A DNA stretch of 52,680 nt from a virus. The stretch's first letter is position 1. The number at the start of each line of letters is the position of its first letter. Of the stretch, positions 1-52,680 are shown in pieces. Position numbers and translations under genes: made by a program. The DNA is taken from positions 1-52,680 of IMG/VR virus record IMGVR_UViG_3300035670_000286, one strand, 5' to 3'. The notes beneath the pieces are model-generated. The model made no database searches and was not told the DNA's origin. It was given only the letters and a program-made list of their open reading frames with translations.

Positions 1-256
1 AGTCATGAACATATAACATAATCATAGCATAATGCAGGACCTTTAGCAAGTCCTTACGATTCTTTCCTTCTTTCTTACCATATCGCTGTGCATACTTCAG
101 AATGTTTCCAATGCAGAATCCTTCACCGTGACCTCCATCGATGATAAATTCTGTTGCTTGGAAACGATTCTGAGAGTAATGTTGACCATATGTGGAATCA
201 ATATAATCTTTCAACTCGGCAAGAAGTTTGCCTTCATTATAACGATATTCAATCAT
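1..256 (-). CDS. DUF3310-like protein, 3'-truncated by the window edge
   Basis: The gene starts at 256 with an AAGGA ribosome-binding site just upstream, 9 bases after the glycosyltransferase stop. It reads off the window after about 85 codons. The visible protein begins MIEYRYNEGKLL and contains GFCIGNILKYAQRYGKK followed by DLLKVLHYAMIMLYVHD. This arrangement (C-x-G-N-x-x-K-Y, then a basic stretch, then a helix with paired hydrophobics) is the signature of the DUF3310 family, small phage proteins sometimes called SaV-like. Family function is not established; links to nucleotide metabolism have been suggested because of gene neighbourhoods. The C-terminus is missing, so full length cannot be given. 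Confidence 0.75.
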   Translation of the reverse strand, partial: MIEYRYNEGKLLAELKDYIDSTYGQHYSQNRFQATEFIIDGGHGEGFCIGNILKYAQRYGKKEGKNRKDLLKVLHYAMIMLYVHD

Positions 257-265
257 TCTATATCC

Positions 266-1183
266 TTATTTCTTGGTTTTTTTCACTTCCGAAAGTTTAG
301 TCACAGGTGCAATACTTCCGTTAACTGTGAGTCCTTGCTTAACGTCTTTCTTCATAACATCTTCTCCTGCTGTAGGTGATGCTCCAATAGCAGCAAGGGC
401 TTGCAAAGAACCACCAAAGATATATGCGCCGGCGTGTTTCAGACGAATCCAAGGAAGCAACCAAACCTTAAGTCCTGCTTTGCGCGACCACTGGCAGAAC
501 ATATAGTCTTCAGAAAGATAACGCTTGGATTCTGGATCAATAGGGCAATCAAAGTAAGCGGTGATTTCGCGAGAGCCATCAAAGTGTGTGGTGCGAACGT
601 GGTCTGGACGATAACGTTGTCCTGGATATGCTTCATCAAACTTATTGAATGTAGTTCGCTTGATCAACATGAATCCAGTACCACCTTCTTTCACTTCAAC
701 AGGCTCATCAATTCTAAATTGTGTGATACCTTCTGCTGGATTAAACACATAATCACCAACAAATTCTTCGAGTTGATTTGGATTCTTGTCCGCATAACCC
801 TTATTAACAGCAAGCCTAATCTTTTCCCAAGAGATCGCCTTCTTAGGATATGGACCGCAGATAATATCCATATTGTCGTTGTTGACTGCGAAATGCATCA
901 TCACAAGAACATCTTGTGCTTCAAAATGAATATCGCTATCGATGAACATCATATAATCAAATTCACTTCGCATGAATTCGTCTGCTAGGTAGTTTCGCGC
1001 ACGTTGAACCAATGATTCATTAAAAATGAAAAACAGTTTTGCTTCGATACCATATTTGGTACATAGAATCATTAGATCAGAAATTGCTTTGGTATAAGCA
1101 CCATGACATTGCCCACCATACATTGGTGTGGCAATAAACAATTTCTTTGTGCGGAGTTGCTTTAGGTCAAGTTCAAATTTCAT
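266..1183 (-). CDS. GT-A type glycosyltransferase
   Basis: A 305-aa protein. I place the start at MKFELD (1183), behind a GGAGAG site, rather than at the in-frame upstream codon at 1237, which lies inside the hairpin. The sequence opens with a typical nucleotide-sugar-binding strand (LFIATPMYGG, about residues 15-24) and has the metal-binding DxD motif in FIDSDIHF (D82-D84). A family 2-like GT-A fold is inferred from these. Phages of this group often carry such enzymes to glycosylate DNA bases, virion proteins or host surface sugars; the acceptor here is unknown. The GT-A call is stronger than any substrate claim. It follows the CobS-like gene after a hairpin, with no clear promoter of its own. 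Confidence 0.75.
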   Translation of the reverse strand: MKFELDLKQLRTKKLFIATPMYGGQCHGAYTKAISDLMILCTKYGIEAKLFFIFNESLVQRARNYLADEFMRSEFDYMMFIDSDIHFEAQDVLVMMHFAVNNDNMDIICGPYPKKAISWEKIRLAVNKGYADKNPNQLEEFVGDYVFNPAEGITQFRIDEPVEVKEGGTGFMLIKRTTFNKFDEAYPGQRYRPDHVRTTHFDGSREITAYFDCPIDPESKRYLSEDYMFCQWSRKAGLKVWLLPWIRLKHAGAYIFGGSLQALAAIGASPTAGEDVMKKDVKQGLTVNGSIAPVTKLSEVKKTKK

Positions 1184-1225
1184 ACTCTCTCCATAATTTA
1201 CTAGTTGTGATATATTATATATGCA

Positions 1226-1253
1226 CAAAGAGGTCACAAACGTGACCTCTTTG
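1226..1253 (-). terminator. hairpin between cobS-like gene and glycosyltransferase gene
   Basis: A perfect 12-bp stem (1226-1237 with 1242-1253) with a 4-base loop lies 19 bases past the cobS-like stop codon. The stem is strong enough to stop polymerase or protect an RNA end. Neither strand has a proper T-run after it; the minus strand continues GTGCATATATAATATATC. It may be an imperfect terminator or an RNA processing or stability element. Confidence 0.5.
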
Positions 1254-1271
1254 CATCAGAGTGCTAACTAT

Positions 1272-2444
1272 TTAGAACGGAATTTCTTCGCTAGTCTCAT
1301 CCTTTTTCACTTCGGTAGTTGCCGTTGGATCGATACCAGCGTCAATCTTAGTGTAAAGGTCAAGGAAAGAATTCTTAGTCTCTGCATCGAAACGATTGAT
1401 ACAGTATTGAATCGCATCCATCTTATCGTTGAAGATAGTGTATGCTTCAGCGATGTGGACAAGACGGCGAGTGGAAATGATTTCATCAATCGCACCTTCT
1501 TCGAAAGTCTTACGAATGATATCAGCCCACTTCACAAGATTCTCGGCGAATGCCTTATCTTGAATGCCAAGGCTATCAAACATCTTGGAGAGAATCTTAG
1601 TCTCTACCTTGGTGTCAGGATATTCTTGTTCAACGGTAATCGGGAAACGCTCAAGGAACGCATCATCAAGAATTGTTGCAGCCATGTAGCGACCAGTCTC
1701 GTCACCCTTACCCTTGGTGTTAGCGGTAGCCACTACGTTGAAACCTTTCGCAGGTTCAACATACTCACCCGTCTTCTTGATCAGAACACCCTTACCTTCA
1801 AGAATGCCTTGCAGACACATTAGTTTGTTCGAACCACGGTCGATTTCATCAAGCACCAGAACAGAACCACGCTTCATTGCTTGAATGACAGGACCATCGA
1901 ACCACTTAGTCTCACCGTCAATCAAACGGAAGCCACCAATCAGATCATCCTCATCAGTCTCAGGTGAAATATTCACACGGAGAAATTCGCGCTTGGCTTG
2001 GGCGCAGGCTTGTTCGACCATGAAAGTCTTGCCGTTGCCAGAGAGACCAGAAACGAAAGTAGGATAGAATCGCTGGCTAGTGATAATCGCCTTCATCTTG
2101 TCAAAGAAACCGAACGGCACATAGAGTGCATTCACCTTCGGAATAATTGCACCTTCTTCAACACGGCTGACGGATGCAATTTTTGTAGCAGGCTTCACTT
2201 CAGCCACGGGAGTTTGTTTTGGCATTTCAATAACCTTGGCGGAAACAGCATTCAGATTGATACTGAATTCATCAAGCGGAAGTTGATACTGACCGCGACC
2301 AACCCGATACTTATCACTTTCAAGCCAGAAGTGGCGACCGAATCCCTCATCGGCAAGGGATACGATTTGCTGGCGAGTCACAACACTACCGAAACGATTT
2401 GCAGCCTCAGTAAGAAACGCAACTTTTTGTTCACGGCTAATCAT
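1272..2444 (-). CDS. cobS: CobS-like MoxR-family AAA+ ATPase
   Basis: A 390-aa AAA+ ATPase. Walker A is GLSGNGKT (133-140), Walker B is VLVLDE (195-200), and the sensor-1 strand VVATANT is at about 238-243. A DEDDLIGGF stretch at 164-172 is typical of MoxR/CobS proteins. In cobalamin-making bacteria CobS works with CobT to drive cobalt insertion by CobN. CobS homologues are common in marine T4-like phages, but no CobN is seen here. The first ~100 residues are a non-ATPase region ending in a flexible linker and may bind the partner. The CobT-like gene lies immediately upstream (stop at 2521), so the two probably act together. It has its own consensus sigma70 promoter (2496-2524) overlapping the end of the upstream gene. 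Confidence 0.85.
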   Translation of the reverse strand: MISREQKVAFLTEAANRFGSVVTRQQIVSLADEGFGRHFWLESDKYRVGRGQYQLPLDEFSINLNAVSAKVIEMPKQTPVAEVKPATKIASVSRVEEGAIIPKVNALYVPFGFFDKMKAIITSQRFYPTFVSGLSGNGKTFMVEQACAQAKREFLRVNISPETDEDDLIGGFRLIDGETKWFDGPVIQAMKRGSVLVLDEIDRGSNKLMCLQGILEGKGVLIKKTGEYVEPAKGFNVVATANTKGKGDETGRYMAATILDDAFLERFPITVEQEYPDTKVETKILSKMFDSLGIQDKAFAENLVKWADIIRKTFEEGAIDEIISTRRLVHIAEAYTIFNDKMDAIQYCINRFDAETKNSFLDLYTKIDAGIDPTATTEVKKDETSEEIPF

Positions 2445-2495
2445 TACAAAGTTTCCTTTCAGGTTTCAGAACAGATCATCATCATTACAGGAGTA

Positions 2496-2524
2496 ATTAT
2501 ACTCCATTTTTTACGGCATGTCAA
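2496..2524 (-). promoter_or_regulatory. sigma70-type promoter of the cobS-like gene
   Basis: On the minus strand this reads TTGACA, 17 bases, TATAAT: both boxes match consensus exactly. The TGA stop of the upstream cobT-like gene lies inside TTGACA. A perfect inverted repeat, GGAGTA-TAAT-TACTCC (2490-2505), is centred on the -10 box and could be an operator. Confidence 0.9.
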
Positions 2525-4686
2525 GCGATTTCTTCAATTACTTTTGACAGGAGAACACGGTTAGTCAAGCGGTTTTTGTTCATCTTGAGAAACGCACCCT
2601 TAAGTTTGCGGGTACTAACTTGAGTGTTGTTTTCTCCCAACAGATCATCCAAGTCTTCATCTTCAACGGACAAATCATTACCACCAGGAATCAGGAAGTA
2701 TTGATCATATCCATAATTGTTAATCGCGAAAAACTTTTCAGTCTTGAATGCTTGGAACGATTCATTGCTAATCGGCATGGAGAATCGCATGAGTGCATTA
2801 TCAAAGTAACGGCGGCGAGTCGGAAGGATATAGAATCCAATCAAATTGCAACCAGTCTTGTCCTTGAGAATTTCAAGCAAAGTCGGAGTGATACCCGAAT
2901 CGCTTACGCGATACTTTTTGCACATTTGCTTATCTTCAAGATACGAAACGCTGTAGCGAGTTGTCGCACCGATACGCTTTGTTTCACCGCCATACATATT
3001 CTCGGAGTGAGTCCACATGTTATCGGAGTCTTCGCCGTCAGTCAGAAACATAACGTCAACAATTTCAGCCTTGTAAGACTTACGGAAGTTGTTGACAATA
3101 CCAGCGGCAGAGATAATGCATTGGTTCAGAGGAGTGCCACCAAGCCCAAATTTATCATTGATGTAACCACGCTTATAGTAATTTGCAATCAATGCGCCGT
3201 AGTTCAACATGTCATTTGCCATGCGGCGATATTCCATGTTCTTCATTCGGCTAGAAAACAAATTCAACAGGCACCAGCCATTTTCAAGTGCAAGCGAACC
3301 CTTTTCATTCTTAACCGCATCACGGTTTTTACTTCCACCGTTATCGTGGTATGCAGTAGAGAAAGCATACACTTCGAACGGAATATTCACTTTTCGGCAG
3401 AATGTCGTTAGTGTGATTAACTGTTCGATAGTGCCTTGCATGTTGTCTTGCATGGAACCAGACCAGTCAACGAACATCACAATACCGTGATTCTTACCAG
3501 CAGAAACAGAACCTACCTTACGGAAGATATCGTCATTGAATTTATAAGTGTGCAACTTGTTGGTATCAAGGACACCAGTATCAGAGACAGTCACACGGCG
3601 CAATTCAGCAGCCTTCTTCTTCATTTCGAATTCTTTGACAAGGTATGCAATTGCATTCTTGTTCTTTGCTTCGAATTCAGAAATCATACCAGCCTTGTAT
3701 TCGCCATCAGTATAAGTTTCTGTAGCGAACACTTTGCCTACGATATTCTTGAAAGGAATGATCAGATTAGAGTAATTGAATTGCGACATGGAAGGCATTG
3801 AACCGACCATCAATTCTTTTTGTTCAGTCAGAGACTTCAGAGCCTTTTGCAAGGTTTCATCTGTAGCAGCCTTGACTTCATCATACTGCGCTAATTCTTT
3901 TGGATCGCGATACTCTGGTGAGCCAGACTTTGAATAGCCATTGTCAAAATCATTGTCAAAATCATCATCATTAAAGCCATCGCCATCTTCGCTTTCGTTA
4001 GGATTTCCATATTCAAAATCATCATTCGATTGACTATCACCGAATTCATCATCGAATTCATCATCGAATTCGCCTGCTTCTACTTTAGCCTGAAAGTCTT
4101 CCATCGCCTCTTGGCGCTTTTCTTCCAGTTCCTCTTTGCAGTAGTCATACAATTCCTTGCAGACTGCAATTACATCATCGAATGTTTCGCAAGCGGCGAC
4201 CTTCTTCACCAAAACCGTTTCAGGTTCATTGAAATTGACAGGGAAGAAAGGACCAATCTTGAAATACAAATTGATTCGGTCAATCAGTAGCATCTTAGAA
4301 ACATCTTTGCCATTGACTTCAAAGAAGTCGCGGCTCATGAATTCTTGATAGCCTTTAGAGAAGGATCGCTTGAGACCTGGATAACGATCCTTGATGCGGC
4401 GTTCAATCCGCGCATCTTCAACTACGTTCAGAAAGGTTTTAAAACCATTGCCGTATGATTGAAGTTCCTTGTCGCCATATTCACGCGGCGTATCAAGGGC
4501 GTGACCAACCTCATGACCAATCATCAGGTCAGTCATTTCAGAGGTAAGGTCGTTCCAGATAGGGAGGGTTAGTGTGCGAGTGGCTACGTTAAAGGCAGCC
4601 GTTTGAGCCTTGCGATACTCTACCGTGATATTTTCGGTAGCGAGAAGTTTCGCAAGGGTTGACTTTGAATTCAGAAGATTTTCCAT
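2521..4686 (-). CDS. cobT: CobT-like protein: HExxH metallopeptidase-like domain plus VWA domain
   Basis: A 721-aa protein with a C-terminal von Willebrand A domain and a full MIDAS metal site: DWSGSM (about residue 407), GGTPL (about 517) and LTDGED (about 548). Residues ~200-265 are very acidic (repeated DDEFDDEFGD-like stretches), as in bacterial CobT linkers. The N-terminus carries HEVGH (58-62), a zinc-protease HExxH motif, then VVEDARIERR, where E90 could be the third ligand. I infer a possible peptidase or a relic metal site; textbook CobT is described as a chelatase subunit, not a protease. It pairs with the adjacent CobS-like ATPase like other MoxR/VWA pairs. It has its own sigma70 promoter (4711-4739). 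Function in cobalamin synthesis is plausible but unproven. Confidence 0.8.
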   Translation of the reverse strand: MENLLNSKSTLAKLLATENITVEYRKAQTAAFNVATRTLTLPIWNDLTSEMTDLMIGHEVGHALDTPREYGDKELQSYGNGFKTFLNVVEDARIERRIKDRYPGLKRSFSKGYQEFMSRDFFEVNGKDVSKMLLIDRINLYFKIGPFFPVNFNEPETVLVKKVAACETFDDVIAVCKELYDYCKEELEEKRQEAMEDFQAKVEAGEFDDEFDDEFGDSQSNDDFEYGNPNESEDGDGFNDDDFDNDFDNGYSKSGSPEYRDPKELAQYDEVKAATDETLQKALKSLTEQKELMVGSMPSMSQFNYSNLIIPFKNIVGKVFATETYTDGEYKAGMISEFEAKNKNAIAYLVKEFEMKKKAAELRRVTVSDTGVLDTNKLHTYKFNDDIFRKVGSVSAGKNHGIVMFVDWSGSMQDNMQGTIEQLITLTTFCRKVNIPFEVYAFSTAYHDNGGSKNRDAVKNEKGSLALENGWCLLNLFSSRMKNMEYRRMANDMLNYGALIANYYKRGYINDKFGLGGTPLNQCIISAAGIVNNFRKSYKAEIVDVMFLTDGEDSDNMWTHSENMYGGETKRIGATTRYSVSYLEDKQMCKKYRVSDSGITPTLLEILKDKTGCNLIGFYILPTRRRYFDNALMRFSMPISNESFQAFKTEKFFAINNYGYDQYFLIPGGNDLSVEDEDLDDLLGENNTQVSTRKLKGAFLKMNKNRLTNRVLLSKVIEEIA

Positions 4687-4710
4687 TTTGTCCTCAATCA
4701 GTATGTATGT

Positions 4711-4739
4711 ATCATATCACACTAGATTGGTAATGTCAA
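4711..4739 (-). promoter_or_regulatory. sigma70-type promoter of the cobT-like gene
   Basis: Minus strand: TTGACA, 17 bases, TATGAT. The -35 box is perfect and the -10 has one mismatch. The stop codon of the upstream 127-aa gene is the TGA inside TTGACA. The start codon of the cobT-like gene follows about 25 bases after the -10 box, behind GAGGA. Confidence 0.85.
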
Positions 4740-5119
4740 GCGTAAGCCGCTTTGACGGCTTCATCAATCAACTTGATTTGGTCAAGCAATTTTTGCTTAG
4801 CCTCGCCTGTTTCAGAATCGGCAATTTCTTCAAGCACCATTCGCTCTTCCATCATGTTGCCAACGTCAGCACCAATGTATGGGTTAGCAGGCTTTGCTTT
4901 GGGGGTAAAAGTAGAAGGTTGCTTCCATTGAATCTTGCCGTAGAACCAACTCGGTACAGTTACTTGCACCTTGTAGTCCTTACCAATGAAACGAACACTT
5001 GCAACCGTGAGAGGCATCCAAGCCTCTAGGTTAGTCTCGGTGTTCAGGAAGAGAATTGCTTTAGCGGTCTTCGCTTTGGAAACACCGCGCATCGACCATA
5101 GTGTAACTGTCTGTCCCAT
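4736..5119 (-). CDS. conserved-looking hypothetical protein upstream of cobT/cobS
   Basis: A 127-aa protein. I choose ATG at 5119 (MGQTVT), with AGAGAGG before it, over an in-frame TTG at 5134 that would sit almost on the transcription start. The first ~65 residues look like a beta-rich domain (WMPLTVASVRFIGKDYKVQV); the middle is proline-rich (QPSTFTPKAKPANPY); the last ~40 residues are an acidic to mixed helix. I do not recognise the family. It has its own sigma70 promoter and sits directly before the CobT/CobS-like pair, so it may belong to the same process, but that rests on position alone. Confidence 0.75.
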   Translation of the reverse strand: MGQTVTLWSMRGVSKAKTAKAILFLNTETNLEAWMPLTVASVRFIGKDYKVQVTVPSWFYGKIQWKQPSTFTPKAKPANPYIGADVGNMMEERMVLEEIADSETGEAKQKLLDQIKLIDEAVKAAYA

Positions 5120-5147
5120 ATCATCCTCTCTCAACTCAACATAGTCT

Positions 5148-5175
5148 ATTATACACCTATGGGAGAGGAAGTCAA
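5148..5175 (-). promoter_or_regulatory. sigma70-type promoter of the 127-aa gene
   Basis: Minus strand: TTGACT, 16 bases, TATAAT. It lies in the ~115-base gap between the zinc-ribbon gene and the 127-aa gene. An inverted repeat CATAG / CTATG (5140-5161) flanks the -10 box. The upstream T-rich stretch (5187-5230) could act as an UP-like element. Confidence 0.85.
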
Positions 5176-5234
5176 CAACTTTTTTAGGTAAAGTTGCAAA
5201 AAAACGACAGAAAAATCACTTAAAAATCAATAAC

Positions 5235-5405
5235 TTATAGGATTTTTGGGTTTTTTCTCACTTTTTCGGTAGGATTTCCTCCGCATTCCTTGCAAATTAC
5301 CTGTAAGTGTTGCTTTTTTGATGCTCGGTCGAGGTCCTCTCGCTTGAAAAAATAACCGTTCGATGGTTTGTCTTTCTTGCACTTGGGACAAAAGAGTGTT
5401 TTCAT
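5235..5405 (-). CDS. small zinc-ribbon protein (56 aa)
   Basis: The protein starts MKTLFCPKCKKDK and has a second pair in VICKECGG, giving CxxC-x(~29)-CxxC, a zinc-ribbon pattern. The start codon overlaps the methyltransferase stop as ATGA (5402-5405), which strongly supports translation. A 68-codon frame on the same strand (5227-5433) is only a shadow of it. The protein is basic (KKDK, FKRED, RASKK, VRKNPK) and might bind nucleic acid or act with the methyltransferase. It is the last gene of the long operon. No specific function can be assigned. Confidence 0.75.
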   Translation of the reverse strand: MKTLFCPKCKKDKPSNGYFFKREDLDRASKKQHLQVICKECGGNPTEKVRKNPKIL

Positions 5406-6964
5406 GGCTTGTAGAATACAAAAATGGGTTCATATTTCAACCACATGCCGTTGACCTTACAAAAATTCTTCGCTTTAGGAAGTCCAGTCCCAGGATCGAT
5501 GCGGTTACCTCCAGGCATTTGTGCGAGAGACATTTTAAGAATGCCTTTATACTCCATGCCAAGTTCTCTGAGAATATTTATACTATCTTGTTCGAGTGGC
5601 AGCATGTCATTACCAAACTTTGCATCAGCAATGTTCCAAAGAAGATAACGATCATTGCGTAACCACTCTACTGCGGTTGTCAAAGTTGGTCGCAAGAAAC
5701 CTTCGCGCCATGCATCATATCCCGTAAACTTTTTATACGATTGTGTTGGGTCTTCGCTATACGCCTCTTTAGCAAAGTAAGGAGGTGAAGTGAACACCAT
5801 GTCTAACTTGCCTTTGTATTCTTGGAATCGTTTGTCTTCTCCAATGACTTCAGAACCCAATTGATATATGTCGAAAGTATTGGAACTCTCAAACAATACT
5901 CCAGAGTTCTTGGCGGCATTATAGAAATTAGCCAGATCGGCATACTTAGTAGAAGTATCACCACTATCGCTCCTAATAGTGTGATCAGTATTAGGATCAG
6001 TACCAACATAATGTAAGGGAGTGCTACTACGGACAGACATAGCACCGAGAATACGACCGCCCCAACCACTAGAGGGATCGTAAACCACAATTCTATCTTG
6101 TCCCTGAATGTGCTTTGTGAATTTTTCATAGAGATATTTTGCAGTCAATGGAGGAAAATTTACTGCGTATTGACACCACGATACGCGGAATGCTTTGAAG
6201 CCAAGAGGAAAAATTCTTTGTCCTAACTTGTATAAACGAATGCGATACTTCGATTGCTTCGCTTGAATATTCTTTAGGGTGTGTTCTTGACAAATGGTCA
6301 AGTTCGAAATTTCAAGATACTTTGCATCTTTGAGTTCTTCATTATAGCCAGTATACTCTTCGTCTTCGTCACGCGATTCTACCCAATAGTCATAACCGTA
6401 TTGACGAATGCTATTGTCTTCGAACCATTGAACGAATTCATCGCCTGTCTTGAATTTCTTTTTGTGTGTGCCGAACGTGAGAACCTCACCTACCTTAACT
6501 GTGTTAGAGTAGTGATAGAATGAATCACGCTTGTAATGTCTGCGGGCATACTTAAGAGTTTTGTCTAGCAAATCATCACGAACGAAATGGTCATAGATTG
6601 AAAGCCCGTCATCATTCTTAGTATAGTTGATGCGAGTCTTCATCATTGTAGGAAACCATTGATTAGCCGCATTACCAACAACGCTAGTGTTACGAATTAT
6701 ATCTTTCTCACCAGTCAGTTCATCGACTTGTTCGAATTCATGAACGGGAAAGCCATACATTTCTCGAAATTGCTTTCGAATTTCGTCTTCGTCCCAACCA
6801 ACCCTTGGAGGTTGATTAAGATTATCCCACGCATGAACAACCGCTTTACGCAAGTCAATAAACCATTGCTTGAATTCATCATCCGTCATCCATTGAATTT
6901 GTTCAAACGTCTTGTTTGTTTCGTGATTTAACAGCCAATCGTTTCGTTCATAAAAATGTTTCAT
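5402..6964 (-). CDS. DNA methyltransferase (N4-cytosine/N6-adenine type)
   Basis: A 520-aa protein. I start it at MKHFYER (6964), where ATGA overlaps the stop of the preceding gene, rather than three codons earlier. The SAM-binding loop is in YDPSSGWGGRILGA (about 294-308) and the catalytic motif IV is TSPPYF (about residue 390). The C-terminal EPIFVFYKP matches the last strand of amino-methyltransferases. SPPY in place of DPPY is commoner in N4-cytosine enzymes, but N6-adenine cannot be excluded. The order motif I then motif IV suggests a gamma-like arrangement. The first ~270 residues are not a standard methyltransferase part and may recognise DNA or a partner. No restriction enzyme is nearby, so this is probably a solitary enzyme protecting or marking phage DNA. 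Confidence 0.8.
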   Translation of the reverse strand: MKHFYERNDWLLNHETNKTFEQIQWMTDDEFKQWFIDLRKAVVHAWDNLNQPPRVGWDEDEIRKQFREMYGFPVHEFEQVDELTGEKDIIRNTSVVGNAANQWFPTMMKTRINYTKNDDGLSIYDHFVRDDLLDKTLKYARRHYKRDSFYHYSNTVKVGEVLTFGTHKKKFKTGDEFVQWFEDNSIRQYGYDYWVESRDEDEEYTGYNEELKDAKYLEISNLTICQEHTLKNIQAKQSKYRIRLYKLGQRIFPLGFKAFRVSWCQYAVNFPPLTAKYLYEKFTKHIQGQDRIVVYDPSSGWGGRILGAMSVRSSTPLHYVGTDPNTDHTIRSDSGDTSTKYADLANFYNAAKNSGVLFESSNTFDIYQLGSEVIGEDKRFQEYKGKLDMVFTSPPYFAKEAYSEDPTQSYKKFTGYDAWREGFLRPTLTTAVEWLRNDRYLLWNIADAKFGNDMLPLEQDSINILRELGMEYKGILKMSLAQMPGGNRIDPGTGLPKAKNFCKVNGMWLKYEPIFVFYKP

Positions 6965-7128
6965 AGGTCCCATTCACAGTTCGCATACCATATCGATTCA
7001 TATACACTTTTGCTTCGTTTAAATTCTTCAAAAAAGAATGTCATGAATTCTAGTTCAAGTCCACACTCTTTAGCCCATTCAAGTGATGCAATAAAGTCTT
7101 TTGCAGTCTTAATATCATCTTCATTCAT
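6961..7128 (-). CDS. small hypothetical protein (55 aa)
   Basis: I start it at MNEDDIKTAKDF (7128), which overlaps the stop of the preceding 57-aa gene by 8 bases, instead of an in-frame start at 7173 inside that gene. It ends EWDL with a TGA that overlaps the methyltransferase start. The protein is acidic and probably all helical (IASLEWAKECGLELEF, FFEEFKR). No recognisable family. The overlap on both sides supports real translation. Confidence 0.6.
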   Translation of the reverse strand: MNEDDIKTAKDFIASLEWAKECGLELEFMTFFFEEFKRSKSVYESIWYANCEWDL

Positions 7129-7294
7129 CGGAGTATTCTCTTCCACACTCAAATGCGGCTTGAAGCCATTCAATCATGCGTTCACGTTTAATATAGTCTA
7201 ACGCTTGAAACTCATCATGAAATCTTTCGAGCCTTAAGCAATATCCTTCTATCTCTTTAAAGTAGTCTTCAAATTTTTCGTATTTGTATTTCAT
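7121..7294 (-). CDS. small hypothetical protein (57 aa)
   Basis: A protein beginning MKYKYEKFEDYFKEIE and ending FECGREYSDE. Its start forms an ATGA overlap with the stop of the 73-aa gene (7291-7294), and its end overlaps the next start. It is charged, aromatic-rich and predicted helical by eye. The family is not recognised. Composition and second half (IEWLQAAFECGREY) resemble the next gene's FIASLEWAKECGLEL only loosely, so I do not call a duplication. Confidence 0.6.
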   Translation of the reverse strand: MKYKYEKFEDYFKEIEGYCLRLERFHDEFQALDYIKRERMIEWLQAAFECGREYSDE

Positions 7295-7512
7295 AGAAAA
7301 TCGTATGTCTTCTCAAAAATTTCTTTGTCGCAAATATACAGTTCGCCATCGATGCCTTTCATCAGATAGTCGCCTGCTTTACCTTGCTTGTAATTTCCTT
7401 CGAGTGTATTAACTCGAAATTCTTCTTCAATCTGTTTTGCTTGAACAACAATGGGTCGCTTCATGCAATTACTCATGTTGTCAACAGATTCAAACGTGTC
7501 AAAAACTTTCAT
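7291..7512 (-). CDS. PGDYL-type conserved hypothetical protein (73 aa)
   Basis: The protein contains KRPIVVQAKQI, then GDYLMKGIDGELYICDKEIFEKTY. This layout (substrate-independent GDY[LI]-x-K-G-x-x-GE-x-Y-x-C-x-x-x-I-F) is common in small phage and bacterial proteins of unknown function. A good GGAG site precedes the start, inside the end of the 36-aa membrane gene. I see no catalytic residues that would allow a function. Confidence 0.7.
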   Translation of the reverse strand: MKVFDTFESVDNMSNCMKRPIVVQAKQIEEEFRVNTLEGNYKQGKAGDYLMKGIDGELYICDKEIFEKTYDFL

Positions 7513-7619
7513 TTTAAAACTCCTATAATCATTCCTATCATCGGTATGATGACAAGTAACAGTCCAAATATCACTATAGCGAATAAAATTAGACTAATTG
7601 CTTTACTGATATATTGCAT
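7509..7619 (-). CDS. single-pass membrane microprotein (36 aa)
   Basis: The reading frame begins MQYISKAISLILFAIVIFG and is hydrophobic from about residue 8 to the GVLK end: one transmembrane helix with a short basic N-terminus. It overlaps the last 31 bases of the dCMP deaminase gene, and its stop overlaps the next start as ATGA. No convincing ribosome-binding site precedes it (AAATAA), so translation would depend on coupling. Its sequence fills a gap that is otherwise unexplained. Small membrane proteins of this kind are common in T4-like phages; role unknown. Confidence 0.5.
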   Translation of the reverse strand: MQYISKAISLILFAIVIFGLLLVIIPMIGMIIGVLK

Positions 7620-8038
7620 TTATTTAGGAAATCTATTCCGTCATTGTTGCGATATGCTTCACCATAGAAGACTTCTTGTATACCGCTTTGATATATCATT
7701 TTAGCACATTCTAAGCATGGAGCGCAAGTGATAAACATACTTGCACCATCACCACTTTCGGTAGACCTAGCCAACTTTGCGATTGCGTTTGATTCTGCGT
7801 GTAGAACCTCAGGCTTTGTTTTTAGGGTAGGACCGTCACCTTGCAAATAAGGAAGTGTTGGAGTTATTACGTCTTCGCATTCGTTAGTCCATCCACTTGG
7901 CATACCATTGTACCCAATGGAAATGATGCGGTTGTCTTTTACAACAACCGCACCCACCTGCTTTCGCTTTGCGGTGCTGAGTTCTGCAAAGACCTTTGCG
8001 GTCTTCATGTATGCACCGAGGTATTTTTCTTTAATCAT
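7589..8038 (-). CDS. cd: deoxycytidylate (dCMP) deaminase
   Basis: A 149-aa zinc-dependent deaminase of the CDA fold. The zinc site is HAE (H80, E82 catalytic) with PCLEC (C108, C111). The substrate region includes GYNGMPSG (42-49) and the N-terminal AELSTAKRKQVGAV stretch seen in dCMP deaminases and ComE-like proteins. The enzyme converts dCMP to dUMP, feeding thymidylate synthesis during phage replication. Its length is slightly shorter than the T4 enzyme (193 aa), lacking the extra T4 zinc segment. The start is fixed by an ATGA overlap with the preceding 50-aa gene. Confidence 0.92.
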   Translation of the reverse strand: MIKEKYLGAYMKTAKVFAELSTAKRKQVGAVVVKDNRIISIGYNGMPSGWTNECEDVITPTLPYLQGDGPTLKTKPEVLHAESNAIAKLARSTESGDGASMFITCAPCLECAKMIYQSGIQEVFYGEAYRNNDGIDFLNKCNISVKQLV

Positions 8039-8187
8039 ATTACTGTATTTTCACTAACAACGTAAACTTTCCAATTTGGATGTTTTTTTGATAAACTTTC
8101 TGCCTTTTGAAGAAGATGGTCTTTGCTTTTACTTTTATCTTTCACAAAAGTTTTGTCTTTAGTTTTAACAACGATTTTATATTTCAT
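8035..8187 (-). CDS. small basic hypothetical protein (50 aa)
   Basis: The protein starts MKYKIVVKTKDKTFVKDKSK and ends WKVYVVSENTVI. Both ends form ATGA overlaps (8184-8187 with the preceding gene, 8035-8038 with dCMP deaminase), which is strong evidence that it is translated. The alternation suggests a small beta-alpha-beta unit: strand (YKIVVKT), lysine-rich helix (LLQKAESLSKKH), strand (KVYVVS). Family not recognised. Confidence 0.65.
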   Translation of the reverse strand: MKYKIVVKTKDKTFVKDKSKSKDHLLQKAESLSKKHPNWKVYVVSENTVI

Positions 8188-8444
8188 TTTAATGAATATT
8201 CATCTAAAAGTTGTTTTTGATAAAATCGTTTTTCTTGAATTGTTTTTTCTTTGAATGTTTTTCTAGGATTAGAACACATTATACAACTAGGATCGCCACA
8301 ATTTAAAGCATGGTGTTTTACGAATCGATGTGCTTCTTTTACATCTAAACCATGAGACTTTGCAATCTTTACTTGTTTTCGAATTGCATGTTCATCTCTC
8401 ATGATGCGTTTACCATGTTTCTCTCTGTCAATATCATTGCTCAT
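8184..8444 (-). CDS. conserved hypothetical protein with CNPRK motif (86 aa)
   Basis: The protein has a basic N-terminal helix region, then HALNCGDPSCIMCSNPRKTFKEKT. The cluster C-x4-C-x2-C followed by NPRK and a TIQE-x-R-F helix is a pattern I recognise from many small uncharacterised phage and bacterial proteins (GDPxCxxCxNPRK). The three cysteines and nearby histidines (RFVKHHALNC) could bind a metal. It is preceded by AAGGAGA and followed by an ATGA overlap. Function unknown; metal binding is inferred. Confidence 0.75.
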   Translation of the reverse strand: MSNDIDREKHGKRIMRDEHAIRKQVKIAKSHGLDVKEAHRFVKHHALNCGDPSCIMCSNPRKTFKEKTIQEKRFYQKQLLDEYSLK

Positions 8445-8472
8445 ATTATCTCCTTTAAATTAAGCAATTAGA

Positions 8473-9237
8473 TTAAGCGACATTCCAGATCAATGCTCCT
8501 TTCGTTCCGTTTGCTTTTACAAATTCCCATAACTTTGCATCATAATACTTTTCACTAGGATATGGGGGCGCATACTGCTCTTCGATTGCTTGATCATATT
8601 TGTATGGCGACCTCATTACTTCTGCACGACCTTTTTCATAGTCACTCATCTTGTGACCAATCTCAACCGCAAACGCAGGCACATCAGGAAATGCTAATTG
8701 CAATCCACGATTAAGTGTTCCGCTTGATGCGACTGTCCAGATTTGTGTAGGTTTGATTTTTAATGATCGTGCGACTTTGATGATTGATCCTAAGACGGTT
8801 GGGTGTTCAAGACCAAGAGGCAATACTCTACGACTAACAGTATCTTCTTCGTAGTATTTCCTAGCCTTTGCTTTGGTTACATTCAACATACCATTTGCTA
8901 CCCAATGAATAGTGCCGCCCATGTTTAAAACTTGTTGTTGATGCCAAGTTGGTGCAGCACGTTTAGCCATGAAAAACGTTGCTTTCTTTCCATATTTATT
9001 ACAAACGTGTGTTAGAGAAATAGGTCCCCATCCAACTTTGTTTGCACCACCGAAAACCCATTCATCACCCTCCGTGCTTACAAGATAGTCAATGAATCTT
9101 GCTTTACTTCCATAACCTAACTTATCATCACGAACAACATGAAACCCGTTATGTTCTTCTACTACTGGAGGCGGATAAGGGTCTTCCCATCCTTTAATTG
9201 TATCAAGATATTCTTCAGGTGTCAATAAGTTTAGCAT
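8473..9237 (-). CDS. fold-type II PLP-dependent enzyme (ACC deaminase / D-cysteine desulfhydrase-like)
   Basis: A 254-aa protein. VVRDDKLGYGSKARFIDYL (34-52) matches the PLP-lysine segment of the ACC-deaminase group (GGNKxRKLE), making K45 the likely Schiff-base lysine. It is followed by VFGGANKVGWGPISL and, later, WTVASSGTLNRGLQLAFP, which fits the phosphate-binding loop. It is shorter than ACC deaminase (~340 aa), mainly at the C-terminus. Such enzymes deaminate, desulfhydrate or substitute amino acids; the substrate is not predictable. Its start lies inside the hydroxylase gene (23-base overlap) behind GAGGAA, so the two are co-translated and may act on one substrate. Relation to DNA base modification is only a hypothesis. 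Confidence 0.75.
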   Translation of the reverse strand: MLNLLTPEEYLDTIKGWEDPYPPPVVEEHNGFHVVRDDKLGYGSKARFIDYLVSTEGDEWVFGGANKVGWGPISLTHVCNKYGKKATFFMAKRAAPTWHQQQVLNMGGTIHWVANGMLNVTKAKARKYYEEDTVSRRVLPLGLEHPTVLGSIIKVARSLKIKPTQIWTVASSGTLNRGLQLAFPDVPAFAVEIGHKMSDYEKGRAEVMRSPYKYDQAIEEQYAPPYPSEKYYDAKLWEFVKANGTKGALIWNVA

Positions 9238-10315
9238 GTAATTTTTCCTCTGTCACTATGTCTACGACAAGATGAATACGTTCTTCATCGCCGCCGTTTA
9301 CTGCCATATGTGCTTTGCGTGTATCTAGAAACCAGCACTCACCAACTTTCATATGCACCTTCTGTGCATTACCTTTTACATCCCAAACAGTAAACTCAAC
9401 TTTGTCGTTTGTCTTGATTGGAAAATGTAGTCTAGCAAGTTTACCTTTCGAGCCACCTGAGTCAGGGTCAACTTGGTCGGTATGGCGTTCAAGTTCTCCA
9501 CCACCAGGTTTCAATCGCATGAATCTAACGCGGTGTAATGTGCTTCCATAATTTTTCAATAGTTCTTTTACTTCTTCGAATTGTTCGAATAAGTGAGTGT
9601 CTTGCATAAAGAAGTTTTCGTCTTTGTGTTCTTCTTTCCACTTGTCGCTCATTTCGATTGGCTTGGTGATAAACTCTGGATTCGGAGAGTATCCACGCAA
9701 TGACAATGCCGACCATGATTTGTCCTTGTTGTAATTACTGTAATGATTGGTAAATGCAGGCAGTAAATTTAGTTTTGAATGTATCGATTCTATCACAGAA
9801 ACATCCACGTTGTCAACTTTCTTGATTGACAATAATTCAGCAGAGTCGAATTTGGGAAACTGTCGCGGCTTACCTCTGTAGTAAATTGCATAGATTTCTC
9901 CGTATGTGGTAATCTTAGGACCGGCATAACAGAATCCTAAATCTTCTGCTAGTTGACAATGTGCTTTGTTTTCTGCCCACACATACATCCAGCAATCTCT
10001 AGTCTTATATTTGACAATCTCAAGTTCAAGAATATCAGGTGAACCAACTAACTTACTGAAAGTGATATCGCCTTTTTGTTTCTTTGCAATAACAGTTTCG
10101 CCATGCATTGTGATGTTGCTTGCAGACTTTGATTCTGCAATTTCAAGCATAGTGTCATCAGTTAATTTAACTAGTGTACCTTTATGTAAAGATTCTGCAA
10201 TGTTATTCTTTTTAAACTTTGCAAAAGGAGAAAGTGTGTATGCATTGTAGTCTGCATATTTTGCTTCTAGACTTTTTAGATAGTCTAGTTCAAACCCATG
10301 TTGCCAATCTTTCAT
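9215..10315 (-). CDS. fusion: GNAT-like N-terminus plus aspartyl/asparaginyl beta-hydroxylase domain
   Basis: A 366-aa protein. The C-terminal half fits the 2-oxoglutarate/Fe(II) Asp/Asn beta-hydroxylase family: RFMRLKPGGGELERHTD (264-280), LARLHFPI (293-300), then GECWFLDTRKAHMAVN and ERIHLVVD. Likely iron ligands are H278, D280 and H336, with R346 binding 2-oxoglutarate. The N-terminal part (about 40-148) ends CWMYVWAENKAHCQLAEDLGF, the helix-loop pattern of GNAT acyltransferases, but I see no clear acetyl-CoA loop, so it may be a relic. It sits between peptide deformylase (ATGA overlap) and the PLP enzyme (23-base overlap). Hydroxylation of a protein side chain, amino acid or nucleotide is possible; the target is unknown. 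Confidence 0.75.
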   Translation of the reverse strand: MKDWQHGFELDYLKSLEAKYADYNAYTLSPFAKFKKNNIAESLHKGTLVKLTDDTMLEIAESKSASNITMHGETVIAKKQKGDITFSKLVGSPDILELEIVKYKTRDCWMYVWAENKAHCQLAEDLGFCYAGPKITTYGEIYAIYYRGKPRQFPKFDSAELLSIKKVDNVDVSVIESIHSKLNLLPAFTNHYSNYNKDKSWSALSLRGYSPNPEFITKPIEMSDKWKEEHKDENFFMQDTHLFEQFEEVKELLKNYGSTLHRVRFMRLKPGGGELERHTDQVDPDSGGSKGKLARLHFPIKTNDKVEFTVWDVKGNAQKVHMKVGECWFLDTRKAHMAVNGGDEERIHLVVDIVTEEKLHAKLIDT

Positions 10316-10911
10316 GCTTCATCCTTTTCATACCAAGTCTCAACTACTTGAGGAACAAGTTCAGTAGTACCATTCATTCTTTGTCTTTTAAAAAATTCAA
10401 CATTGGCTTTCTTATGCGCTCTCTTGAGAATCATTTGTTTTCTCGTTGCGCGTTCTAATGCAAATTTAGAAGCACGTTCTTTAAAAGTTACACCTTCTAA
10501 ATGATCATATTCATGCAGAATAACTCTTGCAGTCATACCACCATACTTTTCAGTGTGTGTTTCTCCATCTGACGTTTGAAAACGAATTCTAACCCAGTCA
10601 GGTCTTTTAATCTTCATATACAATAAAGGAAAACTTAAGCAACCCTCATCCAAAAGAATTTCGTTTTCGGACTGATCTACAATTATAGGATTAAAAATGA
10701 CAAGAGGATCAACATCAATTCGAATTGCAAAAATTCTATATGGTACGCCTACTTGATTTGCAGACAATCCTAAACCATTTCTCTGAGTCATGAGTGAATA
10801 TAACTCTTTCTCAAATTCAACGGGATCAAATGGCGGATTATTGAAATCAAATTCTAAACAAGGTTCTCTCAATCCTTTATGTGTTTCTGGAACTAAAGCA
10901 AGATTCATCAT
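10312..10911 (-). CDS. def: peptide deformylase
   Basis: A 199-aa metalloenzyme that removes the formyl group from nascent protein N-termini. All three motifs are present: GLGLSANQ (46-53), EGCLS (89-93, metal ligand C91) and HEYDH (133-137). Phage deformylases are known from cyanophages and other marine T4-like phages. This one carries about 50 extra residues after the HEYDH helix (basic, ending TWYEKDEA), unlike the short phage forms of ~130-150 aa that lack the C-terminal helix. Its start overlaps the gp46 stop as ATGA; a second ATG immediately follows. As part of the recombination operon it would be made early or mid infection. Confidence 0.93.
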   Translation of the reverse strand: MMNLALVPETHKGLREPCLEFDFNNPPFDPVEFEKELYSLMTQRNGLGLSANQVGVPYRIFAIRIDVDPLVIFNPIIVDQSENEILLDEGCLSFPLLYMKIKRPDWVRIRFQTSDGETHTEKYGGMTARVILHEYDHLEGVTFKERASKFALERATRKQMILKRAHKKANVEFFKRQRMNGTTELVPQVVETWYEKDEA

Positions 10912-12620
10912 TTTACAATCCTCGAAAAATTATTTACTTTCTCATATTTAATCGTGTGTGAAAACTTATCTTGAAGAATATCGCCTTTGTGGCTGATAAC
11001 AAACAGATTGGTGCTTTCAAGCATATCCAAAATCTTCATCAAGTCTTCAGTACCATTTGCATCGAGTGACGAATCAAAGATTTCATCAAGTATCAAAAGA
11101 TTTGTGCTTGCCGAATTCTTTAACTTAGCAACTGCACGCCATGTCAACATCAATGCCATATCGATACGTTGCTTCTCACCTTCACTAAATGATGCATAGG
11201 TGAAGTCATCGCGGTAACGCGACTTGATGGTTTCTTTGAAAGATTCATCAAGATTAAAATTCACAAAGAAATCTAATGAAGACAAATACTTGTTTACCAA
11301 CTTATTGATAACAGGAATGTATTGCTTGATGATCTTAGTTTTGATACCAGTATCTTTCAAAAGACTTGTAGCAGTTTCATAATACTGTCTTTCCTCAGAA
11401 AGAGTTTTCATGTTGGTTTCATGTTCAACAAGTTCCTCATTCAAAGTTATCAGTTTACGATTTTCTTCTTCAACATCTTCCTTTGAATTGCGAATGCGTT
11501 CAATGTCTCTTTTCAGAGTTTCAATATATCGTTTCTCTGCCGCAATCTCAGATTGAATTTCAGTCAGTTCAGATTTTTTAGTTGTAATCAGTTCTGAAAT
11601 GCGTTCAATCTCTTCCTGTCGTTCTGCTAGTTGATCAACTTCATCATTCAACTTATTCAAAGCATCTTCAACTTCTTTTAGTTTACCTTTACGTTCTTCG
11701 ACAATTGTATGCTTATGCTCATGAGGAATGCCTTGCTTACATGTAGGACATTCATCATTAGAATGATAGAAGTCAATATCAGCATTGACCTTAGTAATTG
11801 TCTTACTTAGGTTAGTTTTGATTGTAGCAAACTTGGATAGTTTACCATCGACCTTAGATTTGTCTGAAATTTGTATGCATAGATCAGACAAAATATTGGA
11901 TGTATCGGACTCTTTAGTTTGACTCTCGGCAATCTTAAACTCGGTGTTTGCAATTTCAAGTTCTTGTTGTGCAATCTTTGATTCAGTATTCTTCTTCAAG
12001 TTTTCAATAAACTGAATCTGCATCTGAATCTTTTCAGTCTTCAGATCAAAAGCATATTTCGCTTCTTGGTATTGTTCTTTGAGAATTTGAAACTTCTCTT
12101 TTAAAACACCATTCATGCGCGAGAAAATTTGAATGTCAAGCAAGTCTTCGATGATGGCTCTACGATCCGCAGCAGACAATTGCATGAACGGAGTAAATGA
12201 TGCGCTACCCAACATCACAATCTGAGTGAACGATTTGTAGTTCAACTTGAGAATGAATTTTTCAAGATGTTCTTGGTAGTCTTTGACTGCTGCGGATTGT
12301 GTAACAAGTGTGCCGTTACAATAAATTTCAAACACGTTCGGTTTAATGCCGCGAACAATTTTGTATGACTTATTACCTGCATCAAACTCAACTTCAACCA
12401 AGCAATCTTTTTCATTGATTGTATTGACTAACTGTGTTTTATTGATATTGCGAAATGCTTTACCAAACAAAACAAATGTCAATGCATCAAGCATAGTAGA
12501 TTTGCCCGATCCGTTTGATCCTACAATAAGTGTGGTTGTGTTATTACACAAGTCCATCTCGGTGAAGTAATTTCCGGTTGACAAGAAATTCTTCCATTTC
12601 AATTTACGAAATACAATCAT
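10908..12620 (-). CDS. gp46: gp46 recombination endonuclease subunit (Rad50/SbcC-like)
   Basis: A 570-aa SMC-like ATPase. Walker A is GSNGSGKS (34-41); the ABC signature is SEGEKQR (about 475); Walker B is LLILDE (about 507). Between them is a long coiled coil with a zinc-hook CPTC near residue 291. It pairs with gp47 to process DNA ends for the recombination-dependent replication of T4-like phages. The start codon overlaps the gp47 stop as ATGA. Length agrees with T4 gp46 (560 aa). Confidence 0.96.
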   Translation of the reverse strand: MIVFRKLKWKNFLSTGNYFTEMDLCNNTTTLIVGSNGSGKSTMLDALTFVLFGKAFRNINKTQLVNTINEKDCLVEVEFDAGNKSYKIVRGIKPNVFEIYCNGTLVTQSAAVKDYQEHLEKFILKLNYKSFTQIVMLGSASFTPFMQLSAADRRAIIEDLLDIQIFSRMNGVLKEKFQILKEQYQEAKYAFDLKTEKIQMQIQFIENLKKNTESKIAQQELEIANTEFKIAESQTKESDTSNILSDLCIQISDKSKVDGKLSKFATIKTNLSKTITKVNADIDFYHSNDECPTCKQGIPHEHKHTIVEERKGKLKEVEDALNKLNDEVDQLAERQEEIERISELITTKKSELTEIQSEIAAEKRYIETLKRDIERIRNSKEDVEEENRKLITLNEELVEHETNMKTLSEERQYYETATSLLKDTGIKTKIIKQYIPVINKLVNKYLSSLDFFVNFNLDESFKETIKSRYRDDFTYASFSEGEKQRIDMALMLTWRAVAKLKNSASTNLLILDEIFDSSLDANGTEDLMKILDMLESTNLFVISHKGDILQDKFSHTIKYEKVNNFSRIVK

Positions 12621-13693
12621 TCAATATTCTCAGTAGAAAGTGCTTCAACATATAGTTCACGCATCAAAGTTTTCAGTTTGTTTGTGTCTGAAATATTTAG
12701 GCTCTGTGCATCAATATAATTTGATAGTATTGTCATGGTATCTTGTGCTTCATCAACAATATCACTATCAGCCTCTTCGTTTATTAAATCGCTGAAATCT
12801 TCAACAATAGTAACGTCCGCTGGAGTTTGTTTATAAACTTCATCCAACAGTTTGTCGAATAGATATGGATTCTGTTTGTTGATAACAACAACCTTCACAT
12901 ATCCATTTTTATATCTACTAAAGTCAATGATCTTCAATTGCTCCATCTGCAACTGTTTGTCATCATAGTTGAGTTTGAAGAATTTGCGAATTGGATTGTT
13001 TACCAATTCAAACTTCAGAGTATCGGTATCAAAGAGTGCAAAATACTTTGTGTCTTTGTAGTCTGACCAAAACAACTCATAAGGTGTACCTAGATACATT
13101 ACGTTGTCTTGTGTTGAATGCGTATGATAGTGACCGCTAATAACTTGATTGTAATTGCCTAAGAATGACGCGCCGATGCCATCATGACTCTGCACACCTT
13201 TCGACAAATTAAATCCTGCAAGTTCAAAGTGACCCATGCAATATGGTGATGTAGAGTTTTGAACGAAATCAAAAATCTTCTGTTCGTTTTCTTTACAAAT
13301 CCATGGCACCATATCAATCTTGATGCCATCAATTTCTAAAGTACCAACATCTTGCCAAAGAGTTATATTCGTATAGTCGCGCAAAAGCAAGCCTGGAGAA
13401 TTTACCTCCAAACTTTCGCGCCAGAAAATGTCGTGGTTACCAATCAATGCATGAATATGAATTCCATACTCTTTGCACTTGTCAAAGAAGTATCGTCTGC
13501 TTTCAGTCAACGATAAGAAGTTTATATACTTACGGCGATCAAAAAGATCGCCTAGTTGAATGATAGTGCGAACACCCTTATCCAGAAGGGTAGGAAAGAA
13601 GACGTTGTTATAAAAGTCCTCATAGTATTCATGGAAGATTTTTGAATCGTTTCTGACTCCAAAATGTGTGTCACCTAGTATAGCGATTTTCAT
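12617..13693 (-). CDS. gp47: gp47 recombination endonuclease subunit (Mre11/SbcD-like)
   Basis: A 358-aa metallophosphoesterase. All metal motifs are present in order: GDTHFG (D8, H10), GDLFDRR (D49, D52), GNHD (N86-D88) and GHYHTH (H188, H190). It is the nuclease partner of gp46 and resects double-strand ends so that UvsX can load with UvsY. The first 23 bases overlap the preceding 63-aa gene. Length is close to T4 gp47 (339 aa). Confidence 0.96.
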   Translation of the reverse strand: MKIAILGDTHFGVRNDSKIFHEYYEDFYNNVFFPTLLDKGVRTIIQLGDLFDRRKYINFLSLTESRRYFFDKCKEYGIHIHALIGNHDIFWRESLEVNSPGLLLRDYTNITLWQDVGTLEIDGIKIDMVPWICKENEQKIFDFVQNSTSPYCMGHFELAGFNLSKGVQSHDGIGASFLGNYNQVISGHYHTHSTQDNVMYLGTPYELFWSDYKDTKYFALFDTDTLKFELVNNPIRKFFKLNYDDKQLQMEQLKIIDFSRYKNGYVKVVVINKQNPYLFDKLLDEVYKQTPADVTIVEDFSDLINEEADSDIVDEAQDTMTILSNYIDAQSLNISDTNKLKTLMRELYVEALSTENIE

Positions 13694-13862
13694 TCTTATA
13701 TTGTTTACCTTGTGTAACTGGTTTCCTTAGAGACTTGTCTATTGTATCACGAATGTTCGTGAGATGCAAGACTGCTTGCGCTCTTAAATCTTGTGGTGAT
13801 TTTTTGTTGTTTACAATATTTAACCAGTGTTCAAGTTGTGCTGGGATAGGCGTTGTCATCAT
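13671..13862 (-). CDS. small hypothetical protein between gp55 and gp47 (63 aa)
   Basis: The frame begins MMTTPIPAQLEHWLNIVNN and has one long helical stretch (DLRAQAVLHLTNIRDTIDKSL) followed by a basic tail. It overlaps gp55 by 32 bases and gp47 by 23 bases. Small helical ORFs at this place are usual in marine T4-like phages, but the family has no known function. The start could also be the second methionine. Confidence 0.6.
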   Translation of the reverse strand: MMTTPIPAQLEHWLNIVNNKKSPQDLRAQAVLHLTNIRDTIDKSLRKPVTQGKQYKNENRYTR

Positions 13863-14439
13863 CGTTCTCCAAAAACTGCTCTAGTTTCCCTTTCTTTCTG
13901 GAAGTTCTAGGCTTCTTTACTTTTGTTACCCTATTCTTTTTATTACTTTCAAATGTCTCAATGAAGTCGGAGATAAATGCTTCGCTATATGCATCATGCA
14001 TAACGCCGTTAAGACCGGTAATCACAAAGTCTTCTCCGTTGTTCTCAACCAAAGAGTTGATAACTTCATTCTCCATACTCTTATACTTAATATATAGATG
14101 CTTTTTCTCCTTTTGAATTCTACGGAGAAACGCATAGTAAATAATTTGGGTAAAGTATGCGAATGGGTTTTTGGATTTTTCTGGATCAAAGTTGTCGATG
14201 TAGAGTAGGCAATTTTCTACTCCATCAGACACCATATCTTCTTTGAATGTGTAGTTGGCGAAATTAGGCTTTCGCGCAAGATGCGTTGCTATCTTGAATA
14301 GGCAATCGCCGATGTAATTAGGAACCCTTGGTCGTTCGGCATTGTTTTCCTTAGCAATAATAACATCGTTTCGAAACTTTGTCATTTCACTCAAGAAACG
14401 TTCGTTATCCACATAGTGGCGGGTGTTTTCTTTTTTCAT
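13831..14439 (-). CDS. gp55: gp55 late-transcription sigma factor
   Basis: A 202-aa protein related to sigma region 2: HYVDNERFLSEM near the N-terminus, then PNYIGDCLFKIATHLARKPNF, a DMVSDGVENCLLYIDNFDP core and NPFAYFTQIIYYAFLRRIQKEKK, the last matching the -10 recognition helix of sigma70-family proteins and T4 gp55 (185 aa). With host core polymerase and the sliding clamp it would read the TATAAATA late boxes found upstream of the virion genes here. The C-terminus is basic then acidic (LEQFLENDDD), which could be the clamp-binding end. A GAAGGA site precedes the start. A perfect sigma70 promoter pointing away lies just upstream. Confidence 0.93.
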   Translation of the reverse strand: MKKENTRHYVDNERFLSEMTKFRNDVIIAKENNAERPRVPNYIGDCLFKIATHLARKPNFANYTFKEDMVSDGVENCLLYIDNFDPEKSKNPFAYFTQIIYYAFLRRIQKEKKHLYIKYKSMENEVINSLVENNGEDFVITGLNGVMHDAYSEAFISDFIETFESNKKNRVTKVKKPRTSRKKGKLEQFLENDDDNAYPSTT

Positions 14440-14459
14440 AATATTTCCTTCTCTTTATG

Positions 14460-14488
14460 TTGACAGGGGCTTGACAAGTGTGTATAAT
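14460..14488 (+). promoter_or_regulatory. perfect sigma70 promoter on the plus strand (antisense direction)
   Basis: TTGACA (14460-14465), 17 bases, TATAAT (14483-14488): an exact consensus. It points into the 131-aa gene and uvsW, against their direction. A second TTGACA lies inside the spacer (14471-14476). No plus-strand gene with a ribosome-binding site follows; the only frame (34 codons from 14508) has none. It may make an antisense RNA. Confidence 0.7.
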
Positions 14489-14511
14489 CAGGGTGTCCTG
14501 TTTGAAATGAA

Positions 14512-14907
14512 TCAATGGAGTGTGTGTTTGGTGTTAGATGACTGCATCATGTCCTTTAACATTTCCTCAATCTTCGAAAGATTTTCTGAAGTATCATCTT
14601 CCTCTTTGTGATCTTCTTCTTCTTCAAAGTCTTTTGAATCATACTTGTTATAAACTTCAAGATAGTTGTCTCGAAACTCTTCAGACGGTTCAGACACAGA
14701 AACAATAGATTGTTTAAAAATTCTTGAAGGCAAATTAAAATCTGCAATCGGGTCCCACTTCATAAGTGCTACAGCCATACTACCACTTGGTGTAGCATGA
14801 ATAACAACTTTCAAAGGTCGATGAACCTCAACATAGCCGCGAGATTCTTCGGTGATGTTACCTATCACAGTCTCTCCGCTATTTAACTTTAAAACTTTAC
14901 ACAGCAT
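14512..14907 (-). CDS. acidic conserved hypothetical protein between uvsW and gp55 (131 aa)
   Basis: The N-terminal ~65 residues (LCKVLKLNSGETVIGNITEE, VEVHRPLKVVIH, ALMKWDPIAD) form a compact beta pattern resembling Sm-like small barrels found at this locus in cyanophages. The C-terminal half is very acidic (DSKDFEEEEDHKEEDDTSEN) and ends with a helix. I infer a possible RNA- or protein-binding role; nothing catalytic is seen. It starts one base after the uvsW stop. A plus-strand consensus promoter lies just beyond its 3' end and would make RNA antisense to it. Confidence 0.75.
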   Translation of the reverse strand: MLCKVLKLNSGETVIGNITEESRGYVEVHRPLKVVIHATPSGSMAVALMKWDPIADFNLPSRIFKQSIVSVSEPSEEFRDNYLEVYNKYDSKDFEEEEDHKEEDDTSENLSKIEEMLKDMMQSSNTKHTLH

Positions 14908-14908
14908 T

Positions 14909-16399
14909 TTATTCTTCCTTTAGGTTGATTGTGTAAATTTTGTATTCAAACTTCTCATCGTTGTATATCTTCATACGTTCCATAAAATGATCTAAGGTAA
15001 AGTTCTTTCTACTCTTATATGTAATGTCATCACTAATATCAAATAGAGTAGCAACTTCTTTGTTATCACCTAAACGCAATCCACGACCAATCGACTGTAA
15101 AGTTCTAATCTTAGACTTTGATGGACTTGCGAATATAATATTATGTAGATTACGAATATTGATGCCTGTAGAGAATGTCCCATATGATGCAACAATGATA
15201 GCATTCGATTCTTGTTCTGTAATTCTACGCACCTCTTCACGTTCATCTACACCAACATCACCGTGAATGAAAAACACAGGACGTTCGTCATCAACGTTAT
15301 CTCGTATCATATTATATAATATTCTGCCGTGTTTGTCAACAAATTGATATAACAAAAGTGTGTTACCTTTGAGACTGATGGCAAGGTTTCGAATGAATTT
15401 ATTTCGTGACGGCTTACCCACAATATAATTTATTTCTTCTTGGTACTTGAAGTTCTTACATGCTTTACATGATTCTTCGTCATGCTTCAGAATCAACGCT
15501 TTGATTTTAAATTTAGCAAGTCTGCCTGAATCAATAAGTTCTTTTGTTGTGGTAATTTGTTTTACTCTACCAAACAATCCTTCTAGCACCAACTTATGTG
15601 TTTGAGTTCCGTCTAGTGTTCCTGTCAAACCAAATCTATACTTGCACTCAGTTAATTTAGTTAGAATGGAAGTTAATGATTGTGCTTTGAATAGGTGTGC
15701 TTCATCACCAATGACTAGATCAAATTGTGAGAACCATTCTTTAGGTAACTTGTAAATTGACTGCCAAGTAGAAATTACAATTGGTAACTTTGTTTGTTTA
15801 TCTGCGCCAGCCATAATTTGATGCACATATTGATTGCTATCAAATCCATAGTCTTCAAAGTCTTTATACAACTGTGCAACTAGTGAGATTGTTGGGACAA
15901 TCACTAATGTCTTACAGTTGAACCAACGAACAAGCAAATAGATGATGAGAGATTTGCCTGATGCAGTAGGTGATAGTAGCATTGATCTTCGATTACGAAC
16001 AGAATGCACAAATGCTTTTACTTGATAATCTCTTGGAGCAAAAGGTATGCCTAGAGTGTCAATAAACTCCATAGCATCGTTGAGTGAGAATTCATCTGAG
16101 CCTTCTACCGATTCATCAAGTTCAATTTCATATTCGCGTTCTTCAGCGAATCGTTGAATATGAGGAAGAAGTCCTGCATAGATTTGGTGTGTTTGATAAT
16201 TGAACAGGCGAATCTTTCCATCCCAAATCTTATTACGAAATGCGGGCATGAATTTATAGCCAGGAACATAGAAGGTGAAATATTCATTGAGTTCCATTGC
16301 GTCTGAGGATTCACAACGAATGTGTAGATATACCTCATTGACTTTTGAAATGTATAATTTATTGGACACCGTTTGTAAACTTCTTCCAGTCAATTGCAT
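14909..16399 (-). CDS. uvsW: UvsW-type DNA/RNA helicase
   Basis: A 496-aa superfamily 2 helicase. It has the Walker A motif SPTASGKS (about 140-150), DEAH box (GDEAHLF, about 232), and motif VI QSIGRGLRLG (about 437). In T4, UvsW branch-migrates recombination intermediates, unwinds R-loops and switches replication from origin to recombination mode. The N-terminal ~100 residues match the UvsW DNA-binding part (FYVPGYKFMPAFRNKIWDGKIRL). It overlaps the end of uvsY by 41 bases. Length agrees with T4 (502 aa). Confidence 0.96.
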   Translation of the reverse strand: MQLTGRSLQTVSNKLYISKVNEVYLHIRCESSDAMELNEYFTFYVPGYKFMPAFRNKIWDGKIRLFNYQTHQIYAGLLPHIQRFAEEREYEIELDESVEGSDEFSLNDAMEFIDTLGIPFAPRDYQVKAFVHSVRNRRSMLLSPTASGKSLIIYLLVRWFNCKTLVIVPTISLVAQLYKDFEDYGFDSNQYVHQIMAGADKQTKLPIVISTWQSIYKLPKEWFSQFDLVIGDEAHLFKAQSLTSILTKLTECKYRFGLTGTLDGTQTHKLVLEGLFGRVKQITTTKELIDSGRLAKFKIKALILKHDEESCKACKNFKYQEEINYIVGKPSRNKFIRNLAISLKGNTLLLYQFVDKHGRILYNMIRDNVDDERPVFFIHGDVGVDEREEVRRITEQESNAIIVASYGTFSTGINIRNLHNIIFASPSKSKIRTLQSIGRGLRLGDNKEVATLFDISDDITYKSRKNFTLDHFMERMKIYNDEKFEYKIYTINLKEE

Positions 16400-16796
16400 T
16401 CTTGATTTGGAAGTTTCGCTGATTAATGTTCTTGATAACTTCTTCGAGAAATGCTAGTTTTTCTTTTTGATTGACAATCTTGACACTCGACTGTATAATA
16501 TCTTTGTCGGATTCCAGATACATGTCTATTTCGTTTTTCATCAATCGTTTCATGAATGGTTCCCAATTCAATTCATCTAATTCTTCTTGGGATAATTTAC
16601 CATTATAGTATTCGTATTTCTTGAGAGAAAGTTCTTTCGACTGAAACTCAATTGACTTCAGTTTGCGCCTTTCTTCGAAATACATCTTAAGATACTTAGC
16701 ATGAAGTTCGGGTACTTGCATTGAAGAAACCCCTAGTTCAGTAGCATCAATTGGCGCGTCTTTACGCCACTCTTCCATCAGTTGATCTAACGTCAT
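16359..16796 (-). CDS. uvsY: UvsY recombination mediator
   Basis: A 145-aa protein matching T4 UvsY (137 aa) in pattern: MTLDQLMEEWRKDAPID at the start, an aromatic, basic middle (KYLKMYFEERRKLKSIE, LKKYEYYNGKL), and a C-terminal helix ending with FQIKNAIDWKKF. UvsY loads UvsX recombinase onto gp32-coated single strands. It is first in a long operon and has its own sigma70 promoter (16831-16859). The uvsX gene is not in this window. Confidence 0.93.
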   Translation of the reverse strand: MTLDQLMEEWRKDAPIDATELGVSSMQVPELHAKYLKMYFEERRKLKSIEFQSKELSLKKYEYYNGKLSQEELDELNWEPFMKRLMKNEIDMYLESDKDIIQSSVKIVNQKEKLAFLEEVIKNINQRNFQIKNAIDWKKFTNGVQ

Positions 16797-16830
16797 AATA
16801 TCTCTCCATACACACTCTAAGTTTCTTCAC

Positions 16831-16859
16831 ATCATAACACAACCTAGGCAGGTTGTCAA
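16831..16859 (-). promoter_or_regulatory. sigma70-type promoter of the uvsY operon
   Basis: Minus strand: TTGACA, 17 bases, TATGAT, about 35 bases before the uvsY start. The -35 box holds the TGA stop of the upstream tube-like gene. The spacer contains a perfect inverted repeat ACAACCT-GCCT-AGGTTGT (16839-16856), a possible operator. It would drive the ~11.5-kb uvsY to zinc-ribbon operon. Confidence 0.88.
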
Positions 16860-17371
16860 ATCTGAGATACAACGTAATAGGTATAATTAAATGTTACGGT
16901 AGATGTTATGAATTCTTGAGTTTCTGCTGTGGAGAAAGTTATATCACCAAGATCGTTTGGATACATTTCAAAGAAATTTACTTTCCACATTGGATTGTTT
17001 GAGTTTGTTTTGATAAACAGAGTACCATCTGAAGTGGTGCTATTATTTGATCCTGGCTTACCATTCAGAGTTCCTACTTTATTTAATGTTGTTGGATTGC
17101 CCAACTGAAACATCCAATTGTATAATTCATACCATGATTGCATGTTTTCGTCAACCATGAAACTCATTGTCAATTGACCAAATGATAATTGATTGCCTGG
17201 AATACTTAACTGTGCAAATGGTGTATTAACTGTAGTAGACTGCAATGCAAGAGAAGGCAGATTCACACTCTGAACAAAGAATGTGAAATTAGGAATTCTA
17301 TCTAAAACAAAATCAAATTTGTTATTAGATAAAAAACTCTTATTGATAGGTGTTGTGCTTAAAGTTGTCAT
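16856..17371 (-). CDS. tail-tube-fold protein after gp23 (gp3 or gp54 candidate)
   Basis: A 171-aa virion protein. The sequence NKFDFVLDRIPNFTFFVQS, SVNLPSLALQSTTVNTPF, then LSIPGNQLSFGQLTMSFMVDE and SWYELYNWMF follows the tail-tube fold of gp19-like proteins (N-terminal strand pair, P-G turn, then mid-sheet W motif). In related marine phages this position is often annotated as tail completion gp3; T4 gp54 also has a tube-like fold. I cannot decide between a tube initiator, a tube cap or a third tube paralogue. It has its own late box (17396-17403) and is separated from gp23 by a strong terminator. Confidence 0.7.
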   Translation of the reverse strand: MTTLSTTPINKSFLSNNKFDFVLDRIPNFTFFVQSVNLPSLALQSTTVNTPFAQLSIPGNQLSFGQLTMSFMVDENMQSWYELYNWMFQLGNPTTLNKVGTLNGKPGSNNSTTSDGTLFIKTNSNNPMWKVNFFEMYPNDLGDITFSTAETQEFITSTVTFNYTYYVVSQI

Positions 17372-17395
17372 GGAATCCTCTCAAAGGCTTTACAT

Positions 17396-17403
17396 TATTT
17401 ATA
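17396..17403 (-). promoter_or_regulatory. T4-type late promoter box (TATAAATA) of the tube-like gene
   Basis: Exact TATAAATA on the minus strand, 25 bases before the start codon and directly after the gp23 terminator. It is the sequence recognised by gp55 holoenzyme in T4. Confidence 0.85.
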
Positions 17404-17405
17404 AG

Positions 17406-17437
17406 ACAAAAAAAGAGGGCACCTAGGTGCCCTCTTT
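17406..17437 (-). terminator. intrinsic terminator after gp23
   Basis: A perfect 26-base palindrome (17412-17437; AAAGAGGGCACC with its complement) followed on the minus strand by a run of seven T. It lies 28 bases past the gp23 stop and closes the capsid transcript. Confidence 0.92.
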
Positions 17438-17465
17438 GAAGTCCGATCTTTGTCGGCTCTATCGA

Positions 17466-18788
17466 TTACATCAGGTTAGTGATGTTGATTCTACGATAGT
17501 AGGTGTTCTTTTTAGAGAACGAGATTACGCCGTCAGCATCAGATGTTGCAAATGGGTTTGCAACCATGCCGTAACGAGTCTTGAAGCCGATCTTAGGCTG
17601 GAAAGTGTCCTGACCAACTGCACGAACCATCTGTAGAGGAACGTATGGGCAGTAGAACAGACCAGCATCAAATGCGGACTGACCTTTGTAACCGATTGTA
17701 GCGTAGTGAACGCCTGAAGATGCTGCGAAGTATGGATCAATGTAGACCTTGATACGACCATTCAGAACACCAGCGAATGTGTTGCCTGTATCGTCAACTT
17801 GCAGGTTGTTTGCGAGAGCAGGTGTATAGTCTAGAACACCAGCCATCTGAAGTGCGGATGCAACGTCTGAAGAGCAAATCAGAACGTTACCCTTGCCACG
17901 GCGAGTAGCCTTAGCAATTGCGTTTGATTCACGCTCAAGTTGGAACATCAGACCCTTGAACTTTTCAACTGACCAACGACCGTTAGCGTCAACGTCAAGG
18001 TTGAAAGTACCAGCAGATGCTACGTTTTCTTGTGCACCAATTGTTGCAGAAATGTTTACTTGACGAACAACTTCACGGTTGATTTCAGCAAGAATTTCTG
18101 TAGACAGAATGTTTGCAAGTTCTTGCTCTGCGTCAAGACCGTGAACAGCCTTAAGGTCCTGAGCAAGTTCCATTGTGTATTCTGCTTTCAGCGCACGGCT
18201 ACGAGCGGTAACAGCAACCTTTTCGATGCTGAATGCCATCTCTTGGAAGCCCTGACCAACACCATCGCCAAGTGCTTCAGCAGCAGCGGTAGTAAGACCA
18301 GTACCAACTGTATACTCTGTACCACTTGAAAGTGATGCTGGAGTAGAACCAGTTTGTGACTGTGATGTGTTAGCAAATGCAGTATTTGCTTCGTTGAACA
18401 ATGCTTCAGTACCGCCTTGTGTGCTGTAACGTGAACGCATTGCAAAAATCAGACCTGTAGGACCTGTCATTGGCTGAACGCCGCAAATGTCATAAGCGAT
18501 CAGGTTAGGAGCAGCACGGCGAACCAGGCTGATCAGAACAGGATCATAAATGTCAATTGCACCATCGCCTGCTGTTGAAGAAGATGCACCCATTGCGTTT
18601 GTTGGTGCTGCTTCTGACAGAAGGCTTGTTGGCTCGCGATAGCCGCCAGATGAATTCTCACGGCACGAAATTTCTTGGTTCTCAAGAAGTTGTGCTGTGA
18701 CCGCTCTCTTGTGTGCGTCCTTAATCGCACCAAGATCAGGATGATCCAGAACTGGAGTCCATTTCTTTACGAGTTGATTTACATTCAT
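17466..18788 (-). CDS. gp23: gp23 major capsid protein
   Basis: A 440-aa HK97-fold capsid protein of T4 type. The N-terminal ~59 residues are a propeptide; SLLSEAAPT contains a protease site of the LxE type used by gp21, predicting cleavage after E59 and a mature protein of about 381 residues. The family core follows (DIYDPVLISLVRRAAPNLIAYDI; QPMTGPTGLIFAMRSRY). The C-terminal part (IGFKTRYGMVANPF) is also typical. T4 gp23 is 521 aa; marine relatives are shorter, as here. It has a late box (18827-18834), an AAGGAGAG site and its own terminator, as expected for the most abundant virion protein. Confidence 0.97.
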   Translation of the reverse strand: MNVNQLVKKWTPVLDHPDLGAIKDAHKRAVTAQLLENQEISCRENSSGGYREPTSLLSEAAPTNAMGASSSTAGDGAIDIYDPVLISLVRRAAPNLIAYDICGVQPMTGPTGLIFAMRSRYSTQGGTEALFNEANTAFANTSQSQTGSTPASLSSGTEYTVGTGLTTAAAEALGDGVGQGFQEMAFSIEKVAVTARSRALKAEYTMELAQDLKAVHGLDAEQELANILSTEILAEINREVVRQVNISATIGAQENVASAGTFNLDVDANGRWSVEKFKGLMFQLERESNAIAKATRRGKGNVLICSSDVASALQMAGVLDYTPALANNLQVDDTGNTFAGVLNGRIKVYIDPYFAASSGVHYATIGYKGQSAFDAGLFYCPYVPLQMVRAVGQDTFQPKIGFKTRYGMVANPFATSDADGVISFSKKNTYYRRINITNLM

Positions 18789-18826
18789 ATTTCTCTCCTT
18801 TGAGTATTGTGTATGTTATTACAGTT

Positions 18827-18834
18827 TATTTATA
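18827..18834 (-). promoter_or_regulatory. late promoter box (TATAAATA) of gp23
   Basis: Exact TATAAATA on the minus strand, about 39 bases before the gp23 start and just past the gp22 stop. Confidence 0.88.
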
Positions 18835-18839
18835 AAAAC

Positions 18840-19649
18840 TTATTTCCTGAGGGTTCTAGAAATGCTCTTAACATAGTGAGACATTACCGGTGAAAATTCT
18901 TCGTCAAGTGTGTCTTCTGCTTCAAACTGATCTTTTGCTGGAGCAACATCTTGAGCCTTAGACTCTTCAAAATACTTTTTCTTTGTGAGATTTAGTTTTT
19001 CTTTGTAATCTTCTTCAGATACAAATTCAATGTTTTCTGCAAGAGTTTTCAGTTTAGCCGCTTGAACTTCAGTTAAACCTTCTGTTACTTGTGAAAGAAT
19101 TGTTGTCTTTTTGTATGCGTTAATTTGATTTTTCAGATTAACGTTTTCGGTAACTGTCTTGTCGATTTCTGTTTCCAAAGTATCGACTTTTGACGCTAGT
19201 TCTTCAACCATGTCAACTTTTTCTTCAGGAATATCAATGTAATGTTCTACGAAAAGATTCTTCAATCCAGTCATGAAATCTTCAACAATCTCAGATTTGA
19301 TTCCAGACTCAATTGCCAACTTATTTTGTTCCATCCACTCGCTAACAACATAGTCAAGGTATTCATCAACTTTAGCAACAATGTTTTCGTTGATTGCTTT
19401 AGTTTCTTCCTCAAGTTTTGTAGCATATTCGGCGTCAAGTTGTTCAATCTGTTCATTAACTTTTGCAACTACAGCGGCTTCAAAAATAGCCTTTGCGTTT
19501 GCCTTGAATTCTTCAGAAAGATTTTCGCCGGAGAAAATCGCGTTGATATCCTCGGTGGCATCAACTTTGATTTCGTCCTTTACAATTTCTTCAGAATGAA
19601 GTTCATCCTGATTTTCGATGACTTCATCTTGCTTAATTTTGTCAGTCAT
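18840..19649 (-). CDS. gp22: gp22 prohead core scaffold protein
   Basis: A 269-aa, very acidic, helical protein (ENQDELHSEEIVKDEIKVD at the start; long coiled-coil stretch VEELASKVDTLETEIDKTV). This composition and its place between gp21 and gp23 fit the main scaffold of T4-like proheads. The scaffold is degraded by gp21 during maturation. T4 gp22 has 269 aa as well. Late box at 19687-19694. Confidence 0.92.
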   Translation of the reverse strand: MTDKIKQDEVIENQDELHSEEIVKDEIKVDATEDINAIFSGENLSEEFKANAKAIFEAAVVAKVNEQIEQLDAEYATKLEEETKAINENIVAKVDEYLDYVVSEWMEQNKLAIESGIKSEIVEDFMTGLKNLFVEHYIDIPEEKVDMVEELASKVDTLETEIDKTVTENVNLKNQINAYKKTTILSQVTEGLTEVQAAKLKTLAENIEFVSEEDYKEKLNLTKKKYFEESKAQDVAPAKDQFEAEDTLDEEFSPVMSHYVKSISRTLRK

Positions 19650-19686
19650 AATACTCTCCTTATGCGTATTTAAAGATTTACTTACC

Positions 19687-19694
19687 TATTTATA
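19687..19694 (-). promoter_or_regulatory. late promoter box (TATAAATA) of gp22
   Basis: Exact TATAAATA on the minus strand, about 38 bases before the gp22 start and just past the gp21 stop. Confidence 0.85.
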
Positions 19695-19700
19695 AAAAAA

Positions 19701-20348
19701 TTATAGTTTAGACAGGAAATCATTAAAGGTACGCAGCATATTTTCTTCTAAATTGCGTTTTGAGGACTTTTTGATGGTGTCTCTATACTGTGCAATCTGC
19801 ACTTCCTTTATGATTCCGTTTTCCCAAACCCATTCTTTGTTTTCCATAATGCCTCTTACGAACGCATCTGGTGCTGAAGGATCGGCAACAATATCGGCAG
19901 CGGTTGCAAGATAAAAATCATCTTTAACATATTTAACACCGTTCTTTTCTTCAAGAGTTCCCATGCCTCTTGTAGAAACACCTAGAGTAGCACCCTCTAA
20001 CATAAGGTTCTTAACAATATTACCATAAGGAGTATCCATGATTTTTGCTTTACCCATAAAGTCGTTGCCTACTTGACGCAACTCTTTAATCATGTGAGAT
20101 ACTCTTTCGAGGTTGATTGTTGGACCTTCAGGATGTCCTAACTCGCCATATGCGCGATTCTTTTCAACGTATTCTTTGATATATCGATCTGCTTCTTTTT
20201 GAAGAACACTAATGGGATAAACTCTACCATTACGGTTCTTTTGTTCAGCCTGCATGAAAGGTCCTTCAATGAAGAACTGCTTCTTGCCGCCTTCTGTTTC
20301 TTCGGTAATAATATTTACCTGTTCGTTAATTTCTGTAATTAATTTCAT
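19701..20348 (-). CDS. gp21: gp21 prohead maturation protease
   Basis: A 215-aa serine protease of the herpesvirus-assemblin-like T4 family. The likely catalytic histidine is in GELGHPEGP (H72) and the serine in LGVSTRGMG (S125). It becomes active in the prohead, removes the scaffold and the gp23 propeptide. The N-terminal KQFFIEGPFMQAEQKNRNGRVYP is the conserved start of this family. The start overlaps the stop of the 99-aa gene as ATGA. Same length class as T4 gp21 (212 aa). Confidence 0.95.
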   Translation of the reverse strand: MKLITEINEQVNIITEETEGGKKQFFIEGPFMQAEQKNRNGRVYPISVLQKEADRYIKEYVEKNRAYGELGHPEGPTINLERVSHMIKELRQVGNDFMGKAKIMDTPYGNIVKNLMLEGATLGVSTRGMGTLEEKNGVKYVKDDFYLATAADIVADPSAPDAFVRGIMENKEWVWENGIIKEVQIAQYRDTIKKSSKRNLEENMLRTFNDFLSKL

Positions 20349-20644
20349 TTGATCCCCGCAGACTTTCTTCTTCTGAGTGACATTGCTCTTTTTCTTAGAA
20401 TGCGTGATAGCAATGGTTTTCTTTTTCTAGCAGCCTTGCGCTGTGCAAGTCTTCTATGCATTCTTTCTTGAGAGGTCATACGCACAAGTTTTCCGTCAAC
20501 AACTTTATATCCAGGACGCATGGAAACAAATTTTCGTCTTTGTATAACGATTTTTCCTTTTGCATCTCTACGGACACGATTGACTTTAGCAAAATTTGCT
20601 TCGTCAACTTCCGACTCTGCAATGAACTCTTTAAAACTTAGCAT
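20345..20644 (-). CDS. basic prohead-region protein (99 aa)
   Basis: An acidic N-terminus (LSFKEFIAESEVDEANF) is followed by a strongly basic rest (VRRDAKGKIVIQRRKF, RRLAQRKAARKRKPLLSRILRKRAMSLRRR is split over two arms). It is in the place of T4 gene 68, a small prohead core gene, and basic Lys/Arg-rich proteins with this shape are usual there in marine relatives. DNA or scaffold binding inside the prohead is inferred. I do not assign gp68 firmly because sequence identity cannot be judged. Confidence 0.7.
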   Translation of the reverse strand: MLSFKEFIAESEVDEANFAKVNRVRRDAKGKIVIQRRKFVSMRPGYKVVDGKLVRMTSQERMHRRLAQRKAARKRKPLLSRILRKRAMSLRRRKSAGIK

Positions 20645-20646
20645 GT

Positions 20647-21108
20647 TTAGGAGATACCGTCATCAGTTACTTCACGGCTTGAATATCCTGCTGTCTTCTT
20701 ACCTTCTACGATGATTGTGTATGCAGCACCGTTTGTAAATCCTACAGTAGAAATTAAAAGATCGCCGTTTGTATTAGCGATATCGTTTGTGATTGGGCAA
20801 GTGCCGTTTGTGACTAAATCAAAAACACCAGAACCAGTTAAAGTAACTGCGGTGTTTGGCGCATCACCACTCCAACTTAGTTTGACGATTGGAGATTGTG
20901 TTGCAGATGCGCCTGATGCAATTGACCAAAAAAGTTTGTTGATTGTAAGACGTTGTGAGGAACCATCACCAGTAGATGCAATCAAATTATTTGCGGTAAC
21001 TTTTGTAACAAACGATTCATTACCCGAACCATCATTTTCATGAGTAAACTTATAAGCCCATGCAGTTGCATGATCTTTAAGTTTTTGAGAAGTTAAAGTA
21101 TTTGCCAT
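20647..21108 (-). CDS. beta-rich hypothetical virion protein in the prohead cluster (153 aa)
   Basis: The sequence begins MANTLTSQKLKDHATAWAYKF and is rich in Thr, Ser, Gly and Asn with alternating strands (TVGFTNGAAYTIIVEGKK near the end). There are no acidic helices, so it is unlike scaffold proteins. It lies between the 195-aa core protein and the 99-aa basic protein. A capsid decoration or vertex protein is a reasonable guess. The family is not one I can name. It starts 3 bases past the stop of the preceding gene. Confidence 0.65.
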   Translation of the reverse strand: MANTLTSQKLKDHATAWAYKFTHENDGSGNESFVTKVTANNLIASTGDGSSQRLTINKLFWSIASGASATQSPIVKLSWSGDAPNTAVTLTGSGVFDLVTNGTCPITNDIANTNGDLLISTVGFTNGAAYTIIVEGKKTAGYSSREVTDDGIS

Positions 21109-21110
21109 AG

Positions 21111-21698
21111 TTAATCAACCACAACCTGTGAAATCGCAAATTCTAAAAGGCTTTCTGCATCTTCTTCAAGTTTTAGCATGAAGAATTCTTTGTTGTCTTC
21201 ATTTAAATCTTCGTAAAGTTTAAATAGAATATCAACTGCTGCTTCTTCTTTCATCTTTGCTTTGATAGTAGCATATGCTTTTTTTGCTGCTTCGGGTTTG
21301 TCTTTTACCATTGCTGAAGCAACTGCATATGGTCCGCCTTTGTCTTCGTCACCAACACCCTTCTTTTCGAACTCTTTGCCGATGGTGTGCGCCATTTTGG
21401 TTTGCTGTTTAGTGAAGTCTGCTTCTTTCATAGACTTCATCATTTTTTTATATGTTTTCATTTCTGTAACAGCCTCTTCTCCAAATGGTTGTTTATTGTC
21501 CAGTCTATCAGCACGGCGTTTACCTTGTCCAGATTTTACGTCTTTTGGACCAACTTCTTCAGGACCAACTTTTTCCAAATCGCCTGGGTCTTTTGTTTGT
21601 GCCAAATATGTAGTGTGAACAAACTCATGCTCCTTTTTTGCTTTTGGAGCAATGCCCGTTATTTCATCTACTTGTATGAATGACTTAAAGGTCCTCAT
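21111..21698 (-). CDS. hypothetical prohead core protein (195 aa)
   Basis: A highly charged, helical protein. The start MRTFKSFIQVDEITG is of the type seen in many phage proteins cut by the prohead protease; the middle is basic (KKMMKSMKEADFTKQQTK); the segment KGGPYAVASAMVKDKPEAAKKAYA is a recurrent phage motif; the C-terminus is an acidic helix. It overlaps the preceding 74-aa gene by 14 bases. A core or internal head protein is inferred from place and composition. Confidence 0.65.
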   Translation of the reverse strand: MRTFKSFIQVDEITGIAPKAKKEHEFVHTTYLAQTKDPGDLEKVGPEEVGPKDVKSGQGKRRADRLDNKQPFGEEAVTEMKTYKKMMKSMKEADFTKQQTKMAHTIGKEFEKKGVGDEDKGGPYAVASAMVKDKPEAAKKAYATIKAKMKEEAAVDILFKLYEDLNEDNKEFFMLKLEEDAESLLEFAISQVVVD

Positions 21699-21909
21699 CT
21701 ACGTTTCCTTCTGAACTTGACTGGAACTCTTGTTCCAAATTATCTTCGTTTGATTCGTCATTGTCCCTAAACAATGCACCTGCAACTTCAACTTTTCTAG
21801 TCTGCAATGCGTCATAAACTTTAGCCTGAAGTGCATCAAAGATATGTGATTTGAAGTCTACTGGTTTAGAATCTGCCGCACTAGTTACTGCTAATTGAAT
21901 GTTTTCCAT
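21685..21909 (-). CDS. small prohead core protein (gp67 candidate, 74 aa)
   Basis: The protein begins MENIQLAVTSAADSKPVDF and continues HIFDALQAKVYDALQTRKVEVAGALF, then an acidic tail (DNDESNEDNLEQEF). Length, acidity and place right after the portal gene match T4 gp67 (80 aa), an essential prohead core protein. Late box at 21937-21944 and a GGAGA site precede the start. Confidence 0.7.
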   Translation of the reverse strand: MENIQLAVTSAADSKPVDFKSHIFDALQAKVYDALQTRKVEVAGALFRDNDESNEDNLEQEFQSSSEGNVDEDL

Positions 21910-21936
21910 AGTATATCTCCTATATTCTGATGTGTT

Positions 21937-21944
21937 TATTTATA
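21937..21944 (-). promoter_or_regulatory. late promoter box (TATAAATA) of the prohead core genes
   Basis: Exact TATAAATA on the minus strand in the 52-base gap after the portal gene, about 28 bases before the 74-aa gene start. Confidence 0.86.
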
Positions 21945-21961
21945 AAAAACGGAACTTTTAA

Positions 21962-23518
21962 TTATTGATCCGATCTCTTCACATTAATTACTACTTCTTG
22001 TGGAGAACCAACAGATTGTGTTGGTTGAGGTTCAGGAACAGGAGGCAATTCATCTGGCTCATCAGCCGATTCTTCTTCCATTTCTTTATCAAGTTCTTCA
22101 ATTTCATCTTCAGTTTGTCTTAGAACATGTTTACGAACCCATGCTTGAGAGAAATACTTACCAACATAATTGTCAACATCACCAAGAATACCAAGACGTT
22201 CTTTAAGAATTTCTACTTCTTTGAGTTCGGCAAAATGCATATCGTTCATGAAGTCATATGAAATGTCTTCTTTGATCATTGTCCATTCTGCTTTGGTACA
22301 TACTCCCTTGAGTAACAATTGTGTTTCAAGCAATCTATCAAACAAGTGAGAGAAACGCAAGCGCAATCTTGAAATAAATTTAGAAAATTTTAGTTCATCG
22401 CGAGTGATTTCCGATGCACGACCAAGTGAGAACCCATTATCTGCTTCAAGTCTTGAGATTGGAACATTAAGTGCTTTGTAGAGTTTCTTTTGAAAATATA
22501 GAACGTCTTCAATTTCACCTAGATTTTGACCCGCAGGCAGCGTGGTGATTTCAGTTCCTCGACCACCTTCTCTTCGTGGCAGCCAAAAGTCTTCAAGCAT
22601 TGTCTGAAATCTTCTATCGTCACGAATCTCACCAGTCTGTGCATCGTATACTAATTTGTTTTTATACTTCTGCATGATTTCGCGCAGGTATTGTTCTGCC
22701 TTCATCTTAGGTAGATTACCAACATCGATGTAGAAAATTCTACGTTCTGGTGCGCGAGAGATACGATAGATTACTGTAGCATCTTCAAGCATACGCAACT
22801 GATTGAGTGGCTTGAGTGCTTTGTGTAGATGAGAAACAATAATTTTTCCATCTTTATCTGTTACACCAGAATGAACATAACAGATAGAATCGGGAGCAAT
22901 TTTTAGTCCTTGATTGCCATCATTGTTAAATCCTTTAGCAGAATAAATGAAATATTCGTTTGATTCAGGTATGACTTGTTGTGTTTGTCCTAAAACTTGT
23001 TTTGATTTTTTATTTTCACGAACTTTGCGTATTTTTCGGGGATCAATGTAACGAATCTCCTTAAGTCCTTGACGAGGATTTTTTTCATCAATCATCATGT
23101 GATAGTAAAGTCTACCATCAACATACCAACGTCTGAAAATATCGTAGCCTTGATTGTTGAAGTCCAGCAACTTCATAATCTGATAGTATTCTTCTCGAAT
23201 TTTTTTCTTGACAGATTCGGGCTGTTCAAGTTTATCAAGAATAATTTGAACTGGATAATCACCATCGCCATAAACAATTGCTTCGTTTACGATATCTTCA
23301 ATTGCGGTATCGCATTCTGGCTGAAGTGCCATTTCTCGATATCGTTTGATTAAGTCTGCATCATTACGAATCGAACCTTCAAGATCGGTATATATGCCAT
23401 AAACGCCACCGCCGGCGATTGCAACTGAACCGTCTTCTTGTGTGGGTGGTGCGAATGACTTTACCTCTGGCAATTCTTCATCTTTGCCAATTTTATATCC
23501 AAATAATTTTATCGCCAT
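21962..23518 (-). CDS. gp20: gp20 portal protein
   Basis: A 518-aa portal protein that forms the dodecameric ring at the packaging vertex. Family hallmarks are ECDTAIEDIVNEAIVYGD (about 90-108), RWYVDGRLYYH, EIRYIDPRKIRKVRE, RISRAPERRIFYIDVGNLP and the long PISRLE / FSLGRASEITRDELKFSKFI region. T4 gp20 is 524 aa. The acidic, proline-rich C-terminus (EEESADEPDELPPVPEPQP) is the usual variable tail. The start is preceded by AGGAAAG. A hairpin terminator sits between its late box and its start codon, which is unusual. Confidence 0.97.
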   Translation of the reverse strand: MAIKLFGYKIGKDEELPEVKSFAPPTQEDGSVAIAGGGVYGIYTDLEGSIRNDADLIKRYREMALQPECDTAIEDIVNEAIVYGDGDYPVQIILDKLEQPESVKKKIREEYYQIMKLLDFNNQGYDIFRRWYVDGRLYYHMMIDEKNPRQGLKEIRYIDPRKIRKVRENKKSKQVLGQTQQVIPESNEYFIYSAKGFNNDGNQGLKIAPDSICYVHSGVTDKDGKIIVSHLHKALKPLNQLRMLEDATVIYRISRAPERRIFYIDVGNLPKMKAEQYLREIMQKYKNKLVYDAQTGEIRDDRRFQTMLEDFWLPRREGGRGTEITTLPAGQNLGEIEDVLYFQKKLYKALNVPISRLEADNGFSLGRASEITRDELKFSKFISRLRLRFSHLFDRLLETQLLLKGVCTKAEWTMIKEDISYDFMNDMHFAELKEVEILKERLGILGDVDNYVGKYFSQAWVRKHVLRQTEDEIEELDKEMEEESADEPDELPPVPEPQPTQSVGSPQEVVINVKRSDQ

Positions 23519-23530
23519 GTTATCTTTCCT

Positions 23531-23560
23531 AAAAAAATGGGGGCGTAATAGCCCCCATTT
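23531..23560 (-). terminator. intrinsic terminator-like hairpin in the portal leader
   Basis: AAATGGGGGC and its complement form a perfect 10-bp stem (23535-23544 with 23551-23560), loop of 6, followed by TTTTTTT on the minus strand. It would end the tube-gene transcript, but it lies downstream of the late box at 23585-23592, so it would also be in the 5' leader of the portal mRNA. Confidence 0.88.
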
Positions 23561-23584
23561 GAGTATGATTGACTATTACGCAAC

Positions 23585-23592
23585 TATTTATA
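23585..23592 (-). promoter_or_regulatory. late promoter box (TATAAATA) upstream of the portal gene
   Basis: Exact TATAAATA on the minus strand, 67 bases before the portal start and only 25 bases before the hairpin at 23531-23560. Confidence 0.82.
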
Positions 23593-23612
23593 TCATTGCG
23601 TATCGGTCAATT

Positions 23613-24218
23613 TTAGCGAGATGTAGTCGATGTTGCTGGCTGAGAAGCATCTCCAGACTCACTTGTACCACCAACATCCATGTGAGTGTATTGGAAGGTA
23701 ATTGTGAATTCTTGGATTGCGTCTGTAGTATCATACGACAAATCAATTGCAGAAACGTCAGTTGGGAAAGCATTGTAAAGATTATAAACTCTGCTTACCG
23801 ATCCATCCGCTCTGTAATGATCGATCATAATTGTTGAACGATAATCAGCATCGCTATCTCTAAGCGCAAGTTCACCATCAGGATTAATGATGAGTTTCAT
23901 CCATTGATCCATGATCTTACGCATTTGCTGCTTCTCATCGTTGATAACAGTAACAGTCCAGTCTGCAAATGTTCTATCACCAGGGACTTTAATTCTTCTT
24001 CCTCTGAATGGTACTTCAATTACGCCTAATGTCATTGCTGGAATTGCAGCAGAACGGCAGAGGAAAGAAAACTTACTTTCGTCTGTGAAAATACCATTCG
24101 AGTCTGACAAGTCCGTTGGCGCACTAATGAAACAACGGAAGAGGTTAGCCCTAGCACCAGTACCTAGCGTTTCTCTAAATTTTGAAATACTAAACAGTTC
24201 GTCTTGTGTGGTTGCCAT
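23613..24218 (-). CDS. gp19: gp19-type tail tube protein, copy 2
   Basis: A 201-aa tube protein, paralogous to the gene directly upstream. Shared landmarks are GARANLFR(C/V), FLCRSAAIPA, LGVIEVPFRGRRIKVPGDRTFADWTVTVINDE, and the C-terminal FPTDVSAIDLSYDTTDAIQEFTITFQY. It carries an 18-residue Ser/Thr-rich tail (DVGGTSESGDASQ) that the first copy lacks. Tube subunits stack as hexamers inside the sheath. T4 has a single gene 19 (163 aa). It starts 14 bases after the first copy ends, behind a GGGGAAAG site. Confidence 0.88.
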   Translation of the reverse strand: MATTQDELFSISKFRETLGTGARANLFRCFISAPTDLSDSNGIFTDESKFSFLCRSAAIPAMTLGVIEVPFRGRRIKVPGDRTFADWTVTVINDEKQQMRKIMDQWMKLIINPDGELALRDSDADYRSTIMIDHYRADGSVSRVYNLYNAFPTDVSAIDLSYDTTDAIQEFTITFQYTHMDVGGTSESGDASQPATSTTSR

Positions 24219-24232
24219 ATCTTTCCCCTACA

Positions 24233-24784
24233 TTATTCTACAGTTGTGAAGTAGTCGAATGACCAAGTCACAGTAAATTCTTCAATGGTATCGGTGGTAT
24301 CGTATGACAAGTCGATTGTGCTGATATCGCTAGGCCAGCAATTCTCTAATTTGTATGTGTGAATAACCGAACCTGTTTGATCTAATTGTTCAACCAACAT
24401 TGTTGAATATTCTGAAGAAACTGCGCTATCGTCAATTTCTTTTGCGAATGTTTCTTCGTAGTTGATAACACCATATTTTTTCTGAATGTCTTCGACTAAC
24501 TGACGAATTCTTTGATTTTTATCGTTAAGAATTGTTGTAGTCCATTCAGCAAAAGTTCTATCTCCTGCAACCTTGAATCGTCTGCCTGCCATAAAAGGAA
24601 TTTCAATTAACCCAACTGTTGAGCCGGGTAATTGAGCAGCCTTACATAGAAAACTGAATTCTTCAATGGTCGCACTACCGGTAGTCTGTAATGCTGTTCC
24701 GAATGTTGGTACCACTCGGAACAGATTAGAACGAGCACCAGTTCTGATAGCACTAGTCAGACTTGATATTGTAGTAATTGCCAT
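24233..24784 (-). CDS. gp19: gp19-type tail tube protein, copy 1
   Basis: A 183-aa tube protein directly after the sheath gene, the normal T4 place of gene 19. Landmarks: RTGARSNLFRVVP, FLCKAAQLPGSTVGLIEIPF, FKVAGDRTFAEWTTTILND, then WPSDISTIDLSYDTTDTIEEFTVTW. It is closer to the expected length than copy 2. A TAAATA variant of the late box (24812-24818) overlaps the gp18 stop; a GGAGA site precedes the start. Confidence 0.9.
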   Translation of the reverse strand: MAITTISSLTSAIRTGARSNLFRVVPTFGTALQTTGSATIEEFSFLCKAAQLPGSTVGLIEIPFMAGRRFKVAGDRTFAEWTTTILNDKNQRIRQLVEDIQKKYGVINYEETFAKEIDDSAVSSEYSTMLVEQLDQTGSVIHTYKLENCWPSDISTIDLSYDTTDTIEEFTVTWSFDYFTTVE

Positions 24785-24814
24785 CTTTCTGTCTCCTTAA
24801 TCTGTTCCTTTTAT

Positions 24815-26704
24815 TTAGCCAGCAATCTCAGTAAATGTAGCGTTGCCCCTTACAGAAACAAAGTTAAGTTGAACGAAGTTGACAGAACGAACAGGCTGAA
24901 CGAAGATATCGCATACAAATTCGTTTGCGTTTACTACTGATTCTGGGTTGTTGCTTTCATCGCAAACAACACGGAATGCTGTAATACCACGGCGAGCCTG
25001 AACACTACGCAGATATGGAACAACTAGGTTAACGAAGTTGTTTCTTGTAATTGCGTCATTCTGATCGAACAGAACATTCTCTGCTGCTGATCCGATTGTA
25101 TTTTGTAGTTCGATGAACAGTTTACGAACGTTAATACGATTCAGAGAAGTATTCTTAACGGTGAATGTCTTGTCTCCAAACAGAACAGTACCCTTACCAA
25201 CTTGAGTAATAACTGGGTTAACTGCTGACTTGTAAAGCAAGTCTCTTTCAGTCTGATTTGGATTGAAAGCAAGACGAACTAGATTCTGAATGTTGCCGTT
25301 TGTGTAACCTGCTGGTGACAGCCATGGCTCACGAACAGAATCGTTTCTGCCCATGCAACCTGCAACGTCTGCGTTCAGAGGAACATAAACGTAGTTGTCA
25401 TTGTAGCGGTCATACTGATACTTCCAGCCGCTATCTGCAACAACATAAGTTGAACGTGTGATACTATCAGCCCAAGAAAGGATTGATGTTACTTCAGAAC
25501 CAGCATTGTTTACTACGCTTGCTCTTGTTGGTGAAATTGCAACAACTGCGTCTTTACGAACTTCTGCAACGTCTGCAATAACGCGATTAACAATTGAAGC
25601 AGATGCCTGACCAGTTACAACGATTGGTGATGGAACTTCTGACTTGTTTGCAAACAACAGATAACCAGTTGTTCTGTCACCATCTGTAAGTGCAGTACCA
25701 TCTGAACCGCCTGCTAGGCTGTAGTTCTTTGGAACTGTTACTGAGGTGAAAGTTGTTCCTGCTGCGGTGTTACCCCAATTTGAACCTGCATTGTCATGGT
25801 CAGTCCAGTAAACATATGAAGAAGTGTTGTTGATAACATCTTTATAGTAGTTTGAACCACCATTGTCTGCTCTTGCGTCAGATGCTTTAGAAACTAAAGC
25901 AAATTTTTCAACAACAGTATCAGCAGCACCAGTAATGTCGCCATCTTGATCGACAACAACAACGTGCATTTCGTCACCGGAACCTGATCTTGCTGAAGTG
26001 TAGGTTGATGTGCCTGGAGCCTCATCAAACTCACCGAAGTATTCCCAACGGCGTGAAGCAGTTGCGCCTGAAGCACCAGTTAGGTGTGCAGAAGCAAGAG
26101 TGAAGTGTGTTGCGTTTGTGATTGCAGAAACTTTAATTGAACGTCCTTCGCATACGAACAGATCGCCAACAGTCAGTTCGGTATTTGCTGCTGAACCTGA
26201 ACCAACAACAGCAGTAGAACCTGCGGTAACTGTAAATGTACCTGTAAGTGCTGATTCCCATGCAGCAGACGATGGGCAAGTAGAAACTTTCAGAGAGTTT
26301 CCAAGTGCGCCAGCGTATCTAGCAATCCATGGACCAACGTTGAACGATGCTGTATTGATATACGCATCATCGTTTTTGATCAGTTGACCTGTACCAGCGG
26401 TACCTGAGCCGGTAGTTGCTTCAGCGGTAGCATTCAATGCGGTGTTAGCGACACGGACAACATATAGAGGAGCAGCATATCCAAGATAGTTAGCGGCAGA
26501 AAGGAAGTCAACTGCATTTGTTGCATTTGGCTTACCAAACTGAGATACTAGATCAACCTCAGACTGAACTGCGGTTGCTTTTTCAATAGGTCCCCAACGG
26601 AATTGTCCAGAGAATGCACCAGTTGTTGTTGCAACGGTGGCTTGTGAGGAAACAAGGTCTTGTTCTGTGATCTTGATTCCTGGTGAGATGAGACTTATAG
26701 CCAT
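24815..26704 (-). CDS. gp18: gp18 contractile tail sheath protein
   Basis: A 629-aa sheath protein. Both family ends are clear: MAISLISPGIKITEQDL, then FSGQFRWGPIEKATAVQSE at the start; LVRLAFNPNQTERDLLYKSAVNPV, GDKTFTVKNTSLNRINVRKLFIEL and FVQPVRSVNFVQLNFV at the end. Residues about 152-222 form an extra beta-domain (TGTFTVTAGSTAVVGSGS...GDLFVCEG...LTGASG) that also occurs in two giant baseplate proteins of this phage. Sheath hexamers contract around the tube to drive DNA delivery. Length close to T4 gp18 (659 aa). Late box at 26755-26762. Confidence 0.97.
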   Translation of the reverse strand: MAISLISPGIKITEQDLVSSQATVATTTGAFSGQFRWGPIEKATAVQSEVDLVSQFGKPNATNAVDFLSAANYLGYAAPLYVVRVANTALNATAEATTGSGTAGTGQLIKNDDAYINTASFNVGPWIARYAGALGNSLKVSTCPSSAAWESALTGTFTVTAGSTAVVGSGSAANTELTVGDLFVCEGRSIKVSAITNATHFTLASAHLTGASGATASRRWEYFGEFDEAPGTSTYTSARSGSGDEMHVVVVDQDGDITGAADTVVEKFALVSKASDARADNGGSNYYKDVINNTSSYVYWTDHDNAGSNWGNTAAGTTFTSVTVPKNYSLAGGSDGTALTDGDRTTGYLLFANKSEVPSPIVVTGQASASIVNRVIADVAEVRKDAVVAISPTRASVVNNAGSEVTSILSWADSITRSTYVVADSGWKYQYDRYNDNYVYVPLNADVAGCMGRNDSVREPWLSPAGYTNGNIQNLVRLAFNPNQTERDLLYKSAVNPVITQVGKGTVLFGDKTFTVKNTSLNRINVRKLFIELQNTIGSAAENVLFDQNDAITRNNFVNLVVPYLRSVQARRGITAFRVVCDESNNPESVVNANEFVCDIFVQPVRSVNFVQLNFVSVRGNATFTEIAG

Positions 26705-26754
26705 TGATTTCTCCTTGTTTTATAATGATGTGTTTGATACGGTTATTTTCATTT

Positions 26755-26762
26755 TATTTATA
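26755..26762 (-). promoter_or_regulatory. late promoter box (TATAAATA) of gp18
   Basis: Exact TATAAATA on the minus strand. The TAA stop of gp17 (26758-26760) lies inside the box. The gp18 start is about 51 bases further. Confidence 0.87.
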
Positions 26763-28389
26763 AAAAATCAGATTTATACCTTTCCTCATACCAAACTTGC
26801 CCTGTGTCATCGATGATTTTGTGATCATCTTCGTCATCACCAGTATTTATAAAACCAAAGGGAGACACTTCTTCCTCAATCATTTTGATTCGATTTTCAT
26901 ACAACTCTTTTCTAAGATTAATGTTTGTTAATTCTTTGAAGTATGAATTTGTTGTCAGCCAAGAAAAAAGTACCAAGGGCATCACCAAATCGTCATGATA
27001 ACCGTCATCAGCCATGTATGTGTTTCTTCTTTGAATAAAGGTAGATATTTCTGAGATTGTATCTGCATCATGTATCAATAATTTCTTTTCTTCTACCATA
27101 GACTTGAAGTTAGAGCATCCGATTCTCTTCACTTTTTTATCGGTAATTACACCCAACTGAGTCTTTCCACCTCCAAAGCCACCTGTTACTGCTTGTCCGG
27201 AGGTCGTTCTATTCACCGATATGATATTTTCATATTCATATTCACTATATAAAATTTCTGCAACTTGTTCTGAAGTGTTTATTTCTACAAGAACATATGC
27301 TTCGTTGAATTCTTTAGCAACTTTGTATATAACTGAAGGATATAACAAAGGACTTATTGAATTGTCTTTGTATTTTCCGACAAGTTTGTATGGCATTTGT
27401 GTCACATCAATAATTTGAAATGCTGAATAGTCACCACCAACACCTTTAGCGGTGTCTGCTACCATTACATAAGTGTGATTTTTCTGTGCAGTTTCATAAA
27501 TGTCAAGTCCATCTTTGCTATAAACTGTAGGAACTGGTGACATTTGTGCAATAGTGTCTGCTGCAATGAGCGTGAGACTTGAACCCAAGAATTTGCACAA
27601 TACTTCTTGATTGAATTTGAGTTCACCAAGAAGTCTGCGTTGTTCTTCAGCCCATTTTTCGTCACGACCAGGAATTTCCCAGTATGGAATGAACAATGGT
27701 ACAAATCCATTCAGATTTTGTTCTGCTTCGTTCCAGAACTTCCAGAAATGATTGTATCCAAGCGGCGTAGACGATAGCAAAATCTTTGTGGTTTCACCAG
27801 CAGAGATTGTAGGATAAACAGAGGTGAAGAATTGTTCTGCGACTGTGTTAGGAATAATTGCTGCTTCGTCAACATAGAGCAAGTTTACTGACTTACCACG
27901 AATACCTGATGCGCTTGTTGCTGCGGTGAAGACAATTGATCCATTTTCAAGTGCAATGTCACCTTTGTTCCATGTTGTCACGCCTTGTTGCAGCCAAACA
28001 GGAAGGTTTTCATACATCAACTGATAACGATAAAGAACTTCTCGCGCTGCTGTAGCCTTGTTTGCAAGAATCGCAACTGTCTTGCTTTCCTGGAAAAGGG
28101 TATACCAAAGAATATATGCAGCAGAGGTGGTAGTCTTCCCCTGTTGGCGACCCTCCATCAGAATCACTTTGCGATTCTCGTGGATTATGCCGACTTTCTT
28201 TTTCTGACATTCGTATAATTTGAACGGCTGCAAACCATGGTCTAGAGTAACAATCTTACAATAGGTTTCGATGAAGTATATCGGATCACTAGCGCATTTT
28301 AGATATTCTTCAATCTGATCTTTTGTAAAATTAAGTGGTACTCCAGCAGCCTTTAGATTTGCATTACCTAGATATTGTTTTACACTCAT
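26758..28389 (-). CDS. gp17: gp17 terminase large subunit
   Basis: A 543-aa packaging motor. The ATPase has Walker A in GRQQGKTT (R81-T86) and Walker B in LLYVDEAA (D174-E175), with the coupling motif LLSSTPLG. The RNase H-like nuclease starts at VMVADTAKGVGGDYSAF (about 310) and includes YHDDLVMPLVLF near the C-terminus. It binds gp16 and the portal, cuts the concatemer and pumps DNA. T4 gp17 has 610 aa; marine versions are shorter. The start overlaps gp16 by ATGA. Confidence 0.97.
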   Translation of the reverse strand: MSVKQYLGNANLKAAGVPLNFTKDQIEEYLKCASDPIYFIETYCKIVTLDHGLQPFKLYECQKKKVGIIHENRKVILMEGRQQGKTTTSAAYILWYTLFQESKTVAILANKATAAREVLYRYQLMYENLPVWLQQGVTTWNKGDIALENGSIVFTAATSASGIRGKSVNLLYVDEAAIIPNTVAEQFFTSVYPTISAGETTKILLSSTPLGYNHFWKFWNEAEQNLNGFVPLFIPYWEIPGRDEKWAEEQRRLLGELKFNQEVLCKFLGSSLTLIAADTIAQMSPVPTVYSKDGLDIYETAQKNHTYVMVADTAKGVGGDYSAFQIIDVTQMPYKLVGKYKDNSISPLLYPSVIYKVAKEFNEAYVLVEINTSEQVAEILYSEYEYENIISVNRTTSGQAVTGGFGGGKTQLGVITDKKVKRIGCSNFKSMVEEKKLLIHDADTISEISTFIQRRNTYMADDGYHDDLVMPLVLFSWLTTNSYFKELTNINLRKELYENRIKMIEEEVSPFGFINTGDDEDDHKIIDDTGQVWYEERYKSDFL

Positions 28390-28787
28390 CTTTTAGATAT
28401 CAACTTTTGTAATTCTGCTGTGCTTCCAACGAATAGCGCATTCGTTACATGGGTTGGACTTTGTGTTTCTTCGTCTTTCTTTTGTTGAATGTCTTTCTTT
28501 TGCTTTGCAAGATTCAATAAATCTTTGTTTGTATCTGCTAAAGTCTTAATTAGTTGACCAACCACCTCATATGCTCTTGGAGATTCACCTTCCTTTGCTA
28601 GAAAAGTAAGATTCTCCATAACGTCTTTGCCATTGTCTATAAGAGTGCGTAAATTCTTTCTTGCATATTCATAGTCATCTTCAACTGTAGCATTTTCAGT
28701 TACAACTGTAACAGGACTAGTTACAACTTCTTGAGTTGGAACAATATCAAAAATGTCATTGAGTTTTTCGTCTACTGTTTTTTTCAT
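28386..28787 (-). CDS. gp16: gp16 terminase small subunit
   Basis: A 133-aa helical protein. DDYEYARKNLRTLIDNGKDVMENLTFLAKEGESPRAYEVVGQLIKTLADTNKDLL is split here by description: YEYARKNL, SPRAYEVVGQLIKTL and VTNALFVGSTAEL are the family landmarks. It recognises phage DNA and regulates gp17. The start and stop both form ATGA overlaps (with gp15 and gp17). Confidence 0.94.
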   Translation of the reverse strand: MKKTVDEKLNDIFDIVPTQEVVTSPVTVVTENATVEDDYEYARKNLRTLIDNGKDVMENLTFLAKEGESPRAYEVVGQLIKTLADTNKDLLNLAKQKKDIQQKKDEETQSPTHVTNALFVGSTAELQKLISKR

Positions 28788-29521
28788 AGTAAATGTCCAT
28801 TCTCAGTAATTGTCTCGGTAACATTAAATGATGCATCACCCTCAAACGTTTGAGTGTTAATAATTGCTTCTTCAATGCGAGTGCGAACGTCTGCTCTATC
28901 AATGTATTTGTATTTCTGTAGAGGTCCAAATAGATATCCCTTGACAGTAAAATCAAATTGCCAAGTTAGAACTCTTCTACTATCAAAATCGCCTTCCCAA
29001 GTATCTTCTGAAGTTACGCTAGTTAATTCGATAGGAATGTCCATGTTAATTCCCAATTCAGGAAGAACTTTCATAGTGACAGTCCAATCTGGCGTAAAGA
29101 ATGGAACAATTTGCTCTACAATTTGTGTGCCGTCTTCAGCATTCTTGACAAAAGCATTTAACTGAAACTGCATGTCATATGGAACAGGAGCATAGGTAAA
29201 GTTAAAATCGTTACCTCCCACGTTTTGTCCTTTGACAAACTTGTGTGCAGTATTCAACTTTCGTGAAGGTGCGTATGTCATTGACATGAATTCGAATCCA
29301 AGTCTAGGATTTGTAACTGCAATTTCTCTGTTTAGAGTTGGGTCTCCAGTAATTCTCTGAATGAATTTCTGCTTTGGTCCATATTCAATAGGAACATTGA
29401 TTGTCTGAATTGTATTGCCGTTTAGATCATAGCGTTCGACTTGAATCTCATTAAAGAGATTACCAAACATAATTACAAAACGTCTAAGTGTTCCGTGATA
29501 AAAATCGTGTCCGAACATCAT
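28784..29521 (-). CDS. gp15: gp15 tail terminator / proximal sheath stabiliser
   Basis: A 245-aa protein matching T4 gp15 (272 aa) in its landmarks: FYHGTLRRFVIMFGNLFNEIQV at the start, a middle VPIEYGPKQKFIQRI, PRLGFEFMSMTYAP, and EQIVPFFTPDWTVTM, LTWQFDFTVKGYLFGP. It caps the tail tube and sheath and docks the tail to the neck. It sits directly after gp14 in T4 order. Either of the first two methionines may be the start. Confidence 0.93.
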   Translation of the reverse strand: MMFGHDFYHGTLRRFVIMFGNLFNEIQVERYDLNGNTIQTINVPIEYGPKQKFIQRITGDPTLNREIAVTNPRLGFEFMSMTYAPSRKLNTAHKFVKGQNVGGNDFNFTYAPVPYDMQFQLNAFVKNAEDGTQIVEQIVPFFTPDWTVTMKVLPELGINMDIPIELTSVTSEDTWEGDFDSRRVLTWQFDFTVKGYLFGPLQKYKYIDRADVRTRIEEAIINTQTFEGDASFNVTETITENGHLL

Positions 29522-29523
29522 GA

Positions 29524-30339
29524 TTAATAAGTCCTTGTAAGAGCAAACGGATTTATTTCGGTAAAGTCTATAACATCACCATCAATAACTTTTTCACCAA
29601 TTAAATCATTGTCTGCGGTTACGTCATATGTAATGACAGATTCGCCTTCGTTGACAAAATATGTGCCGTCTTCGTTCAACATAAAGTCTCCGTCTTCAAG
29701 AAGAGACTTTTCAAGATTTGCAGTTGAAAGACTATATTGATCTTCGATTGAATCAATCTCAGTAACATCTGTGTTAATTTGTTCGCTGGAGTATTCAAAA
29801 CGATCACAGCGCAATTCGTAGGTATAGAGTTTACCCAATTGAAAGAAGTTTTCAATGTTTTCCGTGAAACGTATTTCATACATGTATTGCATCATTGGAA
29901 CCCAAACCAAATCACCTTCGCGAGGACGAATGATTGATTCATAATCCCATGCATCAGATACGTCATAAAGAAGTTGTTCGCCATCTTCATTTAAAAAGTT
30001 GTATCCATACTCAGTCAACAATGAAGTTTTAAGCGATTGATTGAAACGTTTTTGCGCTACAACAAATGTGATTGATTCGTCAATCTGTAGACCAAACTTT
30101 GAAATAAAATCTTCTTGACCTTGAAATCCATCAAAACTCTTAATGAATAGTTCCATTTCAATTGCATCATCAAATACTGACGATGGGTCTTCGCCATACA
30201 GCCTGTCTAAATTAGGATATGTTCTAGGCACATAATATGCTTGAATGCCATACGTCTTGATGGATTCAATAATTAAGTCTTCTAGGACATTTTGTTCAGT
30301 ATTTGTGTTATACTGATTGAAATAACGATTTCTTGCCAT
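29524..30339 (-). CDS. gp14: gp14 neck protein
   Basis: A 271-aa protein matching T4 gp14 (256 aa): NTEQNVLEDLIIESIKTYGI, AYYVPRTYPNLDRLYGED, FDDAIEMELFIKSFDGFQG and PREGDLVWVPMMQYMYEIRF. It helps complete the head and joins head to tail. A run of acidic strands (LEDGDFMLNEDGTYFVNEGE) near residue 215-235 appears to repeat a segment near residue 112 (FLNEDGEQLLY), a small internal echo. Follows gp13 by 6 bases. Confidence 0.93.
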   Translation of the reverse strand: MARNRYFNQYNTNTEQNVLEDLIIESIKTYGIQAYYVPRTYPNLDRLYGEDPSSVFDDAIEMELFIKSFDGFQGQEDFISKFGLQIDESITFVVAQKRFNQSLKTSLLTEYGYNFLNEDGEQLLYDVSDAWDYESIIRPREGDLVWVPMMQYMYEIRFTENIENFFQLGKLYTYELRCDRFEYSSEQINTDVTEIDSIEDQYSLSTANLEKSLLEDGDFMLNEDGTYFVNEGESVITYDVTADNDLIGEKVIDGDVIDFTEINPFALTRTY

Positions 30340-30345
30340 ATGAGT

Positions 30346-31089
30346 TTAGCCAACCATATCTGAAACGGGAAGCGAGAATGTGCTAATCATCTCTGCTTCT
30401 AATTTGGTGATTTCTTCATTTGCTTCGTCCCAAATTTTCTGTCCGTTAAATGTGACTCCTCCTGGCATTGTCATGCCTTCGAATTTCTTAAGATTGTCGC
30501 CCCATTGTCTTTTGATCAATTGAGTTGCGTAGTTTTGCAGCCAGCGGTCTTTCCATACGTCAGAATATGTGTCAGGATCAACTGCTTCATATGCTTCAAC
30601 AATGATATATTCTCCGACTGTGGTTTTCTCTGACCAAGCCATGTCAATATAAAGTTTGTTTACATGACGATTATATCTTAGCGATTGTTTACCAACAAAT
30701 AGTTCTTCGGCGAGTGCAATATTCTGAAACGCCATGTAGTATGGTGCATAGCGAGTTGAACTGAATGCATAAAGATCATTCAGAGAAATTTGATATCTTA
30801 GATTGAAAAGATTGTTCGTAGAATAAGAATCACCAACGTCAAAAATGTTGATCACACCAATGATGTTCTCAGGTATGGTAATGTATTTGTTAGTCTGATC
30901 CTGTTCGGTAATTTGATGTGCTAAGTAAATCTTTTGTGCGCCATCAAAATGATAGTCGTGATAATACGCGAGTGCTTCGTCCACTCTATCTTCAACCTGA
31001 TCATTATCTACGTTGATTTCGAGAACTGGCTTGCCTAACTTGCGTAGGCAGTATTCAATGAATTCTTCTCTTGATGCTGGTTTTGCCAT
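30346..31089 (-). CDS. gp13: gp13 neck / head completion protein
   Basis: A 247-aa neck protein. Family landmarks are SREEFIEYCLRKLGKPVLEINVD, QVEDRVDEALAYYHDYHFD, and the C-terminal VWKDRWLQNYATQLIKRQWG with an MPGGVTFNG loop. It closes the portal after packaging together with gp14. T4 gp13 has 309 aa; marine versions are shorter. It has a late box at 31118-31125 and is separated from the fibre genes by a strong terminator. Confidence 0.94.
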   Translation of the reverse strand: MAKPASREEFIEYCLRKLGKPVLEINVDNDQVEDRVDEALAYYHDYHFDGAQKIYLAHQITEQDQTNKYITIPENIIGVINIFDVGDSYSTNNLFNLRYQISLNDLYAFSSTRYAPYYMAFQNIALAEELFVGKQSLRYNRHVNKLYIDMAWSEKTTVGEYIIVEAYEAVDPDTYSDVWKDRWLQNYATQLIKRQWGDNLKKFEGMTMPGGVTFNGQKIWDEANEEITKLEAEMISTFSLPVSDMVG

Positions 31090-31117
31090 GAGGTGAGTCC
31101 TTTATTTTTAACACCTC

Positions 31118-31125
31118 TATTTATA
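31118..31125 (-). promoter_or_regulatory. late promoter box (TATAAATA) of the neck/packaging unit
   Basis: Exact TATAAATA on the minus strand, about 29 bases before the gp13 start and just after the terminator at 31135-31167. Confidence 0.88.
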
Positions 31126-31134
31126 ATTCTTAGA

Positions 31135-31167
31135 AAAACAAAAAACCCACCGAGTGGGTGGGTTTTT
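31135..31167 (-). terminator. intrinsic terminator after the fibre-like genes
   Basis: An 11-bp stem (31141-31151 with 31157-31167), loop of 5, ends on the minus strand in TTTTTTGTTTTT. It lies about 25 bases past the stop of the second fibre-like gene and closes the tail-fibre transcript. Confidence 0.93.
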
Positions 31168-31190
31168 CATCAAATGATACCTTTTATTGA

Positions 31191-32741
31191 TTACGTCCAA
31201 GGCTCATCGTCTGGTTTAAACTCTAAGGTTGGTTGAACTTTAATGGGAACCCATGAGTGATATGATGTGGACTGACTAATCGTTGGATAATAATTCATAT
31301 CCGAACCCCAAGATACAGTTTGTCCTCTCATAATTCTTGTATTCACAATTCTAAACTGTGCTCCAGCCCCACCGTCTGCGTTTTGATAGTTTCTATGATA
31401 AACAAAGTTTGCGCCGCCAGCAGGAATAATGAAATATCCACCGGTGGAATCCTGATTGGTAATCTGCATCCAATGAACGTCTTCGTTACCAGTTCCGCTT
31501 GGAGTTGATGAAGCAGTATCTAGAACAAAACTGCAAAGTCCACCATGATAGTAGTAATATGGAACAAATACCGCAACTCTAGAGTTATCATCCGAGTTGA
31601 AGTGAGAGATACCATATTGCTGACCGCTACTGCCGTTATAAGATGTTGTGGTGCTGATAGTTGAAACTTGAGTCCATGATGTGTAAACTCCAGCAGTAGT
31701 ATTGCGATACAGTCTAAGTGTGCCGCTTGAACCATTGCTGTGGTCCCAACCAACAAGCCACATAGAATCATCATCGCATAGAATTACTTTAATCTGCTGA
31801 GAGCAAAAATCGGTAGTATAACCGTTACTCCATGATGGTAGCGTGAAGTCATGATATGAATATCGTGAACCACCTGCGTCAACTGCTGCATCCCACGCAT
31901 CAAAAATTTCGCTAGTTTTTGTTGCTTTGCTAATCTTCATCTGAAGATCGATAAGATGTAGTCTGAATGATGCTGTTGTATTACTACGATTCTCTAGATA
32001 AGCAATCTTACCAGTATTTCTATTATGGCAAATCATGCCGTAATTTCTATACGCAGAACTGTTGTTCGATGTGTCGGTGTTGGTAGTTACTCCTGGTGTT
32101 GCATATCCTAATCCTAATGATTGACCTGAAGGAGAACCATACTGAGAACCTGACCACATCTGCTGACTTACAAAAAAGAAATCTTGATCAATCGATGATG
32201 ATTGCCAGTTTGTGCTAGACACCATTGATTTAATAGGGCGTTTAAAAATTTTACCATTATATGCAATCAAGTCATACGTCTGATTCCATCTTGCTTCGCC
32301 AATTACAATTCCACTAAATTGCTTATTTGTGTTGGTTGAGCCTGCTCTATTACCAAAATAAAAATGACCATTGTCAAACGCATCAAAATTTAAGTAAGAA
32401 CCAGTTTGATGCACATATGGTGATCCAACATAGGCCGATGATGGAGACCAACTTTCGGATGATGTTTGAGATGTGCTTGCCGCAACATATTGAGATACCG
32501 ATGGTTCATCAGCGGTAAATGCTCTAGGTGCACCAACGTTTCCTTGTGAACTGCCGTGACCATAATCGCATGTCATCGGAACCGTAGGGTTCTTTGCAGA
32601 AAACGTTAGATAAAAATGATTTGTTGATGATGGGCCCGATCCGTTTGTAGTCGCAACGTATCCCCATACTGGACGAGCAGGATAGTGACCTAGATAACCA
32701 CCTGTCGTATTTGTTGTAACTGTGTCTAGTGAAATTGACAT
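31191..32741 (-). CDS. tail-fibre/adhesin-like virion protein, paralogue B
   Basis: A 516-aa protein, Ser/Thr/Tyr/Gly-rich and beta-strand-rich. It is clearly paralogous to the 509-aa gene two positions upstream: both have RPVWGY...TTNGS.PSSTNHF near residue 22-45, MICHNRNT.K.AYLE in the middle, SDDNSR.....YYYY, and (Y/F)PTI.QSTSY.SW.P.K.QPT.EFKP at the end. I do not recognise a named family. Position in the fibre region and repeated aromatic blades suggest a receptor-binding or fibre-tip protein; a propeller-like fold is a guess. It is followed by a strong terminator. Confidence 0.75.
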   Translation of the reverse strand: MSISLDTVTTNTTGGYLGHYPARPVWGYVATTNGSGPSSTNHFYLTFSAKNPTVPMTCDYGHGSSQGNVGAPRAFTADEPSVSQYVAASTSQTSSESWSPSSAYVGSPYVHQTGSYLNFDAFDNGHFYFGNRAGSTNTNKQFSGIVIGEARWNQTYDLIAYNGKIFKRPIKSMVSSTNWQSSSIDQDFFFVSQQMWSGSQYGSPSGQSLGLGYATPGVTTNTDTSNNSSAYRNYGMICHNRNTGKIAYLENRSNTTASFRLHLIDLQMKISKATKTSEIFDAWDAAVDAGGSRYSYHDFTLPSWSNGYTTDFCSQQIKVILCDDDSMWLVGWDHSNGSSGTLRLYRNTTAGVYTSWTQVSTISTTTSYNGSSGQQYGISHFNSDDNSRVAVFVPYYYYHGGLCSFVLDTASSTPSGTGNEDVHWMQITNQDSTGGYFIIPAGGANFVYHRNYQNADGGAGAQFRIVNTRIMRGQTVSWGSDMNYYPTISQSTSYHSWVPIKVQPTLEFKPDDEPWT

Positions 32742-32744
32742 TTA

Positions 32745-32987
32745 TTATTCCCCTTCTGTTTCAGATACGGTTTCTTCTACTACCGCAGGAGGAGGAAGAG
32801 ATGCTAACCATTGCTGTTCTGCTTGTTCGTCAGTCAATCCAGAAAAAAGATCAATCACTTGACCTTCTTCTAGACGATATCTTGGCGCAAATGTTCCTGT
32901 GAATTGTTCTGGAAGTTGTGCGTCTACACAACCTTCACCTACTGCTACGCATTTACCAGTTTCGTCAAAATTTGCAAATAATGCCAT
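32745..32987 (-). CDS. small protein between the two fibre-like paralogues (80 aa)
   Basis: The protein begins MALFANFDETGKCVAVGEGC and ends in an acidic tail (EETVSETEGE). The middle has RYRLEEGQVIDLFSGLTDEQAEQQWLASL. A very good GGGAGGAA site lies in the end of the preceding gene. Its size and place right beside fibre genes recall tail-fibre assembly chaperones, but there is no sequence proof. It might equally be a small baseplate or capping subunit. Confidence 0.7.
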   Translation of the reverse strand: MALFANFDETGKCVAVGEGCVDAQLPEQFTGTFAPRYRLEEGQVIDLFSGLTDEQAEQQWLASLPPPAVVEETVSETEGE

Positions 32988-32990
32988 TTT

Positions 32991-34520
32991 TTATTCCTCC
33001 CAACTTGGCTTAAATTCAATCGTAGGTTGAATCTTCATAGGGAACCAACTCTGATATGATGTGGACTGACCAATTGTTGGGAAATATCTCCAAATCAAAG
33101 ATGTTGAAGAAATTGTATCACCAAACATTCTACCAGAGCAATTCAAATACATACCTGCTGCGCCAGAACCACCGTCTTGGTTCTGAGAAAGTTGTCCTAC
33201 CAAAAAGTCTCCATTTCCTGTTGGAACAACCGCTCTAGAGCCAGCACCTGACGCTTGGTCTTCATACTTTCTCCATCTAACATCATCACCTGAAGCATTT
33301 GCAGACTCGGTACTTACAATAAATCCAACGAGACCGGACATATAGTAGTAGTATGGTGCGTAGATGAAGATTCTAGAGTTATCGTCAGAGTTCATATGAC
33401 GAATACCATAGTTGTAACCTTGAGCAATATTATATGAAGTGGTAGTTGAAGATGTTGAAACGGAGGTCCATGTTGCATAAGTTGAAGTATCGGTACACTT
33501 ATAAAGTCTCATTGTTCCACCGCTTGACGAATCATTTTTGTCCCATCCGCTAATCCACATAGTATTATCATCACACAAAATAACTTTCATCATTTGTGAT
33601 GATTGAACAGTCTGTGCCTGACTCCAAGAAGGTAACGAAATATCATAATAGTTGTATCGCGAAGACCCTGCGGCTACAGCACTCTCAATCCAAGTTTTAA
33701 CTTCAAGTGTTGTGGTATTTTGAGAAATCTGATTCTGCAAATCAACGATATGCAGTCTCCATGTGCCTGTTGTGGATGAAGATTCAAGATAAGCAAGTTT
33801 GTTGGTATTTCTGTTGTGGCAGATCATACCATAGTTTCTAAAATAACTTGAATTGTTTGCAGTTGTAGTTGTTGTCTCTAATGTAGCCGCACCATAACCT
33901 TTGCTCACACCAGATGGAGAACTATACTGAGAACCAGTATACATGTTCGATCCGCTGAAGAAAAACTCAGGATTGACTGATGGTGATGTAATATATGCGT
34001 TATTCATACCGATAGGCATCTTCATAATCTTACCTTGATATGCGATCAAATCATAAGTTTGATTGAATCTACGCTCACCTACAATAATTCCACTATGAAC
34101 TGGTGCATAGTTGAAGTTTTCGGTATATGTAAAGTTAAAGGAACCGTTATCAAATGCTCTGAAAAATGCTCCGCAACCTGTATTGTAACTTTGTGGGCAT
34201 CCAACATAGCCTGATTGTGGAGAGAAACTCTCACTTGAAACTTGTGTGCCAGAACTTCCTGCAAAATAATAACCTGAAGTCATTGCTTCGTTAGAACCTT
34301 CAGGAACAGTTCTAAGAACGTTAGCCTGTGAAGAACCTGAACCATATGTTACTGTCATTGGCGTCCATGGGTTTTTGGAGAATGAAGTAAAGAAATGGTT
34401 TGTTGATGATGGTTGCGAACCATTGGTGGTAGAAATATATCCCCAAACAGGGCGTTCAGGAAAAATACCATTATAAAGTGGTGCGTTATTTCCTAGTAAT
34501 GTATTAAGTGTTGTTGTCAT
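32991..34520 (-). CDS. tail-fibre/adhesin-like virion protein, paralogue A
   Basis: A 509-aa protein paralogous to the 516-aa gene downstream (shared RPVWGY, TTNGSQPSSTNHF, NYGMICHNRNTNKLAYLE and the terminal YFPTIGQSTSYQSW motifs). Divergence is greatest in the segments between the shared motifs, as expected if the surface loops contact different receptors. No enzyme motif is seen. An AAAGGAG site precedes the start. Role inferred from position. Confidence 0.75.
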   Translation of the reverse strand: MTTTLNTLLGNNAPLYNGIFPERPVWGYISTTNGSQPSSTNHFFTSFSKNPWTPMTVTYGSGSSQANVLRTVPEGSNEAMTSGYYFAGSSGTQVSSESFSPQSGYVGCPQSYNTGCGAFFRAFDNGSFNFTYTENFNYAPVHSGIIVGERRFNQTYDLIAYQGKIMKMPIGMNNAYITSPSVNPEFFFSGSNMYTGSQYSSPSGVSKGYGAATLETTTTTANNSSYFRNYGMICHNRNTNKLAYLESSSTTGTWRLHIVDLQNQISQNTTTLEVKTWIESAVAAGSSRYNYYDISLPSWSQAQTVQSSQMMKVILCDDNTMWISGWDKNDSSSGGTMRLYKCTDTSTYATWTSVSTSSTTTSYNIAQGYNYGIRHMNSDDNSRIFIYAPYYYYMSGLVGFIVSTESANASGDDVRWRKYEDQASGAGSRAVVPTGNGDFLVGQLSQNQDGGSGAAGMYLNCSGRMFGDTISSTSLIWRYFPTIGQSTSYQSWFPMKIQPTIEFKPSWEE

Positions 34521-34547
34521 TTTTAAAATGCTCCTTTAGCCTTTAGA

Positions 34548-36317
34548 TTAAACTAAGCGCCAGCCGTATGTTGCTCCAGACCAGACAAATTTTACTGATG
34601 CGTTATTGATATTTAGCGCAACGTCTGTTGTGGCTCCCATGATCTTATGGCTAGTATTTGCTCTTCCTACTGTTACGTTTCTTGCGGCAAACGTTCCTGC
34701 AACGTCAACAATTCGAACACCGTCTCCTAAAGAAGGAGATGCAGGAAGATTGATCGTGAATGCTGCGCTTGATGTATCAGCAAAAATGGCATCGTTTGTT
34801 GTAGCAGTAAGTGTTGTATTTGCTGTGGTCCAAGTTTCTGAAACCGCATAATTATCAACATAATACTTAACCGCATATTCGGTAGGAATTGCAGTATTTG
34901 AGGAGCCAGCGAGAGTTCCGTCTGTTGAGAATTCATCAACTGTTGCGCCAGTGTTTACGTTGATTGTGTTTGCGTAGACTGCGCCAGCAACACCAAGACC
35001 ACCAGCAACTATCAATGCACCTGTTGTCTTGCTTGACGATGCTGTGGTGTCTGTTAGTTCTAATGCACCAGCCTTAAGTGATGGATAAACTAGGTTCGAA
35101 TCTGAGAAGTTAACAGTAGTTGTTGGCTGTGTCGATGTATTTGCAAAGAACTTAATAACGCCATCGGTTGCATCACGAACAAGACCAACATATTTTTCTG
35201 TGCCATCATTGTATGTACCAACAACACCTAAGTCAAGAACGTCTGCTGCATTGTTTGCGCCAAGATAGATGATTGGGTTGTCAACTGCAAGTGAGTCTGT
35301 CGAAACGGTGTTACCGCCACCACCAAGAGTAATTGTACCTGTAATCGATACGTTACCACCAACGTTCAAGTTACCAACTAGACCAATACCGCCGTTAACT
35401 GTCAGCGCACCTGTTGTGGTGTTTGAAGATTCAGTATCGATTTCAACGTGAACATTTAATCCAGGATTGATAACCAACTGTGTGTTGTTTGCTGGATCGT
35501 CAAAACCGTTAGCGGAGAAGATAATTTTGTTTCCAGTACCATTTGAACCAGTACCAATGACTAGGTCGCCTGAATGAACTGTATTAGCAGGTGCTTGATA
35601 AAGAATGTATGCATCATCTGCTTTTGTGACGCCATAAGCACCTTCAGCATAGTTTGATGAGTTGATACCGAATGAAGTCCAACCGTCTGTGGTGTTACCT
35701 GTTGCGTGAATTGCAATGAATTCTGCGTATGCGCCATCACCTTCGCTCTTATTGACAATCAGCATGTCAACCGCAGCATTGGTATTTGCAATCGCAGCAA
35801 CTTTGTGGGTTTCCGCATTATCACCACGATCCGTAGCCCAGTTTTCTACGTCACCACCAGCGGCTAAATGTTCGCTTGCGTGAACGTGATAGGCATCAAT
35901 TCTGTCTGTAGTGTGTAGGTTACCGTTTGCCGCATGAATTACTGTAGTGTTTGCACCAGAACCGAAGGTAGTAGTCGCCGTAACAGTTGTTGAGCCTTCA
36001 ATTCTGACAGAATTCAAATTCGCCTGAGTTGTTGCGGTTAAATTAGTTACTGTAAGTCTGTCTGTGCTGGAATTATAAGAAATTCCCGAATCATCGGTAA
36101 TTAATCCACTTGCACCAACAAGAGCAACTCGACCGTTTGTTAGGGTACTAATATTTAAAGTATTAGAAAATAATCCATCTGCGTGAACTGATTGTGTCGA
36201 ATACTCACCGGGACCTGCTGGTGTATCAGTAAACGCATTCAGCGTGTTACTGATGTTATTTACTGTCTGTCTAAACTCATTGAAGGTATTAGACAATTGA
36301 ACTTGATTTATTGTCAT
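34548..36317 (-). CDS. tail-fibre-like protein with TTGAL repeats
   Basis: A 589-aa protein. It starts MTINQVQLSNTFNEFRQTVN, a helical start seen in many marine-phage fibres, and is then rich in Ala, Thr, Asn and Gly. Two repeats carry the motif TTGAL.V.GG.G: SSNTTTGALTVNGGIGLVGN (about 315-334) and SSSKTTGALIVAGGLGVAG (about 430-448). The C-terminal ~120 residues (TEYAVKYYVDNYAVSETW..., ending WSGATYGWRLV) may be the tip. It corresponds by place to T4 short fibre/whisker genes 11-12-wac but shows no match I can judge. Function inferred: fibre or adhesin. Confidence 0.72.
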   Translation of the reverse strand: MTINQVQLSNTFNEFRQTVNNISNTLNAFTDTPAGPGEYSTQSVHADGLFSNTLNISTLTNGRVALVGASGLITDDSGISYNSSTDRLTVTNLTATTQANLNSVRIEGSTTVTATTTFGSGANTTVIHAANGNLHTTDRIDAYHVHASEHLAAGGDVENWATDRGDNAETHKVAAIANTNAAVDMLIVNKSEGDGAYAEFIAIHATGNTTDGWTSFGINSSNYAEGAYGVTKADDAYILYQAPANTVHSGDLVIGTGSNGTGNKIIFSANGFDDPANNTQLVINPGLNVHVEIDTESSNTTTGALTVNGGIGLVGNLNVGGNVSITGTITLGGGGNTVSTDSLAVDNPIIYLGANNAADVLDLGVVGTYNDGTEKYVGLVRDATDGVIKFFANTSTQPTTTVNFSDSNLVYPSLKAGALELTDTTASSSKTTGALIVAGGLGVAGAVYANTINVNTGATVDEFSTDGTLAGSSNTAIPTEYAVKYYVDNYAVSETWTTANTTLTATTNDAIFADTSSAAFTINLPASPSLGDGVRIVDVAGTFAARNVTVGRANTSHKIMGATTDVALNINNASVKFVWSGATYGWRLV

Positions 36318-36319
36318 AG

Positions 36320-36565
36320 TTACTCTCTCTCTTTGGTAATTTTAAGCAATAGGGTTTTAATATCTGTCAGATCACACTTGAGTTGAACAATCTCATTCTT
36401 AAGTGCATCTATTTCCGAACTATTCTTATTTATATCGATTGACTTCCTTTTTTGTATCTTATATTTTAAAAGTGAGTCAATATCTGTATTTAAAATAGCC
36501 TTGGAGTGAGCATCTCTCTCCGTAAAGCCCCTAACTGGATCAGAAATTCTTAATCTAGAACTCAT
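36320..36565 (-). CDS. small coiled-coil protein (81 aa)
   Basis: The N-terminal part is basic and polar (SSRLRISDPVRGFTERDAHSKAIL); the C-terminal ~35 residues form a heptad-patterned helix (EIDALKNEIVQLKCDLTDIKTLLLKIT). It overlaps the stop of the 2050-aa gene as ATGA (36562-36565) and ends 2 bases before the fibre gene. This looks like a trimerisation or adaptor piece linking a fibre to the baseplate. A TATAAATA sequence lies inside the gene at 36427-36434. Confidence 0.7.
   Translation of the reverse strand: MSSRLRISDPVRGFTERDAHSKAILNTDIDSLLKYKIQKRKSIDINKNSSEIDALKNEIVQLKCDLTDIKTLLLKITKERE
36427..36434 (-). promoter_or_regulatory. possible internal late promoter box (TATAAATA) for the fibre gene
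   Basis: Exact TATAAATA on the minus strand inside the 81-aa coding region, about 110 bases before the 589-aa fibre gene. Could be chance, since it encodes I-N-K within an AT-rich gene. Confidence 0.4.
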
Positions 36566-39500
36566 GCTAGTGCAATTCCTCTTAGGTCTTTAATTTTTGG
36601 CGCATAGTTCGGATTGCTTGATAAAAATACTACCTTAATCGAGAAGTATTTATATCCTTGGAATGTTCTTCCGTCTGGTGTAGTATAAGCGACCTCATTA
36701 TTTAATACGCGGTAAATGTCTTCGCCGCTTGCGGTTGTGCTGAAATTGCTTTCTACTGTCAAGAATTCATTATTTGAAATGGTAGAAACAACTCTTTCAG
36801 TTCTCGCAACACCAACTGCAATGGTATCGCCAATTTTCAAATCTTCCGTAAATCTTGTAGAACTACCCTGAACTACAGAAGATGCGCTGTTAATCGTAAC
36901 GGTACCGGCTAGTAATTCTGCACCACCTGTTTTTACTCCAGCAGGCAATACATACTTTTCTTCCTTGAAATCTGACTGATTCAAGGTAAATGTTTCCGAA
37001 CCAACTAAAGCCATTTCAGTATAGAATTTATCGTCAAACGCATCCGAATCGTTTTCATTCAGAAGTTTTGCGTAAACTTTGATACTTGTGCCAGGCGGTC
37101 TATTTACATTCAAATAGACTGCAAGATCACTCGCTTCAAATCCGTCATTCAAAGTAATAATCTTAGTAATGTATCTAGACAACGAAGAATATGGTCCTGT
37201 TGGATTTTCTTCATTGCGAATTGTCATAGTCTGACTTACTGCATTTGATGTGGTAAAGTTAGTATCAACTGTCAGATATGTGTTATTAGACACATTCTGA
37301 ATTCTTCTATACTCATCACCAAAGAATGCGTATTCACCAGCAAAAACTGTATTAGAGAAATCCGTTCCTGTTCCAACAACAAAATTCGTGCCAGAGGTGT
37401 AAGTTACTGTACCATCAATTGCGGTATTGAGATCATTGTTAATGATGTTCTTTGAAAGATTAAACTTCAAGTTTTCATCGTCAACATATGGAGTAATATA
37501 TTTGTTAATGGATGTTAATGTTGCTCTTAATTGAAGCGATTTAAATCCATTACTTGTCTCTGCCGATGAGTTTGTAACTTGCTTTCTACTAGAGAAGTTT
37601 AGTCTTTCATAGTTTTTAATTGAAGTCCAATCTTCGTCTACGGCATATGTGCTGTCGGCAGTTTTAACTTCATACTGAATAACTGTGCCTGGCAATACCT
37701 GATCACCAATGATTGGATGAATAGCATCGTAAGTGATGTTATTCGCAACATCAAAGTTTGTCCAGTATGCAATTCTGCTCTGCGAAATATTAAACTCTGC
37801 AATATACATGGTAAACTTAGCGTCTGTATTCTGGCGCGCTGTCCATGTTCTATCATTTGAAGAAGAGAATAACAATCCGCTGTTATACGCAGATTCAATT
37901 CTAATATTCAAGTCTGGATTGGTTACGTCAATTTGTCCTAGTTCAGCAACCCAAATTGCAAAGTCTGGATCATTATTATCTGGTTTCATGCAGAATGCAT
38001 AATCAGAACCAGGTTTCAAATAGACTGGATTCTTAAACGCAAAGTTAGTTGGCTCTGACGCATCTTCAGAAGTATTAATTTCTGAGTTCTTCAAATATGC
38101 TTCGTCACCCACACCCGCATAGCGAGGTGATGGGAAACCATTTTCAATTTCTCTGAGTTCAACTCGAACACCTCTAGAATCTTCTTGAGACTTATTTCTA
38201 AAATACAAGTCAATAGAAGTTACATAAAATCCATTTGGATATGTATCCGGGTCAACATAGAATGACTGAGACAATGGGTCTGTAGACACGCGAGGTGGCG
38301 GCGGAATAGAAACTCTTGAAGTTTCAACTCTTTGTTCGTTTACCGTTCTTCTACCAAGAGGAACAATATTATCTGCACCAGTAAATGATACGTTGTATGG
38401 GCGCGAGTTAATTGTGAAGTCACCGGTCTGCTGCTTAATACCTTGAGCATAGATGGTATTTCTTGCGCTAGTGATTGTGGTGCCTTCAGAATTTGTCGGG
38501 CTGTCTGTTACTTTGAATTCTCGCTGACCAACATAGAATGTTTTTTCAGGAACACGGAAGAGAAGGTAAATTTCACCATCTTCAACATACATTGGGTCAA
38601 TAGAACCGTCTGCTTTAATGTCCCAATTTGTTCCTTGATTCTGTAAGAATCCAGCATTATCGAATTCATCATTCAATTCTTCAATGGTAGTATTGTTCTT
38701 CAGATAAATCTGATAGCAATTTTCAGTTACATTGATACCGTCAAAGAATGCGTAAATTCTAGAATTGTTTTTCAAACCATTCGCTCGGATGATGAATTCT
38801 CTTTCTCTCATCCATAATGCGGTTTCAACTCTAATAACACGTTCGAAAGAAACTTCTTGTTTGCCTGTAGCAGATTGAGAGCCTGATGCAAGTTGATTAA
38901 ATGCATCTGCGGTTGTTCTTTGAAGTTGTGTCGTTACTTGTTGTCCTTGACCCCATGTGCCACCTGCTTCAGTTCTTGTTTGTGCAGTCCCAGCAACAAG
39001 AGAGGTCTGCTCTGATCCACCAACCCAATGAACATTAAGTGGTGCAACTTCAGAGTTCCATGCGTCAACCAATGCTCTCCAGTTTTCTGCATCGCCCGTA
39101 TCATCATAGGTAATTGCTTGTTCTGGATCGTTTACTGTATCGAAGAAGTTATCAACGTGAGGAATAACTTTCAAGTCTCCAGTCCAGAAGAAATTCAATT
39201 CTTCTGCCAAACGCAACTGCTTAGATGCATATGACTGTTTGAGACCTGCTGCTTCAACTTCAGTATATGGCAACATAATTTTGTTACCATCTTGTCTTTC
39301 TGTAGTAGAAGAACCTGACTGAAATTTAAAGTCGATTGTGTTTGCGTTATCTTGCTTTGTGGTGCAGAAACGATTAATCTTATCGATAGCGGCGGAGAAG
39401 TCTGCGTTCACTGTGTATGCAACTGAGTGACCTGAGAATGGATCGACAATGATACCATTCTTAAATCTGTCAAGACCGTCAGAATCAAGTTCAGTAGTTT

Positions 39501-42500
39501 CTGCTGCTTGTTTTTCCAAGAATGAAAGCGAGGTGAAGTATTCAACTCTTTCAAGTCTCTCATTCATCTTTCCAATATCTCTCATTGTGTAACGCTTGTT
39601 CTTCAACAAACGAATTACAACATCTTTAGGCTGTGAAGGATATGGAGGAACAACAATCTCAGCAAGTTCTAGTGTGTCTGGCTTTGTTGGTGGTGTAATA
39701 GGAATCTGATTTCCTGCTGATGCAGGAGTACCATCATTGATACCAAATACACCCCTATTATTGATATAGACTTTAGAGATTCTACCTTTGTAGTAAATCA
39801 AGTCAGCATCAAAGTCTGATGTTGGCTGTGGGAAATGAATACCACCAGACGGAATCTGATATGTTCCAGGATCAACTGGATTCAATCCAGTTGCGGCAGT
39901 CTTAATAGGTCTGAAGTCTAAGCAATCTCTTAGATTGAAAGAACGTCCTGTTGTTGGACTGGTAAATACAGGAATGTCAGTAGTGTTAATTGTGGTGTTT
40001 GAAGAAGCACTATCATTAACTGGATATGAGTCTACTGATGCATAACCAAGACCTTGTGAGGTGTCATGCACAAAATGATCAAACACCACAAGCAATCTAC
40101 CGGTAGGAGTTACGCCTGGTTTTGGACGAATAGTTGCATGTTCATATGCATAGTCTCTTTGTCCATTATCAACATTATAATTACTGGTAACGTCTGTGTC
40201 TGATGTTGTCGCCGCGGTGTCAAAATCTGCGGATTGATGAATTGAGTGTATTTGATACAAGTCACCATATCCAAGACTAAATGGTCCTGAAATTCCGCTA
40301 GGATGTGTATTAGGATTCAGATTAGTTTCTGTTCTATAGTTTAGAGTCTTACGCTTTTCTCTTGCGTTTGCTCTGTCCATAGATACGATAACGTCAGCAG
40401 TAAATGTTGCCGATTCTTTTAGATCGATAACTACTGTGCCGGGTGAAGAAACGTTTACGCTTCTTGTTGATCCTGAGCCACCAAGTCCTGATAAATCGAT
40501 TGGTGCTCCAGTTGAAAGAACTTTTAGGAAAGATGCACCTGAAGCACCTGCTGTATGAGAATTTTCTAAAGTTAAACCAACATTACTTTCAATTGAAGCA
40601 ACTCTAACTTTTTGGCTGCCAATCTTAATATTGTCGCCAATGTTAAGTTGAGTGGAGAAACTTGTACCCGAACCAACAACTGATGTTGAACCAGCACCAA
40701 CTGTTACGGTGCCTGTTAGGTTAGAAGTTTCAACATCTGATCCACCATTATTAACAACAACCATATAAAAGTTGTCTTTTTGAACTTCGCTCAATACACC
40801 TGTACCGATGAATGATTCACTAGAATCAGTTGTCGCAATTGTAGCAACACCGGCAGAGAAGGTAACTGAGAATTTCTTTTTGAATCTGAAACCAGATTCA
40901 ATGTTTTGCTGCGTGTCTCTAATTGTCTTGATAGCATCAAAAGGCAATTTAAAAATCATGCTATTGAAAGAAGTTTCTTTCAGAGTAGCATTACCTAAAG
41001 GATCAAGAACAATGTCAGCAAATCGTTTTGGTGTCGCTGAGTCATAAATTGAACGAACCTGAGTAAATGATTTACCAGATGACATTTCAATCTCATACAA
41101 ATACAAATAGTATGATGCGTTACTCAAACCTGGCGTGCCCGAAACATATTCAATAGCACGAACACGCGCCTCACCAATTTTATTTCCAGTAACGCTTGCA
41201 GAAGAAAATGTATGATTTGTAATTACTTGCTGTGGAGTATCATACAAGTCAACTTTAGTTGCTTCCATGAAATCCCAGCCACCAACTAGTTCATTAACTT
41301 CGATGTATTGACCATAGTTGATTTGTGTTTTAGTCTGTTCGACATATTGGGTGTCAAGACCTTTTGAAATTTCTACAGGAGTTTTTACAATAATCTGATT
41401 GCGATATCCAGAAACGTATGAGGTGAATGGATCAACTTCAAGCAATAAAAGATTTGAGTTTCCACCCTCTTCTGCGGTGTATCTACCACCATTTGTTCCT
41501 GTATCTAAGTGTTCTTTAACTGTGACGATAGGATCAGAAACAGTATAGTTACCTGACTCTTCGTTAGTTCTTTTTGCAATAACTTCTTCTAACTTGTTTT
41601 CAATGGTCGCAAGTTTTCTCTTTCTTGTGAGACCATTTTCAATCTCGGAAATAGTGAAGAATTCATTTTCTCCAGTTACTTCTTCTAGACCAATTTTAGT
41701 TAGAACAACGTCAATCTTAAATCGATCAGCACCAGGTGCTTGGAAGTTAGGAGTTCCTTGTGCGTTATCAACAAGGCTTTGGTCCGCGATATAATCCACA
41801 AAAGTTTTTTGTGGAACAAGACCAACTTTATAAGAAGGTGTATTTGTATACTTGTCTAAGATAATAGACTGTCTTGAATGTTTTACAAAATGATCCGCGA
41901 GCCAAACAACACCATCGGCAATAGTGATCTTAGACCCATAATTCGAAATGGATTCTGTAGCAAGACCTTCATTTACAATATGCGTTGTTGCGCGAGTTGT
42001 TGTTGTCTGTGCATAATCTCTGCTAGTTTTACTTAGAGTGAACAATGTTTCATTGTTTTCAAATACCGAACTTGTTCTCTTATCTGATACAGAGAAAATG
42101 TCTATAATAACAGTTTCGCCTGCATCATTTACGGTGTTAGCACTTGTTGCTGTTAAAGTACCTTCAGGATTTTTAACAATAATTTTGTTTGTGCCTGCAA
42201 CCGGATCAATAAACGTAGCCTCAATGATTGCTGTGTTTCCAGTTGAAAGATATAATGTATTTCCTGATGTAAGAGAAGATGTTGCATTGTTTACTGTTAA
42301 AACAATACTACCTACTGAAAGATAATTCACAAACAATGTTTTAGGATCGCCACCTTCAATATCAGAAACAAGTCCACAAAGTGCTTTGATACCTGTATTT
42401 GCACCGTAAATGATCTTATTCTCAAAATCTGTCACATCAACTTCAGACCCATTGTAAAGGGTCTGAAGTTTTGCGAAGTTTAAGTTAACATCTAAATTTT

Positions 42501-42714
42501 GTTCACACCCATCGACAATTGCGCCTTGCTTGAAAAAATATTCAGCAAAACGCTTAATTTGGACTTGTTGAAGAGTTTGAGCCTGTGAGAGTTCTCTAGC
42601 CTGGATTGCGCGTCCAGGAACATAGAGAACCCTTACAAACTTTTTATCCTCATCATAATCATCAAAATATGGGCTGGTGTTTAACTCTACACCACCAGGA
42701 TTCGTATTAGCCAT
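36562..42714 (-). CDS. giant DUF4815-type baseplate/fibre protein (2050 aa)
   Basis: The N-terminus (SPYFDDYDEDKKFVRVLYVPG, RAIQARELSQAQTLQQVQI) is the mark of DUF4815 proteins, long virion components of marine T4-like phages. Later landmarks are DPLSQSFYVD, followed by strands of a jelly-roll-like receptor/baseplate part. Three copies of a ~60-residue beta-domain (G-T-V-T-x4-G-x4-V-x-G-x-G-T-x-F ... G-D-x-I ... L-T-V) occur at about 668-731, 1767-1830 and 1936-2003. It sits after gp8 where T4 has genes 9-10, and probably forms a peripheral baseplate part or fibre-anchoring arm. No late box is seen before it; it probably shares the gp8 promoter. Confidence 0.8.
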   Translation of the reverse strand: MANTNPGGVELNTSPYFDDYDEDKKFVRVLYVPGRAIQARELSQAQTLQQVQIKRFAEYFFKQGAIVDGCEQNLDVNLNFAKLQTLYNGSEVDVTDFENKIIYGANTGIKALCGLVSDIEGGDPKTLFVNYLSVGSIVLTVNNATSSLTSGNTLYLSTGNTAIIEATFIDPVAGTNKIIVKNPEGTLTATSANTVNDAGETVIIDIFSVSDKRTSSVFENNETLFTLSKTSRDYAQTTTTRATTHIVNEGLATESISNYGSKITIADGVVWLADHFVKHSRQSIILDKYTNTPSYKVGLVPQKTFVDYIADQSLVDNAQGTPNFQAPGADRFKIDVVLTKIGLEEVTGENEFFTISEIENGLTRKRKLATIENKLEEVIAKRTNEESGNYTVSDPIVTVKEHLDTGTNGGRYTAEEGGNSNLLLLEVDPFTSYVSGYRNQIIVKTPVEISKGLDTQYVEQTKTQINYGQYIEVNELVGGWDFMEATKVDLYDTPQQVITNHTFSSASVTGNKIGEARVRAIEYVSGTPGLSNASYYLYLYEIEMSSGKSFTQVRSIYDSATPKRFADIVLDPLGNATLKETSFNSMIFKLPFDAIKTIRDTQQNIESGFRFKKKFSVTFSAGVATIATTDSSESFIGTGVLSEVQKDNFYMVVVNNGGSDVETSNLTGTVTVGAGSTSVVGSGTSFSTQLNIGDNIKIGSQKVRVASIESNVGLTLENSHTAGASGASFLKVLSTGAPIDLSGLGGSGSTRSVNVSSPGTVVIDLKESATFTADVIVSMDRANAREKRKTLNYRTETNLNPNTHPSGISGPFSLGYGDLYQIHSIHQSADFDTAATTSDTDVTSNYNVDNGQRDYAYEHATIRPKPGVTPTGRLLVVFDHFVHDTSQGLGYASVDSYPVNDSASSNTTINTTDIPVFTSPTTGRSFNLRDCLDFRPIKTAATGLNPVDPGTYQIPSGGIHFPQPTSDFDADLIYYKGRISKVYINNRGVFGINDGTPASAGNQIPITPPTKPDTLELAEIVVPPYPSQPKDVVIRLLKNKRYTMRDIGKMNERLERVEYFTSLSFLEKQAAETTELDSDGLDRFKNGIIVDPFSGHSVAYTVNADFSAAIDKINRFCTTKQDNANTIDFKFQSGSSTTERQDGNKIMLPYTEVEAAGLKQSYASKQLRLAEELNFFWTGDLKVIPHVDNFFDTVNDPEQAITYDDTGDAENWRALVDAWNSEVAPLNVHWVGGSEQTSLVAGTAQTRTEAGGTWGQGQQVTTQLQRTTADAFNQLASGSQSATGKQEVSFERVIRVETALWMREREFIIRANGLKNNSRIYAFFDGINVTENCYQIYLKNNTTIEELNDEFDNAGFLQNQGTNWDIKADGSIDPMYVEDGEIYLLFRVPEKTFYVGQREFKVTDSPTNSEGTTITSARNTIYAQGIKQQTGDFTINSRPYNVSFTGADNIVPLGRRTVNEQRVETSRVSIPPPPRVSTDPLSQSFYVDPDTYPNGFYVTSIDLYFRNKSQEDSRGVRVELREIENGFPSPRYAGVGDEAYLKNSEINTSEDASEPTNFAFKNPVYLKPGSDYAFCMKPDNNDPDFAIWVAELGQIDVTNPDLNIRIESAYNSGLLFSSSNDRTWTARQNTDAKFTMYIAEFNISQSRIAYWTNFDVANNITYDAIHPIIGDQVLPGTVIQYEVKTADSTYAVDEDWTSIKNYERLNFSSRKQVTNSSAETSNGFKSLQLRATLTSINKYITPYVDDENLKFNLSKNIINNDLNTAIDGTVTYTSGTNFVVGTGTDFSNTVFAGEYAFFGDEYRRIQNVSNNTYLTVDTNFTTSNAVSQTMTIRNEENPTGPYSSLSRYITKIITLNDGFEASDLAVYLNVNRPPGTSIKVYAKLLNENDSDAFDDKFYTEMALVGSETFTLNQSDFKEEKYVLPAGVKTGGAELLAGTVTINSASSVVQGSSTRFTEDLKIGDTIAVGVARTERVVSTISNNEFLTVESNFSTTASGEDIYRVLNNEVAYTTPDGRTFQGYKYFSIKVVFLSSNPNYAPKIKDLRGIALA

Positions 42715-42740
42715 TCAAATATTTCCAATTAAACCTTAGA

Positions 42741-44027
42741 TTAGAATTGAATAATAAGTTTAACGTCCTCAATCTGATCGGATGCTCTAGAAATAGGCAC
42801 ACGGTTTTCAACGTAGATAATATCACCAGAGTATGGTTGCAGTCCTGGATTTTCAATTACAGAAATTGTACCTGAAGCACCTGATGTACCACCTGAAACT
42901 GAAGCGCCGTTAGCGAATGCATAGTTCAATGGCTGGTTTACATACAGAATACCATTTGTGTTGTCCCACTCAACAACTGTTGCGGTGTTAGAGCCGCTAG
43001 TAATAGTTTCGTCAAGTAAGAATGGACCGCTAGAAACACCGGTCAGAGTATACTTGTATGTCTGGCGATATGAAGTTGCAACTGCGCGAGTTGTAGTGCC
43101 GTAAGTGTATGGATCGCGAACGATACCGACTTGACGGAATTCGTTAGCGGTAGACAGAGTGTTAGACTCATTGCCGTCTAGACGAACGTTCAACATGATA
43201 TACTTACCGCCTAGTTCTTCAACTGCGTTTGCACCATGTCCACCCTTAGGTGAAATGATAGGTACTGCTGTTGCTGCGCCGGATGCGAAAGTCGCTGTTG
43301 CATATGTGTAGCCTGAGCCTGGATTTGTAATTGTTACTGAAGTAACTGCGCCAGCAGAAATTGTGCAGTTTGCTGTTGCGCCAGTACCGTCACCAGAAAT
43401 AGTGACTGCCGGTGCTGAACCATAGCCAGAACCACCAGAAGTAACCTTGACGAAGTTGATTGCTCCGTCAACTGCTGCTGCTTGAACGTCCCACTGGTCC
43501 GTACCATCGTCAGAATCAAGTTTCTGAACTGGAATGTAGTCGTTTGTCAAGAACTTCAGAGCGCGAGCCGTTGTAACGGTATACATATATTTCCAGATGT
43601 ATCCGTCAGCGGTAGTGAACTGAGATGAACTTACGCCAGTTGGCTTAGTTGTTGATGCCGCGCCGTCGTTGTTTGAAATGCACTTGTAGACGTTATAATC
43701 TTCAGTCATTACATAGAAGTCATCTTCTAACAGGTTGGTGTCTTGATCGTCATATTGATCATAAACAACACCTGTAGTCCAGTTATGACGAGGAATTGCG
43801 TGAGTTACGTCAGCGGTAGTGATACGCTTTGCACCATACATGTCGCGCCATGGAGTAAATTCAATATTTGCAGTTGAGTTTACTGGTGTTGGAGGTGCGT
43901 TATCATCAGGAAATTCTGTATTTTTACCAATAAACAGATACATGATGGTGTTAGATGATTCAGAAAATGCTTCCGCAAACTGTTCTGCGTTATGCACTCT
44001 GAACTTGCTAGTTACGATTGATGGCAT
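42741..44027 (-). CDS. gp8: gp8 baseplate wedge protein
   Basis: A 428-aa protein matching T4 gp8 (334 aa) at both ends: PSIVTSKFRVHNAEQF, AIPRHNWTTG (T4 has VIPRRDW), DGYIWKYMYTV, and the end DIIYVENRVPISRASDQIEDVKLIIQF region. About 60 extra residues near 195-250 carry two GSGY-type repeats (SGGSGYGSAPAVTI, NPGSGYTYATATF) that T4 gp8 lacks. gp8 dimers join the wedges around the hub. Late box at 44094-44101 and GGAGAAA site. Confidence 0.93.
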   Translation of the reverse strand: MPSIVTSKFRVHNAEQFAEAFSESSNTIMYLFIGKNTEFPDDNAPPTPVNSTANIEFTPWRDMYGAKRITTADVTHAIPRHNWTTGVVYDQYDDQDTNLLEDDFYVMTEDYNVYKCISNNDGAASTTKPTGVSSSQFTTADGYIWKYMYTVTTARALKFLTNDYIPVQKLDSDDGTDQWDVQAAAVDGAINFVKVTSGGSGYGSAPAVTISGDGTGATANCTISAGAVTSVTITNPGSGYTYATATFASGAATAVPIISPKGGHGANAVEELGGKYIMLNVRLDGNESNTLSTANEFRQVGIVRDPYTYGTTTRAVATSYRQTYKYTLTGVSSGPFLLDETITSGSNTATVVEWDNTNGILYVNQPLNYAFANGASVSGGTSGASGTISVIENPGLQPYSGDIIYVENRVPISRASDQIEDVKLIIQF

Positions 44028-44093
44028 GTAATTTCTCCTTTAGTATACTTTATGAGAGTTTTCAGAAATGATGGGTTGTTTGTTTCATTCACT

Positions 44094-44101
44094 TATTTAT
44101 A
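44094..44101 (-). promoter_or_regulatory. late promoter box (TATAAATA) of gp8
   Basis: Exact TATAAATA on the minus strand, about 67 bases before the gp8 start, in the 85-base gap after the 1613-aa gene. Confidence 0.85.
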
Positions 44102-44112
44102 CATTTTTTTAG

Positions 44113-47100
44113 TTAAAATGTCTGCTTGTAGGCATAAACTCCGGAATAAGGTGACATTGGGTGTCTGTCAACTATCATGTGAGTGGTATTGGCGATTGCT
44201 TCCACAAGGAAGTATTCGTCATTTGCCTCAAACACATCAAATAGATCATAATCCGAGGTAAAGTTAGTTCCTGTTCCTACCACGAACGGTACGGTATTGC
44301 TGAAGGAATCTTCGTCAACGGACTCCAGTGGAGTCTCTGAGTAATCATCTAGAGTTACTTCTGTCAAACTAACCTCTAATGAAGATACACTTCCTGGTAC
44401 TTTTGCATATCTTATATAGTTAGACAATGTTAGCGGCGCTTGCTGATATTCAGCATTTAACTGCTGGTCACCAACTAGCAATTCTGTTCCAGGAACAACT
44501 GTATCAAACGTCAGGTTACTCAGAATTTCAATATCTAAATCTTCAAACTGAGTATTGTATGGGTTGACGTTTGTATTTGGCTTGACAACAATCTCATTCT
44601 GGAAAATATCTTCTTTGAGTTTTGTTTGTCCAGAGAATCCAGACTCAGTAGGACTTGGCGATGCTTTGATTGTGTTATCATAAACAGCACCAAAAATTTC
44701 ATTCAGAGGTCTATCCGCAAGGGTAGCAATTTGATCGGATTGATAATCCGCAAAAACTCCTTCTGCAAATAGTGCAAATCTAAATCCTGTAGCAATGTAA
44801 GATACAACAAATTGCCTATCATGATTTTCAGGCGCAGACGCATTCGCATTCGAAGGAACTTGTCTGACCATTTCAGTTGTCAATCTAGCAAACGATCTAA
44901 AGTAATCGTTGAAGGTATTTTCCGCATACGTTTTTTGAATTCCGTAATTTTCTGATTCTGGAGAAAAATCTTCAAAGGTTTCATTTGCAGCATCAGCAAG
45001 AATTGCATCTGCCATTGACTGTGAGGTAACTGGAGTGGTAGTTTTAACTTGTTGAACCATTTCGGTTCTAAAGATATCTTTTTCACTCTTAGTGGTAATT
45101 GCTTGACCAGTTGACAGCGGTGATGGGAACACGCTGATAACTTGTGAATCTACCGTATCATAATAGACTTCAAAATGTTCTATTCTTCTTTGTTCTAATG
45201 TGTCGTTTTCAAACGCAGAAATTGGTGCATCAAAATATGCAATTGGTTTAGTTCCGGACGTAGTATAAGAAACTACCAATTCTCTGTGAGGCGTGATAGT
45301 TCCATCTTCAACTGTAATGATTCTTTGAATCATTTCAGTTCCGGTAAATGGATATGTTCTATAGTATCGACTAAATGACGAGTCGCCAAATGTGGTGTTG
45401 GTTCCTTGATATACCGCTTCAGCAATTAAATCGTCAAGATTTTCTGCACCATATTCCAAGAAAGTCAAGTCTTGCACCAGCAAGCCATAGGCAGACACGA
45501 TACCTTCTGCTGCTTGGAATTTCTGTGGTGCAACTGAAGAGAATGTTATGGTAACATCGACTACTGATGGCGCAGGACTTACTACAACGCCATACTCTTG
45601 ATGAACCGCAACTGGAATATCAAATGTGATGATAATTGGCAGTTCTCTATCCAACTCAATATCGTCTGTCGATACTTCGTTGCTTACAATGTATGGTTCA
45701 ATAGAAATTGATGCATCTAAGAACGTCAGAATTTCAACGTTGAATTCTCTTCTGAAGATATCTCTTGGGTCTTCCGATCCTTCAGATTGTCCTGTCGGAC
45801 TTGGAGATATGAACATTGGAATGCTAATCGCATCGACATCCGCATGATACTGTTCCAATCCAACTTCTGAGAATGCTGATAGAAGTTCGTTTTCGTAAGT
45901 GGCAATTGTTACTTCATCATAAATTTCGTAACCAAAACCACGAGAGTAGTATTGATTTACATACTCTTTTTGGATAGGCAGAGAAACCGAGAATGCTTCT
46001 TTAGCATCACCAATCTGCTTAACAAATTCGGTGTATGTTTTTGGAAAGTCTCTTAATACAAAGTCAAAAGTATAATTTTCGTATGTCTCAGTCTGACCAT
46101 CATAGATTGCATTCAAAGTATTGCCGCCAATTGTCATGCCGGCAATTTCTTGAATAGGTTCATCACCTAAAATAAATCTATATGACCATGCCTCTTCAGG
46201 TGCAATTTCAACCTGAAGTTCTGTTCGGAAAATATCCCTTGATGTTCTTTGACTTTCGGCTTGACCGGTGATCAGAGGAGAAGGCGAAGCCTTAACTGTT
46301 GCAGATTCAATTTCTGAATAGAACAAATCAAATGCATCTGATGCTACCGCAGAGATTGTAGTATTTGAGTATTCTGCGATTGGGCGAGAATCATTTGTGA
46401 GATATTCAAATCCATGCAAAGGAACGTCAAGAACGTATTCGCCTTCATTTTCAATTTGTAGGTCTGCAACATTTGGTAACTTATCGAAAATAACAACTTC
46501 GGTTGATCTTCTTGGATATTGAATCCATTCATCTGCAAAAGTTTCATTTGCATGAAGTGAAATTGGAACTGTTGCTACATCTTCAATAGTGTTTTCTGCC
46601 CAATTTGCCTGACTGTAGCCTTGAACGTCTTCTGCGAAAGATACAATAATCTTTCTAAGTGGCTCAAGTCCAGCAACAATTGAGGTGTCTATTTGTGGAG
46701 AAACATAAACAACAAATTCTCTTACCTGTGTATCCACCTGATTCATTTCGAGGTTAGATACCGACTCTAAATCATCTCCACCAGGAACCAACTTGATAAC
46801 GTATTCTCTAAAGTGTCCGCCATCACCAACAACAACTTCAGTAGGTTCAATAATAACGTTTGTGGGTGCACTAATTGGTTCAATTTGGAATTCACCAAAC
46901 TCGACACCTGCAACAACAAGACTGTAAATTTCAATAACAAAGTCTTTAAGCGTTTCAATATAAGATTTGAACTCTGGTGTTACGCTTACAGAGTCAATCA
47001 GTAACAATTCACCGAATAGTTGTAGACCTGCGGGGTGAATTACTTTCTTAACGGTGTCAATATACTTTTCTACAGTCAAACCACTCTTGATAACATAAGA

Positions 47101-48954
47101 GTAGTCTTGATAGTAATACGAGTCTTGTAGAACTTTATAGTTTACTTTGCCGTCATCATCAAGCCAAGAACCTGTCTTAACACCAATACCAGAAATGATT
47201 GGTGTTAGATTAGCATTTCCATCACCCGCGCCTGTTGCGTCTGCACTTGCTGTAGTGTAGTTAATACCGAAATTAGAAATATCAAGTGCGCGAATAGAAC
47301 CAATACCAGTCGCATTATTTGCTGCGTCAACTTCAACGTTTGCACTCATACCTTGAATGCCAGTTACGGTTAACTGCGCGTCTGCGCCAGTCGAAGTGTT
47401 TACTGTAATTGTGGGTAGATCATCTGCATCGTATCCATCACCGAAGTTTGTGAATTCAACTCTAGCAATAGGACCAAATGAACCTACATCCCAGTCCTCA
47501 GTCTTAAGAACGTCTTCATAACTTTGTTCAAACACAAGTTCGAACCCATCTTCAAAAAGAAGAGTGTTTGAATATGAAGAGTTTGCTACAACAGACGCAA
47601 CTTGACCTACCGCATTTGCACCTGTAGTTGCGGTGATAATGAGTGGATCGCCGACCGCATAGTTTGTGCCTGGATTGTCTATAGTAATTAACTTATCACT
47701 TAGCAATCCCAAAGATTCGATTGTAGTATCAACAAGAGTAATCTGAGGTGATGCAAAATATCCAGAGCCTCTGCTTACAATAGAGACTTTAGATATTTCA
47801 CCAACTTCATAACTTGTGTTTCCGCTAGTAACTGTATATGTGTTTGCAATTTCAGTAACGCGAACAATTAAGCCAGTACCGCCGGTACCTACGTTATTGA
47901 TTGTTGCTTGAGTACCAACTCTATAACCATAACCAATTTCATTAGTTTTTAGTTTAGTAATTGGGGATTGACGAATAGAGGAAACTACCGCTTGTGCTTC
48001 GGAACCATCTCCAGTAATGGAAATAATATCACCAACTTGATATCCAGAACCACCATCATTGATATCAAAACCTGCAACGATACCGTAAAGTGTTGCATTC
48101 AAATTTTCATCGTCAATGTCTACAATTTCTTCTCCTCCTGAAAAATCAGCAGAAACAAGTTTCAATGTTAATTCTGCGGTTTCAAGAGAACCAATGAAGA
48201 ATTTTTTAATGTCAACTACAAACGCAAGCGCACCAGATGTTTTACCTCTGATTGTTTTGTTTAGAAAATCAAAGATACTTCTTTCGTATTGGTTACCAAA
48301 TTCGTTGGTACCAAAAGCAACTGCGCCAGTTCGAATGATTTGGGTTCGTTCAAAGTTACCATCAGATGCTCTAATAATGTCATCGCCTGGATAGTAGAAA
48401 TCAATTTCTTCATTATAGAGTAATCTGAATAAGAATCTATATGACTGCTCATTACTCTTAGAATTAAAGAAATCTTTAAACTTTGACGCAAGAAGAGGTT
48501 TATTTCCGAAATAACTGATAGGAATTGTAGGATATAACTCTTCCTTTAGAAACTCAAAATATTTGTCGATTGATGTTTCTAAGTTGCGATAATCTAAAAT
48601 ATTACCGCTTGCTCGAATTACGTTATCTTTTACAGAATATATTTCTGCTTCAGCGGAAGATGTTTGTCCTGCGATTGTTTCAAGTTTTTGAAATGGCTTT
48701 TTAGTTGTTACTTGAACTACAATTGCACCATCTTTAATTTCTTTAATTACACCAGTAGCACCTGATGTTTGTCCGAGAACTTGTTCTCCTCGCTGAAATA
48801 CACCGGTTAAATTCGTGTAGGTAATTGTAGAGGTTTCAAGCCATTCATAATATGCCTTTAAAAAAAGCAAAAAACGTTCGTTATCTTCGGAGAAACCATC
48901 TCCGAAGAACGAATCTACATTTAATGAAGGATTGAATTTTATTTCGTTAGACAT
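44113..48954 (-). CDS. giant baseplate wedge protein in the gp7 position (1613 aa)
   Basis: The N-terminal SLNVDSFFGDGFSEDNERFLLFLKAYYEWLE is typical of the large wedge proteins of marine T4-like phages placed between gp6 and gp8, the T4 gene 7 position (T4 gp7 is 1032 aa). It has several G-x-G-Y repeats between about 295 and 590 (GGSGYQVGD, GYGYRVG, GSGYFASP, FGDGYDADD). From about 890 to 1440 a module returns four times with the motif SPSP.x-TGQ...DIFR.E (about 891, 1051, 1280, 1434). The last ~60 residues are a copy of the beta-domain seen in gp18 and the 2050-aa protein. Assignment to gp7 is by position only. Confidence 0.78.
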   Translation of the reverse strand: MSNEIKFNPSLNVDSFFGDGFSEDNERFLLFLKAYYEWLETSTITYTNLTGVFQRGEQVLGQTSGATGVIKEIKDGAIVVQVTTKKPFQKLETIAGQTSSAEAEIYSVKDNVIRASGNILDYRNLETSIDKYFEFLKEELYPTIPISYFGNKPLLASKFKDFFNSKSNEQSYRFLFRLLYNEEIDFYYPGDDIIRASDGNFERTQIIRTGAVAFGTNEFGNQYERSIFDFLNKTIRGKTSGALAFVVDIKKFFIGSLETAELTLKLVSADFSGGEEIVDIDDENLNATLYGIVAGFDINDGGSGYQVGDIISITGDGSEAQAVVSSIRQSPITKLKTNEIGYGYRVGTQATINNVGTGGTGLIVRVTEIANTYTVTSGNTSYEVGEISKVSIVSRGSGYFASPQITLVDTTIESLGLLSDKLITIDNPGTNYAVGDPLIITATTGANAVGQVASVVANSSYSNTLLFEDGFELVFEQSYEDVLKTEDWDVGSFGPIARVEFTNFGDGYDADDLPTITVNTSTGADAQLTVTGIQGMSANVEVDAANNATGIGSIRALDISNFGINYTTASADATGAGDGNANLTPIISGIGVKTGSWLDDDGKVNYKVLQDSYYYQDYSYVIKSGLTVEKYIDTVKKVIHPAGLQLFGELLLIDSVSVTPEFKSYIETLKDFVIEIYSLVVAGVEFGEFQIEPISAPTNVIIEPTEVVVGDGGHFREYVIKLVPGGDDLESVSNLEMNQVDTQVREFVVYVSPQIDTSIVAGLEPLRKIIVSFAEDVQGYSQANWAENTIEDVATVPISLHANETFADEWIQYPRRSTEVVIFDKLPNVADLQIENEGEYVLDVPLHGFEYLTNDSRPIAEYSNTTISAVASDAFDLFYSEIESATVKASPSPLITGQAESQRTSRDIFRTELQVEIAPEEAWSYRFILGDEPIQEIAGMTIGGNTLNAIYDGQTETYENYTFDFVLRDFPKTYTEFVKQIGDAKEAFSVSLPIQKEYVNQYYSRGFGYEIYDEVTIATYENELLSAFSEVGLEQYHADVDAISIPMFISPSPTGQSEGSEDPRDIFRREFNVEILTFLDASISIEPYIVSNEVSTDDIELDRELPIIITFDIPVAVHQEYGVVVSPAPSVVDVTITFSSVAPQKFQAAEGIVSAYGLLVQDLTFLEYGAENLDDLIAEAVYQGTNTTFGDSSFSRYYRTYPFTGTEMIQRIITVEDGTITPHRELVVSYTTSGTKPIAYFDAPISAFENDTLEQRRIEHFEVYYDTVDSQVISVFPSPLSTGQAITTKSEKDIFRTEMVQQVKTTTPVTSQSMADAILADAANETFEDFSPESENYGIQKTYAENTFNDYFRSFARLTTEMVRQVPSNANASAPENHDRQFVVSYIATGFRFALFAEGVFADYQSDQIATLADRPLNEIFGAVYDNTIKASPSPTESGFSGQTKLKEDIFQNEIVVKPNTNVNPYNTQFEDLDIEILSNLTFDTVVPGTELLVGDQQLNAEYQQAPLTLSNYIRYAKVPGSVSSLEVSLTEVTLDDYSETPLESVDEDSFSNTVPFVVGTGTNFTSDYDLFDVFEANDEYFLVEAIANTTHMIVDRHPMSPYSGVYAYKQTF

Positions 48955-48959
48955 TTTTA

Positions 48960-50780
48960 TTATCTATTAACTAGACTAATTGTTTTGTCATCTATCATGC
49001 TTACTGAAATATCTTGATCTCTAATTTGTAAAATTTGATTTCTAAGAGGTAGAATGTCTTTATTTTGCGGAATAGCAGTTAATTTTAATGTAGAACTACC
49101 ATCATTGAAAGCGGAAACTGAAAAATTTGACAGAACTACTGTACCTGTGCTATAATTTAAGGTGCCAACGTTTGATGCAACACCAATTCTTTCAGAGCGA
49201 ACCAATTGATATACCCTAACAATACCGTTATTTTCTTCCAAGAAACAGTCTGAAAGACCCGCATAAGTAAATGCATTTGAAGTTAATTGATTGCCCACAC
49301 CGTATGGATGATCTGATGGTCTACCATTTGTGGTAGAGTTAATAGCATTTGAAAACCTAACTTCAACTCTCTGCGGAACATTCAATTGAATATTTTTTTC
49401 AATTCTCATTCTAATATTTAGGTCGGAGTTTAAGATTGATCTTTCCGACAAGTCGATTAGACGAGATAATTTAGAGTATCTAAAATACTTTGAAAATTGA
49501 TCAATATCAGAGTCGTTGTAATTTTTGATAGTGTCAACGATAATATTTCTGATTGAATTTTGACTTAATGTAGTAATATCAGAATTGTATTTTACCGTAG
49601 AAGAAATTAAAAGATACAGATATTCTGGATCAACAATTTCAGTTCTTACAGTAAGAATTTTTTTAGGATTAATAATACCTCGAATTAAGTTAGTTTTTTC
49701 AGTAGCACTTAATACATCACCTACAGTAGGCTTAATCGCAATAAAAACTTTTCCATATTCTGGTGGGTCATTATCCTCACCTCCCCAAACTACTACCGAA
49801 TCTACAATTGATTGTTGCAACAAAAGACCTTTATAGTCTTCGGATGTAACTGCACGATTTTGTGCCTCATAAGTTTTAGGTGCGGAAAACTTAATATGGT
49901 TGATTGTTTCTTTACCCAATCCACCTGCTGCTGGATCATCTGGCACAAAAGATATTGATGTTACACCAGCAATGCTACTTGAAAATGTCACAGACTCAAC
50001 ATCGTTGGCTAAGTTTCCCTTTGAAACGAGGTACTCTAAAACAACAATGTTTCCGTTTTCTAAAGCAACACCAAAAACACCATCTCCGAATCTTACTTCA
50101 TACAAACCATCCGAACCTTCTTCTAAGAAATAAACTGGAGAAATTGAAGTTATCTCAATTAAATTGTCAGGACGAATAAAAGTTCTTGTTGTTGTATCGG
50201 TAGATGAATTCAAAACCTTTACAATTAGAGTAGAGGTGTCTGCGTTTACGTTTAGTAATTTAAATTTTTGATCTGGGTCGTTTACATTAACTTGAAATGT
50301 GTTTCTAACAAAAGTTCCTTCAGTTAGGGTTACGTCTGAAGCAACATATGAACCTGATTCTGAAACAACATTAATTGCTTCTGTATTCAGAAAGTTAAAA
50401 GTAACACCATCTAAAGTTCCGGAAAATTTTGTATAAGCAGGAATTGTAACTGTTGCAGGAGAACCTGTCGGAGTTACAGTAAGAGTTCCTGTAATTTTGG
50501 CGGAAGTAACAGAGCGAGGAGTGTAGTTCAATGCCTTCGCAGCATTAACTACCGATCCTCTTTTTTGTGCGGTATTCAAAAACGCTTCATTCAATACCAT
50601 GTTTAGGTAGAATGAATTATAGTAAGTATTATATGCAAGAAGGTCCAACAATACGTTCAGACCAGACCCCTCAAAGTTATAATCTCTGAATTGATCTTGT
50701 GCCTGTAAGAAACTTCTTAAATTAGTCTTTATTCCTTGAAAGTCTAATTCATCTACTTTTAAATTTAAGTTGTCAGCCAT
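48960..50780 (-). CDS. gp6: gp6 baseplate wedge protein (gpJ-like)
   Basis: A 606-aa protein matching the T4 gp6 / P2 gpJ family: ADNLNLKVDELDFQGIKTNLRSFL, YNTYYNSFYLNMVLNEAFLNTAQ, GSVVNAAKALNYTPRSV, RFGDGVFG, and VTSEDYKGLLLQ with VVWGGEDNDPPEYGKVFIAIKP. It forms the ring of wedge arms around the hub and triggers sheath contraction. T4 gp6 is 660 aa. It sits directly after gp25, normal T4-like order. Confidence 0.95.
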   Translation of the reverse strand: MADNLNLKVDELDFQGIKTNLRSFLQAQDQFRDYNFEGSGLNVLLDLLAYNTYYNSFYLNMVLNEAFLNTAQKRGSVVNAAKALNYTPRSVTSAKITGTLTVTPTGSPATVTIPAYTKFSGTLDGVTFNFLNTEAINVVSESGSYVASDVTLTEGTFVRNTFQVNVNDPDQKFKLLNVNADTSTLIVKVLNSSTDTTTRTFIRPDNLIEITSISPVYFLEEGSDGLYEVRFGDGVFGVALENGNIVVLEYLVSKGNLANDVESVTFSSSIAGVTSISFVPDDPAAGGLGKETINHIKFSAPKTYEAQNRAVTSEDYKGLLLQQSIVDSVVVWGGEDNDPPEYGKVFIAIKPTVGDVLSATEKTNLIRGIINPKKILTVRTEIVDPEYLYLLISSTVKYNSDITTLSQNSIRNIIVDTIKNYNDSDIDQFSKYFRYSKLSRLIDLSERSILNSDLNIRMRIEKNIQLNVPQRVEVRFSNAINSTTNGRPSDHPYGVGNQLTSNAFTYAGLSDCFLEENNGIVRVYQLVRSERIGVASNVGTLNYSTGTVVLSNFSVSAFNDGSSTLKLTAIPQNKDILPLRNQILQIRDQDISVSMIDDKTISLVNR

Positions 50781-50783
50781 TTA

Positions 50784-51167
50784 TTATACTCTTTGTATTG
50801 TTGTTGTTACACTAGAATTTACATTCATATTCTTGATGACATACTCTACTGTAATTTTCACCCCATTGTTATTATCGGCAAGGGCTTCAACTTTTTTCAA
50901 TATAACTCTGCTTTCGTTTTTCTGAATAGCGTTTGCAATTTCTCTCTCTAAATCAACTATCTCAAATGGATTTAAACTTGAAAATAAAAACTTCTTAATG
51001 TTTGTTCCATACTCCGGCAAGAAAGGCTTCGTGCCTTTCTGTGTCAGAATGAGATTTTTGATCGAACGCTTGATTGCAACTTCATTAGTAATTGGGCGAA
51101 CATCGCCTGTCACCGGATTTGGGGTGAAGTCTAAAGGTAAATCTTTATAGAATACGATGCCAGCCAT
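50784..51167 (-). CDS. gp25: gp25 baseplate wedge protein
   Basis: A 127-aa protein of the gp25/gpW family. FTPNPVTGDVRPITNEVAIKRSIKNLILT, then KGTKPFLPEYGTNIKKFLFS with the EYG-x-N signature. Such proteins start the sheath assembly next to gp6. T4 gp25 is 132 aa. A CATAAATA variant of the late box (51192-51199) overlaps the stop of the preceding gene. Confidence 0.95.
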   Translation of the reverse strand: MAGIVFYKDLPLDFTPNPVTGDVRPITNEVAIKRSIKNLILTQKGTKPFLPEYGTNIKKFLFSSLNPFEIVDLEREIANAIQKNESRVILKKVEALADNNNGVKITVEYVIKNMNVNSSVTTTIQRV

Positions 51168-51191
51168 TGCCTTTTCCTAATTTGTTTTCTT

Positions 51192-51199
51192 TATTTATG
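51192..51199 (-). promoter_or_regulatory. variant late promoter box (CATAAATA) upstream of gp25
   Basis: One mismatch from TATAAATA on the minus strand, about 25 bases before the gp25 start. The TAA stop of the preceding 61-aa gene is part of the box. Confidence 0.55.
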
Positions 51200-51380
51200 C
51201 CTGTTTTTCTACCGCTTTTGCATCCTGAATCTCTTTTCTACGTTCTTTTACCGCTTTTGCGATTTCAGCAAGTGCTTTTCTTGCGCGAGTTCCAGCAGCC
51301 TTTACACCCTTCACTTCAAACTTTTCGTTTTCAGATAGGTAAGTTTCAAAAAGATTTACTAAGTTTTCATGGTTTGTCAT
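51195..51380 (-). CDS. small histone Hc1-like protein (61 aa)
   Basis: The protein has an acidic N-terminal helix (NLVNLFETYLSENEKFEVKG), then KAAGTRARKALAEIAKAVKERRKEIQ, which resembles the K-A-(A/S)-G-x-R-A-R-K-A-L pattern of Hc1 histone-like proteins of marine phages and bacteria. It is rich in Ala, Lys, Glu and Arg. It lies between gp5 and gp25 without a clear late box (a weak TATAAACC is near 51390). DNA binding is inferred; a baseplate chaperone is an alternative because of position. Confidence 0.65.
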   Translation of the reverse strand: MTNHENLVNLFETYLSENEKFEVKGVKAAGTRARKALAEIAKAVKERRKEIQDAKAVEKQA

Positions 51381-51403
51381 AGTTTTCTCCTAGGTTTATA
51401 AAA

Positions 51404-52288
51404 TTATTCTTCTGGTGGAGGCGTCGGAAATACTAAGCCCGCGGCCAAACCAGCAGAAATTGCTGTTGGTGTTAATGATGATCCGCTATCAGAAATAGAC
51501 AATGAAGACCCTGAGGTGGATACAGTATCGCCTGTTGTTGATATTGTGTTACCCGTTGTAGAAATTGATCCGCCTGTTGTTGAAATTGTATTTGCAATTG
51601 TAGACAGATTCTTTCCATTAATGGTAAAATTATTGTTTGCGGTAAGAACAATGTTATTTGCAGTTGCAATAAGATTATCTCTAGCAAAGATGCTGCTAGT
51701 GTTACTTGTAACTACACAAGTGTTTGTTGTCGCAACAATACTGTTTGATGTTACTGATACCACATTTGCATTAGCCGAAATCGTGTTAGCCGTTATGTAG
51801 ACATTATTTGATGTATATACTGTGATTGCTCCATTTGAATCAATATCAATTTTTGATCCTGTTGCGTGATATACTGTAATATGACCATTTGCTTCAGTAG
51901 GCGACTTAGTAACAACTTCGATATAGTTATTTGCAATTTCCCAGCATACTGTATTTGCCGAGTTACCTCTGGTGTGAACTCTATTAAAATTTCTAGGTGT
52001 TTTTTTAGTAGGAATATATCCTACGATTGCGGGCTCTTGTGCATTAAATGAATCAAGAAAAAATCCAAATACCCAATCACCTAACGCAAGTGATGCATAA
52101 AGATTAGGGGTATTGGTTGGATGTATTGCTGTCGCCCACGGCAAATCAGCCGTTGGTATTTGTGTAGTATCATCATGATATCCAAACACTCGAACCTTAC
52201 ATCTTCCAAGTGTTTCTGGATCAATCACATCTTCAACTACACCAATCCACCAAACAAACCCATCATGTCCCAAAAAATTCTGCATCAA
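51404..52288 (-). CDS. gp5: gp5-type baseplate hub/spike protein without lysozyme domain
   Basis: A 294-aa protein. GVVEDVIDPETLGRCKVRVFGYH (about 16-38) and SLALGDWVFGFFLDS are the gp5/VgrG OB-fold. No lysozyme domain follows; T4 gp5 has 575 residues with lysozyme in the middle. From about residue 130 to 270 there is a run of short repeats (ITANTISANANV, NTISTTGGSISTTGN, TISTTGDTVSTSGS) that would build a trimeric beta-helix needle. It ends PTPPPEE. The spike punctures the outer membrane; the enzyme for peptidoglycan may be supplied by another protein outside this window. Confidence 0.9.
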   Translation of the reverse strand: MMQNFLGHDGFVWWIGVVEDVIDPETLGRCKVRVFGYHDDTTQIPTADLPWATAIHPTNTPNLYASLALGDWVFGFFLDSFNAQEPAIVGYIPTKKTPRNFNRVHTRGNSANTVCWEIANNYIEVVTKSPTEANGHITVYHATGSKIDIDSNGAITVYTSNNVYITANTISANANVVSVTSNSIVATTNTCVVTSNTSSIFARDNLIATANNIVLTANNNFTINGKNLSTIANTISTTGGSISTTGNTISTTGDTVSTSGSSLSISDSGSSLTPTAISAGLAAGLVFPTPPPEE

Positions 52289-52522
52289 TTATCCCTTGTG
52301 CTTAAAATACTGTATGCGTCTTTCTTGATCGCGAAACCACTCATCTGATGGTTTGCCTTCACCTTTATAATACACTAAAGGTCTTCCAGTTTTCTTTGAA
52401 ACAATAGCCCATCGACCATCAACTTGTTTTAATACTTCAACAAGTTCTGGTCCGTAAACGTCTTCTTCCCACTCTTCTTGTGAGACAGGAGTTCCTTGAA
52501 TAAAATCTTTAAAGCGTTTCAT
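52289..52522 (-). CDS. small hypothetical protein upstream of gp5 (77 aa)
   Basis: The protein begins MKRFKDFIQGTPVSQEEWEEDV and contains VLKQVDGRWAIVSKKTGRPLVYYKGEGKP, a beta-hairpin-like core, then DEWFRDQERRIQYFKHKG. Its start overlaps the stop of the preceding partial gene as ATGA (52519-52522). No known family; the core resembles small DUF-type phage proteins with a WAIVSKKTG-x-PL motif. Confidence 0.65.
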   Translation of the reverse strand: MKRFKDFIQGTPVSQEEWEEDVYGPELVEVLKQVDGRWAIVSKKTGRPLVYYKGEGKPSDEWFRDQERRIQYFKHKG

Positions 52523-52680
52523 AGTCTGTCTAATTCTGAGGTGTCTAATGCATCAGGAGGAACATTGTCGCGAATCCAAGTCAGCAATTGTTTTTTAACT
52601 TCAATTTCTTTTTTTGCTGGTTTGCCTGGCTCTTTGAGTTGTAGATACTCAAAGTCTTTGATGACTGGTCGATTCTTTGC
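52519..52680 (-). CDS. 3' end of an unidentified gene (5' end outside the window)
   Basis: The last 53 codons of a gene are visible; its frame is open to the window edge. The fragment reads KNRPVIKDFEYLQLKEPGKP, then a lysine-rich helix and LLTWIRDNVPPDALDTSELDRL. The stop overlaps the next start as ATGA, supporting the frame. Not enough is seen to assign a function. Confidence 0.55.
   Translation of the reverse strand, partial: AKNRPVIKDFEYLQLKEPGKPAKKEIEVKKQLLTWIRDNVPPDALDTSELDRL

Follow-up and report, generated by a model that had tools for sequence, protein, structure and literature searches.

A probable phage DNA-base hypermodification cassette combining a methylase-family protein, a PLP enzyme and a 2OG-Fe(II) hydroxylase

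In a 52,680-nt stretch of DNA from a T4-like phage (the window), a PLP enzyme and a two-domain GNAT-fold/hydroxylase protein are probably the tailoring parts of a DNA-base hypermodification cassette arranged around a DNA methylase-family protein (Table 1). The constant partner of the hydroxylase and PLP genes is this methylase, not the peptide deformylase. Because relatives of the two enzymes lie beside or inside a DNA methylase, they most likely help to build a decorated base rather than acting as partners of the deformylase. An earlier, sequence-only reading of this DNA had listed base modification as one option; with the methylase neighbourhood and the PLP-methylase fusions described below, that option holds much more strongly than its reader could have known, DNA being the presumed substrate.

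Gene layout and enzyme families

Three overlapping ORFs, all on the minus strand, encode the deformylase, the GNAT/hydroxylase protein and the PLP enzyme, an arrangement that the sequence-only reading had described and that coordinates and translation bear out. The deformylase and hydroxylase ORFs share 4 nt (10312-10315), the hydroxylase and PLP ORFs share 23 nt (9215-9237), and the gp46-like gene upstream likewise overlaps the deformylase by 4 nt. The whole window has 51 pairs of neighbouring genes on the minus strand, and 17 of these pairs overlap. The overlaps in the cassette are therefore no proof by themselves of the fixed stoichiometry that had been read from the overlapping starts, and start-codon overlap was dropped as a sign of coupling. 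Other small genes separate the PLP gene from the methylase gene.

Table 1 Features of the cassette region in the window
Feature	Coordinates	Strand	Basis
DNA amino-methyltransferase-like protein, 523 aa	5402..6973	-	PF01555, phrog_12517, motifs, neighbourhood
Methylase motif I, DPSSGWGG	6056-6079	-	
Methylase motif IV, TSPPY	5777-5791	-	
dCMP deaminase	7589..8038	-	PF00383 2.5e-22, phrog_174 9e-49
Fold-type-II PLP enzyme, D-cysteine desulfhydrase/ACC deaminase-like group, 254 aa	8473..9237	-	phrog_7093, model, Foldseek, K45
K45 codon	9103-9105	-	
GNAT-fold domain + Asp/Asn/Pro-type 2OG-Fe(II) hydroxylase, 366 aa	9215..10315	-	PF05118, model, Foldseek, LilMcDreamy homologue
GNAT-fold N-terminal domain, ~residues 1-165, acetyl-CoA loop shortened	9821..10315	-	hhalign, model alpha-beta order, alignment loop gap
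2OG-Fe(II) hydroxylase domain	9215..9763	-	conserved motif
Hydroxylase residue codons H278, D280, H336, R346	9482-9484, 9476-9478, 9308-9310, 9278-9280	-	
Peptide deformylase, 199 aa	10312..10911	-	PF01327

By family and modelled fold, the third ORF was confirmed as a predicted PLP enzyme of fold type II that most resembles D-cysteine desulfhydrase and ACC deaminase, in line with the ACC-deaminase-like assignment made earlier. Its protein matches phrog_7093 (1.3e-25), which PHROGs labels 'threonine dehydratase'. The Pfam PALP match is weak in the window protein (0.012), and relatives score above the PF00291 cut-off (3.5e-10 to 2.4e-11). Foldseek matches of the predicted structure (pLDDT 94.9) include 4d8w (E 3e-10) and 1j0a (TM 0.83), with TM ranging from 0.68 to 0.83 by query; identity to known enzymes in the structure matches is 11-16%, and the protein has no significant PDB sequence match and no NCBIfam equivalog match. 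The Schiff-base lysine position had been placed correctly at K45, which is invariant in 180/180 homologues. The phage family also conserves an RDD...GxKxR lysine motif and a glycine loop.

Residues 191-354 of the two-domain protein match PF05118 (4.8e-14; 52.9 bits against a Pfam cut-off of 22.6). The predicted structure of the 366-aa protein (pLDDT 93.5) has a double-stranded beta-helix fold in the hydroxylase domain, and its Foldseek neighbours are proline cis-4-hydroxylase 4p7w, beta-hydroxylase 7v4f and AspH. The four residues singled out by the sequence-only reading are conserved: H278 and D280 in 105/105 homologues, H336 and R346 in 104/104 readable ones, the same number in which HxD...H is whole. 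Family, fold and residues confirmed this part of the second ORF as a predicted PF05118-type 2OG hydroxylase. Structure searches, proposed earlier as a check, thus gave both PLP and 2OG hydroxylase folds.

The GNAT domain, whose fusion to the hydroxylase had also been recognized correctly, aligns (hhalign, 93.5%) with stand-alone GNAT genes of sister phages, themselves PF00583 matches, and the alpha-beta order of the model fits GNAT topology. In the alignment, the acetyl-CoA pyrophosphate loop (Q/RxxGxG/A) reads QGSGNA in the split GNAT genes and is missing from the fused domain of the window, which we therefore label GNAT-fold only, not acetyltransferase. Sister phages carry hydroxylase and GNAT as separate genes, or GNAT alone, directly before the methylase.

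The methylase partner and its fusions

The window methylase matches phrog_12517 (3e-9) and, below the Pfam cut-off, PF01555 (5.6e-4); a relative (L061) lies above that cut-off. Motif I (DPS[SA]GW) and motif IV (TSPPY) are conserved in 19 aligned homologues, and by these motifs the product is a putative N4-C/N6-A DNA amino-methyltransferase.

In homologue samples collected by similarity, 41/41 distinct hydroxylase loci have the methylase within 4 kb, and it is near the PLP gene at 45/50. Among 188 distinct PLP homologues, the methylase is fused in 6, directly adjacent in 66 and within 4 kb in 68; that leaves 48, of which 44 lie on stretches that are cut short. Anchoring on the methylase instead, 43 loci comprised 24 with both hydroxylase and PLP genes, 13 with the hydroxylase only, 6 with neither and 0 with PLP only. 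The suggested co-occurrence of hydroxylase and PLP genes was thus upheld in part: both stay with a DNA methylase or another base-modification gene, but the two do occur apart. PLP co-divergence, corrected for gp46/gp47, is strongest with the methylase (partial r 0.36-0.46). In T4-like loci, the genes may have stayed together partly through inherited synteny. The same trio was seen again in L246, a siphophage-type locus that is not T4-like, and in L091, whose PLP and methylase genes are divergent.

In some relatives the two proteins are one. The PLP domain is inserted within a ParB-methylase ORF, between motifs I and IV, in the cultured Erythrobacter phage ZS04 and in four metagenomic loci (L225-L228). 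In gp1 of Erythrobacter phage R6L the PLP match lies inside the methylase gene as annotated for R6L, and in L097 the PLP domain is fused C-terminally to the methylase. Methylase relatives also occur in Bacteroides, Mammaliicoccus and Vibrio phages, with no hydroxylase or PLP gene among their annotated neighbours, so the methylase also occurs without both.

Other relatives sit beside different base-modification genes. Mycobacterium phage LilMcDreamy encodes a full-length homologue of the window hydroxylase protein (TM 0.83), whose immediate neighbour is a gene of the amino acid:DNA transferase family (PF18724 2.7e-12); a ParB-like gene and a weak match to TET/JBP are in the same locus. In three further lineages (L103, L104 and L107), which have no methylase near the PLP gene, that gene lies near a relative of the T4-type dCMP hydroxymethylase (PDB 1b49, E 6.5e-65; PF00303 4.5e-22). 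Two neighbouring ORFs in L103 had no match in Pfam, PHROGs or phage records, or to the LilMcDreamy transferase gene. PF00303 had no match in the 52.7-kb window record or in 16 related virus records, all of them possible fragments.

A proposed cassette and competing readings

In the cassette that we favour, the methylase-family protein would bind DNA, present N4 of cytosine or N6 of adenine, and use SAM; the SPPY motif gives a mild preference for cytosine as the target base. The PLP enzyme would make or reshape an alpha-amino-acid-type group on, or meant for, the base, the hydroxylase domain would hydroxylate this group and the GNAT domain would bind or acylate it. The modified base may shield phage DNA against host nucleases, and the deformylase would not be required. 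A bolder version, possible but somewhat doubtful, is that the methylase-family protein does not methylate the exocyclic amine of cytosine or adenine but, together with the PLP domain, loads an alpha-amino-acid group onto it, for example the aminocarboxypropyl of SAM, or an alanyl group via PLP beta-replacement from a serine derivative, with later tailoring by the hydroxylase and GNAT domains. If true, DNA modification would gain a new chemical class, and we know of no earlier DNA methylase that has a PLP active site built in.

The sequence-only reading had identified the peptide deformylase correctly (PF01327 7e-33, 113.9 bits; TIGR00079 above cut-off; motifs GLGLSANQ, EGCLS and HEYDH) and had coupled the enzymes to it, perhaps in sequential action on one substrate, with a protein N-terminus among the options. 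We consider such coupling, with action on protein N-termini, highly improbable. The deformylase is directly upstream in many T4-like loci (near the hydroxylase in 27/41, near the PLP gene in 25/50), and its residual co-divergence with the methylase is 0.63 (n=27, gp46/gp47-corrected), so it is not wholly dismissible. However, the corresponding values are -0.02 with the hydroxylase and 0.05 with the PLP gene, the deformylase is absent from 45/45 siphophage/prophage (ParB/methylase-type) loci, and in L107 it adjoins gp46 without methylase or hydroxylase. The deformylase is probably a neighbour outside the cassette. The dCMP deaminase is a variable neighbour, found in only part of the loci.

Two other readings keep the enzymes off DNA. 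An ordinary N4/N6 DNA methylase might be accompanied by a PLP enzyme and hydroxylase whose substrates are free small molecules, or which regulate the methylase (for instance through SAM or amino-acid supply during infection), with fusion serving joint expression only. The intact motifs I and IV fit this, as do the nearest hydroxylase folds (4p7w and 1e5r), which act on free amino acids, and the characterized PLP relatives, which use free D-cysteine, ACC or threonine. Yet inserting a PLP domain inside the methylase fold is a costly route to co-expression, and two gene placements also argue against this reading: a gene of the amino acid:DNA transferase family neighbours the hydroxylase, and a relative of dCMP hydroxymethylase accompanies the PLP gene. 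We regard the reading as unlikely. Auxiliary amino-acid metabolism, in which the PLP enzyme would serve the host as threonine dehydratase, ACC deaminase or D-cysteine desulfhydrase and the hydroxylase would make a free hydroxy-amino acid, agrees with the PHROG label and the fold match, but it is quite improbable given the low identity to known enzymes, the lack of a significant PDB sequence match and the fusion or adjacency to DNA methylases.

The hypermodification reading would matter in several ways. By hypermodifying their DNA, phages defeat restriction and CRISPR nucleases, and the pathways are a source of new nucleic-acid enzymes. The methylase, PLP and hydroxylase/GNAT set, partly fused, recurs in several hundred metagenomic phage loci, which points to undescribed modification chemistry, and it corrects the annotations 'threonine dehydratase' and 'DNA modification methylase'. 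Parts of the set occur in the cultured phages ZS04, R6L, Microcystis phage Mae-JY30 and LilMcDreamy, and because isolates exist the cassette is directly testable. In the sources searched, none of these phages has a modified nucleoside on record, and the literature searched gave no published description of the cassette, which the DNA-modification survey of Iyer et al. 2013 may mention.

Comparison with known systems

Phage Mu Mom has a GNAT-like fold and acts on DNA bases (adenine modification); a relationship of the GNAT domain to Mom was rejected, as hhalign gave ~2% and no sequence-profile relation was detectable. The window hydroxylase shares the 2OG-Fe(II) fold and HxD...H...R with proline cis-4-hydroxylase, type II proline 3-hydroxylase, AspH and 7v4f, which belongs to a nucleoside-antibiotic pathway; unlike these, it is fused to a GNAT-fold domain and lies in a DNA-modification neighbourhood. 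The PLP enzyme has the fold of D-cysteine desulfhydrase and ACC deaminase, but is shorter (254 vs ~325 aa), is only 12-15% identical to them and has methylase-fused or methylase-adjacent relatives.

The decarboxylases known from phage thymidine/pyrimidine hypermodification pathways are of a different fold type from the window PLP enzyme. Those systems (a hydroxymethylase or TET/JBP, a PF18724 transferase and tailoring enzymes) resemble the cassette in gathering tailoring enzymes for amino-acid-like groups at one locus, and the LilMcDreamy homologue of the hydroxylase sits in such a locus. In contrast, the window lineage has no hydroxymethylase-family gene in view, and its core is an amino-methylase-family protein.

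Phage and prophage ParB-N6_N4 methylase fusions have been surveyed (PMC12704722), and the Erythrobacter, Microcystis and prophage members of the cassette share their architecture. Varied NTP binding has been reported for the ParB/Srx fold (PMC12704722), and a serine kinase role for this domain, by analogy with SerK (PMC5120207) and SbnI, is only a lead. The main text of the survey contains neither 'pyridoxal' nor 'PLP'; relative to the surveyed fusions, cassette members have a fold-II PLP domain in addition, either inserted or adjacent.

Enzymes encoded by the overlapping genes

All three overlapping minus-strand genes and the catalytic residues named in the sequence-only reading are present in the window. 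The peptide deformylase is canonical (PF01327, 7e-33). ORF 2, the GNAT/hydroxylase protein, matches PF05118 over residues 191-354 (4.8e-14), and its relatives in the PDB hydroxylate free amino acids (L-proline cis-4-hydroxylase, 3.8e-10). Its predicted fold (mean pLDDT 93.5) matches 4p7w (E 1.2e-11), AspH and 7v4f (TM 0.74 by target), a hydroxylase from a nucleoside-antibiotic pathway; the top viral structure match is a full-length protein of Mycobacterium phage LilMcDreamy (TM 0.83). All 105 hydroxylase homologues keep HxD, and all 104 that can be read further on keep the distal H and R, bearing out the proposed hydroxylase.

The GNAT-like label also stands. The predicted model shows a GNAT topology for the N-terminal part. 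Three sister phages (L355, L360, L366) encode the two domains as separate genes, the smaller matching PF00583 (up to 7.9e-07) and the ORF 2 N-terminus (hhalign 93.5%). In these phages and in L353, L356 and L378, what stands directly before the methylase is either the split pair in reversed order relative to the window fusion (hydroxylase, then GNAT) or GNAT alone. The acetyl-CoA loop is missing from the window version, which makes acyl transfer uncertain.

ORF 3 alone matches PALP weakly (0.012) and phrog_7093 clearly (1.3e-25). Its predicted fold (pLDDT 94.9) matches D-cysteine desulfhydrase (E 3e-10), threonine deaminase and the ACC deaminase homologue 1j0a (TM 0.83), and K45 is invariant in 180 homologues, in agreement with an ACC-deaminase-like PLP enzyme.

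Features in the window and in related loci
Feature	Position	Remarks
Peptide deformylase (ORF 1)	10312-10911 (-)	
GNAT/hydroxylase (ORF 2)	9215-10315 (-)	366 aa; H278, D280, H336, R346
PLP enzyme (ORF 3)	8473-9237 (-)	254 aa; K45
PGDYG-family protein	7291-7512	small; PF14083, 4.5e-07; between deaminase and methylase
Methylase-family protein	5402-6973 (-)	motifs I and IV
Neighbouring large paralogues	31191-32741; 32991-34520	51% identical over 519 aligned positions; structural-gene half of window
LilMcDreamy gp2	L096:855-1784	RefSeq 'queuine tRNA-ribosyltransferase'
Two ORF families	L103:1081-2115; L103:2118-3074	relatives in L104, L107, L100
Small second N6_N4 methylase homologue	L088:4865-5512; L091:4408-5073	after hydroxylase cassette

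Association with the methylase-family gene

Coupling to the deformylase, earlier read from the overlapping starts, was not upheld. Overlap alone is uninformative, since 17 of 51 consecutive minus-strand gene pairs in the window overlap. Neighbours were counted in distinct loci that extend 3.5 kb or more to either side. The methylase-family gene (window 5402-6973) lies no more than 4 kb from the hydroxylase in 41/41 and from the PLP gene in 45/50, whereas the deformylase does so in 27/41 and 25/50. The loci were collected by similarity to window proteins, and the counts describe the family, not independent trials; the loci at large are related to one another and often truncated, and the window itself is a 52.7-kb fragment. 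With the gp46 and gp47 distances regressed out, the PLP gene co-diverged most strongly with the methylase (0.36-0.46), hydroxylase-methylase reached 0.19-0.24, and the deformylase co-diverged with the methylase (0.63) and with neither hydroxylase nor PLP gene. The real partner of both genes thus appears, from these gene patterns, to be the methylase-family protein. The suggested hydroxylase-PLP co-occurrence held in part: of 43 methylase-anchored loci with enough upstream sequence, 24 carry both, 13 the hydroxylase only, six neither and none the PLP gene only.

Recurrence beside base-modification genes

In Erythrobacter phage ZS04, a single 812-aa protein joins ParB-like, methylase and PLP domains, with PLP between motifs I and IV, as in four metagenomic loci (L225-L228); gp1 of Erythrobacter phage R6L, annotated as a DNA modification methylase, contains the same PLP match. 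A methylase-PLP fusion (L097) carries PLP C-terminally. ParB, methylase and PLP genes are adjacent in dozens of prophage/siphophage loci and in Microcystis phage Mae-JY30. Outside the T4 group, L246 combines methylase, two-domain hydroxylase and PLP. L091 holds a hydroxylase, a divergent PALP protein (PF00291, 7e-13) and an N6_N4 methylase. The small second methylase homologue of L088 and L091 may be catalytically changed, as its motif IV is SVPD/SPPD versus SPPY.

LilMcDreamy encodes, in order, a ParB-like protein, a weak TET/JBP match, a PF18724 amino acid:DNA transferase and the hydroxylase homologue. The RefSeq label of its gp2 looks doubtful, the sole Pfam lead being TET/JBP (0.0022, below cut-off). 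In three T4-like loci (L103, L104, L107) the PLP gene lies near a dCMP-hydroxymethylase relative, and no methylase was seen near it. Two ORF families sharing operons with this T4-type relative, dCMP deaminase and the PLP homologue matched nothing in Pfam, PHROG or phage records, and are candidate new base-modification enzymes.

DNA base modification, raised earlier as one option, would be the common denominator of these seven contexts (ZS04-type fusions, L097, Mae-JY30-type loci, L246, L091, LilMcDreamy and L103/L104/L107), with DNA as the presumed substrate.

Proposed chemistry and relation to known systems

The core protein of the cassette carries a SAM motif and an SPPY (or CPPY) motif, and the accessory enzymes (PLP enzyme, amino-acid-type hydroxylase, GNAT-fold domain) are each of a type that works on alpha-amino-acid-like groups. 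Read most economically, an amino-acid-type group would be placed on a DNA base and then tailored. The analysis shows the fusions, the gene neighbourhood and the catalytic residues; the DNA substrate, the identity of the group and the function are inferred. For the methylase-family protein, transfer of an aminocarboxypropyl group and a role confined to holding the base in position for the PLP domain are, even together, rather unlikely; it may instead transfer methyl.

A survey of ParB-fold fusions reported N6_N4 methylase fusions in phages (PMC12704722). Its main text mentions neither pyridoxal nor PLP, and the open-licence literature searched yielded no description of this phage gene set with PLP enzyme and methylase. 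On these grounds we place the set among phage DNA hypermodification systems as a new form; categorically new chemistry is possible.
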